NCBI RefSeq assembly: GCF_000600005.1
Contig: NZ_CP007446.1
Location: 2,320,894-2,384,893 of the forward strand
Direction of reading: 5' to 3'
From: Snodgrassella alvi wkB2
Lineage (GTDB): Bacteria; Pseudomonadota; Gammaproteobacteria; Burkholderiales; Neisseriaceae
DNA: 64,000 bases
The notes beneath the pieces are model-generated. The model was not told the origin of the DNA. It made no database searches and worked only from the letters and a program-made list of their open reading frames with translations. Positions 1 to 64,000 of the stretch are shown here, in pieces; position 1 is the first letter of the stretch, and every line of letters begins with the position of its first letter. Position numbers and translations under genes: made by a program.

Positions 1-560
1 AAAAGGCGTAATTATTGTTTTTTGTATACTCTATGCTTATTAAAGAATATTTTTACATTTAAATATGCTAAAATCATATAAAAATTCAGATAATAAGCAT
101 CAAACAGTAAATCAAGTTTTTATTGCCTGTACAGAAATAGCCAGTATGACCGGGAGAGTAAGATATATACGGAAATCCGCTATAAAAAAATAATATTAAA
201 TGTCTATCAATTCTGCTGAAAAACCGTACAGTCTTATTACTTACCAGATATGCGTGCTTACTTCGCTATTAATGTTAATAAATAATTGGCCTATTACAGA
301 TAAATTTATTTTATTTATATATTACTAATAGTGTTGCTTAATAGGCATTACCATTTCAATAAAATGTAAAATATATCTACATATACAACAATTTAATAGA
401 AAATTATCCATAAAATAAAATAAGATTTAAAAAAATAAATAAAGTAACAGTATTAGACTTACCTTATTTTAAATTTGTGTTTTCCTATCGATTTCTTTTT
501 TAAAAAAAATTATTAATCGATTTTCTTAACTTATTCAAGTCAATATAAAGGAAATAAAAA
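1..560. other. AT-rich non-coding stretch
   Basis: Very AT-rich sequence with stops in all frames apart from one weak small ORF (200-328, listed separately). No RNA gene, repeat family or mobile element was recognised. The last 20 bases carry the ribosome binding site (AAAGGAA, 547-553) of the following gene, seven bases before its ATG. Confidence 0.6.
200..328 (+). CDS. possible small hydrophobic peptide or gene remnant (42 aa)
   Basis: ATG at 200, TAA at 326-328. The predicted peptide has a polar start (MSINSAEKPYS) followed by a hydrophobic stretch rich in I, L, V, T and Y. That would suit a single membrane segment, or the truncated start of a transporter. There is no clear Shine-Dalgarno sequence. 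I do not recognise it. It may be chance coding in AT-rich DNA or a decayed N-terminus. Confidence 0.2.
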   Translation: MSINSAEKPYSLITYQICVLTSLLMLINNWPITDKFILFIYY

Positions 561-1808
561 ATGAGCACTCAGATCTCTGATAGTCAATCAGAGGCGTTAA
601 ATTTTATCCGCCCCTTGAACAGGCTGGAAAGTGGTATGGCAAATTTGCATACTAATTTTTCAGGAACAACACAATTTACTTTAATTCTGGAGGTTGAAGG
701 TAAACTGGAACCGAGCAGAGTAGAACAGGCTTTACAAATTATCCAAAAGCAATATGAGGCGCTAGCCTCCAAAATTCTTCTACAAGAAAGTCAATGGCAT
801 CTGGTTAAATCCTCTTTATCATTTCCCATAATATTCACCGTCATTACCGTACCGGAATTACCCTCGAATGATGTTCGCTGTTTTGATGAATTGCTGGAAA
901 GAGAGGTAAATGATCCGTTAGATATCCATCAGCAATTATGCAGATTGACCATGCTGAGTCAGGATAATTTTAATCGCCACTTACTGATACTGACACTGGC
1001 TCACGTCATTGCAGACGCCACAGCCGGTCTGAAGATTTTTTCTGAAATATTACGTCTGTCTGCACAAAATTTTTCTGATAAAACTATTGACCGAAATATA
1101 TCTCTGGAAAATGCAGGTTTTAGTTCTGCAAATAAAACAGGGCACAGTTATCCTGATTATCAACAAGCTGTAAAAATGTGGAGTAATTCTGCCAGAGAAA
1201 TCCAAACAGCAAGCTATACGGCCATAATTGAAGCAGAAACTGTTGAAAAATTAAGCTCTATAGCAAGCAGACATAATCTGACCATGAATTCATTATTGAC
1301 TGCCCTGATTCAGCAGACCAATACAGATTTTTTTAAGCTGGATTCGTTTCCCATATTAACTGCGATTAACTGTCATCCTATACTCAACATAGAAGACAGC
1401 TTTACCTGCTTAATTCAGCAAGCAATAACCACCATTTCCGGAGATATTTACACGAGTGCACAGCAAATTAAACAAGATATTCTGGATGCCAAAGCAACAG
1501 TTGCAGCAAATAAAATGCTGTCACCGATAACGTTACAAAATCTGCAAAAAGATTTGGTTTTTATATATACCAATAATGGCCGGATTAACAAAATAACCGT
1601 ACCGCCAAACTTCAAGCTGCATAACTTTCGTACCGGAGCCAATATGAACAGCGGCACGCTGACTGCCACCTTTCATCTGGCTTTTCTTAATGGCTGCCTG
1701 ATACTTTGCCTTTCTTATTACACCAAAATATTACAACGTAAAATTATCAGCCAGTTGATGGAAAGAATTGCCAGACAGCTAACAAATTTCGCCATAAAAG
1801 AGTATTGA
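561..1808 (+). CDS. stand-alone condensation-domain-like acyltransferase
   Basis: A 415-residue protein with the look of the CoA-dependent acyltransferase/condensation-domain superfamily (NRPS condensation domains, PapA-type and alcohol acetyltransferase-like proteins). The key motif is reduced: A147-H148-V-I-A-D152-A, where H148 matches the second, catalytic His of HHxxxDG and D152 the structural Asp. The first His and the Gly are replaced by Ala. No carrier, adenylation or thioesterase domain is attached, and no NRPS gene is nearby. The start is supported by AAAGGAA seven bases upstream. It is monocistronic, flanked by long AT-rich gaps. A role in acylating or esterifying a small molecule or surface glycan is inference, and the substrate cannot be read from sequence. 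Confidence 0.55.
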   Translation: MSTQISDSQSEALNFIRPLNRLESGMANLHTNFSGTTQFTLILEVEGKLEPSRVEQALQIIQKQYEALASKILLQESQWHLVKSSLSFPIIFTVITVPELPSNDVRCFDELLEREVNDPLDIHQQLCRLTMLSQDNFNRHLLILTLAHVIADATAGLKIFSEILRLSAQNFSDKTIDRNISLENAGFSSANKTGHSYPDYQQAVKMWSNSAREIQTASYTAIIEAETVEKLSSIASRHNLTMNSLLTALIQQTNTDFFKLDSFPILTAINCHPILNIEDSFTCLIQQAITTISGDIYTSAQQIKQDILDAKATVAANKMLSPITLQNLQKDLVFIYTNNGRINKITVPPNFKLHNFRTGANMNSGTLTATFHLAFLNGCLILCLSYYTKILQRKIISQLMERIARQLTNFAIKEY

Positions 1809-1937
1809 GCATTTAAAAAATCAATAAATTAAATACTCAAAATATAGCTGCGATTGCTGCATTTGGCTTGGAAAATCCTTGTTTTAAAGATAATGAGTAC
1901 ACCTATATTTCAGATATATCAGCATTTTCTAACAAGG

Positions 1938-1965
1938 AAATCAGGCATTTCTGGCTGATTTTTAT
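1938..1965 (+). terminator. intrinsic terminator-like hairpin after the acyltransferase gene
   Basis: AAATCAG (1938-1944) pairs with CTGATTT (1955-1961) around a 10-base spacer and runs into a T stretch. It lies about 130 bases after the acyltransferase stop codon. The stem is short, so activity is uncertain. Confidence 0.4.
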
Positions 1966-1980
1966 GCTTGCACATCAGTC

Positions 1981-2020
1981 AGCGCCACTATCGATATATT
2001 AAGTTTGATAGTGGCGCTTT
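1981..2020. terminator. strong 12-bp inverted repeat, probable terminator
   Basis: AGCGCCACTATC (1981-1992) is perfectly complementary to GATAGTGGCGCT (2007-2018) with a 14-base loop. It is followed by a short T run. It probably ends transcription from the acyltransferase gene and insulates adhC. Confidence 0.55.
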
Positions 2021-2254
2021 CCGGTTAATAATTTTATTTATACATACAAATATACTATTCATACTAGGATATAAATAAAATTCATTAGAATATCAATATA
2101 AATCAGATTTTTATACTTATAATATTTATTCTGCACAGCTTTTCTGGTCTCATATTCAGACTACCAGACTGGCAATTAAGAATCTGACAATTGATTTATT
2201 GTTGCAATCCCGTTATGTTAGCCGAATACATGCGCTTATTAATTCAGAGGATAG

Positions 2255-3367
<1,113 letters not shown>

Positions 3368-3448
3368 TAATATGCGTATGTGCATACACATTATTAATGT
3401 AATTGCCGGTATTTCATCATGTTATAAACTCAATACGGATCCTTTAAA

Positions 3449-4291
3449 ATGGCTGAAATAACTCTGCAGACCACTCATAAACTGTTTAACGGCGAACAAC
3501 GACGTTACCGGCATTACAGTCACTACAATCAATGTGACATGACATTTTCTGTCTATCTTCCGTCACGTGCCTTACAAGGTTACCGGCTGCCTGTGCTGTA
3601 TTGTCTGGGCGGGCTCACCTGTACTGATGAAAATTTTTCGGTGAAAAGTGGTGCACAGCGTTTTGCTGCTGAATGGGGTATTGTTCTGGTTATGCCGGAT
3701 ACCAGTCCACGCGGTACTGATGTAGCTGATGCTGATGTTTACAATCTGGGACAGGGTGCCGGTTTTTATCTTAATGCTACCCGGCAGCCGTGGGCTCAGC
3801 ATTACCAGATGTATGATTATGTGGTCACAGAACTGCCCGAACTTATCGAAAAACATTTTTCGGTTAATGAACAGCGTAGTTTATGCGGCCACAGTATGGG
3901 CGGTCATGGTGCGCTGATGATTGCCCTGAAAAACCCTCAGCGCTACGTTGCTGTATCGGCATTTGCTCCTATCGCCCATCCGGTAGCCGGAGCATGGGGT
4001 CAGGCAGCATTCTCAACCTATCTGGGAACCAATCAGCAAGACTGGGCTGCATATGACAGTACTGAACTGATCAGCCGGTATCCGTTTTCATTACCAGTTC
4101 TTATCGATCAGGGAAGCGTGGATGAATACTATCCTGAGCAATTAAATCCACAGGATTTCGTTCAGGCAGCCAAAGCCAAAGGCATTAACATTCGGTATCA
4201 GCTGCGTGAAAACTATGATCACAGCTATTATTTTGTCAGTACATTTATAGAAAGCCATATCAGCTTTCATGCCGAAGCATTCGGACTATAA
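3449..4291 (+). CDS. fghA: S-formylglutathione hydrolase
   Basis: Serine hydrolase of the esterase D family (280 aa, normal length). It splits S-formylglutathione into formate and glutathione, the step after AdhC. The nucleophile elbow GHSMGG places the catalytic serine at S149. D225 (in SVDEYY) and H258 (in YDHSYY) complete the expected triad. The family-typical LTCTDENF stretch is near residue 60. It lies 81 bases downstream of adhC and probably shares its transcript. Its stop is only 24 bases from the convergent pyrI stop, with no evident terminator between them. Confidence 0.95.
   Translation: MAEITLQTTHKLFNGEQRRYRHYSHYNQCDMTFSVYLPSRALQGYRLPVLYCLGGLTCTDENFSVKSGAQRFAAEWGIVLVMPDTSPRGTDVADADVYNLGQGAGFYLNATRQPWAQHYQMYDYVVTELPELIEKHFSVNEQRSLCGHSMGGHGALMIALKNPQRYVAVSAFAPIAHPVAGAWGQAAFSTYLGTNQQDWAAYDSTELISRYPFSLPVLIDQGSVDEYYPEQLNPQDFVQAAKAKGINIRYQLRENYDHSYYFVSTFIESHISFHAEAFGL
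4161..4171 (-). other. DNA-uptake-sequence-like 11-mer inside fghA
   Basis: On the minus strand this reads GGCTGCCTGAA. That matches 11 of 12 bases of the AGGCTGCCTGAA uptake-sequence dialect described for Simonsiella. A second exact copy is in the terminator at 44260-44270. A single copy in coding DNA may be chance. Confidence 0.3.
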
Positions 4292-4315
4292 ATCACCAGA
4301 CCAGTAAATTAACAG

Positions 4316-4777
4316 CTAAGCTTCAATCACGGATTCGCGCGCAAACGTTTTTTCACAGTAATGACAGCATAAACGGGTTTCGCCATGGCTCACCCGAACA
4401 GAAAAATGGCTCTTTACCGGTTCTCCATGGCTGGCACAATTGCTGTTCGGACAACGAAACACTTCACTGATACTTTCCGGCAAAGTCAGTGTACGTTTGC
4501 GTACTACCCGAAAATTTTCAATATCATTAACTGTAGCCTGCGGCGCGAACAAAGCCAAGCGGTTAGCCGCAGCATCATCAAGATACTGACCGGAAATTTT
4601 AATAATATCCTTGCTGCCGGTGGATTTACTGCTCAGATTAAACCCTACCGTAACCGCATCACCGGAATGCAGCAATTTAAACTGGCGCAAAATAGTCAGC
4701 CCCTGCCCTACCGGGATGTGATCAATCACAGTACCATCTTTTATTGCCTCAACACTTAGTCTGGTCTGATTCATCAT
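4316..4777 (-). CDS. pyrI: aspartate carbamoyltransferase regulatory chain
   Basis: Allosteric subunit (153 aa, the same length as the E. coli protein) that binds ATP/CTP/UTP and assembles with PyrB trimers into the ATCase holoenzyme. The C-terminal zinc site is intact at C109, C114, C138 and C141, the same numbering as E. coli, so the r-c interface should form. The start lies three bases after the pyrB stop, so translation is probably coupled. Its presence means pyrimidine synthesis here is likely under nucleotide feedback at the enzyme level as well as attenuation at the pyrB leader. Confidence 0.96.
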
Positions 4778-4780
4778 TGT

Positions 4781-5722
4781 TTATCCTTTTGCTCCAACTA
4801 TATCAATATGTTCATTCAGAATCGCCGCCAGAATAGCCTGCCGCGCATACATACCATTATTGGCCTGCTGAAAATAATAAGCATGAATACTGTCATCGAC
4901 ATCTGCATGGATTTCATCCACACGCGGTAAAGGATGCAAAATACGCATATTCGGTTTAGCCTGCCCGAGCATAGCCGCACACAAATTAAAATGACCACTG
5001 ATTCTGGCAAACTCCTGTTCATCGAACCGCTCACGCTGAATACGCGTCATATACAGAATATCTGCCCAGGCCAATGCTTCTTCGAGACTGCCGGAAGTCC
5101 GGTAATGTACGCCATTATCATCCAGCTGCTCACAGATATAAGCAGGCATTGCCAGAGTTGGCGGAGACACAAAAATAAATTCACACCCCCAGCGACTGAG
5201 AGCCTGCGCCAGTGAATGTACAGTACGGCCATATTTCAAATCACCAACTAAAGCAATTTTAAGATTCTGTAAATGCCCCTGCGTTTCATAAATGGTGACT
5301 AAATCCAGCAATGTCTGCGACGGATGCTGATTCGTACCGTCTCCTGCGTTAATAACAGGCACACGGGCAAACTCACTGACTACCCGGGCTGCACCATCTT
5401 TCGGATGACGCATTACAATTGCATCTGCATAATTACTGATAATTCTGGCAGTATCAGCAAGCGTTTCTCCCTTCTTGGCACTGGTATTGGCACCATCAGC
5501 AAAACCAATAACTTTACCGCCCAGCCGCTGGATAGCAGTTTCAAATGACAAACGGGTTCGTGTAGACGGTTCAAAAAAACACGAACCAATTAAACGTCCG
5601 TCTAATAAATCAGCCTGAGGCTGCTGTTTTAACTGTAAAGCGAGCGCCAGCAAAAATTCCAACTGCGCAGTAGATAAATCATTAATAGAAATGAAATGTT
5701 GCCGATACAGCGGATTAGCCAT
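4781..5722 (-). CDS. pyrB: aspartate carbamoyltransferase catalytic chain
   Basis: Catalytic subunit (313 aa) joining carbamoyl phosphate and aspartate, the committed step of UMP synthesis. The carbamoyl-phosphate motif S53-T-R-T-R57 sits in [13 protein letters not shown]. The aspartate-loop region and the C-terminal HPLPRVDEI motif are present. It is the first gene of pyrBI. The leader upstream holds a 20-codon peptide ORF (5793-5855) and an intrinsic terminator (5753-5777), 31 bases before the pyrB ATG. This arrangement is typical of UTP-sensitive attenuation in enterobacterial pyrBI. Confidence 0.97.
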
Positions 5723-5752
5723 AATTTAACCTTCAGCATTTATCAATAGGCA

Positions 5753-5777
5753 CAAAAAAACCCGTCTTCAAACGGGT
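5753..5777 (-). terminator. pyrBI attenuator (intrinsic terminator)
   Basis: On the minus strand ACCCGT and ACGGGT form a tight stem (5760-5765 with 5772-5777) and are followed by seven T residues. It lies between the predicted pyr promoter and the pyrB ATG. It is therefore an in-leader terminator, not an end-of-gene terminator, and most simply acts as an attenuator of pyrBI. Confidence 0.85.
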
Positions 5778-5792
5778 AAAATCTTACGGAAA

Positions 5793-5855
5793 TTAGCTGT
5801 ACTGATGTAATACCTGTTCCAGACAACCTTGAACATCTGCTGCCAGTATCCGCAT
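5793..5855 (-). CDS. putative pyrBI leader peptide (20 aa)
   Basis: ATG at 5855, TAA at 5793-5795. It encodes MRILAADVQGCLEQVLHQYS. An in-frame GTG directly precedes the ATG, and GGGA lies about 8-11 bases upstream. The stop is about 15 bases before the attenuator stem, so a ribosome following RNA polymerase closely would cover the region leading into the hairpin, as in E. coli pyrL. The peptide sequence shows no resemblance to E. coli PyrL that I can see. What is expected to matter is the coupling, with the T-rich stretch between stop and stem as the pause region. Confidence 0.55.
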   Translation of the reverse strand: MRILAADVQGCLEQVLHQYS

Positions 5856-5890
5856 CACGCTATCATTCCCGTAATAATAAATTAATACAA

Positions 5891-5919
5891 ATTATCGCAT
5901 AAACAGCGCAATGATAAAA
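5891..5919 (-). promoter_or_regulatory. predicted pyrBI promoter
   Basis: Minus strand TGC-GATAAT (5891-5899) is an extended -10 element. A poor -35 (TTTTAT, 5914-5919) sits 17 bases upstream. The start point would be near 5884, about 30 bases before the leader ATG. The divergent priA gene begins 30-60 bases beyond it. Confidence 0.5.
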
Positions 5920-5951
5920 GCTGACCAAATTGAGTTACAATCAGCATTTCA

Positions 5952-8156
5952 TTGCCTTTTTTATTTCTGCTTACATTGATTTACCATCAACTGGCACTGA
6001 ATGTGCCCCTGTATTCACTGCTTACTTATGCCCATACCACAGCCCTGCCCGCCGGTACACGGGTAGCAGTACGCTTCCGCAAACGTCTGGTGGCCGCCAT
6101 AGTATGGGAAAGTAATGTAGAACCTGAAATTGATATCAGCAAAATACGACCAATAGAATCAGTGCTTTCTGATGACTGGCAATTGCCTGAAGACTGGCGC
6201 ACATTACTCAGTTTTACTGCCCGCTATTATCACTATCCTCTCGGGCAGGCAGTAATGGCGGCGTTGCCGAAGGGACTGCGTCAGCCTGAAGTCGTGCAAC
6301 TACCCCGACCGGAAGTGATTTACACGTTAAATGCTCTGGGGCGTGAACAGCCTCCTCCACCGGCACGCTTTCACAAACAAAATGCATTATGGCAACATCT
6401 GCAAACAACATCTGCTACATTACAACAACTTAAGACCATACATTCTCAGGCTGCACATTATCTTAATCAGTGGCAACTACAAGGCTGGATACAGACTACT
6501 TCAGTTCCGGCCTGCGGCAGCATTCCGGAAAGCCGGCATCAGCTTAATCAGCAACAATTGCTTGCCAGTACAACAGTACAGAATAAATTCGGCCAGTTTG
6601 CTCCGTTTCTGTTATATGGCATTACAGGCAGCGGCAAAACAGAAGTTTATTTCGACATCATGGCCAAAATATTGCAGCAGGGCAAACAGGTTTTATTTCT
6701 GCTGCCCGAAATCAATCTGACCCCGCAATTGTTGCAGCGTGTGCGCCAGCGATTTCCACATACTGTTACTGCTCTGCTGCACAGTCAGACTGCTGCCGGA
6801 CAACGGACAACCAGTTATCTTCAGGCTGCACTCGGACAGGCAGCTTTAATCATTGGCACCCGACTGGCTGTTTTCACTCCCATGCATAATCTGGGATTAA
6901 TTGTAGTCGATGAAGAACATGATTACTCATTTAAGCAGGAAAGCGAACTGCGTTATCAGGCACGGGATCTGGCTGTGTGGCGTGCGCAGCAGGCAGGATG
7001 TCCTATTGTACTGGGCAGTGCCACTCCATCTCTGGAAAGCTGGTATAAAGCCCAGCAAAAAGATTATCAACTACTGCAATTAAGCGAACGCGCCCATATC
7101 AGTGCTCAATTACCGCAAATTCATCTGGTAGATATTCGCCGGTTACCACTGGATAATGGTTTGAGCGATATTATCAAACAAAAATTACAGACCAATTTTG
7201 CCAATGGTGGCTTAAGTATGGTCTATCTGAACCGTCGCGGCTTTGCTCCGGCTTTATTCTGCGCCGCCTGCGGGCATACTTTCGGCTGCCCTAACTGCTC
7301 GGCCAAGATGGTTTTACATCAGCATGCCGGTCAGCTGCGCTGTCATCACTGTGATTTTCACCAGCGTATTCCACATTGTTGCCCGAAATGCGGTAATCAG
7401 GATTTAACGGCTGTCGGACAAGGAACACAACGCATTGAAGAAAACCTGCAATATCTGTTACCTAAGGCACGTATTCTGCGGGTAGACCGCGACAGCACCG
7501 CCCACCGGCAGGATTGGTCAGATATTTACAGTAAAATCATTAACCGGCAGGTAGATATTCTGATCGGCACCCAGATGCTGGCCAAAGGTCATGATTTTCC
7601 GCAATTGAATCTGGTTGTTGTTTTAAATGCAGATAACAGTCTTTACAGTGCGGACTTTCGCGCACCAGAACGCTTGTTTGCCGAATTGATGCAAGTAAGC
7701 GGCCGTGCCGGCAGAGCAGAATGCAGTGGCGAAGTCTGGGTACAAACCAGACAACCCGAACACAAAGTTTATCAGGCATTGGCTGCACAAAATTATGTTA
7801 CCTTTGCAACAGCAGAACTGACGGAAAGACAGGAACTGGGCATGCCACCTTTCAGCTATATGGCAGCTATTCATGCTGACGCCAGAACCATGCGTGAAGC
7901 ACAAGAACTCCTGCGACAGGCATTACAGGGTATCAGACAGCAACAATCTTTACCGCCCAGTGTCAGTATTTTAGGACCAGTACCAATGTTAATGGCACGG
8001 CTGGCCGGTTATGAACGGGCACAGGTCTTTCTGGAAAGTCATAACCGGCGCGAATTACATCACAGCATTACAATATGGCAAAGCTGGCTATTGCATCTGG
8101 AAAAAACCAGCCCACACACACGCTGGCTGATCGATGTAGATCCGCTGGAAATGTAA
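5952..8156 (+). CDS. priA: primosomal protein N' (replication restart helicase)
   Basis: 3'-5' DNA helicase that recognises stalled forks and reloads the replisome. Helicase motif I (GSGKTE) is near residue 225, the DEEH box near 320, and the zinc-binding cysteine array (CAACGHTFGCPNC, CHHC, CPKCG) at about 436-475. A 734-residue reading starts at TTG 5952. A second TTG at 5976 would give 726 residues starting LIYHQLALNVPL, which matches the usual PriA N-terminus better. No ATG is available at the front. It is divergent from pyrBI and convergent with the glycosyltransferase at 8271, with a strong hairpin between them. Confidence 0.93.
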   Translation: MPFLFLLTLIYHQLALNVPLYSLLTYAHTTALPAGTRVAVRFRKRLVAAIVWESNVEPEIDISKIRPIESVLSDDWQLPEDWRTLLSFTARYYHYPLGQAVMAALPKGLRQPEVVQLPRPEVIYTLNALGREQPPPPARFHKQNALWQHLQTTSATLQQLKTIHSQAAHYLNQWQLQGWIQTTSVPACGSIPESRHQLNQQQLLASTTVQNKFGQFAPFLLYGITGSGKTEVYFDIMAKILQQGKQVLFLLPEINLTPQLLQRVRQRFPHTVTALLHSQTAAGQRTTSYLQAALGQAALIIGTRLAVFTPMHNLGLIVVDEEHDYSFKQESELRYQARDLAVWRAQQAGCPIVLGSATPSLESWYKAQQKDYQLLQLSERAHISAQLPQIHLVDIRRLPLDNGLSDIIKQKLQTNFANGGLSMVYLNRRGFAPALFCAACGHTFGCPNCSAKMVLHQHAGQLRCHHCDFHQRIPHCCPKCGNQDLTAVGQGTQRIEENLQYLLPKARILRVDRDSTAHRQDWSDIYSKIINRQVDILIGTQMLAKGHDFPQLNLVVVLNADNSLYSADFRAPERLFAELMQVSGRAGRAECSGEVWVQTRQPEHKVYQALAAQNYVTFATAELTERQELGMPPFSYMAAIHADARTMREAQELLRQALQGIRQQQSLPPSVSILGPVPMLMARLAGYERAQVFLESHNRRELHHSITIWQSWLLHLEKTSPHTRWLIDVDPLEM

Positions 8157-8212
8157 TTATGATGCCATTCGAATTATAAGCATACATTCATTCATTTTTA
8201 CCCTATCTGTAA

Positions 8213-8250
8213 CAAAAACTGGTCATCAGCCAGATTGGCAGATGACCAGT
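8213..8250 (-). terminator. terminator of the glycosyltransferase gene, facing priA
   Basis: ACTGGTCATC (8218-8227) pairs with GATGACCAGT (8241-8250), with an inner GCCA/TGGC helix. On the minus strand the stem is followed by five T residues, so it terminates the 8271-9167 gene. On the plus strand it may also slow priA read-through. Confidence 0.75.
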
Positions 8251-8270
8251 AATCAGATTTAACTGATAAC

Positions 8271-9167
8271 TTATTCGCGTCCACGCAGACTATGCCAAAC
8301 ACGTGAAAGTAATGGTTTTTGTTTTTTCTGGCGAGTAACTTCATTGCCATCATAACCTACTTGAGATTCCTTAGGGAAAGCACCAAAAGGTTCCACAGCA
8401 TAATTTTCCAGCTTATAGCCGGCATCCAGAGCTTCCTGATAGTACTGGTCAAACAGCTCAACCAGATCTTTACGCGGATGAGGCAGAATATCACTATCAA
8501 ACCAATGTTTCTGACCAGCTGCAGCCAAACGCGGGATTGAATACTTATGACTAAATTGGGTACCCATATCCGAATAATGCAAAATTTTCATCTGCTCGAT
8601 CGGCATACCTTCACCATCGACACAATTCCATGCAGCTGTATAAGCCTGTACCCATTCAGGATGCTCTTTAAACTTAGCCATCATTTTCTTATGCGAATCA
8701 GGGTCAGCACGCAGCGTAGCCTGTTCCGGCAATTTAGCTTTAGCTTTCGCACAATCCCAGACACAAGTACACAAGCGGGTAAAGCGTTTGCCCTTGGCAT
8801 GATCATGCACTTCCTTGGCAGCAACAATTGCTTCACCTTCAATAGGATGCTCCCAAAGTTCGGCTAAATCAGCCAGAATAATCATATCTGCATCCATATA
8901 AATAGCCCGGCCTTCATAATTGCAGGCAGCAGGAATACCCCAGCGGAAACCTGAAAACGGTGTTGCCCATTTTTCAGTATGCCAGCCGGCACCAGACTGC
9001 GGATCAGAGTACCAGGGGCTTTCCGGGTCATGACTTAACTGCATCCAGATAATTTCCACTGGCCGCGATGTATGTTTATGGATGCTGTAATCCACCACCA
9101 TCATCTGTTCCAGATCACAGTTATTCGGGTCACAACCCACAAAGACCTTAATTACATCGTTGCTCAT
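8271..9167 (-). CDS. DxD-type glycosyltransferase (GT-A fold, GT8-like)
   Basis: A 298-residue soluble protein with an N-terminal nucleotide-sugar binding start (IKVFVGCDP) and a clear metal-binding motif, YMDADMIIL, with D92-A-D94. The C-terminal region holds a conserved-looking HYSDMGTQ stretch. The layout resembles family 8 or related GT-A transferases that add hexoses to LOS cores, but the donor and acceptor cannot be read from sequence. The start is supported by GGGAG eight bases before ATG. It is a single-gene unit with its own terminator, 3 kb from the main glycan region. Confidence 0.65.
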   Translation of the reverse strand: MSNDVIKVFVGCDPNNCDLEQMMVVDYSIHKHTSRPVEIIWMQLSHDPESPWYSDPQSGAGWHTEKWATPFSGFRWGIPAACNYEGRAIYMDADMIILADLAELWEHPIEGEAIVAAKEVHDHAKGKRFTRLCTCVWDCAKAKAKLPEQATLRADPDSHKKMMAKFKEHPEWVQAYTAAWNCVDGEGMPIEQMKILHYSDMGTQFSHKYSIPRLAAAGQKHWFDSDILPHPRKDLVELFDQYYQEALDAGYKLENYAVEPFGAFPKESQVGYDGNEVTRQKKQKPLLSRVWHSLRGRE

Positions 9168-9358
9168 GCATATACTCCCGATTTGCTTACGTTATAAAGA
9201 TAATTGTAATCTTACCGCAAAAATACCAGTAAAAATGATAATATTAATCAAGTAATATTTGACATGAAACAAATAATTCCAATCAAATTTATAAATATCA
9301 GACCGGTAGATACCTATTATCAGGTATTAATTCGTTTTAATATGGGCAAGTTAACAGA

Positions 9359-10354
9359 TTAGCCGACAATATCTGCCACACTCTTAAAAATATAATAAGA
9401 CTCAAGTAATTTATCCATATCATAAATATAACTCACAGCCATTACCTCATCCGGCTGTAAGCGCAGGCGATACTCCTCCAGCTGCTGACGAATAGTATCA
9501 GGAGCACCCAGTAATGTGCAGGCAGTAAAGTTACGCACATAAGTTTCCTCCTCAGCAGTCCATAAACCATGCATATGAGGTACTGGTGGCTGTAATGGCG
9601 CCCGGCTATTGCGAACCAGTCCCAATACCGATTGAAACTGCGTAGTTTGCAGGTAACGAGCCTCTTCATCCGTTGCCGCGGCAACAACATTTAAACACAG
9701 CATAAAAAAGGGCTTACTCAGCTGAGCAGAAGGCTGAAAACGTTCCCGGTAAATCGCTGCGGCCTCTTCCAGAAAACGCGGTGCAAAATGTGCAGCAAAA
9801 ACGTATGGCAGTCCCATTTTGGCCGCCAGATAAGCACTATCCGTACTGGAGCCCAGTATATAGAGCGGAATATGTGTACCAATACCCGGATAGGCCTTTA
9901 CTATTCCCTGACAATTCTCATCGCCCAGATAACGTTGCAACTGCACCACATCATCAGCAAACTGTAATGAAACATCATTTAAATGCCGACGCAAAGCTGC
10001 AGCTGTTACCCTGTCAGTACCGGGTGCACGCCCCAGTCCCAAATCAAGCCGGTGCGGATAAATGGTTGCTAAAGTGCCATACTGTTCTGCAACCATTAAC
10101 GGACTGTGATTAGGCAGCATTACTCCGCCGCTGCCTACCCTTATCTTGTGGGTATGAGCCAGTGTATGACCAATTAATACCTGAGTGGCAGAGCTGACTA
10201 CCATCGGCATATTATGATGTTCTGCGATCCAGTAACGCACAAAACCTGACTGTTCAGCAGCCTGTGCCAGACGCAACATATCCTGTATAGCCGCCGCAGC
10301 AGTACCTTTATCCCGACGTGGTACCAGATTCAGTATAGAAACAGGAATAGCCAT
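9359..10354 (-). CDS. LLM-class flavin-dependent oxidoreductase (luciferase-like)
   Basis: A 331-residue luciferase-like monooxygenase of the single-component group exemplified by E. coli YhbW. Such enzymes use FMNH2/O2 chemistry on unknown substrates. Visible family features are the N-terminal PVSILNLVP strand, the AEHHNMP segment near residue 45, GSGGVMLPNHSPL near residue 75, and LDLGLGRAPGTD near residue 105. The start is supported by GAGGAA three bases before ATG. It is alone, between the glycosyltransferase and sstT, both on the same strand but separated by about 190 and 130 bases. The substrate is not predictable. Confidence 0.8.
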   Translation of the reverse strand: MAIPVSILNLVPRRDKGTAAAAIQDMLRLAQAAEQSGFVRYWIAEHHNMPMVVSSATQVLIGHTLAHTHKIRVGSGGVMLPNHSPLMVAEQYGTLATIYPHRLDLGLGRAPGTDRVTAAALRRHLNDVSLQFADDVVQLQRYLGDENCQGIVKAYPGIGTHIPLYILGSSTDSAYLAAKMGLPYVFAAHFAPRFLEEAAAIYRERFQPSAQLSKPFFMLCLNVVAAATDEEARYLQTTQFQSVLGLVRNSRAPLQPPVPHMHGLWTAEEETYVRNFTACTLLGAPDTIRQQLEEYRLRLQPDEVMAVSYIYDMDKLLESYYIFKSVADIVG

Positions 10355-10431
10355 AAATTCCTCACATTGAAGAAAAACAGATATAAATTAAATTCATCCT
10401 ATGCGCGAAAACGAATACTCTGTCCGCGTAT

Positions 10432-10460
10432 AAAAAACCGCTGCATAAATTATACAGCGG
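10432..10460 (-). terminator. intrinsic terminator after sstT
   Basis: On the minus strand CCGCTG...CAGCGG (10438-10460), with further pairing in the AT-rich centre, is followed by six T residues (10432-10437). It lies 25 bases past the sstT stop. Confidence 0.85.
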
Positions 10461-10484
10461 CCTATACACAATCATGATACAGGC

Positions 10485-11720
10485 TTATTCCGGTAGTAAC
10501 TCAATTTTACTCGGATCTCTTCCCTGCTGTTTGAGTGACACCACAGAGGTAAACAGCATATCGCTGGAAGAATTCAAAACTGTTTCAGCTGAGTCCTGAA
10601 TTTCACTGATAACGAACCCGATTGCTACCACCTGAGCGGATATAGCCGGATCAATGCCAAACATACTGCATGCTACTGGAATCAGTAGCAGCGAACCGCC
10701 GGGCACACCGGAAGCACCAAGAGCACATACCGTTGCCAGAATACTTAGCAACAATGTCTGAATAAAGCTCACATCCAGACCTAAAGTATGCACAGTAGCC
10801 ATTGTCATCGTCGTAATCGTGATAGCCGCTCCATTCATACTCATTGTCACACCCAGAGGAATAGACAGCGAATAAATTTCTTCCGGCAATTGCATACGCT
10901 GAGCCAGACGGATATTTACCGGAATATTCGCTGCTGAACTACGGGTAAAAAACGCTGTAATTCCACTATAACGCAAACAGGTAAACACCAGCGGATATGG
11001 ATTTTTACGAAAATTCAAAAATACAATCAGCGGATTAATCACCAGTGCCACAAACACCATCAGACCCAGTAATACACCAATCAGCTCAAGATAATTCTTC
11101 AGCTTAGCCAAACCATCACTCGTAAAGTGAGAAGCAACCAAACCAAGTACACCATAAGGAGCAATTGCCACAACAAGGCGAACCACCCAGATAGTGGCAT
11201 CCGACCAGTTTTTAATCACCGATTTCGTTGCCTCACTACTCTGGCGCAATGCAATACCCAATGCTGTTGACCATGCCAGAATACTCAGAAAATTACCGGT
11301 TGCCAGTGCATCAACCGGATTATCTACAAACTTGAGCACAATATTCATAAGAATTTCTGCCACACCTTCCGGCGGTTTTTCAGATATCGGCGGTACATCC
11401 ATCACCAAATGAAGCGGATATAAAAAACTTACCGTAGAAGCCAGCACTGCAGAAATCAGAACAGTAACAGCATATAACCAGGCTACTGACTTAATACTGG
11501 AAACATTATCAAATTTATTATTAACAATAGAAGATATGACTAATACAAAAACCAGTATCGGAGCAGCTGCACGTAAAGCCTGAATAAATACCTTACCCAG
11601 AAATTCCAGTTTCACCCCGTACTGCGGTAAAAACGCCGCAATAAACGCGCCGATAATCATACATATCAGCATACGTACAATCAGATTACTCTTAAATAAT
11701 ACCCATAAAAGCTTCTTCAT
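10485..11720 (-). CDS. sstT: serine/threonine:sodium symporter
   Basis: Member of the dicarboxylate/amino acid:cation symporter family (411 aa, close to E. coli SstT). It imports serine and threonine with Na+ across the inner membrane. Hydrophobic segments run throughout. Family motifs include a serine-rich reentrant loop (TRSSAANIPVN, near residue 260), the NMDGT-loop equivalent SMNGAAIT near residue 295, and the C-terminal GVPGGSLLLIP re-entrant segment near residue 340. It has its own terminator. In an amino-acid-using host-associated bacterium this would supply serine for catabolism, which is inference. Confidence 0.9.
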   Translation of the reverse strand: MKKLLWVLFKSNLIVRMLICMIIGAFIAAFLPQYGVKLEFLGKVFIQALRAAAPILVFVLVISSIVNNKFDNVSSIKSVAWLYAVTVLISAVLASTVSFLYPLHLVMDVPPISEKPPEGVAEILMNIVLKFVDNPVDALATGNFLSILAWSTALGIALRQSSEATKSVIKNWSDATIWVVRLVVAIAPYGVLGLVASHFTSDGLAKLKNYLELIGVLLGLMVFVALVINPLIVFLNFRKNPYPLVFTCLRYSGITAFFTRSSAANIPVNIRLAQRMQLPEEIYSLSIPLGVTMSMNGAAITITTMTMATVHTLGLDVSFIQTLLLSILATVCALGASGVPGGSLLLIPVACSMFGIDPAISAQVVAIGFVISEIQDSAETVLNSSSDMLFTSVVSLKQQGRDPSKIELLPE

Positions 11721-12063
11721 TCACAATCCTTGGTTATCGCCGGATTCAAACACATTTAAAAACAGATACAAAATATCATCAGAACTGACAATAAATCCGT
11801 GAGCAGCAAATTATCTCTCATCAGAAAATCTGTTTTAATCCGTCTTTTCAACACCATTAAACCTTAACAGAAAACCATTTCAGTTTACCTAGCAGATAAT
11901 AAGTTTAGCATTAAAACGAACACAAACAGCGAATAATCAATAAAACCGCGAAAAACAGTTAAAATCAATCAGCAATTTATTATTCTTAATCAATGGAATC
12001 AAACTATACAAAAATCTAAAATGCTATACTCCCACACCAGTAACCGCCCAGACAAAATATGCC
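11721..12063. other. AT-rich divergent intergenic region
   Basis: 343 bases between divergent sstT and the 12064 glycosyltransferase. No ORF or repeat was seen. It must contain promoters for both directions; only the rightward one could be assigned (12022-12030). Confidence 0.5.
12022..12030 (+). promoter_or_regulatory. extended -10 promoter for the 12064 gene
   Basis: TGC-TATACT (12022-12030) is a good extended -10 element, 34 bases before the ATG. No recognisable -35 lies 17 bases upstream, which is tolerated by extended -10 promoters. Confidence 0.5.
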
Positions 12064-12810
12064 ATGGACACAGCTTCACAAAACTACATACTATGCATGA
12101 AATGGGGGCAAAAATATGATGCTGAATACATCAACCGCCTCTATAACATGGTACAACGCCACTTAACGCTACCATTTACCATGATTTGCCTGACAGATGA
12201 TGCTAAAGGCATCAATCCGGCTGTTCAGTGTTATCCGCTAATACCACTGGATCTGCCTCAGGGTCTGCCTGAACGTGGCTGGAACAAACTGACAACATTC
12301 AGTGCAGATTTATATGGTTTACACGGTACAGCTTTATTTCTTGACATAGACATAGTCATAATCGATAACATAGACTGCTTCTTCACACATCCTTCCAGCC
12401 GACAGGACGAAGTATGGATTATTCGTGACTGGAAAAAGCCGTGGCGAAAAGTCGGCAATAGCTCAGTATACCGATTTCAGATTGGTGCATTACCAGAGTT
12501 AATGAACTATTTTCGCGAACATTTCCAGACTATTCGTCAGCAATTTCGTCATGAACAGGCATTTTTATCATGGTATGTGCGCGAAAATCATAAACTAAGT
12601 TACTGGCCTGAAAACTGGTGTCTGAGCTATAAATATGACGTATTAAAAAAAATGCCTTATGCGCTATGGCAGCCACCGGAAAAGCCGGATTACGGCAAAA
12701 TTATTATCTTTCACGGCGAAGTTAATCCTCCGGATGCCATCAGGGGAGGCGGAGGAAAATGGTACCGTAAAGTTTTACCGGCTCCATGGTTAAAAAATTA
12801 TTGGCAATAA
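12064..12810 (+). CDS. putative glycosyltransferase with DxD motif
   Basis: A 248-residue soluble protein whose centre, ALFLDIDIVIIDNID, gives a metal-binding D94-I-D96 typical of GT-A glycosyltransferases. Further aromatic-rich acceptor-side segments follow (WPENWCLSYKYD). It has no signal peptide or membrane span and is expected to act on the cytoplasmic face during glycan assembly. It is the first gene of the glycan region, and the GT29-like gene starts 10 bases after its stop, so the two are co-transcribed. The ribosome binding site is weak. Donor and linkage are unknown. Confidence 0.6.
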   Translation: MDTASQNYILCMKWGQKYDAEYINRLYNMVQRHLTLPFTMICLTDDAKGINPAVQCYPLIPLDLPQGLPERGWNKLTTFSADLYGLHGTALFLDIDIVIIDNIDCFFTHPSSRQDEVWIIRDWKKPWRKVGNSSVYRFQIGALPELMNYFREHFQTIRQQFRHEQAFLSWYVRENHKLSYWPENWCLSYKYDVLKKMPYALWQPPEKPDYGKIIIFHGEVNPPDAIRGGGGKWYRKVLPAPWLKNYWQ

Positions 12811-12820
12811 AATTACTATT

Positions 12821-13393
12821 ATGAAAATCGTACAAGCACACAGTAAATTCTTCATCATTGGCAATGCTGACGAACAAAATTCTATTGCCGGATTAATTCA
12901 TGAAGACGATATCGTAGTCCGCTTTAACACCCCCAATCCAAACTGTACACTTATGGCCGACTGGGTATTTATTGCCAATGGCTACACACAAATCAGACAT
13001 CTGAATATTGACCATCAGTTTTTTAAACCTGACACACAAATATTTTTTCGATATACCACAAAAGATATCTGTCTGGGACGATATCAGAATATTCCTTTAC
13101 ATAAACGGATAAAATATATTTGGCGTTTTCCTAAATGGATTAAACACTCTCATCTGGATCAATATCAAATAAACACGATACCTACAGATACTTATCAGCA
13201 CTGTGCCAATACACTGGGTTTTCGCCAGCCAAGCACAGGTTTACTGGCCATTGATTACATTTGTCAGCATTATCCGGAAAAACAAATTTATATACATAAT
13301 TTCACCAGTGAAGGCTGGACGGGGCATAACTGGGATGATGAAAAAAAACTAATTTATAAATGGATTACCGAAGGTAAAATAACTGCAATCTGA
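12821..13393 (+). CDS. GT29 (sialyltransferase)-like glycosyltransferase
   Basis: A 190-residue protein. Its N-terminal segment FFIIGNADEQNSIAGLIHED followed by DIVVRFN resembles sialylmotif L (GNS...G..ID..D.V.R.N). The later PSTGLLAIDYI followed by GHNWDDEK resembles sialylmotif S and the His/Glu region of family 29 transferases. Distant homologues in bacteria are sometimes labelled urease accessory protein in annotations, which I think is misleading. The protein is short for a full GT29 enzyme (eukaryotic domains are about 250-300 residues). No CMP-sialic acid synthesis gene is visible here. It forms a unit with the preceding glycosyltransferase. Confidence 0.5.
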   Translation: MKIVQAHSKFFIIGNADEQNSIAGLIHEDDIVVRFNTPNPNCTLMADWVFIANGYTQIRHLNIDHQFFKPDTQIFFRYTTKDICLGRYQNIPLHKRIKYIWRFPKWIKHSHLDQYQINTIPTDTYQHCANTLGFRQPSTGLLAIDYICQHYPEKQIYIHNFTSEGWTGHNWDDEKKLIYKWITEGKITAI

Positions 13394-13404
13394 ATAGAAA
13401 ATAT

Positions 13405-14448
13405 TTACCTGCATGAGAATCGGGCTAAACCTGATTTTAATATCAGTTTAGCCGCCTTGTCCCACATACCCGTACGTACTAATAACGAAACAGTTGCGCA
13501 AGTCGATAACTGTTTTTGTGCATATAGCTCTTTAGCCAAAAGCAAAATATCGGCTTTTTCCATTTCCGGAAGATTCATTTTTCTGAGTTTACGACACAAC
13601 CTGAAATAATAAAGATGAGCTTTATATAATAAATAAGCACAGCACTTTTTATCATCAACCACTTTATCAGCATATTCAGCCTGTGTCAGATAAGCCCTGA
13701 TACCATATACCTGTTTCAGACTCATTTTCTGCACAATCGAATCCGGCCAGATACGATAATGTACTAAAGTTTGCGGATAATAAAAGTAAGTCTGACATTG
13801 ATTCAGAATAATCGGAGTATTCGCAATATCTTCATAGGCAGGTATAGTGAAATCACACGAATCTGTTACCAAAGTACGCCGGAAAACTTTATTCCAGAAA
13901 TAATGTTTACCATCCATAATTGCAAGGCGGTATAACTCACCGTTATTCTGATGCAGCAAAGTATTTGCGGGAGTAACTGATAAATGTTCATGGTATTTAA
14001 CTTTACCGCTACCATCAAAAAAAACATCATAATCGAACAGTACTACATCCGGATGATACTCACTCAGAATATTCCTTATCTGCCGTACCGCTTGCGGTTC
14101 AATCAAATCATCTGAATCAATAAACCAGACATATTCAGCATGACTGGCCTGTAACAGACACTGGCGAACCTGAGTAATACCCAGATTTTTCTTTCCGCAC
14201 AGTATACGAATATTCACATGCGGATAACTCTGCTGATATTTGCGAATCACACTAAGTGAATTATCTGGTGAACAATCATCATAAAATATAACTTCAGTTA
14301 AAGCAGTCAAATCCGGAAATAAAGCATCCAGCAATCCGGAAAGATATGATTCAACATTAAATACAGGAATCAGAATACTTAAATCTACTTTATCTGTACC
14401 TGCATAATTATCTTTTACCCCATTCACACAACTATTCCTCAAAATCAC
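13405..14448 (-). CDS. family 2 glycosyltransferase
   Basis: GT2 enzyme with the standard N-terminal fold. DLSILIPVFN begins at about residue 22, the first Asp pair is in YDDCSPDNS, and the DxD-type metal site is FIDSDD at about residue 115. The C-terminal half probably binds the acceptor. Reading from GTG 14448 gives 347 residues and overlaps the upstream gene by 17 bases. The GTG at 14427 (340 aa) lies four bases after that gene's stop and follows a TTGAGGA Shine-Dalgarno sequence, so I prefer it. It is the last gene of a four-gene minus-strand LOS-type unit (16935 to 13405). Confidence 0.8.
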   Translation of the reverse strand: MILRNSCVNGVKDNYAGTDKVDLSILIPVFNVESYLSGLLDALFPDLTALTEVIFYDDCSPDNSLSVIRKYQQSYPHVNIRILCGKKNLGITQVRQCLLQASHAEYVWFIDSDDLIEPQAVRQIRNILSEYHPDVVLFDYDVFFDGSGKVKYHEHLSVTPANTLLHQNNGELYRLAIMDGKHYFWNKVFRRTLVTDSCDFTIPAYEDIANTPIILNQCQTYFYYPQTLVHYRIWPDSIVQKMSLKQVYGIRAYLTQAEYADKVVDDKKCCAYLLYKAHLYYFRLCRKLRKMNLPEMEKADILLLAKELYAQKQLSTCATVSLLVRTGMWDKAAKLILKSGLARFSCR

Positions 14449-15235
14449 TTTTTATTATTGGCACCAGCATACGTTGCGCACACCGCAGCACGGACAATTG
14501 CCTCCATCCCATACGAATTTGTGCTGCCAGACGACGATATTTAAAGCATACGTTACTATAAATATCGTTTGCATGAGGTTTCAGATTATTCTCAGGAGTG
14601 ATAGTAGAAACAAAAGATTCTGTATGCTCCAGACCATAATTAATACACTGATCCAGTTGAATTGCAGCGGCCGGATACACTTGTCTGGCATTCAAATCAT
14701 ATGAACGACACAAAAATGCATCAGCAAGCGCCGGTGCCGAATATTCAGCTCTGTTTAACAGCTTCCGTGCCCCGGAAGGGAATAAAACATATGCGGCGGC
14801 ACCTGTCCGATCCTGATATAACCGGCGTAACTCATAACCATCAATTAAATTAAAAGCCTTTTTACTTATCCATTTACGTCGATGGCGCGTTTCCAGATTC
14901 ACATAATCAACCTCATTTGCCAGAGGAATTAACGCAGCAAGAATATCTGCTGTTTTACGCGATAATAGAGCATCATCTTCAAGAATCAACCAAGGTTTAT
15001 CGGTATTAAGTACATATCGCCATGCAGCTTTATGGCTTAAAAAACAGGCTACCTCAGCCGGACGCAATTTACGCTCCCAGCCATTTGCTAATTGTTCATA
15101 TTGTTCACCAAGAATATCCGAACTATTAACAGCAGACAGGCGCTGCATAGGTATTTGCAAATGAATCAGTTGTTTGCGCTGAAATTCCAATCGCTCAAAT
15201 GAATGATCCAGATTAATTACTAGAGCAGAAATCAT
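14432..15235 (-). CDS. family 25 glycosyltransferase (LOS type)
   Basis: GT25 protein (267 aa), the family that holds neisserial LgtB/LgtE beta-galactosyltransferases. Features are the N-terminal VINLDHSFERLEFQRK stretch, the HKAAWR segment, and the LILEDDALL motif near residue 85 that supplies the acidic residues. The C-terminal region includes a hydrophobic PAAAIQLDQ segment typical of the family. A second GT25 gene lies at 16084 in the same unit. The genes are divergent enough to predict different linkages. The exact sugar is unknown. It overlaps or abuts the downstream GT2 gene. Confidence 0.8.
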   Translation of the reverse strand: MISALVINLDHSFERLEFQRKQLIHLQIPMQRLSAVNSSDILGEQYEQLANGWERKLRPAEVACFLSHKAAWRYVLNTDKPWLILEDDALLSRKTADILAALIPLANEVDYVNLETRHRRKWISKKAFNLIDGYELRRLYQDRTGAAAYVLFPSGARKLLNRAEYSAPALADAFLCRSYDLNARQVYPAAAIQLDQCINYGLEHTESFVSTITPENNLKPHANDIYSNVCFKYRRLAAQIRMGWRQLSVLRCAQRMLVPIIKSDFEE

Positions 15236-15262
15236 CTGTTTGTATCACCACAGATATTATAA

Positions 15263-16051
15263 TTAATCATCAGATTTTTGCTGAAATAGAACATCCTCAA
15301 TTTCTCGTATCCGATCCATGCGGCGCTGTACTTTACTTTTCCGTATTGAAAACAGCTTTCCGCTGGTTCTCAGATTTTCATGAACCACACGGGCCGCCTG
15401 TAACTGTTCGATATAAACCTGTTGTTTAGGTGCACGCAGATTGTCAGCACGATCAAATATCCAGCAAAAGCCAACAGGCAAATGAAAAACTTTATAACGA
15501 GGATTGTCAGATGCCTGATCAGCAGCAATGACAGATTGTAAAACCTCCTGATCCCAGATTTCCGGATGTGCTATACACTGCCGGTTCCATTCGGCTAGCA
15601 AGTGTCTTGCAGCCTCAGTGTCTTGGAAAAAAAGAGTTGCAGATACTAAATGACCATCTCCTAAATCATAATACACTGCAATATCACAATCCAGACTGGC
15701 AAGATATTTTAACGGAGAAACATGAAAAACCGCATCAACATCCACATACAGCATCGGTCCGCTGACTATATCACGTTCACGAAGCAAATAAGCTGCTTTA
15801 AACGACGTATTGGCTTCCCACCCACCCTGACTGGAAATAGCAGTTGTCTTAACTCTGATACCCAAACGTTCAGCAGAAGCACACATACGTTTGGCTTCAT
15901 GCGTATAAAATTCATCATCTGTATGATAGGCTACAACTGTTACCGCATCATCTGCTGATGCTTTCATCTCATCAGTCACAACCCGTGCCAGCGGAACCAC
16001 AACTTTACGATTCTTGGCTCGCCATGCATATTCTCTGCCCAGTTTAATCAT
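15263..16051 (-). CDS. putative nucleotide-diphospho-sugar transferase
   Basis: A 262-residue protein with a GT-A-like arrangement: VTVVAYHTDDEFY near residue 38, then MLYVDVDAVFHVSPL with a V-D-V-D-A metal motif near residue 105, and a downstream ATLFFQDTEAARHLLAEW stretch. It resembles the nucleotide-diphospho-sugar transferase superfamily often found beside GT25 genes. It sits between two GT25 genes, 27 bases from one and 32 from the other, so it belongs to the same transcript. Substrates are unknown. Confidence 0.6.
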   Translation of the reverse strand: MIKLGREYAWRAKNRKVVVPLARVVTDEMKASADDAVTVVAYHTDDEFYTHEAKRMCASAERLGIRVKTTAISSQGGWEANTSFKAAYLLRERDIVSGPMLYVDVDAVFHVSPLKYLASLDCDIAVYYDLGDGHLVSATLFFQDTEAARHLLAEWNRQCIAHPEIWDQEVLQSVIAADQASDNPRYKVFHLPVGFCWIFDRADNLRAPKQQVYIEQLQAARVVHENLRTSGKLFSIRKSKVQRRMDRIREIEDVLFQQKSDD

Positions 16052-16083
16052 TAGTATTATTCTCAGTGATTAACATATATTTA

Positions 16084-16935
16084 TTATAAACGTGTCCATC
16101 CATACATTTTCACAACATCAAAATGACGCCGCCAATGCCGCCCCTTAAGAAAAAATCTTTTAATTTTTTGTCCCAAAGTAAGTTTAAAACGCACACGATG
16201 AGGAATATCTGAATCCAGATTCTGAAATGCCAGCGGTTCAACCAAAAAAGCCTCTTTTAACCGGCCACCACTATAATGCCAGACCTTATCAATGGGATAA
16301 AAGAGATTTTTACTTGCCTGCAGCATATTTTTAGCTCCCTGCAAAGATACAATATAACAACATGCCAATGACGGAGCGATATCACATTCACAGGCAATCA
16401 TATGATTACAGAGCGTATGTAAACGAAAAATTTTCCACCGGACAATAGCTTTACTTTCCATAAAGCGCCATAATCTGCGCCTTACCAATTGCCAGAATCG
16501 CGGTCGGACAAACTGTTTATGCGCAATACAAGAATTAACTGCCGCAACATCAATATCGTAAAAAGGTCTTTTTAAAGTCAGATTTAAAAAATCAAAAGAC
16601 TGAAAATTTTTTTCATCAGCCAGCAAAGAAACCAGTTCAGGTTTAAGCTGAACATCATCTTCCAGAATCAGAGCATAGGGTATATTTTCATCTACCATTC
16701 TCTGCCATACCGTCTGATGGGATAAGGCACAACCAATTTCTCCATTAACGGCCTTACGTTTACATTCCAGTGCAAATCTTTTCTGGTTAAAAAAGGCTTT
16801 TTGCTCATCAGTTAAACAATTGCCATCAACTGCATTTACCCTTTCAAAAGCAATATTCAGATTTTCCAGTTGTTGTTTAACAAACATTAATCTATCCGGA
16901 CGGCGTTCAAGATTAATTAAAAAAGTTTTGAGCAT
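16084..16935 (-). CDS. family 25 glycosyltransferase (LOS type)
   Basis: Second GT25 enzyme of the unit (283 aa). It starts KTFLINLERRPDRLMFVKQQ. It carries the GCALSHQTVWQRM segment and LILEDDV near residue 95, typical of LPS/LOS GT25 transferases. It is the first gene of the four-gene minus-strand unit. The 199-base gap to the divergent 17135 gene should contain its promoter. It is likely to add one of the outer-core sugars to LOS, and specificity is not readable. Confidence 0.8.
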   Translation of the reverse strand: MLKTFLINLERRPDRLMFVKQQLENLNIAFERVNAVDGNCLTDEQKAFFNQKRFALECKRKAVNGEIGCALSHQTVWQRMVDENIPYALILEDDVQLKPELVSLLADEKNFQSFDFLNLTLKRPFYDIDVAAVNSCIAHKQFVRPRFWQLVRRRLWRFMESKAIVRWKIFRLHTLCNHMIACECDIAPSLACCYIVSLQGAKNMLQASKNLFYPIDKVWHYSGGRLKEAFLVEPLAFQNLDSDIPHRVRFKLTLGQKIKRFFLKGRHWRRHFDVVKMYGWTRL

Positions 16936-17134
16936 TGATTAGCCCTGCACATACTTTAGTCATAAATTATCTATAAATTATAGCTAAAATATGTCTGCCA
17001 TTCATAGATAAATCCAGTATCCTGATACACTCACCGGTATAAACTGCTAAAATAGCTATCTGATCTGATAATAGTTACACTATTTCAACTTTACAGTTAT
17101 CGAGAATACCAGATTTCATAAAATTAAGTTAACA

Positions 17135-18208
17135 ATGTCGCAACCAACTATCATTCTGGCAATGTCAAGCTATAGTGACTTCGCTGCTGCCATTCAAAAG
17201 CATTTAGAATACCATAATTTTAAAGTTATCTTTATAAACAGCACTTCAGAGGAATTGAAGAAGCAAGTTGATTCCAGTTTTTATTATCCTAACCTGAAAT
17301 CGCACCTGATTCATACAGCCCGAAAAATTTTTCTTTCAGATTGTTCATACAAAGCATATCTGAAAGAACAAATGTACAATCAGAAATTACTGGCAAATAT
17401 TAAAAACCTATTAGACAACAATCATTACGACTATACTTTGGTTATACGCCCAGACTTATTTCCTATAGAGGCCTTACAACTGCTAAAAATTCATACAAAA
17501 AACGATTTTGTTGCTTATCAGTGGAATGGAATCAGACGATTTCCTAAAACAAAGCCGACAATAAACTTATTTGATCGTTTTTATGTATTCGATTCTGAAG
17601 ATCTGCATAATGAGGAATACCAGCAATACCGGCTAAATGGAATCAGTAATTTCTATTTTGATATGTATCAGCCACAACCTGTATCACATACCGGAACCAT
17701 CGCCTATTTCGTCGGACTACATGTAGATAGTCGCATTGCAGCTATAGAAGCCTGTGCAAATGCATTAATTAAATACGGGATAAATCTAGATTTTAATATA
17801 AAATTTCGCCCGTCTGAAGCTAGCAAAGCAGGACTATATTCTTGCAAAGAAATTCATTTTATCCCTGAAAATATTACCTTCGATGACAATTTAAAGCATA
17901 TCAACAATGCAGATATACTCATTGATATCGTTAATCCGGTTCATCATGGTTTATCATTTCGTACATTTGAAGCTTTATATTACCAAAAGAAATTAATTAC
18001 CAATAACCCACAAATCAAAAATCTTGATTTTTATCATCCGGATAACATTTTTATATGGAAGAATGCGGATGATTTACAGAAAATAGAGAGCTTTCTGGCC
18101 AGACCATTTGTCAGCATCAATCCGGATATTATAAAAAAATACAGTTTTGCAAACTGGATAAACAATATTTTAAACAGACAGCCATTCCAGAAAATATCCG
18201 TTATATAA
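17135..18208 (+). CDS. glycosyltransferase-like protein, three-member paralogous family (copy 1)
   Basis: A 357-residue protein that I do not recognise as a named family. Two more copies lie at 20886 (+) and 23591 (-). Shared landmarks are an N-terminal TIILAM start, YDYTLVIRPDLFP (about residue 100), YQWNGIRRFP (about 128), LFDRFYVFD (about 142), NFYFD (about 170), a conserved HGLSFRTFEALYYQKKLIT near residue 270, and DFYHPDNIFIW near 298. The acidic HGLSF...FEALYY region followed by KKLITNN looks like the C-terminal donor-binding motif of GT-B glycosyltransferases, so a glycosyltransferase role is likely but inferred. It has no signal peptide or membrane segment. Confidence 0.55.
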   Translation: MSQPTIILAMSSYSDFAAAIQKHLEYHNFKVIFINSTSEELKKQVDSSFYYPNLKSHLIHTARKIFLSDCSYKAYLKEQMYNQKLLANIKNLLDNNHYDYTLVIRPDLFPIEALQLLKIHTKNDFVAYQWNGIRRFPKTKPTINLFDRFYVFDSEDLHNEEYQQYRLNGISNFYFDMYQPQPVSHTGTIAYFVGLHVDSRIAAIEACANALIKYGINLDFNIKFRPSEASKAGLYSCKEIHFIPENITFDDNLKHINNADILIDIVNPVHHGLSFRTFEALYYQKKLITNNPQIKNLDFYHPDNIFIWKNADDLQKIESFLARPFVSINPDIIKKYSFANWINNILNRQPFQKISVI

Positions 18209-18605
18209 TTGAAATATTCTAAAAAAATGCTGTAGGCTCAAATTTGTATTTAAAAAATGCTAACTACAGCACATTCAATTACACCACATCTGCTTCAGCA
18301 AAAGATAAACCAACGGAACTTACTCTGCAAAATTGAATATTAAGAGAATTATCGAGCAACAATTTTATATCATACTGAATAAGAGTAAATCTTTTTACTT
18401 TAGATATTAATCGAATTGAATGAAATTAATGCATTTAAATTTAATACCGGATACCATTATTTTTACAATCATAGTATCCGGTTAACAATCTATTTATAGA
18501 TTTATTATGAATAAAGTACTGAAAATCCAATATTTCTGCTACTTTTCAACATATAAACCAATAAATAAAAACAATATAGGCAAATTTTAAACACTCTTAA
18601 ATTTA
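18209..18605. other. AT-rich convergent gap with two inverted repeats
   Basis: 397 bases between convergent genes (paralogue copy 1 and msbA). TGCTGTAG (18228-18235) pairs with CTACAGCA (18264-18271). ACCGGATAC (18446-18454) pairs with GTATCCGGT (18474-18482). Either may terminate one of the two genes, but neither has a good T tract. No gene was seen. Confidence 0.45.
18446..18482. repeat. 9-bp perfect inverted repeat
   Basis: ACCGGATAC and GTATCCGGT are separated by 19 AT-rich bases, in the convergent gap before the msbA 3' end. It is probably a bidirectional terminator. Confidence 0.4.
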
Positions 18606-20429
18606 TTAATTTAATGATTTATCTTCAGCTGAATTGCGGTTTTCACCAAACTGCATCCGATGTAAGAATGCATAACGTCCATTTTTTGCCAGTAAGTCTG
18701 CATGCTTACCCTGCTCGACAATTTTCCCCTGATGCATCACCACAATATTATCGGCATTTTCAATAGTCGACAGGCGATGCGCGATCACAATTGTGGTCCG
18801 GTTTTTCATTAGTGTTTCCAGAGCAGACTGCACTAATCGTTCTGATTCAGTATCCAAAGCACTAGTCGCCTCATCAAGAATTAAAATAGGCGCATCTTTT
18901 AGCAATGCCCGTGCAATTGCCAAACGCTGTCGCTGACCTCCGGACAGCCTCATCCCCTGATCACCCACTTCAGTTTTTAAGCCTTCAGGCATATTACTGA
19001 TAAATGACCAGGCATTAGCAGCTTTCGCAGCCTGAATAATATCTGCCTCTGTAGCATGCGGAGAACCATAAGCAATATTATTCGCAATAGTATCATTAAA
19101 TAAAACAACATCCTGACTAACTAATGCCATTTTGGAACGAAGATTTTTCAATTCAAAATCATCAACATTTATACCACCTATACTTACATATCCGCTGGTC
19201 GTATCGTAAAATCGCGGAATAAGATTTACAGTAGAAGTTTTACCGCATCCGGACTCCCCTACTAACGCAACCACACTACCCTGTTTAATTGTCAGGTTTA
19301 GATGATCTATCGCATTTTTATCCGCATGCAGATAACGCAATGTTACATTCTGAAAAACAATATCTCCAATAGGAGCAGTCAGCTGTTTTTTCCCCTGATT
19401 TTTCTCTTCCGGTTCATCCAGAAAGTGAAATACACTATCTGCCGCTATCAGTCCGGCCTGCAAAACACTGGACATATTGGTAATCCGTTTTAACGGATCA
19501 AACATCATCAGCATAGCTGACAGAAAAGACATAAAGTCACCTGCAGTAAAGCCCGCATGACTGGCTCTTTTAGCAGCAACATATAAAATAATTGATAACG
19601 ATGTGGCAATTAACAGCTGTGTTACTGCACTGCCAATAGACGTATACGACTGACGTCTGACAGCAAGACTACGCAGAGCCTTATTGGTTTTTTCCAGACG
19701 ACTCTGTTCATACTGTTCACCACCATAAATGCGTACAACCCTTGTACCATCAATTGATTCAGACAAAATTTGCATGACCTGGCCAAGATCATTCTGACTT
19801 TTAGTAACTAATCGGCGAATACGCTTATTAATAACCCTCACACACCAGGCAATTAATGGAATGGTAACAAAAGTGATCAGTGTTAATTGCCAGTCAAGAT
19901 AAAACAACCAAATCAGAAGTCCCAAAACAGTCACACCATCTTTGGCAAAGACAGTGATCACATCAAAACCGGCAGCCGTTATTCCTTTAGCGTCATTGGT
20001 AATGCGCGACATCATGCGCCCGCGGCTGTTTTCCTGATAATAACTCACAGGTAACATCATCATTTTTGCAAACAGATCACGCTGAATTACCTGGACCATC
20101 TGATTAGAAATATAAGCACTGGTATATTCATTTATATAGTTGGCAACCCCACGAAAAATGAACAAACCGATGATTTCAAATGGTACCCATTTCATAGCTT
20201 CGATATTTTTGTCAACGAAACCATTATCAATGATCGGCTTTAACAAATAAGCAAAAAGGGGACCTGTCACACCTACGACAACCATTGCCAATACAGAAAT
20301 AAAAAAATACTTTACCAGCCCGCGCATATACGGAAATAATCTCTTATAAAGATTATGCGGTGAAAAAGCATCAGCCTTTTTACTTTTTTTCATTCGCTTC
20401 CCAGAACAATCAAATACAAAACAAAACAC
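18606..20429 (-). CDS. msbA: lipid A export ABC transporter, ATP-binding/permease
   Basis: Half-size ABC exporter that flips lipid A-core (LOS) across the inner membrane as a homodimer. An N-terminal six-span membrane domain is followed by an ATPase domain with Walker A (GESGCGKTS, about residue 390), signature LSGGQRQRLAIARALL and Walker B ILILDEATSALD. The longest reading starts at GTG 20429, but ATG 20393 (MKKSKKADAF, 595 aa) follows GGGAAG at good spacing and is the likely start. Its position inside the glycosyltransferase region fits a role in exporting the LOS these genes build, although it is transcribed alone. Confidence 0.92.
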   Translation of the reverse strand: MFCFVFDCSGKRMKKSKKADAFSPHNLYKRLFPYMRGLVKYFFISVLAMVVVGVTGPLFAYLLKPIIDNGFVDKNIEAMKWVPFEIIGLFIFRGVANYINEYTSAYISNQMVQVIQRDLFAKMMMLPVSYYQENSRGRMMSRITNDAKGITAAGFDVITVFAKDGVTVLGLLIWLFYLDWQLTLITFVTIPLIAWCVRVINKRIRRLVTKSQNDLGQVMQILSESIDGTRVVRIYGGEQYEQSRLEKTNKALRSLAVRRQSYTSIGSAVTQLLIATSLSIILYVAAKRASHAGFTAGDFMSFLSAMLMMFDPLKRITNMSSVLQAGLIAADSVFHFLDEPEEKNQGKKQLTAPIGDIVFQNVTLRYLHADKNAIDHLNLTIKQGSVVALVGESGCGKTSTVNLIPRFYDTTSGYVSIGGINVDDFELKNLRSKMALVSQDVVLFNDTIANNIAYGSPHATEADIIQAAKAANAWSFISNMPEGLKTEVGDQGMRLSGGQRQRLAIARALLKDAPILILDEATSALDTESERLVQSALETLMKNRTTIVIAHRLSTIENADNIVVMHQGKIVEQGKHADLLAKNGRYAFLHRMQFGENRNSAEDKSLN

Positions 20430-20885
20430 AGTGTCGATGAAATTACCTGTCGGTATCTCATCATAAACGGCATAAATCCATTAAATTCAGCAAACTGCCA
20501 ATCTAAACCTATACCAATTATCAACTTCTAAAATCACATACAACTTGTATTCTATCAAATCGAAAACAATCTGAATAAAATACCTGATAAAAATTCTCTC
20601 CAGTACAAAAATCCACTACCAAATCAATGAAATTTAAATCAGTTGAGACAAACTAAGCACTGATCTTACCGAATTTAATTTACATATTGCTAACAAATAC
20701 AGTTTATTTAAAACAATTTGTTGATAAATATTGTATATATTTTTACTCTAAAAGAATAATCAAAACACATATGATATTTAAATTTGAATTAAAATATAAA
20801 CTTATTCTGTATATTGATTGGATAAATCCAATTCTTTACATTCAGCAGTTTTAATTGTTATCAACATCTAAATCAGTTTTTATTC
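20430..20885. other. AT-rich divergent gap
   Basis: 456 bases between divergent msbA and paralogue copy 2. No ORF, repeat or RNA gene was recognised. Promoters for both genes must lie here, but none could be assigned with confidence. Confidence 0.5.
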
Positions 20886-21890
20886 ATGACTCGTAAAACC
20901 ATCATATTAGCTATGCCACCAAGCAATGGTATAGTTGAATTAATTGAAAAAAACCTTCAATTTCACGGATATCAAGTTTTACGATTAGATAGTGTACTGA
21001 AATTCAAATATAACAGTATTTGGGAACGTGTATATCACTTTCTGCACAAAAATATCACCCAGAGTAAGACATATAAAAAAACTCTACGAGAAAAACAAAG
21101 TTTTCATAAAGCAAAACAACTTCTGGCAGATAATCTTTATGACTATGCCTTAGTTATCCGGCCAGATATCTATCCGCCAAAGGTATTGGCTTTATTAAAA
21201 AAGCATACTAAAAAAAGATTTATTGGCTATCAATGGGATGGACTAAAACGCTTTCCAGTAAAAAATATTATTCATTTATTTGATCGGTTTTTTATTTTTG
21301 ATCATACCGATTTAAATAACGCTGACTACCAAAACCATCAACTGTACAGTACTACTAATTTCTATTTTGATGTTATAAAGCCGGATTATGTCCAAAATGA
21401 TAAGTTAGAAGCTTACTATATTGGTGACCATCAGAAAAGTCGCGTTGCCATGATAGAGCAATGTGCCGAAAAACTTGCGGAAAATGGAGTCCGTATTAAA
21501 TTTATAATACCTACGAGCAAAAAAAGTGATATTAAATGTTATAAATCAAAATATCTTACTTTTGGTAAAAAAAATCGCCTATCTTATCAAGATAACTTAA
21601 AAAACGTCTCTACAGCGGATATTCTGGTAGATTTTGTTATTGCAGAACATAACGGTTTATCATTCCGCCATTTTGAAGCACTTTACTACAAAAAAAAATT
21701 AATCACCACCAACAAACACATTCAATATTATGATTTTTATCATCCGAATAATATATTCATTTGGGACGATAAAAATTTGGGAGAGATAAATAACTTTCTT
21801 ATGAAACCATATAGCCCTATAAATCCGGATATAATTGCGAAATACAGTTTTAAAAACTGGATAGAAAATATTTTAGGTATAAATTCATAA
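20886..21890 (+). CDS. glycosyltransferase-like protein, three-member paralogous family (copy 2)
   Basis: A 334-residue paralogue of the 17135 and 23591 proteins. It keeps the landmarks KTIILAMP, YDYALVIRPDIYP, YQWDGLKRFP, LFDRFFIFD, NFYFD, HGLSFRHFEALYYKKKLIT and DFYHPNNIFIW. It differs from the other two in a more basic composition (many Lys), and is about 15-23 residues shorter than the other two. It has no signal or membrane segment. As with copy 1, a GT-B-like glycosyltransferase role is inferred from the C-terminal motif only. It is followed by degenerate DNA and probably stands alone. Confidence 0.55.
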   Translation: MTRKTIILAMPPSNGIVELIEKNLQFHGYQVLRLDSVLKFKYNSIWERVYHFLHKNITQSKTYKKTLREKQSFHKAKQLLADNLYDYALVIRPDIYPPKVLALLKKHTKKRFIGYQWDGLKRFPVKNIIHLFDRFFIFDHTDLNNADYQNHQLYSTTNFYFDVIKPDYVQNDKLEAYYIGDHQKSRVAMIEQCAEKLAENGVRIKFIIPTSKKSDIKCYKSKYLTFGKKNRLSYQDNLKNVSTADILVDFVIAEHNGLSFRHFEALYYKKKLITTNKHIQYYDFYHPNNIFIWDDKNLGEINNFLMKPYSPINPDIIAKYSFKNWIENILGINS

Positions 21891-22089
21891 TTAAAATATA
21901 TAGACTCATTCAGAATTTAGTCTGAAATTTGTAACACCAGATAAATTTTGCAAGTGACAGTCTTTAAAATTCCGAACGGAAATTAAATACAATAATATTT
22001 TAAATAAATATTCTCTTTAATTTTTATTAAAATCAATTATTTAAATGGAATTTAATTTACAATATACATATATGTATCCGAGTTTAAAT

Positions 22090-22523
22090 TTATAAAAAAA
22101 TAACTTATAGTAACAATATAAAGAACAATAATTTATTTCAACAAAATACGATTCAAACCATTACAAATTGGATTTATAACAATAATGTTTTTGGAATTGG
22201 TACTGAATGGATTACTACTTCTGTTGCAACAACAGCTATTTTACAAGTGTGTATTACAGCGAACCGAAATAAACAACAATATTTAGGCGAAATCAATCAT
22301 TGCACATTAAATGTGCCATAAAACATCATACTATCTCATACCACAGGAAATTCCTGCAGAGAAAAAAGATGTTACACAATTACTCACTTTAGGCGGTTGG
22401 CCATGTGGCGTTATAGGACATTGGAAAGCTAATAAGAACAAGATAAAACCTGAAATTTATAGAATAGCAACTAAATTTTTTGATAAATATCCTGAATTAA
22501 TTAAGAATTATTTGATGAATTAA
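22090..22523 (+). pseudogene. degenerate coding fragment, frameshifted
   Basis: One frame reads coherently from about 22090 (VSEFKFIKKITYSNN...) through NVFGIGTEWITTSVATTAI to a stop just after 22311. The neighbouring frame then continues from 22311 with HKTSYYLIPQEIPAEKKDV and a C-terminal half ending KNYLMN at 22523. The join looks like one broken gene with a single frameshift near 22310. No start codon with a ribosome binding site was found. I do not recognise the product. It may be the N-terminal part of the GT2 pseudogene that follows. Confidence 0.5.
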
Positions 22524-22544
22524 TATAACTATTAACGAAAATCT

Positions 22545-23595
22545 ATACTCAATTAAAAGTTGGTCTGATATACAACTAAACAATATAAAACATAATAATT
22601 CAGTAGCAATCATCATGCGGACCAAAAATCGCCCTGTATTATTAGCTCGGGCATTGGAAAGTGTTATTCAACAAAGCTATACAAACTGGCATTTATATCT
22701 GGTTAATGACGGAGGTGATACCAGCTCCGTTAATCAATTAATTGATCTGAATTTTATAGATTTAAACCATAAAATTACCGTAATACATAACAATTATTCC
22801 TTAGGAATGGAAGCAGCATCTAACTGCGGTCTAAATATTGCTAATGAAGAATATTTAGTCATACACGATGACGCCTAGCACCCTGATTTTTTTTAAAAGA
22901 AACTGTTGCCTATCTCAATTCAGAACAACAAGCTGTTGTTGTATTAACAAATTGTATTATCATTAATGAAGAAATTCAGGAAGATAAATCCATTCAACTT
23001 GGTACAATGCGATGGCCTAACAGACATGATCAGGTTGATATTACAACTTTAATAAAAAAATAATGTATCTCCTCCGGTATGCTTACTTATTAGAATGAGC
23101 GTTGCTAAACAAATTGGTGAATTCAACAAAAACTTACCCGTTTTGGGAGATTGGGATTACATATTACGATTGTTTAAAGCTGGTGAAATAAAAACATTAA
23201 ATAAGATTTTAGCCTATTATTATCTTAGACCAAATCACAGTAATAATTATGGGAATTCGGTTATCGCAGCAATAGATAGACACCAAAAATATCATGTTGA
23301 ATTTAGAAATTCTTTTGTTCGTCAATCTATTTTAGAAAATCAGGGAAATTATAGTATTTTACATATACTGTTAAATGATAATATGAAAAATATAACTTAT
23401 TATCACAAAAAATCGATAAACTAGATCATAAAATCGTCAATATCCAAAGAAATGTTTATTCTTTACGAAGAAAATCATTTCCCTTAAAGAGGCTGGCAGC
23501 AAAACTACAGCGGTACATAAAAAAAGGAGACATAAAATTTAAAATTAATCTAATACTACATATATATTTTCTAAATGGTTCAATTTTAATTTATT
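22545..23595 (+). pseudogene. decayed family 2 glycosyltransferase gene
   Basis: Fragments in different frames join into one GT2 protein. SVAIIMRTKNRPVLLARALE and YLVNDGGD come first, then VIHDDA and a TAG (22876-22878) where a Trp would be expected before HPDF. Next is a T8 run (about 22887-22894), past which the frame shifts to KETVAYLNSEQQAVVVLTN. An A7 run near 23055-23062 then shifts it to NVSPPVCLLIRM and the 23095-23424 frame (VLGDWDYILRLFKAGEI). A third shift comes near 23390, giving LLSQKIDKLDHKIVNIQRN. One nonsense codon plus three frameshifts indicate inactivation. Intact relatives place the motif LGDWDY in the acceptor half. It probably once worked with the neighbouring LOS glycosyltransferases. 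Confidence 0.8.
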
Positions 23596-24661
23596 GAAAA
23601 GGCAAGCGTATTTTATCATATGGGGATAAATTTAGAATATTCTTTATCCAATTACCAAAACTATATTTTTTTACAATTTCATCATCTATCGGTCTAAAGG
23701 GTTTAGATAAAAACTCTTTAATTTTTTGTGAAAGATCATCTTTATGCCAGATAAGAATATTATCAGGATGATAAAAATCGTAGTTAGATACATTAACATT
23801 ATTAGTAATTAATTTTTTCTGGTAATACAAAGCTTCAAAAATCCGAAAAGATAAACCATTATGAAGTGGATTAACGAAATCGACAATAATATCTATTTCG
23901 TTTAACATTTCTATATTTTGAGAAAAATCAATTTCATTTTCGGCACCAAAGATAAAATAATCAGAGCAATGGTATTGATTAATCTTATCCTGATTACTCG
24001 TAGGGATAATAAACTTTAGCTGAATACCGTTTTCAATTAACTCTGCTGCACAATATTCAATGTCAGCAACACGTTCGGAAACATGTGTTCCTACAAAATA
24101 TGCTATTGTTCCTTTATGCTTTATCGGTTGCGGTTTGTTCATATCAAAATAAAAATTGGTTATTCCTTCCAATTTATGGTTTTGATAATTATTATCTACT
24201 ATATCATAGCTATCAAATACATAAAATTTATCAAATAAATTTATTGTTTCTTTTGTACAAGGCATACGTCTCATTCCATCCCACTGATAAGCAATAAATT
24301 CGTTTTTTGTATGTGCTTTCATCAAATTTAATAAGCTTATTGGATACAAATCAGGACGTATAATAATAGCATATTCATAATTTCTTTTATTTAACGCTTG
24401 CTCAGCATTTGATAAAAGTAATTTTTCTTTTAACTTTGTTTTATATGAATAATTTCTAAAAAAAAGCTTTTGCACCAGATTATACAAATAATCTTTAAAA
24501 CTCTGATAATGAAAATGCTTGATATATTCTGGGTAGTTATCTATGTACAATACCTCAAATCCGTAAAATTCCAGATTTTTTTTGATTTGTAAGTAAATAT
24601 TACGGCTTTTAGGCATACCCAGAATAATTGTTTTTGTCATAAAATATACCTTATCTCCCAT
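23591..24661 (-). CDS. glycosyltransferase-like protein, three-member paralogous family (copy 3)
   Basis: Third paralogue (356 aa as the longest frame). The aligned starts of the other two copies (MSQPTIILAM, MTRKTIILAM) point to ATG 24640 (MTKTIILGMP, 349 aa), which follows TAAGG at eight bases. Landmarks are YEYAIIIRPDLYP, YQWDGMRRMP, LFDKFYVFD, NFYFD, HGLSFRIFEALYYQKKLIT and DFYHPDNILIW. By eye it is closer to copy 1 than to copy 2. It is transcribed towards the GT2 pseudogene and divergent from rmlB. Function is inferred as in copy 1. Confidence 0.55.
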   Translation of the reverse strand: MGDKVYFMTKTIILGMPKSRNIYLQIKKNLEFYGFEVLYIDNYPEYIKHFHYQSFKDYLYNLVQKLFFRNYSYKTKLKEKLLLSNAEQALNKRNYEYAIIIRPDLYPISLLNLMKAHTKNEFIAYQWDGMRRMPCTKETINLFDKFYVFDSYDIVDNNYQNHKLEGITNFYFDMNKPQPIKHKGTIAYFVGTHVSERVADIEYCAAELIENGIQLKFIIPTSNQDKINQYHCSDYFIFGAENEIDFSQNIEMLNEIDIIVDFVNPLHNGLSFRIFEALYYQKKLITNNVNVSNYDFYHPDNILIWHKDDLSQKIKEFLSKPFRPIDDEIVKKYSFGNWIKNILNLSPYDKIRLPFQ

Positions 24662-24849
24662 ACAAAATTTACGGAACCATTATACAATATAAATTTAGAC
24701 AATATTTAGACCAACTATATTGCTTGTTAAACAAAAATAATTCAAATTTAAATTAAATAAATTTTTTCCATATTACTTTAAATTTTTTATATCTTAATAT
24801 AGTTTATATTATAAAATATTACATTTTACCAATTTTTGAATGTAATTTT

Positions 24850-25923
24850 ATGAATATTCTTATCACTGGAGGAGCAGGATTTATTGGGTCAGCAGTTATC
24901 AGATATCTGATCAATGAAACTGACCATAAAATTTTGAATGTTGACAAATTAACCTATGCCGGTAACTTAGAATCATTAGTCACCATTGCAAATAATTCCC
25001 GTTATCATTTTTGTCAGGCCGATATTAGTGATCAAGCACTTATAACACAATTATTTAAGCAATTTCAGCCAGATACAGTAATGCATCTGGCAGCAGAATC
25101 ACATGTTGATCGTTCAATATCCAGCTCAGCAGAATTTATTCAGACTAATATTGTAGGCACATTTCAACTTTTGGAAATAAGTCGTCATTACTGGGAAAAT
25201 TTGCCTGAAGAAAAACAACATCTATTTCGCTTCCATCACATTTCAACTGATGAAGTTTATGGTGATCTTAGTGATTTAAGTACAGAATTATTTACAGAAT
25301 CTACTCCATACGCTCCAAGTTCACCCTATTCAGCCAGTAAGGCAAGTTCAGATCATCTGGTTCGTGCCTGGCATCGTACTTATGGACTGCCAGTTATTAT
25401 TACAAATTGCTCAAATAATTATGGACCTTATCATTTCCCGGAGAAATTAATCCCATTAACTATTCTTAATGCTTTACAAGGTAAAAAACTGCCTGTATAC
25501 GGAAATGGTGAACAAATCCGGGACTGGCTGTATGTTGAAGATCACGCCAGAGCTTTATATCAGGTTGTCACAAAAGCCAAAGCAGGCAGTACTTATAATA
25601 TTGGAGGGCATAATGAACAGAAAAATATTGATGTAGTAAAAAATATATGTAATCTTCTAGATGAACTGGTGCCCAATAAAACACTTGGGATAAAATCCTA
25701 CAAAGATTTAATCACATTTGTTCCGGATCGTCCCGGACATGATGTACGTTATGCTATTGATGCGAGTAAGATTAAACAAGAACTTGGCTGGGAACCAAAA
25801 GAAAATTTTCAATCAGGTTTACGCAAAACCGTATTATGGTATTTAAACAATCAGGATTGGGTAAATCATATTCTGACCGGAGAATATCAGAAATGGATAC
25901 AACAACAATACCACCCGCAATAA
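24850..25923 (+). CDS. rfbB: dTDP-glucose 4,6-dehydratase
   Basis: Second step of dTDP-L-rhamnose synthesis: dTDP-glucose to dTDP-4-keto-6-deoxyglucose, NAD+-dependent (357 aa, normal length). It is a short-chain dehydrogenase/epimerase with GGAGFIG at residues 7-13, the STDEVYG segment with the catalytic Asp-Glu (about 132-138) and YSASK (about 161) carrying the Tyr-Lys pair. It is first in the rfbB-rfbA-rfbC unit: the gap to rfbA is 67 bases and rfbA to rfbC only 2. The order B-A-C without rfbD is noteworthy. Confidence 0.95.
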
Positions 25924-25990
25924 GATATAATAAACCAAATATTTATTTAAAATTAAATTCTAATTGAATTAATAATCAAGGAACAAAAAA

Positions 25991-26881
25991 ATGGTTAAAC
26001 GAAAGGGTATTATACTGGCTGGCGGATCCGGAACCAGACTTTATCCTATTACTTTAGGCGTATCAAAACAGTTATTACCCATTTATGATAAACCGATGAT
26101 TTACTATCCCCTTTCTGTACTTATGCTGGCCGGGATACGAGAAATCATGATTATTTCAACTCCTGCAGATTTACCTAATTTTAAAAAAATGTTAGGTGAC
26201 GGCAGAGATTTAGGAATTGATTTATCTTATAAAGTACAACCATCTCCTGACGGATTGGCACAAGCTTTTATTCTCGGAGCAGAATTTATTGGCAAAGATA
26301 ATGTCACACTTATTCTGGGTGATAACATTTTTTACGGGCAAAGTTTCGGTGCACAATTACAAAAGGCAGCACAACAGGAAAAAGGTGCTACCGTATTCGG
26401 TTATTATGTCAATGATCCTGAGAGATTCGGTGTAGTCGAATTTGACACCAATGGAAAAGCACTTTCCATAGAGGAAAAACCGAATGAAGCAAAATCAAAT
26501 TATGCAATTACAGGATTGTATTTTTATGATAATGACGTTATTGAGATAGCCAAGAGTATTCGTCCTTCACCCAGAGGTGAACTTGAAATAACCGATATTA
26601 ACAATGCTTATTTAAATAAGAAATTATTAAATGTTGAAATACTTGGACGTGGCTTTGCCTGGCTGGATACTGGTACACATGATTCACTGATTGAAGCCAG
26701 CTGTTTTGTTCAGACAATTGAAAAAAGACAAGGTTTAAAAATAGCATGTCTTGAAGAAATTGCTTTTAATAATAGCTGGATAGATTTAGATCAATTGTAT
26801 AAACGCGGCAAACTTTTTCAAAAGACAGATTATGGTCAATATCTATTAAAACTATATAGTGAATTTTCTAGGAAAGCCTGA
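25991..26881 (+). CDS. rfbA: glucose-1-phosphate thymidylyltransferase
   Basis: First step of the dTDP-sugar pathway: glucose-1-phosphate plus dTTP to dTDP-glucose (296 aa, normal). The nucleotidyltransferase motif [11 protein letters not shown] starts at residue 11, with the conserved [14 protein letters not shown] and GDNIFYG segments following. An AAGGAA ribosome binding site lies upstream. Tightly coupled to rfbC, whose ATG begins two bases after its stop. Confidence 0.95.
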
Positions 26882-26883
26882 AT

Positions 26884-27462
26884 ATGAATGTGATTGAGAC
26901 TAAGATTAAAGATCTGCTGATTTTAGAACCCAGAGTTTTTGCAGACAATCGTGGTTGGTTTATGGAAAGTTTTAACCAGACAACTTTTAATTCTATTCTA
27001 TCGTCATATAATCAATCAATTGTAAACTTTGTACAAGATAATCACTCAATTTCACATAGGGGCGTAATCCGTGGATTGCATTATCAGATAAATCCACATG
27101 CTCAAGGAAAACTTGTAAGAGTAGTCAGTGGAAAAGCATGGGATGTCGCTGTGGATATACGGACATCATCTCCAACTTTTGGTCAATGGGTGGGAGTCGA
27201 GCTATCTGAAAACAATCTTCGGCAATTCTGGATACCCGCTGGATTCGCACATGGTTTTATTGCCTTAGAAGATAATACTCAATTCTTATATAAAACCACC
27301 AATTATTATTCTAAAGAATGCGAACGCAGCCTATTATGGAATGATACAGATTTAGCTATTAATTGGCCAATTAAAAGAAATATGTCAATAAATCAAACTG
27401 ATAAAGACAACAATGCTTCTAAACTTAAAGAGTTAATAAATAATAATATTGATCTTTTTTAA
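26884..27462 (+). CDS. rfbC: dTDP-4-dehydrorhamnose 3,5-epimerase
   Basis: Cupin-fold epimerase (192 aa) converting dTDP-4-keto-6-deoxyglucose to dTDP-4-keto-L-rhamnose. Conserved features are the RGLHYQ active-site His segment (about residues 62-67), the KLVRVVSGKAWDVAVD beta strands and GFAHGF near residue 120. It ends the rfbBAC unit with a strong terminator. The usual next gene, rfbD (the reductase making dTDP-L-rhamnose), is not in this window. Either it lies elsewhere or the pathway branches to another 6-deoxy sugar. Confidence 0.94.
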   Translation: MNVIETKIKDLLILEPRVFADNRGWFMESFNQTTFNSILSSYNQSIVNFVQDNHSISHRGVIRGLHYQINPHAQGKLVRVVSGKAWDVAVDIRTSSPTFGQWVGVELSENNLRQFWIPAGFAHGFIALEDNTQFLYKTTNYYSKECERSLLWNDTDLAINWPIKRNMSINQTDKDNNASKLKELINNNIDLF

Positions 27463-27505
27463 AAAGAAAAAAGGATTAGATTATTAATCCTTTTTTTTCT
27501 TTTTA
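27461..27505. terminator. bidirectional terminator between rfbC and the fusion gene
   Basis: GGATTA (27473-27478) pairs with TAATCC (27485-27490) around GATTAT. It is flanked by an A-rich tract on the left and T8CT5 on the right, which also pair. T tracts occur on both strands, so it serves both convergent genes. Confidence 0.85.
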
Positions 27506-27524
27506 TCTATTCACGATAATACAA

Positions 27525-30500
27525 TTAACTAACTAAACCCCTACCACAATAATCATCATCCAGAATTAATTCTTCTAAAACTTTATTGCTTTTTGTTTGT
27601 AATGTAAAACAAAATTCTTTGTACAGAATATCGGCAATTAACAATGAAGGATTGAAATCATTATACATATTCTTTCTAATATCAACAGAATCATGAACAA
27701 AATCTATAGCTCCTTGTTGCAACTGAGCTCGTATAGATCGTGTTGCCAGTTCTTCCTCAGACAAGTCTTTAAATTTACCTTTTAAATTAATATTTTCATC
27801 AATAATATATTTAATAATTTGAGGATCATCAGCACTTAACAACTTTTCCAATTCAAAGCTATGAGAAAATAGTTTAGAGTCATGGAACTTAGATTTACAA
27901 TTATCAACATAGCAACCTTTTATCATAATATTATTTTCTAAACCTTCAATATGTGAAACCATAGTTGCAAAATAATATCCATGAATTGGCTTCATTAATA
28001 GTTTGTTTAATGCTTTTTGTATAGTACCAGAATATCCAACATCCACAACACTAGATGTTTGATTTGAATTAATATTTACTTGCTCCAAATACATCATTAA
28101 TGTTTGCTTTTCTATTTTAGCTTCATTAATAATATCTTCTTTAAGAAAATCTAATAAAGGCTTCAAATGTATAATATTTTTTTGTTTTATACTTAATTTC
28201 TCATTTTTAATCCATAATTTTTTCTGATAAATTTCTTCCCATCTTTCAGGATCCAACTTTAAACCAAATCTCTCAATAAAATAATTCTGGATATCATTTT
28301 CAAAATAATTTTTTTCGGCAATGGCAATAATATCTTCCATATTAGTGATATCGGGTACAGTTACACACCGACGAGATAATTGCAAATAAATGCTTTTAGG
28401 ACTATTATTTTCTGTTATACTCCATAAGTCATATACTTGTTTAATAAATTTACCTTCTCTGGCCAAAAAGTACAGTGTATTTATTTTATCAACTTTTGCC
28501 TGCTCAATTAACCATTGACAGAATGCTGTTACAACAGGTCCTACTAAGTTATAACCTAACTGATAAGGATTTGAATTAAACAAAGAAAGAAATTCAGATT
28601 TATTTTTAGTTAAAAATATATTATTTAGATTTTTTTTAACTAATAGACCTATTGTTAACTCTTTATTAATATCATTTTTAATTAATCCTTTACTCATTAA
28701 ATTTGAGTATGAAGGTAAAGCAAAAGCTAAGTCAGAAGCTCTCAAAATATGAAGACATTTTATTCCATATTTTTCTGTAGGTAACTGTAAATCGGAACGC
28801 TCATTATCTCCAATCATAATCATTGCATTGCTATCTATGCTTTCTTTTTTTAATACATATTCATATAATTCACCACTATCTTTTCGTTTTCCTATATCTG
28901 ATGACAAATATAAATTATCCCATGTATCAATTCCATTTTGAAATAGCATTGTTTCAATAATATCTTTTGTTAGGAACATATCACTGATTAAAATTACTTT
29001 CTTACCAATATTTTTAGCATAATTTAGTATTTGAACTATTTCTTGTCTGGCACTTACAGAAGATATTTCCACTTTTTCTTCAATTTTTTGGATATAGTGA
29101 ACTTTACTTTCTGGAAGTTTGGATAATTGTTGAAATTGATCATAAATGTCATTTATAGATACATCTTTGCCTCCTTTTTTTATTCTGGACTCAGACTCAG
29201 CAATACCACGATACTTTTCGAATGCTATTTTACTTTCATTATCAAGAGATAATGCAACTATTCGTTTAGTATGATCAGGATTTAATAATGGTCTTATTAG
29301 AAGTGTATCAAATATATCAAAAGCAACGATTTTTATTTTTTCTTGGTTAATTTTCGATTTATAAAAATCTATATTTCGATTAAAATACTGTGTATCAAAA
29401 CGATAAGTCGACCAGGATGGGTTTTCTCTTTCTTTAAGGACAATTGAGTTATATCCTGTTTGAGCAGGAACAACTCCTAATAATCTCTCAAGGACGTGTG
29501 CCAACGTTCCATCAGTTTGCCCTCGTTCCTCTGGAAAATCTTCCCATTTGAAATTCAAGTTAAATAAAGGTTTTAATGCATCTGTTCGAGCCCAAAACAT
29601 TGAACCTACTGGAAAATTAAAATAACCTTCAACCATAGGTAATTTTAATCGATTTAATATTTGGTGACCTTGAGTACGATTTGCTAACCAAGTACATGCA
29701 AAGTAAGGAAGGCGATGATACATTTGAGGATAGATTATCCCTATTTTTTTATTTCCTAAAAATAATGAAAAGATTTTTTGTATATTTGATGAATTTCCAA
29801 AGAGTGAGTTAAATAAATAGCTGCGCCAACCGTCAGTTGCACCATTATTATATTTAGATTTTTTACTTTGTAAATGTGCAATATATTCATATTGTTTTAG
29901 TTTTGAACCAAAAACAACAAACATTGGAGCTATATCTCTACCTTTATTTGGAACTATTTGTATATCAAGGATATTAATTTTTTTTATTTTTTCAAATCTT
30001 TTTTTGCATAAATTTTCAGTATCCTTATCAGTAACTGAAACAAACACATCAAATTTAAAAGGCACTTTAGATAATTGTTCAACAAACTCGTTTATTAAAT
30101 CTTTATAAAAAATATGGCAATGTACTGCCACACTACCTGGCTGACCTTTTAAGTTTGAATTCTGCGATTCTATATCTAATAATATATAGTTATTATAGCA
30201 AATATTTTTCTTTAAAGATAATACTTTTGGATGATTTTTAAACCAGCTTGGATGAACTTTAATTGCCCAATTTAATAAAGCTGGTTGCCATTTTTTAGGA
30301 AATTTATAATAAATTTTTCTTAATTTATTACGTAATGATTTTTTTAATAATTTTATAAATTCTTTTTTCTTCTTTTTAAATTTAGATAATAAGTAATTTA
30401 ATGATTTTAAATTAAATAATGAATGACGTTCTATTATTTTATTTAAGATTTGCTGCTGACTATTTAATTGTAACTGAAAATTTTCATTCTTTTCAGTATT

Positions 30501-31352
30501 AAAAATTAAAAATTCTGTTATTATTTTTTCAAAATAATTCTGTTTTTCAATTATATGATTTTTTGTATTTTCAATAAGGTTTTTTATATCATTATTACTT
30601 GGCATTACTTTATCATTTAATTTCTCTTGTGAAGAATAATTATCTGATTTTATATCTACTCTTGAACATATTAATTCTCCCAACCGAGCAAATAATTTTG
30701 TTATTACGGCTTCATCATATCCTGAAATATCTGTTTTCAACTTCTCATTCAAAATAGCTTGACTCATACTTCCAATAAATAATACACCTAACCCATGAGA
30801 ATGTTTAAATTCATAATGTGGATATTGTAAACGTAACTCTTCCCAAAATTTCCATACACCAAAATTACGTTCTCGGACATTGATATCATGAAATAATATA
30901 ATACCATTATCAGACATCTTGGGTAACCAATTTAAAAAATCGTGTTTAACAGCCTCATATGTATGAAAACCATCAATATGTAATAAATCAATACTATTTT
31001 CATTGAAATATGAGTTCGCTTCATCAAATGTCATACGCATTAAATTAGAAAATTCTGCATAGTGCTCATTGTGGTATTTAGCTAATTCTATATATACATT
31101 CTCCGCATAATTACCCGCATGTTCATCTCCTTTCCATGTGTCAACAGCATAACATTTAGCATCAATACAATTTTCTGCTACAGCCTGACACATAGCTAAA
31201 TAGGAATTACCAGAATGAGTACCTAATTCTACGATCACACTTGGTTGTTGTTCTTCAATAAGCCAGCTAACAAATGGTATATGCCCACACCATCCATAAG
31301 GCCATGTTAACTTACGAGGCTCGGTTAACATAGAATTATTAACTTTAAACAT
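27525..31352 (-). CDS. methyltransferase-RgpF-HAD fusion protein of surface glycan synthesis
   Basis: A 1275-residue multidomain protein. Residues 1-200 form a class I SAM-dependent methyltransferase (VELGTHSGNS at 41-50, IDLLHIDGFHTYEAV at 121-135), of the CmcI/Methyltransf_24 type. Residues 250-350 are lysine-rich and probably helical. Residues 405-640 match the rhamnan synthesis protein F (RgpF) family: SVAVHCHIFY, NKGRDIAPM (469-477), HLQSKKSKY, PVGSMFWART and GQTDGTLAHVLERLLG. Residues 675-870 are a HAD hydrolase with D679-I-F-D682-T, S790, K822/K824 and D849/D854, continuing into a C-terminal region of about 400 residues (COG5610-like). It lies next to rmlBAC, which suits a role in modifying a deoxysugar glycan. 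No signal peptide or membrane span was seen. The reaction order is inference. Confidence 0.75.
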   Translation of the reverse strand: MFKVNNSMLTEPRKLTWPYGWCGHIPFVSWLIEEQQPSVIVELGTHSGNSYLAMCQAVAENCIDAKCYAVDTWKGDEHAGNYAENVYIELAKYHNEHYAEFSNLMRMTFDEANSYFNENSIDLLHIDGFHTYEAVKHDFLNWLPKMSDNGIILFHDINVRERNFGVWKFWEELRLQYPHYEFKHSHGLGVLFIGSMSQAILNEKLKTDISGYDEAVITKLFARLGELICSRVDIKSDNYSSQEKLNDKVMPSNNDIKNLIENTKNHIIEKQNYFEKIITEFLIFNTEKNENFQLQLNSQQQILNKIIERHSLFNLKSLNYLLSKFKKKKKEFIKLLKKSLRNKLRKIYYKFPKKWQPALLNWAIKVHPSWFKNHPKVLSLKKNICYNNYILLDIESQNSNLKGQPGSVAVHCHIFYKDLINEFVEQLSKVPFKFDVFVSVTDKDTENLCKKRFEKIKKINILDIQIVPNKGRDIAPMFVVFGSKLKQYEYIAHLQSKKSKYNNGATDGWRSYLFNSLFGNSSNIQKIFSLFLGNKKIGIIYPQMYHRLPYFACTWLANRTQGHQILNRLKLPMVEGYFNFPVGSMFWARTDALKPLFNLNFKWEDFPEERGQTDGTLAHVLERLLGVVPAQTGYNSIVLKERENPSWSTYRFDTQYFNRNIDFYKSKINQEKIKIVAFDIFDTLLIRPLLNPDHTKRIVALSLDNESKIAFEKYRGIAESESRIKKGGKDVSINDIYDQFQQLSKLPESKVHYIQKIEEKVEISSVSARQEIVQILNYAKNIGKKVILISDMFLTKDIIETMLFQNGIDTWDNLYLSSDIGKRKDSGELYEYVLKKESIDSNAMIMIGDNERSDLQLPTEKYGIKCLHILRASDLAFALPSYSNLMSKGLIKNDINKELTIGLLVKKNLNNIFLTKNKSEFLSLFNSNPYQLGYNLVGPVVTAFCQWLIEQAKVDKINTLYFLAREGKFIKQVYDLWSITENNSPKSIYLQLSRRCVTVPDITNMEDIIAIAEKNYFENDIQNYFIERFGLKLDPERWEEIYQKKLWIKNEKLSIKQKNIIHLKPLLDFLKEDIINEAKIEKQTLMMYLEQVNINSNQTSSVVDVGYSGTIQKALNKLLMKPIHGYYFATMVSHIEGLENNIMIKGCYVDNCKSKFHDSKLFSHSFELEKLLSADDPQIIKYIIDENINLKGKFKDLSEEELATRSIRAQLQQGAIDFVHDSVDIRKNMYNDFNPSLLIADILYKEFCFTLQTKSNKVLEELILDDDYCGRGLVS

Positions 31353-31669
31353 TTTAAAATTTACCTATTTACAATTAAATACTAAAAATGTTCTGAAATT
31401 TAATCAGAAAAATTCAGTTATTATAATAAATAATTATATTTTATTGTATAAAATTCAATCTATTTTTATATTATAATTTCAATAATTTATTTTATAGATA
31501 ATTTTCTATATTAAATTCAAAAACTAATTTAAAATTGAATAGATATTTTAATAACACTAAATTTGATATGTATTTCCAATAAATAGCTTTTATTATGAAT
31601 CTGATTTTTATAAAATACATATTATTCTTTTAATTTTTTTAAATATATTTATTCAAATTCAAATAAATC
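31353..31669. other. very AT-rich divergent gap
   Basis: 317 bases, strongly AT-rich, between the divergent fusion gene and rmuC. Many TATAAT-like words occur by composition, so no single promoter can be named. It marks the right border of the accessory glycan region. Confidence 0.5.
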
Positions 31670-33262
31670 ATGACCACTATTTTTTGGCTAATTTTGATAT
31701 TTCTGATTATCTCTTCTATTTCATGTTTATTACTTGTAACATCAAATCGAAAATTATTACACAAACATCAGGCTTGCTCTATTCTCTTATCTGAAGCAGA
31801 AAATGAGCTAAGTCGTATCCGGGCAGAAGTAAATAATCTACACCAAATCAATCAGAATCATAATGCTGAGCTTTGTAATTGCCGCCAAGAGTTACAGATC
31901 GTACATAAACAACTAAGTGCAGCCGAAGCTGTTAATGCTCAATTAACCGATATTCAGGGGGCTTTAGAGCGGGAACAACAACAGTGCCGGTCTGTTTCTA
32001 CTCAACTGGCAGCAGCAGAACAGCAACTACAAGACTGGCAGTTACGTAGTGAGGAGTGGCATTTGCGTGAAGAAGAGTTTCTAAAGGTACAGGAAGAATT
32101 AAATCATGTGCGTGTGGAAAATAGTCGTCTAGCTACACAATTAAAGCATGAACGTGAAACTTATGATGAAAAGCTGACTTTGCTTAATGAAGCCCGTGTT
32201 AGTCTGACTGATCAGTTTAAATCACTGGCCAATGATATACTTGAAGAAAAAAGTAAACGTTTCAGTGAACAGAATCAAACCAGTCTTAATCAGTTATTAA
32301 CTCCCTTACATGAACGTATGCAGGGATTTAGTCAGCTTGTACAAAATACTTATGAAAAAGAAGCTAAAGAGCGCACTACTCTTGAAACTGAACTGAAACA
32401 TTTACAGCAGTTAAATGCGCAGCTGCACAATGATGCTAAAGCACTTACAGATGCATTAACTGGTACCCAGAATAAAAATCAGGGTAACTGGGGCGAAATG
32501 ATTCTGGAAAAAGTGCTGGAAAATTCAGGTTTACATAAGGGGCGTGAATATGTTTTACAGGCATCCTCTACTGTTATTGATGAGGATGGCCGGCAGCGCC
32601 GGCTGCAACCGGATGTTCTGGTGAATTTACCGGAGAATAAACAGATCGTTATTGATGCAAAAACTTCGTTAACTGCTTATGTACGCTATACTCAGGCAAC
32701 AGATCCCGGTTCTGCGACCAAAGCACTGGCAGCCCATATTCAGTCGGTACGCCAGCATATTAAGGATCTTTCAGCTAAAAGCTATGATGAAATTGACGGG
32801 TTAAATACACTGGATTTTGTGTTCATGTTTATTCCGGTTGAACCGGCATACTTACTTGCCTTGCAACAGGATAATCAGCTTTTTGATGATTGTTTTCAGA
32901 AACGGATTATGCTGGTCGGACCCAGCACCTTACTGGCGACATTACGTACAATTGCGCATATCTGGCGTAATGAACAGCAAAACCAGAATGCTTTGGCTAT
33001 AGCCAAAGAAGGCGGCAAACTATATGACAAATTTGTTGGTTTTGTGAATACGCTTGAAGGTGTAGGTAAAAATCTGGATCAGGCTCAGGGACAATTTCAG
33101 AAAGCAATGGGGCAATTAGTAAACGGACGTGGTAATCTGGTAAGTAAAGCCAATAAATTACGTCAATTAGGTGTACAAAGCGGTAAAATTTTACCAGAAC
33201 ATTATCAAATCTCAGAAGACGACGAGGAAGAACTAACTCTGTCTATTCCTGATTCACTTTGA
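31670..33262 (+). CDS. rmuC: DNA recombination protein RmuC
   Basis: Member of the RmuC family (530 aa), which limits inversions at short repeats in E. coli. An N-terminal membrane anchor (about residues 4-24) is followed by a long coiled coil (about 35-260). A nuclease-like PD-(D/E)XK domain follows (LQPDVLVNLPENKQIVIDAK, about 310-330) and then FVFMFIPVEPAY. It is single-gene, preceded by the AT-rich gap, and marks a return to core genes. No strong ribosome binding site was seen. Confidence 0.9.
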   Translation: MTTIFWLILIFLIISSISCLLLVTSNRKLLHKHQACSILLSEAENELSRIRAEVNNLHQINQNHNAELCNCRQELQIVHKQLSAAEAVNAQLTDIQGALEREQQQCRSVSTQLAAAEQQLQDWQLRSEEWHLREEEFLKVQEELNHVRVENSRLATQLKHERETYDEKLTLLNEARVSLTDQFKSLANDILEEKSKRFSEQNQTSLNQLLTPLHERMQGFSQLVQNTYEKEAKERTTLETELKHLQQLNAQLHNDAKALTDALTGTQNKNQGNWGEMILEKVLENSGLHKGREYVLQASSTVIDEDGRQRRLQPDVLVNLPENKQIVIDAKTSLTAYVRYTQATDPGSATKALAAHIQSVRQHIKDLSAKSYDEIDGLNTLDFVFMFIPVEPAYLLALQQDNQLFDDCFQKRIMLVGPSTLLATLRTIAHIWRNEQQNQNALAIAKEGGKLYDKFVGFVNTLEGVGKNLDQAQGQFQKAMGQLVNGRGNLVSKANKLRQLGVQSGKILPEHYQISEDDEEELTLSIPDSL

Positions 33263-33439
33263 AAAAAGTTCGCCATTTATTTTAATGTATTGATGATTTA
33301 AATATGATTTTGTTTAAATGTATATCAGTAATTTAAATTATAAACCAACTTACAAGAGCTGTTAACAGACAGTAATTTTAACCATCTTGCCAATTACATA
33401 AATAATTAATATTTATGTAGTCTTTCAGGCATATATCAT

Positions 33440-34747
33440 TTGCTGCTGGGTTGTATCCGAATGACTCAAACTGACTCTCAATCATCTGTTTCATTATTAC
33501 GCAGAATTTTTAGCCGACATATGCTGATATGTATATTTACAGGTTTCAGCTCTGGTTTGCCCTATTATTTTCTGATTAATCTGATTCCGGCATGGTTACA
33601 TAGTGAACATATAGATTTGGCAACTATTGCTTCATTTTCCATTATCGGTCTGCCTTTTACCTGGAAATTCTTATGGTCACCATTGATGGATTTAGTTAAA
33701 TTACCATGGCTGGGTAGACGGCGTGGCTGGATGTTTATCACACAAATTGCATTATTACTTACTTTACTCGGCTACATCGGGCTTAATCCTAATCAGAATA
33801 TGACAACTATAAAAATTCTATCTGTGTTCGTAGCCTTTTTTGCGGCCAGTCAGGATATTGTTTTGGATGCTTTCCGGCGTGAAATATTGCAGGATAATGA
33901 GTTAGGATTAGGTAATGCAATTCATGTTTATGCCTATCGTATTGCCTCAATTATACCGGGCTCTTTATCATTGATTCTGGCTGAGACACATCCATGGTCG
34001 ACAGTATTCGCCATTACCGCACTATTTATGCTTCCTGGTCTATTTATGACCTTCTTTCTGACACAAGAACCCAAACTTCCTGTAATTACTCACAAATCTT
34101 TTAATCAGACAGTTATTGCTCCTTTTAATGAATTTTTTAATCGTAAAGGTATTAAAAATGCTTTGCTGATACTGTGTTTTATTTTTTTGTATAAACTGGG
34201 TGACAGTATGGCTACTGCGCTGGCTACACCTTTTTATTTAGATATGGGCTTCAGTAAAATAGATATCGGTCTGATTGCTAAAAATGCCGGCTTGTGGCCA
34301 ACAATTATTGCTGGTATTTTGGGCGGGATCTGGATGATTAAATTAGGTATTAATCGTGCTTTATGGCTATTCGGACTGGTACAGGTTTTTTCTATATTGG
34401 GATTTGTCTGGCTGGCAAGTCAGGGACCTTTTGCCGTAATCAGTTTAAAGCAGCAGTTAATGCTGGCAACCGTTATTGGCGTTGAAGCAATTGGTGTGGG
34501 TTTGGGTACGGCTGCTTTTGTGGCTTATATGGCACGTGAAACCAACCCTGCCTTTACTGCCACACAACTGGCATTGTTTACCAGTCTGGCGGCAGTACCA
34601 AGAACTTTATTTAATGCAACAACCGGTTATCTGATTAACTGGCTGGGCTATGTCAATTTTTTCTGGTTATGCTTTTTTCTGGCATTCCCCGGTATGCTGC
34701 TATTAATAAAAGTTGCGCCATGGAATAAAAACGTAACAGATACTTAG
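33440..34747 (+). CDS. ampG: AmpG family muropeptide permease
   Basis: Major facilitator with about 12 membrane segments, importing anhydromuropeptides released during cell-wall turnover. The start given is TTG 33440, but ATG 33461 (MTQTDSQSSV, 428 aa) is more likely. Family features are GFSSGLPYYF near residue 38 and the LWSPLMD-LGRRRGW signature near residues 77-93. It is somewhat shorter than E. coli AmpG (491 aa), as is common in Neisseriaceae. It is convergent with the MBL gene, 195 bases away. Confidence 0.85.
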   Translation: MLLGCIRMTQTDSQSSVSLLRRIFSRHMLICIFTGFSSGLPYYFLINLIPAWLHSEHIDLATIASFSIIGLPFTWKFLWSPLMDLVKLPWLGRRRGWMFITQIALLLTLLGYIGLNPNQNMTTIKILSVFVAFFAASQDIVLDAFRREILQDNELGLGNAIHVYAYRIASIIPGSLSLILAETHPWSTVFAITALFMLPGLFMTFFLTQEPKLPVITHKSFNQTVIAPFNEFFNRKGIKNALLILCFIFLYKLGDSMATALATPFYLDMGFSKIDIGLIAKNAGLWPTIIAGILGGIWMIKLGINRALWLFGLVQVFSILGFVWLASQGPFAVISLKQQLMLATVIGVEAIGVGLGTAAFVAYMARETNPAFTATQLALFTSLAAVPRTLFNATTGYLINWLGYVNFFWLCFFLAFPGMLLLIKVAPWNKNVTDT

Positions 34748-34888
34748 TACTGCGCTTGTACATATAATTAAACTAAAAAGAGATTATCAGAACTTAGTTT
34801 GTGCCTAATTCAAAAGCCAATTGGCAAACAGAATGATCTGGTTCAATTCAGAATACATAATTCTAAATATTTGCATTAAAGCTTCAAT

Positions 34889-34944
34889 AATCAGGTTTTG
34901 CAGGATAAATTTGAATACTTTGTCAGTTAAATGCAAACCTGATT
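34889..34944. repeat. 13-bp inverted repeat at the ampG/MBL boundary
   Basis: AATCAGGTTTTGCA (34889-34902) is complementary to TGCAAACCTGATT (34932-34944) apart from one bulged T. The right arm overlaps the stop codon of the MBL gene. It could terminate one or both convergent genes, but it lacks a T tract. Confidence 0.45.
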
Positions 34945-35578
34945 AACGTAAATATGGATTATGCAGTTTCTCATGACCGATAGTAGTCATAGGACCATGC
35001 CCCGGCAAAACTCGAGTACTATCAGGCAAAGTTAGTAGTTTACTTTGAATCCCATGAATTAAATCCGCATGATTTCCGCCCGGGAAATCAGTACGGCCGA
35101 CAGATTCACGGAATAAAACATCACCGGCAATCAACAGGTTATTTGCCTGACTGTAAAACACAACATGACCGGGCGTATGACCGGGTATGTGATAAACAAT
35201 AAATTTATGTTCACTAACGGATAATTCATCGCCATCTTCCAACCAGCGTGTGGGAGTAAGTGGTTTACTAACCGGAAAACCGTAATTAGCGGTAATTTCA
35301 GGCAATGCCTGCAACCAATAATCATCAGACTGATGCGGCCCCAGCACGGGAACACTTTGCTGCTCAGTTAAATCGGCTACACCACTGGCATGATCAAGAT
35401 GTCCATGTGTTAACCAGATAGCCTGCAGTTTAAGCTGGTGCTGGCTGACTGCTGATAATAAACGTTCAGCCTCTCCGCCAACATCAGTTAGTACTGCTTC
35501 CCTGCTGACATCATCCCAAAGCAATGCTGCATTTTGTTGAAATGGTGTTACTGGTATCACTTGAATTTGTAAAGCCAT
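34943..35578 (-). CDS. metallo-beta-lactamase-fold hydrolase (glyoxalase II-like)
   Basis: A 211-residue MBL-fold hydrolase with H58-G-H60-L-D62-H63 at the N-terminal metal site and later HIPGHTPGH (His ligand), AGDVLF (bridging Asp) and LPGHGP. The length and motifs match the E. coli YcbL/GloB2-type thioesterases that cleave S-lactoylglutathione or related thioesters. It is the last gene of the dusB-fis-purH-tauE-MBL unit, 25 bases after the tauE-like gene. The physiological substrate is not certain. Confidence 0.85.
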   Translation of the reverse strand: MALQIQVIPVTPFQQNAALLWDDVSREAVLTDVGGEAERLLSAVSQHQLKLQAIWLTHGHLDHASGVADLTEQQSVPVLGPHQSDDYWLQALPEITANYGFPVSKPLTPTRWLEDGDELSVSEHKFIVYHIPGHTPGHVVFYSQANNLLIAGDVLFRESVGRTDFPGGNHADLIHGIQSKLLTLPDSTRVLPGHGPMTTIGHEKLHNPYLR

Positions 35579-35603
35579 TATTTTCTCTTATTTTGCTACA
35601 AAT

Positions 35604-36410
35604 TTATAAGAATAGTGCTTTGCTTAAAAAATATATACTCATGAATAATAGTAAACAGGCAAAACATTGCTTCAGCATTGTCGGTGAAAGCCGATGAGCT
35701 ACTTTAGCACCCTGTCTGGCAGTGATAAAGCTCATAATACTTATACCAATAAATGCGTAAATATGAACATAACCAATGGTATGAGCTATATCAATGTGTT
35801 CATGCGTTCCAAAGAATATAAAGCCTAAAGCTCCGGCAATCGCAATCGGCAAACCACATGCAGCGGAGGATCCTACTGCCTGCTGCATTGTTATTCCGCT
35901 TCGATTCAGATAAGGCACTGTTAAACTTCCGCCTCCGATACCAAATAAAGCAGATGCCAGGCCAATAACAACACCTGCACACCAGTGCCAGCGTGGATTA
36001 ATTAACGGCCTGTTCTGTCTGCTGGATTTTACCCTGGCACTGTGAAGCATATTGATGCCAACAAACAAAGTAAAAATACCGATAACCAGTTGCAATTTCT
36101 GACCGGATAAAGCATCGGCAATAGCCGCACCTGCGAATGAGCCAAATACAAGTCCAGGAGTTAACCGTCCTACCACCGGCCAGAGCACTGCATGATTTTT
36201 ATTATGAGCCAGCATGGAACTGACTGACGTAACCATAATAGTGGCCAGGGATGTGCCAAGCGCAAGATGCATGGTGACAGTCTCACCATAGCCCGCATGC
36301 ATAAAGACTATATAGAGTATAGGAACAACGATTAAACCGCCACCTACTCCGAACAGACCAGCAGCAAAGCCGGCTACCGCACCGATTATTAAATAAGCAA
36401 GCAGTTCCAT
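35604..36410 (-). CDS. TauE/SafE family anion exporter
   Basis: A 268-residue membrane protein with about eight hydrophobic segments and two copies of the family glycine-rich motif (AGLFGVGGGLIVVP near residue 17 and SALFGIGGGSLTVPYLN near 153). The family exports sulfite, sulfoacetate or related anions, so a sulfur-compound role is possible. It lies 33 bases after purH and 25 before the MBL gene in a tight five-gene unit. The substrate is not predictable. Confidence 0.85.
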   Translation of the reverse strand: MELLAYLIIGAVAGFAAGLFGVGGGLIVVPILYIVFMHAGYGETVTMHLALGTSLATIMVTSVSSMLAHNKNHAVLWPVVGRLTPGLVFGSFAGAAIADALSGQKLQLVIGIFTLFVGINMLHSARVKSSRQNRPLINPRWHWCAGVVIGLASALFGIGGGSLTVPYLNRSGITMQQAVGSSAACGLPIAIAGALGFIFFGTHEHIDIAHTIGYVHIYAFIGISIMSFITARQGAKVAHRLSPTMLKQCFACLLLFMSIYFLSKALFL

Positions 36411-36443
36411 AGATTATTTTTTTTGCTGCACTAATACTGTATA

Positions 36444-38018
36444 TTAATGGCGAAAGTGGCGTACTCCGGTTACGACCATTGCTATACCATGCTCATTAGC
36501 TGCATTAATCACCTCTTCATCCCGTACAGAACCGCCAGGCTGAATAATGGCTTTAATACCCTGCGCAGCAATTACATCTACACCATCTCTGAAAGGAAAA
36601 AATGCATCTGAGGCAGCACAGGCACCTGCCAGTTCAAAACCTGCATCCTGTGCCTTACGGGCAGCGATTCTGGTTGAATCAACTCTGCTCATCTGACCGG
36701 CCCCGATACCGTAGGTTTGACCGTCTTTGCCAAAAACAATTGCATTCGATTTTACGTATTTCGCCACTTTCCATACAAACAGTAAATCATGCATTTCCTG
36801 TTCAGTCGGTGAACGTAATGTGACTACCTGCAATTGTGCTTTTTCGATCTGATGATTATCCGGTGTCTGTACCAGCAGACCACCGCCAACACGCTTTAAT
36901 TCAAACTGATTGGCTCCGGCTGACAAGGGAATTTCAAGCACACGTACATTTTTTTTAGCAGCAATAATGGTTTTTGCCTCTGCAGTAAATCCGGGTGCCA
37001 TTAATACCTCAAGAAATTGACCGGTAACTGCTTCTACTGTTGCTGCATCTACCTCACGGTTAAACGCGATAATACCGCCAAATGCACTGGTTGTATCGGT
37101 AGCAAATGCCAGACGGTAAGCAGTTAACGTATCCGCTGCAACTGCTACTCCGCAAGGGTTAGCATGCTTAACGATAACACAGGCTGGCTGAGTAAAAGAT
37201 TTAACAGCCTCCCACGCTGCATCGGCATCAGCAATATTGTTATACGATAATTCTTTGCCTTGCAATTGCTGATAATTAGCCAGACTACCGGCAGCCGGCT
37301 TCACATCACGATAAAATGCTGCCTGCTGATGAGGATTTTCTCCATAGCGTAAATCCTGCACTTTCAACCAGTTCTGGTTATATTGCTGAGGAAAAGTGTG
37401 TAATTGCGGCTTTCCAGACAGATTTTGATCGTTAATACGAGTCAGGTAATTAGTGATCATGCCGTCATATTGAGCTGTATGGGCAAAAGCTTTTCGTGCC
37501 AGATTAAAACGCGTTTGCGCGGATAAACTGCCAAGCTGCTGTATTTCGGCAATAACGGCTTCATAATCATGATAATCTGTAACAATGGCTACATCCCGCC
37601 AGTTTTTGGCTGCAGAACGCACCATTGTCGGACCACCAATATCAATGTTTTCAATAGCATCTTCCAGTGTGCAGTCAGGTTTAGCTACTGTTGCCGCAAA
37701 TGGATACAAATTTACACAAACCAGATCAATGGTTCCAATATCATGCTCTGCCATTTGTGCTACATGCTCAGGACAGTCACGTCGTCCCAGAATACCGCCA
37801 TGAATTTTCGGATGTAATGTTTTAACCCGTCCGTCCAGCATTTCCGGAAAACCCGTATAGTCTGCCACTTCAGTGACAGCAATACCGGCATCAGCCAGTA
37901 AACTGGCTGTGCCGCCGGTTGACAGTAATTCAACCCCCAGTTGTGCCAGCTGATGCGCAAATTCAATTACACCTGTTTTGTCTGATACACTCAGCAGTGC
38001 CCGTTTGATTACAGCCAT
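36444..38018 (-). CDS. purH: bifunctional AICAR formyltransferase/IMP cyclohydrolase
   Basis: Last two steps of IMP synthesis (524 aa, normal). The N-terminal MGS-like domain (about residues 1-150, with [11 protein letters not shown] and HGGILGRR) carries the cyclohydrolase. The C-terminal transformylase contains [10 protein letters not shown] (about 283-292), with the catalytic Lys-His, and SDAFFPFRD near the end. It is 32 bases after fis and 33 before the tauE-like gene. Co-transcription with fis suggests purine synthesis is tied to growth rate, which is inference. Confidence 0.97.
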
Positions 38019-38050
38019 GATTTCTCCCTTAATATGCGAATATTACTGAT

Positions 38051-38296
38051 TTAATCCAGCAGATGATGTTGGATTAATTTTTTACGTAAAGTATTGCGGT
38101 TCAAACCAAGAATTTGTGCTGCACGTGTCTGATTGTTATCACATACGTCCATTACACAACGTAATAGCGGTAGTTCCATTTGCTGTAATACCATATCATA
38201 TACTGCACAAGGTATTTCACCATCAAGATCAGCAAAATATTGACGTACATTTGCCTCTATACATTGAGCGATACTAACTTTAGGCATTTCACTCAT
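38051..38296 (-). CDS. fis: Fis family DNA-binding protein
   Basis: A small nucleoid protein (81 aa; E. coli Fis is 98) whose C-terminal helix-turn-helix, NQTRAAQILGLNRNTLRKKL, is close to the Fis consensus. The N-terminal part is shorter than in enterobacteria and lacks the beta-hairpin arm seen there. It follows dusB by 34 bases, the classic dusB-fis order. It would bend DNA and tune rRNA and other promoters with growth phase. Confidence 0.92.
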   Translation of the reverse strand: MSEMPKVSIAQCIEANVRQYFADLDGEIPCAVYDMVLQQMELPLLRCVMDVCDNNQTRAAQILGLNRNTLRKKLIQHHLLD

Positions 38297-38330
38297 TTAC
38301 ATTTTCCTTATATAACTCAGGGCAAACTGC

Positions 38331-39335
38331 TTATTGCTCACGGTAATCACATGGCCATTCTGTTAATTGTGCTACTTGCCTGTCCAGAAAATCATTAACC
38401 AGCTGCAACTGTATTTGCGCATCATCTGTCGTATTCACCTGTCTGCGAAAAATTTCACCTTCCGGTAAACCAGACACATACCAGCCAATATGTTTACGGG
38501 CAATGCGCACCCCCGTAAATATCCCGTAAAAATCATGTATAGCAGAAACATGATTGACTATAATCTGTGCATGCTCCGCTACGGTCAGTGCCTGCGGTAA
38601 ACAACCATGCTTATAGTAATGTACCAAATCGCGGAACAACCATGGCTGTCCCTGTGCAGCGCGCCCGATCATCACACCATCGGCGCCGGTTTGTTGTTTT
38701 ATATCAATCGCTTTTTTCGGACTGGTAATATCACCGTTAACCCATAATGGCAGGTTTATCTTCTGTCGTACTTGTGTAATCAGATCATAACTTGCCGTTC
38801 CCCGGTACATTTGCGTTCGTGTTCGGCCGTGGATAGCAAGAGCAGCAATTCCTGCCTGTTCAGCTATTTGCGCAATGGTTAAAATATTACGATGATCGTC
38901 ATCCCATCCCAGACGGGTTTTCAGCGTTACCGGAACATCAACTGCACCGACAACGGTTTGCAAAATAGCCTTAACCAGCGATTCATTTTGTAATAGAGCA
39001 CTGCCAGCCAATACATTACATACTTTTTTTGCCGGGCAGCCCATATTAATATCAATTACTTCAGCACCACGGGCTACATTATAGCAGGCAGCCTCGGCCA
39101 GCTGCTGCGGATCACTACCCGCAATCTGTACTACCCTGACCCCGCTTTCACCGTCGTAGTCTGCCCGCTGCAAAGTCTTACGAGTTTTCTGTAAATAAGG
39201 ATCACTGGTAATCATTTCACTTACAGCCCAGCCTGCACCAAATTCACGGCATAACTGACGGAAAGGTTTATCAGTTATACCTGCCATCGGAGCTAAGGCA
39301 AACGGAGTAGCAAGCTGATAACAACCAATTTGCAT
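38331..39335 (-). CDS. dusB: tRNA-dihydrouridine synthase B
   Basis: FMN-dependent reductase that makes dihydrouridine in tRNA (334 aa, normal). An N-terminal TIM barrel starts at PFALAPMAGITDKPFR. The catalytic Cys is in NMGCPAKKVCN (about residues 97-107), followed by KTRLGWDD, HGRTRTQMY and DGVMIGRAAQGQPWLF. It is the first gene of dusB-fis-purH-tauE-MBL, whose promoter should be in the 39336-39420 region. Confidence 0.96.
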   Translation of the reverse strand: MQIGCYQLATPFALAPMAGITDKPFRQLCREFGAGWAVSEMITSDPYLQKTRKTLQRADYDGESGVRVVQIAGSDPQQLAEAACYNVARGAEVIDINMGCPAKKVCNVLAGSALLQNESLVKAILQTVVGAVDVPVTLKTRLGWDDDHRNILTIAQIAEQAGIAALAIHGRTRTQMYRGTASYDLITQVRQKINLPLWVNGDITSPKKAIDIKQQTGADGVMIGRAAQGQPWLFRDLVHYYKHGCLPQALTVAEHAQIIVNHVSAIHDFYGIFTGVRIARKHIGWYVSGLPEGEIFRRQVNTTDDAQIQLQLVNDFLDRQVAQLTEWPCDYREQ

Positions 39336-39940
39336 AATTGCTAAATCAAACGGAGAAAGAAGAATAAATATCTAAATATTGTACATTTTTTAGGCACTCA
39401 CTCCAAATATAAATAATATTATTAACCCAGTACATTGATTAATTTAAAAAATTATTTCTTAAATATAAAATAGTTTTAGCCCGATAATACAATAGCTCAG
39501 TTTATATTCTGCATTTTGCTTTCAGAGAGCTGAAATAGATAGTTGCTGCATCGGTTAAATACTGATTAATCAATTACGAGTAAAATACTGACTAACAGGC
39601 CAGAATATAATAAATTTTATGCTATTTGCTTATATTTATCTCTGCTGCAATAAAGCGACTATTTTAAAATGTCAGTACTTAGATAAGAAGATATAAAAAG
39701 CCTGTCGACTTGTTGGTCAAATAACCACAAGCAGATTACTGGTGATATTTAAAGTGATTTTAAGGCCTGCTGGCAATATTTATTTTATTTGTGAGTGAAG
39801 TTAAATGATTTTAGTTACAGTTAGGTGGCAGAATATATTGAAAGCTACAAATCCAGTCTATCCTACTAAAAGAGCAGCTTAATAAAGTTTTATTAAGATA
39901 AAAAACTCTATTAAGCTGCCTGATACTATTCAGATAACAA
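39336..39940. other. non-coding gap between dxs and dusB
   Basis: 605 bases, AT-rich, between two minus-strand genes. The left part should hold the dusB promoter. A hairpin CTTGTTGGT...ACCACAAG (about 39711-39733) with one mismatch lies mid-gap. The dxs terminator lies at the right end. A 25-codon ORF at 39805-39882 lacks a good ribosome binding site and was not called. Confidence 0.5.
39866..39919 (-). terminator. dxs terminator
   Basis: On the minus strand GCAGCTTAATA (39909-39919) pairs with TATTAAGCTGC (39874-39884) over a 24-base loop that can pair internally. It is followed by TCTTTT. The outer arm reads GCTGCCTGA on the plus strand, similar to the uptake-like word in the 44250 terminator. 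Confidence 0.7.
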
Positions 39941-41818
39941 TTATTCTATCCATTGAAGAATTTGTTGCTGAATTTTTTCTGCACTTAATCCCATTTGCGC
40001 TAACAATCGTGCTGTATCACCATGTTCAGTAACAATATCAGGAATTCCGAGTGTCAAAACGGGTTTAGTCAGATTATGCTGTACCAGCGCTTCAAGCACA
40101 GCACTTCCTGCACCGCCAATTTTACTGTTTTCTTCAAGAGTAACTATATAATCATGTTCTGCTGCCAGCTGTACTAATAACTCTGTATCCAGTGGTTTGA
40201 CAAAACGCATATCTGCTACTGTAGCATCAATAGCATTAGCTACTGTCAGTGCCGGTTGTACCATACTACCAAACGCTACTAAAGCAATTTTACTTCCTTT
40301 GCGGCGTACTACTCCCTTACCAATTGCCACTGTAGCCAAATCTGATCCCGCTTCGATACCCGTACCCGTACCACGCGGATAACGCACAGCCGCAGGCTGA
40401 TTAAGCTGATAACAGCTTGATAATAGTAAACGGCATTCGCGTTCATCACTAGGAACAGCAATTACCAGATTGGGTACACAGCGCAAATAGCTTAAATCAT
40501 AGACACCCGCATGTGTCGGACCATCTGCACCGACAATTCCGCCGCGATCAATAGCAAACAAAACCGGCAAATTCTGTAATGCCACATCATGAATCAGCTG
40601 ATCGTAAGCACGTTGCAGAAAAGTTGAATAAATTGCTACAACCGGCTTCATCTGCTCACAGGCAAGTCCGGCAGCAAAAGTAACTGCATGCTGTTCTGCA
40701 ATACCAACATCAAAATAACGTTCAGGGTAACGCTTCTCAAACTCTACCAAACCACTGCCTTCACGCATTGCCGGAGTAATGGCCAGTAATTTATTGTCTG
40801 CCGCGGCCTGATCAATTATCCATTGACTAAAAATCTGTGTATAAGTGGGTTTAGCAGCTTCGGCAGATGAATGCAAACCCTGCTGAGGATCAAATGCACT
40901 GACAGCATGGAATGCAACCGGATCATTTTCTGCCAGTTTATAGCCATGCCCTTTTTTAGTAATAATATGCAACAATTGCGGTCCTTTACGGCTGCGCATT
41001 TCCTGCAATACATCTACCAGCTGAATCACATCATGCCCGTCAACCGGACCGGAATAGGTAAATCCAAAATTATCAAATAATGATAAAGTTTCGGAGCTGG
41101 TGCTTTCTTCAATCAGCCCCTTAATTTTATTTTCTACCCGCTGAGCCACATCCAGAGCGCCCGGAACCAGACTCAGCACTTTTTCTGATTTGTGCTTGAT
41201 AGATTTCACTAAGTCTTTTACATCATGCAAAGGATTTTTCGCTAAATATTTGGGTAAAGCTCCCACATTGGGTGAAATAGACATTTCGTTATCGTTGAGA
41301 ATAACCAGCAAATCAATGTCCATATCCCCGGCATTATTCAACGCTTCAAATGCCTGTCCCGCCGTCATTGCCCCGTCACCAATAATAGCCACACTACGAT
41401 TGGTTTTATGCTGTAATTTATCAGCAACAGCCATACCCAGAGCAGCACCAATCGAAGTAGAGGAATGACCGACGCCAAACACATCATATTCAGACTCGCT
41501 GCGTTTAGGAAAACCGGCCAGACCACCGCATTGCCGCATTGTATTCATGCGTTGCTTACGTCCGGTCAGAATTTTATGCGGATAACTCTGATGCCCTACA
41601 TCCCAAATCAGATGGTCATATGGCGTCTGATATACAAAATGCAAAGCAACAGTTAACTCAACAGCCCCCAGATTACTGGCAAAGTGTCCACCTGTTTTAC
41701 TTACTGATTCCAGTAAATAGGCGCGTAATTCATCGGCCAGCTCAGGTAACTGTGTTTTTTGTAAACGACGAACATCCTGCGGTAAATCAATGGTATCAAG
41801 CAGTGGTGTAGGATTCAT
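39941..41818 (-). CDS. dxs: 1-deoxy-D-xylulose-5-phosphate synthase
   Basis: Thiamine-diphosphate enzyme condensing pyruvate and glyceraldehyde-3-phosphate in the MEP isoprenoid route (625 aa, normal). The TPP motif [18 protein letters not shown] starts near residue 145. The central SAFDPQQG and [15 protein letters not shown] segments, [15 protein letters not shown] and the C-terminal transketolase domain are all present. It is monocistronic, with a promoter-like element 75 bases upstream and its own terminator. Confidence 0.97.
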
Positions 41819-41891
41819 GATCAGACTTTGCTTATTATTAATTTATTAATCCGGATGACAGATCAAATACCTGCCAAATAAATGCAGAGTA

Positions 41892-41925
41892 ATTATATAC
41901 CAGCATACCCCCTGCACGGGGGTAT
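41892..41925 (-). promoter_or_regulatory. predicted dxs promoter with GC-rich palindrome
   Basis: Minus strand TATAAT (41892-41897) is preceded closely by TGG, giving an extended -10. Eight bases upstream lies a perfect 8-bp palindrome, ATACCCCC-TGCAC-GGGGGTAT (41905-41925), sitting where the spacer and -35 would be. The palindrome may be an operator, or the end of rlmH transcription without a T tract. Confidence 0.4.
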
Positions 41926-42024
41926 TTCATTGTATGACGATAAATTATTTTTATCCGGATTCATCCAAATAATTTCAGTCAATCAAAACAATTCAATCTT
42001 AAATTACCAATCAACACTATTGAA

Positions 42025-42495
42025 TTACTCACGATGATAAGGATGATTATGCAGAATCGACTGTGCACGATAAAGCTGCTCTGTCAGCAATACCCGCACC
42101 ATACCATGAGGTAAAGTAAGACTGGAGAGCCGCAATAACAAATTCGCCCGCTGTTTTAAACTATCGGTCATACCATCGGCACCACCAATAACAAAACACA
42201 GATTATCACCCTGATGCTGCCATTTTTTTAACCAGTTAGCGAGTTCCATCGAAGTAGGGGCTTTTCCGCGCTCATCCAGAACTATCAAGTAACTATGCGC
42301 AGGAATGGCTGCAACAATACGCGCCTCTTCTGCAGCCATTGCCTGCGCTGTACTCGTTCCGGGACCACGCTTTTCCGGCTTGATTTCTTTAAGCTGAAAC
42401 TGAATTTCACGACCAAATCTTTTACTGTAATCGGTTACAGCATAATCTACCCATTGCGGCATTTTCGTTCCTACCGCCAGCACAGTAATATTCAT
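42025..42495 (-). CDS. rlmH: 23S rRNA (pseudouridine1915-N3)-methyltransferase
   Basis: SPOUT-class methyltransferase acting on pseudouridine 1915 in helix 69 of 23S rRNA (156 aa, normal). The C-terminal knot motif, FVIGGADGM near residue 103, then LTLPHGMVRVLLTEQLYRA, and the family-typical HPYHRE ending are present. It is last in the carbonic anhydrase-nadD-rsfS-rlmH unit, 32 bases after rsfS, matching the common rsfS-rlmH pairing. Confidence 0.96.
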   Translation of the reverse strand: MNITVLAVGTKMPQWVDYAVTDYSKRFGREIQFQLKEIKPEKRGPGTSTAQAMAAEEARIVAAIPAHSYLIVLDERGKAPTSMELANWLKKWQHQGDNLCFVIGGADGMTDSLKQRANLLLRLSSLTLPHGMVRVLLTEQLYRAQSILHNHPYHRE

Positions 42496-42527
42496 TCAAT
42501 TCCAGTAAAATGAGTATCCGGCACAAA

Positions 42528-42917
42528 TCAATCTGCAGCCTGCCATGGCTTAGCTGCCCCTGCATGAAAGGAAGGTTTTTCACCACCCCACAAAGCTTCA
42601 ATATCATAATAATCGCGTACTGCCGGCTGCATAACATGCACAACCAGATCACCGGCATCAACCAATGCCCATTCACCGCTATCAAGACCTTCAGTGCTGA
42701 TAATTTCATAACCAGCCTCTTTCAAATCGACAGCCACATTATTGGCCAGAGCTTTCACCTGACGTGTACTGTCACCACTGGCAATAATCATGCGTGAAAA
42801 CAGTGAAGTTTGTGCTGAAGTATCCAGCACAATAATATCTTTTCCTTTAATATCTTCAAGTGCATTAACGCTAACGGCTACCATATTTTCCCATTGAGCG
42901 ATAAGATTTTCATCCAT
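42528..42917 (-). CDS. rsfS: ribosomal silencing factor RsfS
   Basis: Binds ribosomal protein L14 and blocks subunit joining in starved cells (129 aa, DUF143/Iojap family). Typical features are DIIVLDTSAQTSLFSRMIIASGDSTRQVKALA (about residues 26-57) and the C-terminal GEWALVDAGDLVVHVM and YYDIEALWG. It sits between nadD (62 bases) and rlmH (32 bases), a widely conserved neighbourhood. Confidence 0.95.
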   Translation of the reverse strand: MDENLIAQWENMVAVSVNALEDIKGKDIIVLDTSAQTSLFSRMIIASGDSTRQVKALANNVAVDLKEAGYEIISTEGLDSGEWALVDAGDLVVHVMQPAVRDYYDIEALWGGEKPSFHAGAAKPWQAAD

Positions 42918-42979
42918 ATAGTAAAATACCCTATTATGTTAAAAGCATTTCCAGCTTAGAAATACTCTATAAATATAAA

Positions 42980-43615
42980 TTATGCCTGATAAAGACCTTC
43001 ATGGTCGATGTATTCAGCCACAGTCTCCGGAACATCATCATGATGACCTGATGACCATTTTGCACGAATATCAGTTGAGCTGACTGGTAAAAATGATGTT
43101 TGTAATAAAACTGCACGTCCGCCATCACTACCATCCGGTACAGTCATATTTTTAGCCAGTGCATCTGGCAACCATTGCTGCAATGATTCCGGCAAATCGG
43201 TTAATCTCTGTTGACCGCGCTGAGCAATTGCCAGATTCACACTTTGTAGCAGAGCCTGATAGCGATGCCAGTGAGGTAATTGCAACAATGAATCCATTCC
43301 CAGCAACCACCATAACTGAGTCTGCGGAAATACCTGACGAAACAGAGATACTGTATCAATAGTATATGTAGGTCCATTACGTAGTACATCGCAATCAGAC
43401 ACACTAAAACGTTTGTCTGTACTAATTGCCCTTTCCACCATAGCAAGACGTTGTAGTGCCGGTGTACAGATAACCGTCGGTTTATGATATGGATCACCAG
43501 CCGGAATAAAAATAACATTATCCAGCATTAACTCATCGGCAAAACCCTGTGCAATATGAATATGCCCATTATGCGGAGGATCAAAAGTACCGCCGAACAA
43601 ACCGATACGTTTCAT
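42980..43615 (-). CDS. nadD: nicotinate-nucleotide adenylyltransferase
   Basis: Makes deamido-NAD from nicotinate mononucleotide and ATP (211 aa, normal). The N-terminal GLFGGTFDPPHNGH includes the (H/T)xGH nucleotidyltransferase motif, and SSTDIRAKW is the C-terminal ISSTxIR signature. Its ATG overlaps the carbonic anhydrase stop by four bases (ATGA), so translation is coupled. Confidence 0.96.
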   Translation of the reverse strand: MKRIGLFGGTFDPPHNGHIHIAQGFADELMLDNVIFIPAGDPYHKPTVICTPALQRLAMVERAISTDKRFSVSDCDVLRNGPTYTIDTVSLFRQVFPQTQLWWLLGMDSLLQLPHWHRYQALLQSVNLAIAQRGQQRLTDLPESLQQWLPDALAKNMTVPDGSDGGRAVLLQTSFLPVSSTDIRAKWSSGHHDDVPETVAEYIDHEGLYQA

Positions 43616-44175
43616 ACTTTATTTCCGTTAACCACAATATTCAGCTTACCGGTAATCGGATGAATAACCAGACCATGTACCCTAATCTCACTGGGCATCA
43701 GAGGATGCTTACGTATCATATTCACCGAATGCATAATAGCATCTTCCACACAATCAAAATCAGTTAACCATTTATGGAAATCTACGCCGGCATTTTCCAG
43801 AATTTCAAGGCGCTCATCGCTGATCCCCCGGGCGCGCATTCGGTCAAGCATATCAGGCACATGTAATTCCTGCATGCCGCAATCATAATGCCCTATCACC
43901 ATAATTTCAGTTACATTCATTTCAAATACAGCCACTAGTAATGAACGCATCACAGAACCCCAGGGATGGGTGACTAAAGCACCGGCATTACGAATTACCT
44001 TAGCATCTCCATTCTTCAATCCCAGAGCACGGGGTAATAAATCCAGAATCCGTGCGTCCATACAGGAAACAATCGCCAGATTTTTTTCCGGATATTTATC
44101 TGTAAAAAATTGCTCATACTCTTCTGCATCAACAAATCTTTGATTAAAGTCCATAATTTCATCGATTAAAGACAT
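43612..44175 (-). CDS. beta-class carbonic anhydrase
   Basis: A 187-residue beta-carbonic anhydrase with zinc ligands C38, H96 and C99 and the D40-R42 dyad of the CxDxR motif. It interconverts CO2 and bicarbonate. The short length and the GHYDCGM form place it in the compact prokaryotic branch, not the larger Can/CynT type. It overlaps nadD by four bases and is the first gene of the unit. It may supply bicarbonate for biosynthesis, possibly including the carbamoyl phosphate used by PyrB, which is inference. Confidence 0.9.
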   Translation of the reverse strand: MSLIDEIMDFNQRFVDAEEYEQFFTDKYPEKNLAIVSCMDARILDLLPRALGLKNGDAKVIRNAGALVTHPWGSVMRSLLVAVFEMNVTEIMVIGHYDCGMQELHVPDMLDRMRARGISDERLEILENAGVDFHKWLTDFDCVEDAIMHSVNMIRKHPLMPSEIRVHGLVIHPITGKLNIVVNGNKV

Positions 44176-44249
44176 AATTTCTCCCTCTGCATTTATTTAA
44201 TCGTTACATGAATCTTATTACATTGATACATCAGCCCGAAGAACAAAAA

Positions 44250-44283
44250 CCATAAAATATTCAGGCAGCCCAACGGCTGCCTG
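44250..44283 (-). terminator. terminator of the purine permease gene, built from uptake-like inverted repeat
   Basis: CAGGCAGCC (44262-44270) and GGCTGCCTG (44275-44283) form a perfect 9-bp stem with loop CAAC. On the minus strand it is followed by AATATTTTAT. The left arm extended to 44260 reads GGCTGCCTGAA on the minus strand, 11 of 12 bases of the Simonsiella-type uptake sequence. Paired uptake sequences acting as terminators are well known in Neisseria. Confidence 0.75.
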
Positions 44284-44300
44284 TTAACAAACCGAACTGT

Positions 44301-45650
44301 CTATGCACCTAACCAGAGCAATTTAAAAGCCCATAGTACAGCAATAATCCACACCATATAAGAAACTTCTTTAACTCTGCCACAGAACAGTTTAATTAGT
44401 GCATAACTAATAAAACCCATTGCAATACCATCTGCAATTGAATAAGCGAAAGGCATAAAAATCAGTGTAAAAAATGCTGGTGCAGCTTCAGATACATCTT
44501 TCCAGTCAATTTCCGTCATACTGCGCATCATCAGTACACCCACATATAACAAAGCAGGCGCAGTTGCATATGCCGGTACACTGGCAGCAAGCTTGGAAAA
44601 CCACAAACTGGCCAGCATCAGAAGACCAACCACCACTGCTGTCAGACCTGTACGGCCGCCTGCAGCTGCTCCGGCTGCCGACTCTACATAAGCAGTAGTA
44701 GAAGAAGTACCCAGCCCGGCACCGACTACAATTGCCGTTGAATCGGCCAGCAACGCTTTTTTTACCCGTGGTAATTTGCCATCCACCAACAAACCGGCGC
44801 GTCCGGCAACACCAATCAGAACACCGGTACTGTCAAATAAATCCACAAAGAAAAACACAAAAATAACGCTAACCAGACTCATGTTAAATAAATCATGAAA
44901 ATCCAGCTGTAAAAAGGTAGGAGCCAGAGAGGGTACCGGCGCAAATACTCCCTTAAATTCATTAAGACCTGCTACTGAAGCAATAGCCGTAATTACCAAA
45001 ATACCGATAATAATTCCGCCACGTATGCGGAAATGCTCCAAAGTAACGATAAAACAAAAGCCTACGATCGTCAGCAACACCTGAGGAGAATGAATATCAC
45101 CCAGACTGACCAGAGTGTCCGGATTAGATACCACTACTTCGGCACTTTTGAGCGCTACCAGAGCCAGAAATAAACCAATACCGCCGCCAATAGAATACTT
45201 GAGAGAATTCGGTAGTGAATTAACAATCGCTTCGCGCACCTTAAACAGGCTTAAGATAATAAAAACAATACCGGAAACAAAAACTGCACCCAGTGCTACC
45301 TGCCATGATATACCCATACCTTTTACAACAGCATAAGTAAAATAAGCATTCAGTCCCATACCGGGCGCGAGTGCGATCGGATAATTAGCTACCAATCCCA
45401 TCATCATGCAGGCAAAAGCTGAAGAAATACAGGTAGCCACAAATACCGCACCAAAATCCATTCCCGCATCCTTAAGAATGGAAGGATTAACTACCAGAAT
45501 ATAGCTCATTGCCAGAAAAGTAGTCAGACCGGCTAACACCTCAGTGCGCACACTGCTGCCACTTTCTTTAATTTTAAAAAAACGATCCAGAAAAGAAGTA
45601 CCCGCTGGGCTCATGCCAATTCCTTTTAATACCGAACAAAGGCCAGACAA
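44301..45650 (-). CDS. NCS2 family purine/nucleobase permease
   Basis: An integral membrane transporter of the NCS2/AzgA group with about 12-14 hydrophobic segments. Family motifs are visible: LAMSYILVVNPSIL near residue 46 and LAPGMGLNAYFTY near residue 93, then GTSSTTAYVESAAG. This branch transports adenine, guanine or hypoxanthine by H+ symport. The longest frame starts at TTG 45650. ATG 45614 (437 aa) follows AAAGGA at about eight bases and is preferred. The leader contains a hairpin (45655-45685), and no purine riboswitch consensus was recognised. Confidence 0.9.
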   Translation of the reverse strand: MSGLCSVLKGIGMSPAGTSFLDRFFKIKESGSSVRTEVLAGLTTFLAMSYILVVNPSILKDAGMDFGAVFVATCISSAFACMMMGLVANYPIALAPGMGLNAYFTYAVVKGMGISWQVALGAVFVSGIVFIILSLFKVREAIVNSLPNSLKYSIGGGIGLFLALVALKSAEVVVSNPDTLVSLGDIHSPQVLLTIVGFCFIVTLEHFRIRGGIIIGILVITAIASVAGLNEFKGVFAPVPSLAPTFLQLDFHDLFNMSLVSVIFVFFFVDLFDSTGVLIGVAGRAGLLVDGKLPRVKKALLADSTAIVVGAGLGTSSTTAYVESAAGAAAGGRTGLTAVVVGLLMLASLWFSKLAASVPAYATAPALLYVGVLMMRSMTEIDWKDVSEAAPAFFTLIFMPFAYSIADGIAMGFISYALIKLFCGRVKEVSYMVWIIAVLWAFKLLWLGA

Positions 45651-45654
45651 AACC

Positions 45655-45685
45655 GGTTATCATTAATAAATGTTTATTGATAACC
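45655..45685 (-). terminator. leader hairpin between miaB and the purine permease
   Basis: GGTTATCA (45655-45662) pairs with TGATAACC (45678-45685), with an inner ATAAA/TTTAT helix. On the minus strand it is followed by GGTTTTG. It lies after miaB and 40 bases before the permease ATG. It could end miaB transcription or sit in the permease leader. Confidence 0.45.
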
Positions 45686-45819
45686 AGACGAAAAAACAAA
45701 TAAATATAGCATCACATTCCGACAACAAGCACAGCCTTTATACTGTATTAATGTACATGTTCCGGTATCCAGATAAATGGATTAATGCAGCGTTTCCCCT
45801 TATTAGAAAGATTAATCAC

Positions 45820-47148
45820 TTAATCGGATAAAACCATTTTTCCGCGTAAAGAAAAAGTATGTGCCTCAGTGATTTCCAGCTCTACCATCTGATTAATCAG
45901 ACGAGGATGGCCCGTAAAATTAACTACCCGGTTATTTGCTGTACGCGCCTGTAACTGATCAGGATCTTTTTTAGACACACCTTCTATAAGACAGCGCTGT
46001 ATACTGCCAAGCATAGATTGATTAATACGCGCTGTCTCAGCTTCAATCACTGTATTTAATGCTTCCAGACGACGTACTTTTTCGGCATGAGGAGTATCAT
46101 CCGGTAAATTTGCTGCCGGTGTTCCCGGACGCGGACTATAGATAAATACAAAGCTTAAATCAAAAGCCAGGTCTTGTACTAACTTCAGAGTTTGCTCAAA
46201 CTCACGCTCAGTTTCTCCCGGAAAGCCAACAATAAAGTCTGAACTTAAACATAAATCCGGCCGGATAGCCCGCAACTTACGGATAATATGTTTATACTCT
46301 AAGGCTGTATAGCCACGTTTCATTGCCATTAAAACACGGTCGGAACCAGACTGTACCGGAAGATGCAAATGTGATACCAGCTTAGGTAAATCACGATAAC
46401 ACTCAATGATTGCATCAGAAAATTCTCGCGGGTGGCTGGTCGTAAAGCGCATGCGTTCAATACCGGGTATCTCATGCACTATACGCAGCAACGTCGCGAA
46501 ATCACAGATTTCACCATCACCCATATCGCCGCGATAGGCATTTACGTTTTGTCCCAGCAGATTAATTTCCTTGACACCCTGTTGTGCCAGACCGGCAATT
46601 TCAGTAAGCACATCGTCAAGTGGACGTGAAAATTCCTCTCCGCGCGTATAGGGTACAACACAAAAACTGCAATATTTGGAACAGCCTTCCATAATAGATA
46701 CGAACGCTGCTCCACCTTCAACACGTGCAGGCGGTAAATGATCAAATTTTTCTATTTCCGGAAAAGAAATATCTACCTGTGACAGACCACTGGTTTCCTT
46801 ATCAAGAATCATTTGTGGTAAACGATGCAAAGTCTGAGGACCGAAAACCACATCCACATAAGGTGCGCGCTGAATAATTGCCTCACCTTCTTGTGAAGCC
46901 ACACAACCACCGACACCGATAATTAAATCCGGATTTTTAACTTTCAAAGGTCGGATACGACCCAAATCTGAAAATACTTTTTCCTGAGCCTTTTCCCGAA
47001 CCGAACAGGTATTAAAAAGAATAATATCTGCATCTTCAGCCCTGTCAGTTCGTTCTAAAGGTTGCCCTTCTGCCAGGACAGACAGCATTTTTTCACTGTC
47101 GTATTCATTCATCTGACAACCAAAGGTTCGTATAAATACTTTTTTCAT
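45820..47148 (-). CDS. miaB: tRNA-2-methylthio-N6-dimethylallyladenosine synthase
   Basis: Radical-SAM methylthiotransferase modifying i6A37 in tRNAs (442 aa, normal). The N-terminal UPF0004 cluster ligands are C11, C48 and C82. The radical-SAM CxxxCxxC is C156, C160 and C163. A C-terminal TRAM domain follows (about 380-440). It lies 14 bases after a small exported protein gene on the same transcript. Confidence 0.97.
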
Positions 47149-47162
47149 AACACCTACAATAA

Positions 47163-47549
47163 TTATTCAACCTGCGGATTATTGGGTCTCACTAATGCGT
47201 CCTGCTCTTCATCAGTCAGTACCCAGATTTCCTGAATCTGATTTGCTCTGTCAACCCGCACTGCTATCGTTGCATTCTTAAATTTGTACAAATTGTTATA
47301 CGTAACAAAACGATTATTTGTATCATGTATACGTACTCCCCTGCTTAATTGAAATGTTTTATTACCTTTAACTAAGCCCAGACTTAACGTACGTAACCAT
47401 GCCTTTTTTGCCGTTCCTAATACAACCTGCTGTCCTTCTGCTTGTTTCAATACAACTATATGAATATCATTAGGTAAAACACGACCTGCCCATACTAATG
47501 AAGAGGATAAAAAAATCAGGCTCAACAATACTAAACGTAAATATTTCAT
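47163..47549 (-). CDS. small exported protein of unknown function
   Basis: A 128-residue protein with an N-terminal signal peptide (residues 1-21, Lys-Arg then [16 protein letters not shown], cleavage after A-G likely). The rest is beta-strand-rich, basic and lacks a recognised domain. It contains [13 protein letters not shown] and [14 protein letters not shown] do not recognise the family. It may be periplasmic. It is directly upstream of miaB (14 bases), probably in one transcript, which says nothing about function. Confidence 0.6.
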
Positions 47550-47997
47550 GATTTCTCCTTAAATAACAATAGTCAGCTAAGCGTCAATAATTATACGCAG
47601 AAGAGAGATAAACAGCAGCTTTTTAAGAAAAACGAATTCTGAAAAGCTAAAACAGTAAATACAAACTTATTAAATCAAACAAATGTATTTAAATAGAATT
47701 ACGGTAATAAACTTACACTAAACAAGTAGTTTAAATTCGGTTCAAAAATCAGCTTTTTATTTGTGTATTGATTAATTCCTAAAATAACTATATTTTCGGC
47801 ATCATAACAAAAAACCAAACTTACTCAATGATGAAAAAAGTAGTGAATCGTACCTATTAAAATTTATAGATATATACTGAATTACTACATCACGACAACT
47901 AAATAAATATACATTTTCAAACTATTCACAAAACCATAAAGCAAAAAATCAAAATGAAACAAGCCAGCCTAATGGCTGGCTTGTTCGTGAAGCCTGA
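47550..47997. other. AT-rich gap with ribosomal-operon terminator
   Basis: 448 bases. The right end holds the terminator of the alpha operon. The remainder has no ORF or repeat recognised and should include the promoter of the 47549 gene. Confidence 0.5.
47947..47985 (-). terminator. terminator of the S10-spc-alpha operon
   Basis: AACAAGCCAGCC (47958-47969) and GGCTGGCTTGTT (47974-47985) form a perfect 12-bp stem with loop TAAT. On the minus strand it is followed by TCATTTTG. It lies 12 bases past the rplQ stop and ends the 13-kb ribosomal transcript. Confidence 0.8.
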
Positions 47998-48381
47998 TTA
48001 CTCAGCTACAGCTTCAGATTCAGGTGCTTTCTCAACCAACTCAACCAGAGCCAGCGGAGCATTATCGCCTTTACGGAAGCCATACTTCAATATGCGCAGA
48101 TAGCCACCATTCCGATTAGCAAAGCGCGGGCCTAACTCATTGAATAATTTAACAACAACATCACGATCACGTGTACGATTAAAAGCTAAACGATGATTAG
48201 CCAGTGAAGGCTTTTTACCTAAAGTAATCAATGGTTCAGCTACACGACGCAACTCTTTTGCTTTCGGCAAAGTAGTTACAATTGTTTCGTGAGTCAATAA
48301 AGAATTGGCCATATTACGCAACATAGCAGCGCGATGACTGCTGGTGCGATTTAATTTGCGGTTACCATTACGATGACGCAT
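47998..48381 (-). CDS. rplQ: 50S ribosomal protein L17
   Basis: A 127-residue protein with the L17 N-terminus [19 protein letters not shown]. It binds 23S rRNA near the exit-tunnel side. Last gene of the alpha operon, 18 bases after rpoA. The C-terminal tail is acidic and alanine-rich (EAVAE), common in Neisseriaceae. Confidence 0.98.
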
Positions 48382-48399
48382 GTCATTATCCTTTAATCA

Positions 48400-49386
48400 T
48401 CAAACTTGTGGCTTTTCCAGACTGGCCGGCGGCCAGGCTTCCAGTTTTGAACCCAACGTCAATCCTTTGGAAGCCAGGACTTCCTTGATTTCGTTCAGAG
48501 ATTTTCTACCCAGATTCGGGGTTTTCAACAATTCAGTCTCTGTGCGTTGAATCAAATCGCCAATATAGTAAATATCTTCAGCTTTCAAGCAGTTTGCTGA
48601 ACGAACGGTCAACTCCAGATCATCAACTGGACGAAGCAGAATCGGATCAATCGGTGGTTCTTTCTCTTCTACCACGGTAACTGGAGTTCCCTGTAAATCT
48701 GCAAAAATTGACATTTGATCAATTAAAATACAGGCCGCATTGCGAACTGCTTCTTCAGGGTCAATAGCACCGTTGGTTTCAATATCCAGAACCAGACGAT
48801 CTAAATCAGTACGCTGCTCAACACGAGCAGGTTCTACTTCAAAGCTGACACGACTGATAGGCGAAAAGCTTGCATCTAGTTGAATAGCGCCGATACGTTT
48901 GTGGTCGTCTTTATTACGACGGCCTGACACAGACTCATAGCCTCTGCCTTGTTCAACCTTAATTTCCATATTGATACTACCACCTTCAGACAGGTGGCAG
49001 ATTACATGATCAGGGTTAACAATTTCGACATCATGAGGTAACTCAATATCAGCTGCGGTAACAACACCGGCACCTGATTTTTTCAAACTTAAAGTTACTT
49101 CTGTGCGGCCATGCACTTTAAATACTACACCTTTCAGGTTCAGCAGAATATCAACAACATCCTCCTGAACGCTGTCAAGTGTAGAATATTCATGCAATAC
49201 GCCTTCAATCGTTACTTCTGTCGACGCATAACCATTCATTGATGACAGTAAGATACGACGCAAAGCATTACCCAAGGTATGGCCGAAACCACGTTCAAAA
49301 GGCTCCATAGACACTTTGGCACGGGTAGCAGACAAGGTGTCAACGTCAATTTGACGTGGCTTCAAGAATTCGGATGTGTTTTGCAT
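48400..49386 (-). CDS. rpoA: RNA polymerase alpha subunit
   Basis: A 328-residue alpha subunit. The N-terminal domain (about 1-235) drives assembly, with [19 protein letters not shown] at about residues 36-54. A linker follows, then the DNA-binding alpha-CTD (about 245-320), including [17 protein letters not shown] and [14 protein letters not shown]. Located between rpsD and rplQ as in most Proteobacteria. Confidence 0.98.
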
Positions 49387-49410
49387 TTAACTGTCCTCAC
49401 TTAACCAGCT

Positions 49411-50037
49411 TTATTTAGAGTAAAACTCTACCACCAGCTGTTCATTAATATCGCCACTCAATTCAGTGCGATCTGGCATGTTTTTGAAAACACCTTCCAG
49501 CTTGCCTTCTTCAACAGAAACCCAGCTTGGTAAACCAATCTGACTGGCAAGACTGAATGCTTCCTGAATTCGCACCTGTTTTTTGGCTTTTTCGCGAACA
49601 GCAACCACATCACCAGCTTTCACCTGAAAAGAAGGGATGTTTACAACCTGACCGTTCACGGTAATGGCTTTGTGAGATACCAACTGACGGGCTTCGGCAC
49701 GAGTAGAGCCAAACCCCATACGGTATACCACGTTGTCTAAACGAGACTCCAACAACTGAAGCAGCAATTCACCAGTCGAACCTTTACGACGGGCTGCTTC
49801 AGCAAAATAACGGCGGAACTGGCGTTCTAACACACCGTAAATACGGCGGATTTTCTGTTTTTCACGTAATTGCAGACCATAGCCGGACAAACGCGGTTTT
49901 TTTGCGCCATGCTGGCCGGGAGCAGAGTCAAGTTTACATTTTGAATCCAGAGAGCGACGTGCACTCTTCAGAAACAGATCTGTGCCCTCACGACGGGCTA
50001 ATTTACATTTCGGGCCGGTATAACGTGCCATACTCAA
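49411..50037 (-). CDS. rpsD: 30S ribosomal protein S4
   Basis: Primary 16S-binding protein (208 aa, slightly longer than E. coli 206) with [17 protein letters not shown] at the start and an S4 RNA-binding domain in the middle ([20 protein letters not shown]). In E. coli S4 represses the alpha operon by binding its leader; the same may hold here. Nine bases after rpsK. Confidence 0.98.
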
Positions 50038-50046
50038 ATACTCCTG

Positions 50047-50439
50047 TTAGATACGACGTTTTTTAGGTGGCCGACAACCATTGTGTGGCAATGGAGTAAC
50101 GTCTGTAATACTGGTAATCTTGAAACCAAGAGCGTTGAGCGCACGCACAGAAGATTCGCGACCAGGACCCGGCCCTTTAATGCGAACTTCCAGATTTTTT
50201 ACGCCATACTCTTGGGCAACTTTACCAGCTGCTTCTGCCGCAACCTGAGCGGCAAATGGTGTGCTCTTACGTGAACCTTTAAAACCAGCACCGCCAGAGG
50301 TAGCCCAAGATAATGCATTGCCCTGACGGTCAGTGATAGTAATGATGGTATTATTGAAAGATGCATGTACATGCACAATACCTTCACTTACGGATTTACG
50401 TACTTTCTTGCGCACACGAGCTGTGTTTGCTTTAGCCAT
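50047..50439 (-). CDS. rpsK: 30S ribosomal protein S11
   Basis: A 130-residue S11. [20 protein letters not shown] is characteristic, and the C-terminus ends with [11 protein letters not shown]. It forms the platform of the 30S head with S6/S18 and contacts mRNA near the E site. It lies 16 bases after rpsM. Confidence 0.98.
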
Positions 50440-50455
50440 TATTATTCCTTATCAA

Positions 50456-50818
50456 TTATTTCTTGCCTGCGATCGCTTTACGCGGACCTTTACGCGTACG
50501 CGCATTGGTACGGGTACGCTGACCACGGCACGGTAAACCACGACGATGACGCAGACCACGATAACAGCCCATGTCCATCAGACGTTTGATGTTCATGGTT
50601 ACTTCACGGCGCAGATCACCTTCCACATGGTATTTGGCAATCTGTTCACGCAAAGCATCAAGCTGAGTCTCGTCTAAATCTTTTACTTTAGTGCTCGGCA
50701 CAACGCCGGCAGCTTCGCAAACCAGTTTAGCGCGAGACGAACCAATACCATAAATAGCCTGAAGGCCAATTACGATATGGGCATTGTTAGGGATATTTAC
50801 CCCTGCAATACGAGCCAT
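50456..50818 (-). CDS. rpsM: 30S ribosomal protein S13
   Basis: A 120-residue S13 beginning [12 protein letters not shown], with the helix-two-turn-helix region [16 protein letters not shown] and the basic C-terminal tail. It contacts the P-site tRNA and intersubunit bridges. It follows rpmJ by 56 bases, the place where the alpha-operon promoter and leader are expected. Confidence 0.98.
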
Positions 50819-50874
50819 ATTTTTTCCTTAGGGCAAAAGTCTGTCACTATAACACAAAGACTTATGGTTATCCA

Positions 50875-50988
50875 TTAGCCTTGGCGTTGTTTATGACGAG
50901 GGTCAGTACAAATCACGCGTACGACACGATTACGACGAATGATTTTACAATTACGGCAAATTTTCTTTACCGATGGCTGAACGCGCAT
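50875..50988 (-). CDS. rpmJ: 50S ribosomal protein L36 (zinc-binding form)
   Basis: A 37-residue protein with ATG at 50988 and TAA at 50875-50877. The sequence [19 protein letters not shown] continues to a Cys and His, giving C11, C14, C27 and H32. These are the four ligands of the zinc-ribbon (C+) type. It sits between infA (18 bases) and rpsM. Confidence 0.97.
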
Positions 50989-51006
50989 ATTATTTCCTTT
51001 CTACTC

Positions 51007-51225
51007 TTAGCGGGCGCGGAAAACGATGCGGGCACGAGTCAAATCGTACGGAGTCAATTCCACAGTCACTTTATCACCGGGTGAAATACGAATGTAATGC
51101 ATGCGCATTTTTCCGGAGATATGACCTAAAACGACGTGATCGTTTTCAAGTTTAACTTTAAAAGTTGCGTTGGGCAGGGTTTCAAGAATTTCACCCTGCA
51201 TTTGTATGGTATCTTCTTTAGCCAT
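51007..51225 (-). CDS. infA: translation initiation factor IF-1
   Basis: A 72-residue OB-fold protein starting [20 protein letters not shown], with the [10 protein letters not shown] segment typical of IF-1. It binds the A site during initiation. Its place between secY and rpmJ is typical of Betaproteobacteria. In E. coli the gene is elsewhere. Confidence 0.98.
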
Positions 51226-51230
51226 AATAC

Positions 51231-52547
51231 TTAACGACGTGATGATAATGATTTCATCGCAGAACGCTTCATCAGATGTTCATACTGACTGCTCATTACG
51301 TAAGAAGCGATTTGCGTTTTAAAATCCATGGTCACCACCACCAGAATAAGTAGTGAGGTGCCACCTAGGTAGAAAGGTACATTCATCGCAGAAGTCAGCA
51401 CTTCCGGAATCAGGCACACGATAGCAATATAAATTGCGCCCCAAAAGGTCAAACGCAATACAACTTTCTCCAGATAACGACTGGTTTGCTCACCTGGCCG
51501 GATACCCGGAACGAAAGCACCACTTTTCTTCAGATTTTCTGCCATTTCCCTTGGACTGAACACCAAAGCCGTATAGAAATAACAAAAGAAGATAATAGTA
51601 GCTGCAAATAACAGAATATAAACAGGCTGACCATGCTGCAATAATGTAGCCAGTTTCTGTAACCAACTATCCGGATTTGCCGAACCAAACCAGCTTAACA
51701 GAGTAGAAGGAAACAAAATGATACTGGATGCAAAAATTGGCGGAATAACCCCAGCCATATTCAGTTTGAACGGCAGATGAGAGTTTTGCGCCTGCATAAT
51801 GCGATTACCTACCTGACGTTTGGCATATTGCACAGGTACTTTACGTTGTGCACTTTCAATATATACAACAGCATATATCAATGCCAGCGCACCAACAATC
51901 AGTGCAACAGCCATCAGATAACTAATTGATCCCTGACTGGTTAATGTCAGCAAACGACCAATACCGGCAGGCAGACTGGCTGCAATACCGGCGGTAATAA
52001 TCAGCGAAATACCATTACCTATACCACGTTCAGTAATTTGTTCACCCAGCCACATCAGAAACATGGTTCCTGTAACCAGACAAACCATAGTTGAGAAATA
52101 AAACTCAATCTGACCGGAAACTACTACATTTTGCTGGTAAACAAATGCAGCAGCACCAAAGCTTTGCAAAGTGGCCAGCAAAACAGTACCGTAACGGGTA
52201 TATTTGGTCAAAGTACGGCGCCCCGCCTCACCTTCTTTTTTTAGAGCCTTCAATGAAGGAATAATTTCAGAAGCAAGCTGAATAATAATTGAGGCTGAAA
52301 TATAGGGCATTACACCTATTGCAAAAATACTGAACCGTTGCAGAGAACCGCCGGAAAACATATTAAGCATACTTAATATGCCTCCGCCGGCACTTTCATA
52401 CAATTTGGTCAAAGCAGCACCATCCACACCGGGCACTGGAATATGTGAACCGATGCGGAATACAACCAACGCACCAAGTAAAAATAACAGACGATTTTTC
52501 AAATCACCGAACTTTGAAAGTCCTGTTGCGGATTGCGGATTAGCCAC
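51231..52547 (-). CDS. secY: preprotein translocase subunit SecY
   Basis: A 438-residue integral membrane protein with ten predicted spans forming the protein-conducting channel with SecE and SecG. Family motifs are the plug region ([24 protein letters not shown]) and GMWLGEQIT-like ([20 protein letters not shown]). It lies five bases before infA and 13 after rplO, in the spc operon. Confidence 0.98.
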
Positions 52548-52560
52548 TTGAGTCCTTGCC

Positions 52561-52995
52561 TTATTCTGCTACTTTACCACCGGCAGCTTCAATGGCCTGT
52601 TGCGCACCTTTGGTGGCCTTAATACCATTTAAAGTTACCGCCTTATCAATACTGCCTGAAGCAATAATTTTAACATTCAGAGCAGTAGCAGGCACCAGTC
52701 CTGCCTGTTTCAGAACTAAAACATCAATTTCATCAACTGCAATTTTAGCCAGTTCATCTAAACGCACTTCTGCATTCAGATTAGCAGTCAGAGATTTAAA
52801 ACCGCGTTTCGGCAGGCGGCGTTGCAAAGGCATCTGACCGCCTTCGAAACCGACTTTATGATAACCACCTTTACGGCTTTTCTGACCCTTATGGCCTCGG
52901 CCACAAGTTTTGCCTAAACCGCTACCAATGCCACGACCTACACGGCGAGCCGCGTGTTTAGCACCTTCAGCAGGTTGAATGGTATTCAAAAGCAT
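52561..52995 (-). CDS. rplO: 50S ribosomal protein L15
   Basis: A 144-residue L15 with the glycine/arginine-rich N-terminus [19 protein letters not shown] and a C-terminal globular domain. Binds 23S rRNA late in assembly. It is one base after rpmD and 13 before secY. Confidence 0.98.
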
Positions 52996-52996
52996 G

Positions 52997-53182
52997 TTAC
53001 TTCTCCACTTTCAAAAGGTAGCTGATTTTGTTGATCATGCCACGATTTTCGGGGGTATCAAGCACTTCAACAGTATGCTCGCGGTGACGTAAGCCTAAAC
53101 CGCGTGCGCAGGCACGATGAGCAGCAATAGTGCCAATCAGACTTTTAACCAGTGTAATGCGTATGGTTTTTTGCTCACTCAT
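52997..53182 (-). CDS. rpmD: 50S ribosomal protein L30
   Basis: A 61-residue L30 ([26 protein letters not shown]). It overlaps the end of rpsE by eight bases, so translation is probably coupled. The protein binds 23S rRNA and is present in most but not all bacteria. Confidence 0.97.
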
Positions 53183-53693
53183 GATCTGCTCCTAAAATTT
53201 CTTCTACGGTCAGGCCACGTTTAGCAGCAATCTCAGCCGGCGTATACAGCTTAGATAATCCGTCCAGAGTTGCGCGAACAATGTTGTATGGATTGGTTGA
53301 ACCATGTACTTTAGCAGAGATATTATGAATACCCATTGCATCAAATACCAAACGCATTGGACCACCAGCTTTCACACCATTACCTTCTTTGGCCGGTTGC
53401 ATGAATACACGTGTTGCACCATGGCGACCAATTACTTCGTGATGAATGGTACGTCCATTTAAAGGCACTTTGATCATATTGCGGCGGGCTTGATCCATAG
53501 CTTTCTGTACAGCCACAGGTACTTCTTTAGATTTACCTTTGCCCATACCAATGCGACCATCGCCATCACCTACTACGGTTAAAGCCGAGAAGGCCATAAT
53601 GCGGCCACCCTTAACCACTTTGGTCACACGGTTTACGGCAACCATTTTTTCAATCAGGCCGTCACCGCGTTCTTCAGTTTCGTGTTTTGCCAT
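53175..53693 (-). CDS. rpsE: 30S ribosomal protein S5
   Basis: A 172-residue S5. The N-terminal dsRBD-like region has [20 protein letters not shown], and the [15 protein letters not shown] loop contributes to decoding fidelity. The C-terminal part contains [13 protein letters not shown]. It lies 19 bases after rplR and overlaps rpmD by eight bases. Confidence 0.98.
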
Positions 53694-53712
53694 ATTTCTG
53701 GTCTCCAGTTTA

Positions 53713-54066
53713 TTAGAAGCTCAAACCGTTTTCACGGGCTGCCTCAGCCAAGGCTTTAACGCGACCATGGTATTGAAAACCAGAACGGTCAAAAGCCACT
53801 GCATCAATGCCGGCCGCTTTGGCTTTTTCAGCAATGCGTTTGCCAACTACAACAGCAGCATCTACATTGCTACCATATTTAATGCTGGCACGAACATCAG
53901 CCTCAAGAGTAGAGGCCTGAGCCAGTACTCGGTCACCTTCAGCGCTAATAACCTGGGCATAAATGTGATTATTGGTGCGGAAAACGCACAATCTCACTTT
54001 GTTCAGGGCTGCAATTTTGGCACGGGTTTTACGTGCTCGACGCAGTCTTGCTACATTTTTATCCAT
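53713..54066 (-). CDS. rplR: 50S ribosomal protein L18
   Basis: A 117-residue L18, starting [18 protein letters not shown], that binds 5S rRNA together with L5. The central [15 protein letters not shown] segment and the C-terminal [20 protein letters not shown] are typical. It lies 13 bases after rplF and 19 before rpsE. Confidence 0.98.
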
Positions 54067-54079
54067 CAGTGAGCCTCAA

Positions 54080-54613
54080 TTATTTTTTCTTGGTTTCTTT
54101 AATAACGACACGCTCATCAGCATAACGTACACCTTTACCTTTATAAGGTTCCGGCGGACGGAATCCACGAATTTCAGCGGCCACCTGCCCTACTACCTGT
54201 TTATCTGCACCGGCAATGATTACTTCGGTAGCAGAAGGAGTAGTAGCAGTAATGCCTTCAGGCAATTCGTAGTTAATCGGATGAGAGTAACCTAAAGAAA
54301 GATTCAATACTTTACCCTGAGCCTGAGCGCGATAACCCACACCAATCAGCTGCAGCTTTTTCTCAAAACCATTGCTCACGCCCACAACCATATTGTGCAA
54401 TAAGGCACGAACTGTACCGGATAAAGCATTTGCTTTTGTACTGTTATCATTGGCGGTAACAACCAGCTGACCATCATTCAATGCCACATTCACTTCAGCG
54501 TGCTGATGCAGAGACAATTCGCCGTTTTTACCTTTAACAATGATAGCCTCTGGAGAAAACTTAACGTCAACGCCAGCCGGAACCACTACCGGATGTTTTG
54601 CAATTCGAGACAT
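54080..54613 (-). CDS. rplF: 50S ribosomal protein L6
   Basis: A 177-residue L6 with two homologous alpha/beta domains. The signature [11 protein letters not shown] is near the C-terminus, and [14 protein letters not shown] starts the protein. It sits near the GTPase-associated centre of 23S rRNA. It is nine bases after rpsH. Confidence 0.98.
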
Positions 54614-54622
54614 GTTTTCTCC

Positions 54623-55015
54623 TTAGGCAACTACGCACAATAACTCACCGCCAATACCATTGGCACGGGCTTTACGGTCAGTCATTACGCCTTTAGAAGT
54701 GCTCACAATCACAACGCCCAAACCATTCATTACAGAAGGAATGTCGTTGGAACCTTTATACACACGCAGACCAGGACGTGATACGCGCTGAATGCGCTCA
54801 ATTACCGGCTGACCAGCATAGTATTTCAATTGTATTTCCAATGTCGCCTTGGTTTCAGCAGATACGGCGAAATCTTCTACGTAGCCTTCTTCTTTCAAAA
54901 CTTTGGCAATTGCTACTTTCAGTTTTGAAGAAGGCATACTTACAGAGACTTTATTCGCACGCTGAGCGTTGCGAATACGGGTCAACATATCGGAAATAGG
55001 ATCATGCATACTCAT
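54623..55015 (-). CDS. rpsH: 30S ribosomal protein S8
   Basis: A 130-residue S8 with the [19 protein letters not shown] start and [13 protein letters not shown] near the C-terminus. In E. coli S8 is the translational repressor of the spc operon, binding near the L5 start. It could regulate here as well. It lies 14 bases after rpsN. Confidence 0.98.
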
Positions 55016-55029
55016 ATTTTATACTCCTA

Positions 55030-55335
55030 TTACCAGCTGGCTTTGATGACACCCGGAATTTCACCACGCATGGCGATTTCACGGATTTTGGTACGGGCCA
55101 AGCCGAATTTACGGAAATTACCACGCGGACGACCGGTCAAAGCGCAGCGACGACGTTGACGAATCGGAGCAGCATTACGCGGGATAGCCTGCAGTTTCAG
55201 ACGTGCCTGAAAATGTTCTTCATCAGTCGCGTTAGCATCATTGATGATGGCGAAAATGGCTTCACGCTTTGCAGCATATTTTTTTGCCAAAGCTTCACGC
55301 TTCAGCTCACGATTAATAAGTGCTTTCTTAGCCAT
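55030..55335 (-). CDS. rpsN: 30S ribosomal protein S14 (zinc-free form)
   Basis: A 101-residue S14 of the long, zinc-independent (C-) type. The characteristic CxxC pairs are absent, with only the [19 protein letters not shown] segment at the C-terminus. L36 in the same cluster is the zinc type. It is two bases after rplE. Confidence 0.97.
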
Positions 55336-55337
55336 AA

Positions 55338-55877
55338 TTAACCCTTAAACGGAAATTTGAACAGAGACAGCAGTGCTTTAGCTTCTGCGTCAGTTTTGGC
55401 AGTAGTGGTAATAGTAATATTCAAACCACGCAAAGCATCAATTTTATCGTATTCAATTTCCGGGAAAATAATTTGTTCACGCACGCCCATGTTGTAATTA
55501 CCACGACCGTCGAATGATTTACCATTTACACCGCGGAAGTCACGTACACGCGGCAAAGCGATTGCAATCAGACGATCCAGAAATTCATACATACGATCAC
55601 GGCGCAAAGTTACTTTGCAGCCAATCGGGTAATTATCACGGATTTTAAAGCCTGCAATTGACTTGCGTGCTACAGTTACTACTGGTTTCTGACCAGCAAT
55701 TTTTTCCAGATCACCAACTGCATGTTCCATTACTTTTTTATCGGCAACCGCTTCACCAACACCCATGTTGAGGGTAATTTTTTCAATACGCGGTACTTCC
55801 ATGATAGATTTGTAACCGAACTGTTTGGTCAACTCAGGAACAACAGTAGTGTTATAAAAGTCTTTTAAACGAGCCAT
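55338..55877 (-). CDS. rplE: 50S ribosomal protein L5
   Basis: A 179-residue L5 binding 5S rRNA and the central protuberance. [18 protein letters not shown] (about 32-49) and [19 protein letters not shown] are family-typical. It lies ten bases after rplX and two before rpsN. Confidence 0.98.
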
Positions 55878-55887
55878 TGATTACTCC

Positions 55888-56211
55888 TTAAGCTCCCACG
55901 GCGGCACCGGTAGATTTATATACACGGGTACGCACTACTTTGCCGTCTACAGTTTCTACTTTGATACCTACGCGGTCAGCTTTTTGGGTTTCCGGATTGA
56001 AAATCGCCACATTGGAAATAGCCAATGGCGCATCTTTGGTGATTACACCACCTTCAATCCCACGCATGGGGTTAGGTTTCTGGTGACGTTTAACACGATT
56101 TACGCCGTCAACAATCACTTTATCACCCAAAACACGCACTACTTTACCCTGTTTGCCCTTATCTTTACCGGCAATGATGATCACCTGATCACCAGTTTTA
56201 ATCTTTTTCAT
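55888..56211 (-). CDS. rplX: 50S ribosomal protein L24
   Basis: A 107-residue L24 with an N-terminal KOW motif ([19 protein letters not shown]). One of the two assembly initiator proteins of the 50S subunit. It is 11 bases after rplN. Confidence 0.98.
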
Positions 56212-56222
56212 TGCAACCTCAC

Positions 56223-56591
56223 TTACAGTACTTCAGGAGCCAATGAAACGATTTTCATGAATCGCTCAGTACGTAGCTCACGGGTTACCGGGCCAAAAAT
56301 ACGGGTACCAATTGGTTCCAGTTTGGTATTCAACAGCACGGCTGCATTGTTATCAAATTTGATCAGTGCTCCGTCATTACGACGTACGCCTTTAGCTGTA
56401 CGCACTACCACAGCGTTATATACATCGCCCTTTTTAACGCGACCACGGGGAGCTGCGTCTTTTACGGCCACTTTAATAATGTCGCCTACAGATGCGTAGC
56501 GACGCTTAGATCCACCTAATACTTTGATGCACATTACGCGGCGCGCACCAGAGTTGTCAGCCACATCTAAGATGGTCTGCATTTGAATCAT
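56223..56591 (-). CDS. rplN: 50S ribosomal protein L14
   Basis: A 122-residue L14 beginning [19 protein letters not shown]. The open frame extends 73 codons further upstream (to 56810), but that part is not L14-like and crosses the structured spacer, so ATG 56591 is the start. L14 lies at the subunit interface and is the docking site of RsfS, whose gene is in this window. The upstream 232-base spacer is unusual. Confidence 0.98.
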
Positions 56592-56823
56592 GTTATTACC
56601 TTTAAAAATCCAACTTAATTTACCGCTTTCAGTCAGCTTGTTACCACTTAATAGCTGTCTGAAACCATTAACGGTTCTAGTAAACCAGTCTTGGGTCCCG
56701 AAGGGAGAGTTCCGGCGACTGCCGGAGACTTTCAAGAAACTGAAAGTTAAGGAACGAAGTTTACAGACAATATCTGATTGTCGCAAGACTTCGTTCCCTA
56801 ATTGCAGCACATTGTTGTGTTAA
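56592..56823 (-). ncRNA. highly structured spacer between rpsQ and rplN
   Basis: 232 bases inside an otherwise tightly packed operon. On the minus strand it reads as successive hairpins. GGAACGAAGT pairs with ACTTCGTTCC (56788-56797 with 56751-56760), enclosing GACAAT/ATTGTC (56766-56771, 56777-56782). ACTTTC/GAAAGT is at 56728-56747, TCCGGC/GCCGGA at 56711-56726, and a TCCC-TTC-GGGA hairpin at 56696-56706. A promoter-like TTGCGA, 17 bases, TAAACT pair overlaps the first hairpin. In E. coli the spc promoter and S10 terminator lie at this junction. An RNA regulator, processing site or promoter island is possible. I know no matching named family. Confidence 0.5.
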
Positions 56824-57087
56824 TTACACATTACGTGCTTTCTCAATCAGCTCAGTTACAACCCAGCTTTTGGTTTTTGACAACGGGCGACCCTCGGAAA
56901 TGACAACAACGTCACCAATACCGTATTGGTTTTGCTCATCGTGCGCATGGATTTTAGTAGAACGACGGATTACTTTACCATACAGCGGGTGTTTCACTTT
57001 ACGTTCCACCAATACTGTTACAGTTTTATCCATTTTGTCGCTCACGACTTTGCCCTGCAAAGTACGTACGTTTTTAGCTTCAGTCAT
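56824..57087 (-). CDS. rpsQ: 30S ribosomal protein S17
   Basis: An 87-residue OB-fold protein ([22 protein letters not shown] at the start, KTHAHDEQN-like [15 protein letters not shown] later). A primary 16S-binding protein. Its ATG overlaps the rpmC stop by one base. It is the last gene before the structured spacer. Confidence 0.98.
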
Positions 57088-57278
57088 TATTCACCATCCT
57101 TCTGATGCAAAATGGTTTTTACACGAGCAATATTACGACGCACTTTTTTCAGCTCACTGTTTTTACCCAGCTGGCCGGTGGCGTGCTGCATACGCAAACC
57201 AAACTGCGCTTTCAACAGACCAACCAGTTCTTCGTTTAACTGCTCAACAGATTTGTCTTTCAATTCACTGGTTTTCAT
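57087..57278 (-). CDS. rpmC: 50S ribosomal protein L29
   Basis: A 63-residue helical hairpin protein ([20 protein letters not shown]) located near the tunnel exit, where it contacts trigger factor and SRP. One-base overlaps with both rplP and rpsQ indicate coupled translation. Confidence 0.98.
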
Positions 57279-57694
57279 TATTGACCTACCTGGCGTTTAA
57301 CAAATACAGTCTGAATCGGCAATTTGGCTGCAGCCAGTTCAAAAGCCTGACGAGCCAATGTTTCATCAACACCGTCCATTTCGTAGAGCATTTTGCCCGG
57401 CTGGATTTCAGCAATGTAATATTCCACATTACCTTTACCGCCACCCATACGAACCTGAATTGGTTTTTCAGTAATAGGTTTATCCGGGAATACGCGAATC
57501 CAGATACGACCGCCACGTTTAATATGACGGGTCATTGCACGACGTGCTGCCTCAATCTGGCGTGCAGTCAAACGACCGCGACCCACAGCTTTCAGACCAA
57601 AATCACCAAAGCTAACTTTATTGCCACGAGTAGCAATACCGGTGTTGCGGCCTTTTTGCTGTTTGCGGTATTTCATTCTAGTTGGCTGCAGCAT
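57278..57694 (-). CDS. rplP: 50S ribosomal protein L16
   Basis: A 138-residue L16 starting [19 protein letters not shown]. The frame is open 20 codons further upstream (57754) but that part lies inside rpsC, so ATG 57694 is chosen. It still overlaps the rpsC end by 17 bases. Located at the A-site region of the 50S subunit. Confidence 0.97.
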
Positions 57695-58382
57695 TTCGAC
57701 CACCTGCCTTTCTGCTGTGTTTCTTGTCCTGTTCCGGCTTAGCCTGAATTTCACCCGGTGTCAGTTCACCTTTGTAAACCCAGACTTTGATACCGATAAT
57801 GCCATATGTAGTTTTGGCTTCGCTGGTAGCGTAGTCAACATTGGCACGCAGGGTATGCAAAGGCACACGACCTTCACGATACCATTCGGTACGCGCAATT
57901 TCGATACCGTTCAGACGACCTGAAGACATAATTTTGATGCCTTTGGCGCCAACGCGCATAGCATTCTGCATAGCACGTTTCATGGCACGACGGAACATAA
58001 CACGTTTTTCCAGTTGTCCGGCAATATTGTCCGCAATAATTTGCGCATCGATTTCCGGTTTACGGATTTCTTCGATGTTTACATGCACCGGCACGCCCAT
58101 GATTTTCTGCAAATCACGTTTTAATACTTCAATATCTTCACCTTTTTTACCGATTACAATACCAGGACGGGCACTGTAAATGGTAATACGTGCAGATTTT
58201 GCCGGGCGTTCAATTACCACGCGACCTACAGAAGCATTTGCAAGACGTTTGCGTAAAAAATGACGTACGTCGATATCTTCTTTCAGCACTTTGGAAAAGT
58301 CGCCGCTTTTGGCAAACCACTTGGAAGACCAATCTTTATTCACTGCCAGGCGAAAGCCTGTAGGGTTAATTTTTTGTCCCAT
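57678..58382 (-). CDS. rpsC: 30S ribosomal protein S3
   Basis: A 234-residue S3 with an N-terminal [18 protein letters not shown] and a KH domain holding [19 protein letters not shown] (about 78-96). Forms the mRNA entry channel. Ends with TAG and overlaps rplP by 17 bases, more than the other operon junctions. Confidence 0.98.
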
Positions 58383-58391
58383 CGCTTTTCC

Positions 58392-58721
58392 TTAGTTGCC
58401 TACAATCACGTTGATGTGACAAGTTTGTTTTTCGATGCGGTTACCACGACCTTTAGCACGTGCCTGAAAACGTTTCAGACTCGGACCTTTATCGATAAAA
58501 ATAGTAACCACTTTCAGTTCATCGATATCAGCACCTTCGTTGTGTTCGGCATTGGCTACTGCAGATTCCAGTACCTTTTTAATCAGTTCAGCACCTTTTT
58601 TCGGGCTGAATGTCAAAATATTCAACGCTTGAGCAATATCTTTACCACGTACCAAATCAGCTACCAGACGGGCTTTTTGTGCTGAAATACGGGCATTTTT
58701 GTGTTGTGCACTAACTCTCAT
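58392..58721 (-). CDS. rplV: 50S ribosomal protein L22
   Basis: A 109-residue L22 ([19 protein letters not shown] at the start) with a beta-hairpin that reaches into the exit tunnel, where macrolide-resistance changes occur in other species. It lies nine bases before rpsC. Confidence 0.98.
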
Positions 58722-58731
58722 GTTTTATCCC

Positions 58732-59007
58732 TTATTTTTTAGCCTTCTTATCAGCCAAATGGCCCTTGAAGGTACGGGTCAATGAGAACTCACCCAACTT
58801 ATGACCAACCATGTTATCGCTGATAAATACAGGCACGTGGGTACGGCCGTTGTGTACAGCAATGGTCAGACCGATAAAATCAGGCAGAATAGTGGAACGA
58901 CGTGACCAGGTTTTAATCGGGCGTTTGTCGTTATTAGCACGAGCCGCATCGACCTTTTTCAGTAAATGCAGGTCGACATATGGGCCTTTTTTTAATGAAC
59001 GAGCCAT
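58732..59007 (-). CDS. rpsS: 30S ribosomal protein S19
   Basis: A 91-residue S19 ([19 protein letters not shown]), which pairs with S13 in the 30S head. [16 protein letters not shown] is typical. It is five bases after rplB and ten before rplV. Confidence 0.98.
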
Positions 59008-59012
59008 ATCAG

Positions 59013-59849
59013 TTAACCTTTATTTGAGTAACGGCGGCGAACAATCATATTGTTCGTGCGTTTATTACGACGAGTACGATAGCCTTTAGTCGGTGTACCC
59101 CATGGGCTAACCGGTTCACGAGCTTCACCTGTACGACCTTCACCACCACCATGCGGGTGGTCAACCGGGTTCATCACAACACCGCGTACGGTCGGACGAA
59201 TGCCACGCCAGCGTTTAGCACCGGCTTTACCCAATTTTTGCAGGCTTTGTTCTTCATTGCCTACTTCACCAATGGTGGCACGGCAGTCAACATGAATTTT
59301 ACGTACTTCACCTGAACGCAGACGCAGCTGTGCATATACGCCTTCTTTTGCCAGCAATACAGCAGATGCACCGGCTGAACGGGCAATCTGTGCGCCTTTA
59401 CCCGGTTTCATTTCGATACAATGAAGAGTTGTACCTACCGGAATATTGCGGATTGGCAGATTATTACCAGCTTTAATTGCAGCTTCAGAACCGGAAACCA
59501 ATACGGCACCTACCTGAACATTACGCGGCGCAATAATGTAACGGCGTTCACCATCTGCAAAACACAATAACGCAATATGAGCGGTACGGTTCGGATCGTA
59601 CTCAATACGTTCTACTTTAGCAGCGATACCGTCTTTATCATTACGTTTAAAGTCAACAATACGGTAATGGTGTTTGTGACCACCACCTTTATGACGGGTT
59701 GTAATGCGTCCGCCGTGATTACGACCGGCAGTTGAAGACTGTTTTTCTAATAATGGTGCATGGGGTGCACCTTTATGCAAGCCTTCCGCAACCACGCGTA
59801 CCATTCCGCGACGGCCAGCAGAAGTCGGCTTCATTTTAACAATAGCCAT
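59013..59849 (-). CDS. rplB: 50S ribosomal protein L2
   Basis: A 278-residue L2, one of the largest and most conserved ribosomal proteins, needed for peptidyl transfer. The [14 protein letters not shown] stretch with the key His is near residue 226. An N-terminal globular domain starts [15 protein letters not shown]. Five bases after rplW. Confidence 0.98.
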
Positions 59850-59854
59850 AGTGC

Positions 59855-60169
59855 TTATTCCTTATCTGCAGAAGCGGCAGCAGATTCAATATCCAGCTCC
59901 TGTCCAGCCGCCAGGCTGACATAAGCTTTCTTAACATCGCTGCGCTTACCGATGGTACGGCCAAAACGTTTGTTTTTGCCTTTAATGATGGTTGTGGCTA
60001 CAGAATCCACTTTCACATTAAATAATAGTTCCACTGCTGCCTTAATTTCAGGTTTAGTGGCATTCGGCAATACTCTAAACGTCATCTGGTTGCGTTTTTC
60101 AGCCAGCATGTTGCTTTTTTCGGAAACAACAGGAGCCAAGAGCACTTGCATTAAACGTTGTTGATTCAT
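59855..60169 (-). CDS. rplW: 50S ribosomal protein L23
   Basis: A 104-residue L23 beginning [19 protein letters not shown]. An upstream in-frame ATG at 60175 lies only two bases after GAGGAG, whereas ATG 60169 has correct spacing and overlaps the rplD stop as ATGA, so the latter is chosen. The protein sits at the tunnel exit and binds trigger factor. Confidence 0.96.
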
Positions 60170-60786
60170 ACCCATTGCTCCTCAAGTTGTGCAACTGCTG
60201 CTTTGGTAAGCACCACTTTCTTAAAGCGTAACAGATTGTACGGATCAGTTTGCTGTGCTTCCAGAACCAGTACATTCGGCAGGTTGCGGCTAGACAAGTA
60301 AACGTTTTCATCCAGCTGTTTGGTAATGAACAATACCTGCTCCATACCCAGATTTTTAACCTGTTCAGCAAATGCTTTGGTTTTAGGAGTAGCAGCAGAT
60401 AATTCATCAATTACAAACAGGCGTTCATCGCGTACCAGCTGAGACAGAATGGCTGCCATACCCGCACGGTACATCTTACGATTTACTTTCTGGGTAAAGT
60501 TTTCATCTGGTTTATTCGGAAACGCACGACCACCACTGCGCCACAGCGGAGAAGATGTCATACCAGAACGGGCACGGCCGGTTCCTTTCTGACGCCATGG
60601 TTTTTTAGTGGAGTGTTTTACTTCGGCACGGGTTAACTGTGAACGGTTACCGGAACGGGCATTAGCCAGAAAAGCTGTAACCAGCTGGTGAACCAGATCT
60701 TCATTGTATTCACGTGCAAACAATGCGTCAGACGCAGCAACTGCACCTGCAACCTGACCCTGAGCATCAATTAATTTCAGTTCCAT
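60166..60786 (-). CDS. rplD: 50S ribosomal protein L4
   Basis: A 206-residue L4 with the extended loop ([21 protein letters not shown], trimmed to its family core GTGRARSG) reaching the exit tunnel. In E. coli L4 represses the S10 operon by transcription attenuation and translation. The rplC leader here has hairpins that could serve a similar purpose. It overlaps both neighbours by one and four bases. Confidence 0.98.
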
Positions 60787-61430
60787 TACGCACCTACCTT
60801 CACGCTCGGACGCACGACAACGTCGCTGTTAACCGCACCGGGCACCGCACCTTTTACCAGCAATAACTGACGTTCGGTGTCTACGCGTACGATTTCCAGA
60901 TTCTGAATGGTGGACTTAACGTTACCGTACTGTCCGGCCATACGTTTACCACGGAATACGCGACCCGGATCCTGTGCCATACCGGTTGAACCAGGCACAC
61001 GATGAGAGCGTGAGTTACCGTGAGAAGCACGCTGAGAACCAAAATTGTGACGTTTGATGGTGCCAGAAAAACCTTTACCTTTACTGGTACCAGTGACATC
61101 AATTAACTGACCTGCTGCAAAAATGCCGACATTGATTTCAGCACCGGCAGACAATTCAGCCAGTTTTTCTTCAGAAACAGCAAATTCAACCAAACCACGA
61201 CCGGCTTCAACACCTGCCTTGGCAAAATGACCTGCCTGTGCCTTGCTTACGCGATTGGCTTTTTTCTGACCAAAAGTTACCTGTACGGCAGTGTAGCCGT
61301 CAGTAGCTTCGGATTTGAGTTGAGTGACGCGATTAGCAGACATATCCAGTACAGTTACCGGAACTGATGCGCCGTTCTCATCGAACACGCGCGTCATGCC
61401 TACTTTGCGCCCAACCAGACCTAAAGTCAT
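60786..61430 (-). CDS. rplC: 50S ribosomal protein L3
   Basis: A 214-residue L3 ([20 protein letters not shown]). Its central loop points to the peptidyl-transferase centre. The glutamine methylated in E. coli is in [12 protein letters not shown]. It is the first gene of the ribosomal cluster in this window. rpsJ, normally directly upstream, is missing here. A Shine-Dalgarno AAAGGAAAT precedes the ATG. Confidence 0.98.
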
Positions 61431-61450
61431 AGTTATTTCCTTTTATAAAG

Positions 61451-61473
61451 GGACCAATTACGATTGATTGGCC
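61451..61473 (-). promoter_or_regulatory. second leader hairpin of rplC
   Basis: CCAAT (61454-61458) pairs with ATTGG (61467-61471), extended by GG/CC with a bulge. It lies between the promoter-proximal hairpin and the rplC Shine-Dalgarno sequence. It could form a leader structure with L4-type control. Confidence 0.35.
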
Positions 61474-61480
61474 TCGCACA

Positions 61481-61515
61481 AATAAAGAATCTTGCCGACG
61501 TAAAATCGGCAAGAT
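61481..61515 (-). terminator. hairpin at the start of the rplC leader
   Basis: ATCTTGCCGA (61489-61498) and TCGGCAAGAT (61506-61515) form a 10-bp perfect stem with a 7-base loop. On the minus strand it is followed by TCTTTATTTG. It lies 145 bases after the rsgA stop and about 60 bases before the rplC ATG. It may terminate rsgA, act as an attenuator in the rplC leader, or form the 5' end of the rplC mRNA. Confidence 0.6.
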
Positions 61516-61519
61516 GGCG

Positions 61520-61549
61520 ATAGTATCATGTTTACTCTGCATGAATCAA
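61520..61549 (-). promoter_or_regulatory. predicted rplC (S10-type) promoter
   Basis: Minus strand TTGATT (61544-61549), 18 bases, then TGA-TACTAT with TACTAT at 61520-61525 forms an extended -10 promoter. The predicted start (around 61513-61518) falls inside or at the edge of the 61489-61515 hairpin. Confidence 0.55.
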
Positions 61550-61659
61550 TTTTTTATGCAAGTAAAGCACGGATTTTTAGATAAAAAAACAACGTTTATG
61601 CCTTATACATGACTATTAGTCTGGATTTCGGGTATTTTTACTCTGCCTGAATATAAATA

Positions 61660-62544
61660 TTATCTGGTTAATTCATCAGTAATACTTTGCAGAAACTGAA
61701 GTCGTTCAGGCTTCAGTTTCCCGTCAGCCGCAGCCTGTTTCAGCGCACAGCCCGGTTCCTGACGATGAGTACAATTATGAAAACGGCACTCCCCGATATA
61801 CTGACGCATATCAGGGAAATAATGCAGCAGATTACTAACTGACAAATGATGTAAGCCAAATGCCTGCAATCCGGGCGAATCAATAAGCTGACTGTGTGCA
61901 TCCAGATCATATAATTGCGCATGAGTCGTGGTGTGACGACCTGAATCCAGTGCCGCTGAGATATCACCTACCCGTGCCTGTTCATTACCCAGCAATGCAT
62001 TGGTTAAAGTTGATTTACCCATACCTGACTGACCTAACAGGATTGCCCGCTCTCCCTGTAAATACTGACGCAGCTCAGCCACATTATATAAGGCACTAAT
62101 ATTGATTACCTGATAACCCAGACTTTGATAAAAGGCCAATTTTTCGAGCCAAAGCTTATTTTGTAGTAAATCTGCTTTATTTAATACAATCAGTGGCGGT
62201 ATATCCGCAGCCTCTGCAGCCAGTAATGCACGCTGCAATAATAATTCACTGGGAGTCGGTACAGCAGCCAGTACGATTAGCATAAGGGTAACATTGGCCG
62301 CAATAAGTTTACTGCGCGTAGCATCCTGCCGGTAAAGCAGGCTGCGCCGGGGTAAATAATCCTCAATTACAGCCTGCTGCTGATTGATATGACTAATATG
62401 GACTTCATCACCACAAGCAAAATCAACTCTTTTCTTTCGCGTAGTGGCTTCATAAGTTTTACCCGCATGTGTGCGCACCATGAAGCGGCGCCCGAAACTG
62501 GTAATAATCTGTGCTGTTAATAATTCATTCGCAGGCTGTGCCAT
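61660..62544 (-). CDS. rsgA: ribosome small-subunit-dependent GTPase A
   Basis: A circularly permuted GTPase aiding late 30S maturation (294 aa, normal). N-terminal OB domain, then NKADLL (G4), GQSGMGKST (G1) and DSPG (G3). A C-terminal zinc finger with C-H-x-C elements is formed by CRFHNCTHRQEPGC. It begins two bases after the M48 protease stop, so the two are co-transcribed. Confidence 0.95.
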   Translation of the reverse strand: MAQPANELLTAQIITSFGRRFMVRTHAGKTYEATTRKKRVDFACGDEVHISHINQQQAVIEDYLPRRSLLYRQDATRSKLIAANVTLMLIVLAAVPTPSELLLQRALLAAEAADIPPLIVLNKADLLQNKLWLEKLAFYQSLGYQVINISALYNVAELRQYLQGERAILLGQSGMGKSTLTNALLGNEQARVGDISAALDSGRHTTTHAQLYDLDAHSQLIDSPGLQAFGLHHLSVSNLLHYFPDMRQYIGECRFHNCTHRQEPGCALKQAAADGKLKPERLQFLQSITDELTR

Positions 62545-62546
62545 TC

Positions 62547-63833
62547 TCAGGCTGCCTTTACGGCTGTTTGTAATGCCGCAATACGTTCCCGTGCTCCCGG
62601 ATGCGAATCATAAAACCGCGAATACCATATATCGCTAACCAGACTGGAGGCATTAGTACGATAAAGTTTGGTTAAAGCATGAATCAGATCATCGGCATTT
62701 GCATATTTTGCTGCAAAACGGTCTGCTTCAAATTCATTTTTACGGGACAAAACACTCGACAATGGTGAAAACGGAAAAGTAAATACAGGCAGTACAAGCA
62801 TAAATAATAATAAAGCCATAGCATGACTGACTTCATGCACACCCAGACCAGTATAAAAACCAGTCTGAGGTAATAGCCAGCCCAAAACAGCAAAAACAAT
62901 TAAAGCCAGTATAAAAGTAACAATCATTTGTTTGAATACATGTTTGTGGGCAAAATGACCTAACTCATGAGCCAGTACAGCCTCAACCTCACTTATCTGC
63001 ATATCTTTCAGTAAGGTATCAAAAAATACAATGCGCTTATGTTTCCCCAGACCGGTAAAATAAGCATTACCATGCCCGCTGCGTCTGGAGCCATCCATTA
63101 CAAAAATACCATCACTCTGAAAACCAGTACGCTGCAACAAGTTTTCAATCCGGGTTCGCAATGCATCATCTTTCAATAGTTCAAATTTATTGAAAAGCGG
63201 CGCAATCCATTTTGGAAAAGCCCACATCAGCAACAAGGAAAAACTGACCCATACCAGCCATACAGCCAGCCACCATGCGCCACCAAACCAGTTTGCTGCA
63301 ATCAGAATCCGCATCAGCCAGAGAATAATATACAGTAAGGGCAAGCCAACAATAATGGCTAAAAGACTACCTTTAAACTGATCAGCAATAAAAGTAGCCA
63401 TGGTCATTTTGTTAAAGCCAAATTTTGCCTCCAGACAAAAACTGCGGTACCAGGCGATCGGCCAGCCAAGAATCATATTAACCAAAGCAAACAGACCAAT
63501 AAGCACAATTCCCTGTGCAATATCGTGCTGCACCCATTTCTGACTTAAATGCGCTAATAGATCAAGACCGCCACCAAGTGTGAATATTAGCAATAAGAAT
63601 GCCTGAAACAGAATTTCATAACGAGCCAGACGCTGCTTGGCCAAAGTATAATCCGCTGCTTTTTGATGCTCTGCCAGAGACACACTTTGCACAAAAGCCG
63701 CTGGAACATGGCTACGATGTGCCAGTACAGCTTTACTTTGGCGAACAGAAAGATATAACTGACCACATATGCTGCAGATGAAAAATAATAAAAACAATAT
63801 ATAAATCGTTTGGGCAGAAAAATAAAACACCAT
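62547..63833 (-). CDS. M48 family membrane metallopeptidase (Ste24-like)
   Basis: A 428-residue integral membrane zinc protease with several hydrophobic segments. Zinc ligands are H289 and H293 in HELGH, with E290 catalytic, and E369 in NEFEAD. The family resembles CAAX prenyl protease Ste24, although bacteria lack its classic substrates, so a general membrane-protein quality-control role is more likely. It is coupled to rsgA. The stop region (AAGGCAGCCTGAG) resembles an uptake sequence by chance. Confidence 0.9.
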   Translation of the reverse strand: MVFYFSAQTIYILFLLFFICSICGQLYLSVRQSKAVLAHRSHVPAAFVQSVSLAEHQKAADYTLAKQRLARYEILFQAFLLLIFTLGGGLDLLAHLSQKWVQHDIAQGIVLIGLFALVNMILGWPIAWYRSFCLEAKFGFNKMTMATFIADQFKGSLLAIIVGLPLLYIILWLMRILIAANWFGGAWWLAVWLVWVSFSLLLMWAFPKWIAPLFNKFELLKDDALRTRIENLLQRTGFQSDGIFVMDGSRRSGHGNAYFTGLGKHKRIVFFDTLLKDMQISEVEAVLAHELGHFAHKHVFKQMIVTFILALIVFAVLGWLLPQTGFYTGLGVHEVSHAMALLLFMLVLPVFTFPFSPLSSVLSRKNEFEADRFAAKYANADDLIHALTKLYRTNASSLVSDIWYSRFYDSHPGARERIAALQTAVKAA

Positions 63834-64000
63834 AAAAATACTTTGTACCTGAAAATAATCATTTTAACGGAGTTTATCTGTTACTGGCTAAAAAGTGACT
63901 GAATAAACATCCTTCTATTTAAAATTAACATGATTATTTGACTGAATAATATATTATTACCGTATGTTGTCTTGTGATAATATCCGAAACTACTTACAGC
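63834..64000. other. window end, upstream of the M48 gene
   Basis: About 170 AT-rich bases with no gene seen. The M48-rsgA promoter should be here. The window ends before any further coding region can be identified. Confidence 0.4.

Follow-up and report, generated by a model that had tools for sequence, protein, structure and literature searches.

What does a single protein do that joins a methyltransferase to several other enzyme modules beside the rmlBAC genes? The question is raised by one uninterrupted ORF of 1275 amino acids on the minus strand (27525..31352) of a 64,000-nucleotide stretch of the Snodgrassella alvi wkB2 genome (the window), which was delimited by ORF listing and translation and encodes, in this order, a SAM methyltransferase, a helical linker, the C-terminal half of an RgpF domain, a HAD-type phosphoribose phosphatase (PRP) and a PRPP-dependent glycan phosphoribosyltransferase (gPRT). 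An earlier note had read it as a fusion of methyltransferase, RgpF and HAD modules, and HMM searches agreed, with Methyltransf_24, RgpF and HAD Hydrolase all above the Pfam gathering scores; no kinase domain was found in the protein by Pfam. The same note had proposed that the protein modifies a surface glycan by methylation and by phosphate removal or transfer. We retain the ideas that a single protein acts on a surface glycan, that it is linked to rhamnose genes and that it may place a methyl cap at the chain end, but not that of the HAD domain as an independent phosphate-handling enzyme, since this domain is the PRP half of a ribofuranosyltransferase.

We propose, with a probability of roughly 0.6, that this polypeptide assembles a glycan and carries its own cap: the RgpF half would add a sugar, gPRT would add ribose-5-phosphate, PRP would dephosphorylate it, the methyltransferase would cap the chain, and the acceptor would be lipooligosaccharide (LOS). 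Since the HAD domain and the following region together form a ribofuranosyltransferase, the protein has two sugar-transfer modules and most likely builds glycan as well as capping it. Ribofuranose in the surface glycan of a bee-gut symbiont is thus predicted from sequence alone; we found no biochemistry or glycan structure for this locus in open-licence PMC papers.

The two sugar-transfer modules

The PRP (residues 668-880; 28713..29351, minus strand) was matched by Pfam at residues 673-855 (HAD Hydrolase, E=2.4e-8) and is followed by the gPRT (residues 890-1275; 27525..28685, minus strand, stop codon included). In profile searches, this span matched Bcs3, the capsule polymerase of Haemophilus influenzae type b (PDB 8a0c, 8a0m; E=1e-63), and the polysaccharide ribofuranosyl transferase of Thermobacillus composti (PDB 7shg; E=9.6e-61), in each case across both domains, and when residues 375-1275 were modelled with AF2 (mean pLDDT 85.5), the eight best fold matches were all Bcs3 or 7shg. 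These matches show that the C-terminal region of about 400 residues, previously described as a COG5610-like tail, is a fourth catalytic module of the PRPP-dependent gPRT type. They also place the HAD domain with the gPRT, and an independent phosphatase or phosphotransferase role was rejected on these grounds.

Conservation was examined in an alignment of 27 rows, comprising the window protein and 26 of 48 core references, some of which are the same gene fetched twice. The HAD residues pointed out before (D679, D682, S790, K824, D849 and D854) are conserved in 19 to 21 of 21 rows (D679 20, S790 19, K824 21, D849 20, D854 21), although only D679 occupies the canonical nucleophile position, because the motif reads D679-I-F-D682. 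Conservation of the first Asp is as expected for a PRP; in the related CrpP domain, only the first Asp of the DXD motif is described as conserved (PMC10299916). In the row of L009 the HAD residues are altered, and that protein may be inactive. In the gPRT, R965, S993 and R994 are present in 16/16 rows, position 966 is D or E in 16/16 and D1104 is kept in 16/17, so that the Arg-acid motif, the SR motif and the second acid of a PRTase-like domain are all in place. The Bcs3 residues D386, D680, E818, S707 and R708, to which the description of that enzyme assigns catalysis or PRPP binding (PMC10299916), align with D679, E966, D1104, S993 and R994 of the window protein (printed alignment, register counted by hand), all of which are kept in nearly all rows. 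By sequence and predicted fold, PRP and gPRT are thus identified as the known two-step PRPP-dependent ribofuranosyltransferase. The gPRT would transfer ribofuranose-5-phosphate from PRPP onto the residue added by the RgpF half, and the PRP would take off the 5-phosphate, which would allow further growth of the chain. Speaking against this reading, a Vibrio capsule locus has a gene annotated as RgpF plus HAD (677 aa), and the capsule is described as containing rhamnose and glucose without ribose (PMC11641403); this gene, known here by its annotation, may serve another glycan.

The RgpF match (residues 379-634; 29451..30218, minus strand; E=4.8e-53) covers only positions 243-503 of the 503-position profile, so the window protein does not have a full-length RgpF domain. 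The proteins of L037-L041 and L090 likewise align only from about position 257-271, and 17 of the 26 positions checked in this half are invariant in all 18 rows. RgpF has been described in lactococci as adding rhamnose from dTDP-rhamnose (PMC10821137). Directly beside the fusion gene, as had been noted, lie rmlB (24850..25923), rmlA (25991..26881) and rmlC (26884..27462), all on the plus strand and called at NCBIfam equivalog cut-offs (TIGR01181, TIGR01207 and TIGR01221, respectively); rmlC is convergent with the fusion gene, the end of which is 62 bp from the rmlC stop. This link is weaker than it appears, because an RmlC match was obtained in 14/14 genomes of the genus and the intact fusion gene in only 3/14, which means that dTDP-rhamnose has other users. 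Support for it comes from genomes farther away, where this core is again linked to rml genes: a homologue in G227 directly follows rmlB-rmlD-rmlA-rmlC, and rmlD and rmlA precede a homologue in G140. Other sugars are possible for RgpF proteins; this half-domain probably adds L-rhamnose, and the donor would most likely be dTDP-rhamnose supplied by the adjacent RmlABC and by RmlD encoded elsewhere.

The methyltransferase, the linker and exchanged heads

The N-terminal module (Methyltransf_24, residues 41-157; 30882..31232, minus strand; E=1.7e-27) was aligned in 47 rows, comprising the window protein and 46 of 61 methyltransferase references, two of which were re-cut. E42 and G44 are present in 47/47 rows, and D71, D127, H155 and D156 in 46/47 each, so that both the SAM motif and the acidic and His residues are conserved. 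The top fold match is MeT1 (E=7.6e-10), which leads other O-methyltransferases narrowly (1.2e-9, 2.1e-9) and is described as blocking a sugar hydroxyl on a polysaccharide precursor (PMC9883506). Among eight long proteins with the same type of head from other genera, glycosyltransferase domains scored above the Pfam cut-off in six and just below it in one, and were absent from one.

Between the methyltransferase and the RgpF half, the AF2 model has two long helices (residues 253-310 and 316-348; 30309..30596, minus strand) with moderate confidence (pLDDT 51-77 in this block). The linker contains heptad-like windows, by a non-specific score that, in five of the seven sequences to which it was applied, also marked other parts of the protein, and its dN/dS values are 0.33 and 0.50. 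In the orthologue L004 it carries a tandem unit of 28 residues, or four heptads, with 14/28 identical positions versus at most 10 in 200 shuffles. The order of a putative terminator, a predicted coil (at moderate confidence) and C-terminal glycosyltransferase modules would match that of the polymerase-terminators. The methyltransferase, set apart by a proposed coiled-coil spacer, would methylate the non-reducing end and stop growth; methyl capping, a ruler function of the linker and repeated cycling are all inferred.

The RgpF-PRP-gPRT core is kept in homologues with other heads, namely a sulfotransferase in two genomes and PIG-L plus GT2 in one, and Wzm/Wzt genes are nearby in two of these three cases. 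In G140 and G227 the N-terminal module is Sulfotransfer_3 and an APS kinase gene adjoins in both; homology of the G227 protein to the window protein begins only at residue 296, within the linker. Sulfotransferase-like neighbours of split RgpF-PRP genes had a Pfam match in one of five cases (L120, but not L119, L121, L122 or L123). In G361, methyltransferase and RgpF matches fall in frames of equal length (1255 aa), probably one protein. A scan of 49 loci found a Wzm-like protein in 15, beside an ABC ATPase in 11, and is weak support since its loose threshold also catches a YadH-like protein (L028). At most two candidates were scored in many genomes of the architecture survey, which may miss architectures there, and the models for the architecture counts, from three close sequences and with loci often cut, missed distant domains such as the RgpF of L101, which Pfam found. 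We tentatively suggest, as an idea more doubtful than the main reading, that a fixed rhamnose/ribofuranose polymerase core with a coiled coil accepts interchangeable capping heads (methyltransferase, PAPS-type sulfotransferase, PIG-L/GT2), and that in Snodgrassella it moved from an ABC-exported O-antigen to LOS, which one protein would lengthen and cap directly and MsbA would export, with no exporter of its own. Methyl and sulfate heads on a constant core form a natural series for studying chain-end choice and length measurement.

Acceptor and export route

The fusion gene lies in an LOS-type locus, which includes msbA for the lipid A-core exporter (18606..20429, minus strand; TIGR02203 above cut-off), three genes for WaaS/CpsH-family glycosyltransferases (NF053598; 17135..18208 and 20886..21890 on the plus strand, 23591..24661 on the minus strand) and other glycosyltransferase genes of LOS type (GT2, GT25, Nucleotid_trans and GT25 by Pfam; 13405..16935, minus strand). 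An ABC-exported O-antigen was rejected for Snodgrassella: Wzt_C had no match in the genome of the window (G000), the only one scanned for it, the three ABC2_membrane matches there were not read as Wzm/KpsM and were not near the fusion gene, and the contigs bearing the fusion gene in G003 and G008 had no ABC2_membrane match. A Wzx/Wzy/WaaL route was also rejected, with no Polysacc_synt (PF01943, Wzx-type flippase) match in G000, one weak and putatively MurJ-like PF13440 match, and a PglL-type protein (PglL_A plus Wzy_C) as both the only Wzy_C match and the sole ligase-like protein found. Since Wzm/Wzt and Wzx were not found and the only ligase is of the PglL type, the product is most likely linked to the LOS core and exported by MsbA. 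Kingella kingae belongs to the same family as Snodgrassella. Its O-antigen, considered as a parallel, is described, with no mention of ribose, as atypical, with no obvious wzx/wzy and with ABC export expected by the authors (PMC9615999).

The same findings bear on a possible but doubtful alternative, in which there is no polymerase and each module adds one step of a single Rha-Ribf(-OMe) branch on the LOS outer core, with no repeats or length control. The LOS-type locus with MsbA and non-repeat core glycosyltransferases, the lack of an O-antigen exporter or flippase in G000, the PglL-type protein as the only ligase found there and the shortness of the linker are all in keeping with it, whereas polymers are expected for the same-core homologues near Wzm/Wzt in two genomes, and the tandem unit in L004 also argues against it. 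We consider it unlikely that the methyltransferase acts as a decorating enzyme on an intermediate or on a residue inside every unit; that G000 showed no Wzt_C protein to read a cap would fit such a role, but the module stands N-terminally before the helical linker, as in terminators of the WbdD and WbbB types (PMC3482155, PMC11231755), and is replaced by a sulfotransferase on the same core elsewhere. Still less probable is assembly on undecaprenyl phosphate and transfer to proteins by the PglL-type ligase, since a flippase was not found with PF01943 and the gene sits beside msbA in an LOS-type locus.

Known systems and conservation of the fusion

The capping polymerase proposed here would work like the polymerase-terminators of ABC-exported O-antigens, such as those of Klebsiella O3, O5 and O12, in which a Wzm/Wzt exporter reads the cap (PMC11231755). 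We do not file it as a member because the partner Wzm/Wzt with a cap-binding Wzt_C was not found in G000; this leaves a capped polymer with no known reader, and the purpose of its cap open to direct test. In WbdD (E. coli O8/O9a) and WbbB (K. pneumoniae O12), a coiled coil keeps the terminator away from the polymerase, as is proposed here; the methyltransferase alone suffices as the O8 terminator, and WbbB combines polymerase and terminator (PMC3482155, PMC11231755). Both differ in their sugars and glycosyltransferase families and in the presence of a cap-reading ABC exporter. The polymer of K. pneumoniae O7 (ORF6/ORF7) consists of rhamnose and ribofuranose, and the layout there is of N-terminal methyl-phosphate terminator, coiled coil and C-terminal rhamnosyltransferases, but O7 has GT2-type rhamnosyltransferases, a methyltransferase-kinase, a separate ribofuranosyltransferase and Wzm/Wzt (PMC11231755), whereas in Snodgrassella everything is in one chain, with no kinase by Pfam and no Wzm/Wzt found. 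Bcs3 is also a multi-enzyme polypeptide with CrpP (HAD phosphatase) before CriT (PRPP-type ribofuranosyltransferase), and its acid pair and SR motif align, but it has a ribitol-phosphate transferase and SH3b (PMC10299916) in place of the RgpF-type module and the methyltransferase. The 648-residue chain of 7shg also has PRP before gPRT but was matched in these two domains only, with no RgpF or methyltransferase match. The enzyme jobs are known, and their combination in one protein looks like a new arrangement; we found no earlier report of it in open-licence PMC papers, although RgpF fusions may already figure in the 2022 survey that founded the PRP/gPRT family (cited in PMC11127046 and PMC11231755). 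The Klebsiella work states that nothing inherent bars a ribofuranosyltransferase from a multifunctional protein (PMC11231755), and the Snodgrassella protein, if our reading is true, would be a one-protein system of that kind.

The full module order was seen in three Snodgrassella genomes only, and a fourth (G002) has stop-broken remnants at the corresponding place. One orthologue keeps the whole order at 74% identity and the other, in two pieces within one frame, at 67-69%; against both, all four catalytic modules have dN/dS values of 0.09-0.16. The fusion is thus more than chance. Phase variation through homopolymer tracts was rejected, as no run in the gene exceeds 8 A, a length that offers no basis for the idea, and a promoter scan was uninformative (40 sites versus 36.8 expected). 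Decay of the gene into a non-functional one, for which the G002 remnants and its AT-richness (27.4% GC versus 39.7% for the window) might speak, is scarcely credible in view of the intact ORF and the low dN/dS.

Module composition of the fusion protein

The gene at window positions 27525-31352 (minus strand) is a single open reading frame of 1275 amino acids, in which Pfam places Methyltransf_24 at residues 41-157, the C-terminal half of the RgpF profile (243-503 of 503) at residues 379-634 and a HAD hydrolase at residues 673-855; the earlier note had proposed a one-protein fusion of these three kinds of module. The HAD domain and the tail were matched (phmmer, solved structures) by the capsule polymerase of Haemophilus type b (Bcs3) and by the ribofuranosyl transferase 7shg, and a 27-row profile matched across both domains (E = 1e-63 and 9.6e-61, in that order). 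Because of these matches, we regard the tail as a fourth catalytic module, a PRPP-type glycan phosphoribosyltransferase (gPRT), and the HAD domain as its phosphoribose phosphatase (PRP) partner; in such pairs, the gPRT moves Ribf-5-P from PRPP and the PRP then dephosphorylates it (PMC11127046). The methyltransferase, RgpF and HAD modules of the earlier note therefore stand, its COG5610-like tail becomes catalytic, and its surface-glycan modifier is borne out in part, with the HAD domain now serving the gPRT. The fusion protein is accordingly filed here as carrying a putative PRPP-dependent ribofuranosyltransferase (PRP-gPRT). By sequence and fold, this PRP-gPRT, the RgpF half-domain and the SAM methyltransferase are fused and under purifying selection.

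The AF2 model of residues 1-410 (mean pLDDT 77.5) has a confident methyltransferase followed by helices at 253-310 and 316-348. Its best match among solved folds was MeT1 of Mycobacterium hassiacum (E = 7.6e-10), which methylates the 1-OH on a mannoside polysaccharide precursor (PMC9883506); further O-methyltransferases ranked close behind among 459 fold matches at E ≤ 0.001, so the substrate is not settled by fold alone. The top eight fold matches of residues 375-1275 (mean pLDDT 85.5) were Bcs3 and 7shg, and the high rmsd (12-23) suggests a predicted domain arrangement unlike theirs.

In Bcs3, D386 of CrpP is the nucleophile, D680 and E818 of CriT are the counterpart of the PRTase DD motif, and S707 and R708 are involved in PRPP binding (PMC10299916). 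In the profile alignment, with the register counted by hand, D386, D680, E818, S707 and R708 fall on D679, E966, D1104, S993 and R994. D679 is conserved in 20 of 21 rows. All 16 rows that cover position 966 have an acidic residue there (D or E); at position 1104, 16 of 17 rows have D and the remaining one has E. S993 and R994 are each found in 16/16. Methyltransferase residues E42, G44, G48, D71, D127, H155 and D156 are each conserved in 45-47 of 47 rows, and 17 of the 26 checked RgpF positions are invariant across all 18 rows. The dN/dS values were 0.33 and 0.50 for the linker versus 0.09-0.16 elsewhere. The linker of locus L004 has a tandem 28-residue unit (14/28 identical; best of 200 shuffles, 10), that is, four heptads, and this one case would suit a spacer varying in length by whole heptads.

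Distribution and modular relatives

The full-length protein was found in three of the 14 genomes of the genus, Snodgrassella, whose habitat is the bee gut: the window's own (G000), G008 (74% identity) and G003 (67-69%, split into two pieces within a single frame). Remnants broken by stops are left in G002, the sole match in four others is a distant PRP-gPRT protein (frames of 716-722 amino acids), and six gave no match to the fusion protein. G008 also encodes the distant PRP-gPRT as a second protein; its loci L132 and L030 hold both a stand-alone PRP-gPRT with GT2 and the fusion protein, which suggests two ribose-adding steps. Some part matched in 14 of 83 genomes of the family and, at E ≤ 1e-15, in 40 of 398 of the phylum, with the full module order only in G000 among the phylum-level matches scored. 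A genome_contigs scan with two methyltransferase peptides, which full-length proteins differing at both peptides would escape, gave 49 loci; the only full-length ones, L066 (Snodgrassella alvi WF3-3) and L067 (Snodgrassella gandavensis LMG 30236), correspond to two members of the genus set.

The order RgpF-PRP-gPRT also occurs in G184 (L037), G227 (L038) and G140 (L039), with a more distant example in G426 (L040), and five more genomes have RgpF-PRP in one gene and gPRT in the adjoining gene (L041, L043, L044, L045, L048). The N-terminal heads are Sulfotransfer_3 in G227 and G140, and PIG-L with GT2 in G184. By BLASTP, the window protein aligns with the G227 protein from residue 296 to its last residue (40% identity), and with the G184 protein from residue 164 (36% overall, convincing only from the linker onward). 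In both genomes with a sulfotransferase-headed gene, an APS kinase gene directly follows it (at L116:12704-13306 and at L117:11942-12541), which fits a PAPS-dependent sulfotransferase. In G227, rmlB, rmlD, rmlA and rmlC (all above NCBIfam cut-offs) precede the gene, and in G140 rmlD and rmlA were confirmed by NCBIfam. Other combinations were MT-PRP-gPRT (L079), MT-RgpF (L090, L098) and PRP-RgpF (L107), MT being the methyltransferase module; the L079 protein (Desulfobacteraceae MAG, 1232 amino acids) joins the same kind of MT to PRP-gPRT without an RgpF match. At the 49 loci, 27 of 50 MT reading frames have at least 700 codons; glycosyltransferase domains were above cut-off in six of eight long ones scanned, just below in L084 and absent in L072.

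Two genomes from other genera of the family, G080 and G038, have at L035 and L036 a separate PRP-gPRT gene (about 655 codons) that adjoins GT2-like and MsbA-like ABC transporter genes, the latter products 38-40% identical to the window MsbA, hinting at ribofuranose in lipooligosaccharide more widely across the family.

Gene surroundings, export and proposed mechanism

Counting up from the low side of the window, the order is GT2, GT25, Nucleotid_trans and GT25 genes, then a WaaS/CpsH glycosyltransferase, msbA (product above its NCBIfam cut-off), a second WaaS/CpsH gene, a decayed stretch, a third WaaS/CpsH gene, rmlB, rmlA, rmlC and the fusion gene; RmlD is encoded elsewhere in the genome. In G005 (L131) an rmuC-like gene directly follows rmlC with no fusion gene copy between, so the fusion gene (27.4% GC versus 39.7% for the window) appears to have been added between rmlC and the gene next to it. 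At window positions 22311-23424 (plus strand), short reading frames match the end of a stand-alone PRP-gPRT (708-709 amino acids) and the following GT2 of G005 and G008 (L131, L132), and represent what is left of a second ribofuranosyltransferase operon that has decayed close to the intact fusion gene. In G005, a polysaccharide pyruvyl transferase gene (L131:10227-11039) lies after the stand-alone PRP-gPRT and GT2 genes.

The RgpF half would add rhamnose, given the family annotation (PMC10821137) and the rml linkage in two lineages, although RmlC occurs in 14/14 genus genomes and rhamnose therefore has other users. The two sugars may alternate, and the chain may be capped by methylation, as the MT position, the linker, the module exchange and the published logic of polymerase-terminators (PMC11231755) suggest; the E. 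coli O8 terminator requires the methyltransferase only (PMC3482155). Against the proposed mechanism counts a gene annotated as RgpF+HAD (677 amino acids) in the capsule locus of Vibrio sp. KMM 8419, with a capsule described as rhamnose and glucose with no ribose (PMC11641403); it may serve another glycan of that locus, or the pair may not always serve the repeat unit.

By analogy, the fusion protein may work like a coiled-coil polymerase-terminator. However, the terminators of Klebsiella O3, O5 and O12 are paired with a cap-reading Wzt, and because none was found for the fusion protein, we do not class it as one. Wzm and Wzt with Wzt_C lie about 14 kb (G140) and 7 kb (G184) from the core gene, and the 20-kb contig bearing the G227 gene gave no ABC2_membrane match. 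No Wzt_C was found in G000, where ABC2_membrane matched a 253-amino-acid protein beside an ATPase, which we read as YadG/YadH-like, and two proteins in frames of 375 and 942 amino acids; G003 and G008 have three matches each. Polysacc_synt matched in none of the five Snodgrassella genomes searched, and the single weak Polysacc_synt_3 matches in G000, G003 and G008 we read as MurJ. Wzy_C matched one protein in each of five genomes, the G000 copy also with PglL_A. From what the genome lacks, the glycan would be attached to lipooligosaccharide. Elsewhere in the same genome, L028:2093-7270 (minus strand) encodes a 1725-amino-acid glycine/aspartate-rich repeat protein, RTX-like by eye, adjoining a murA-like gene.
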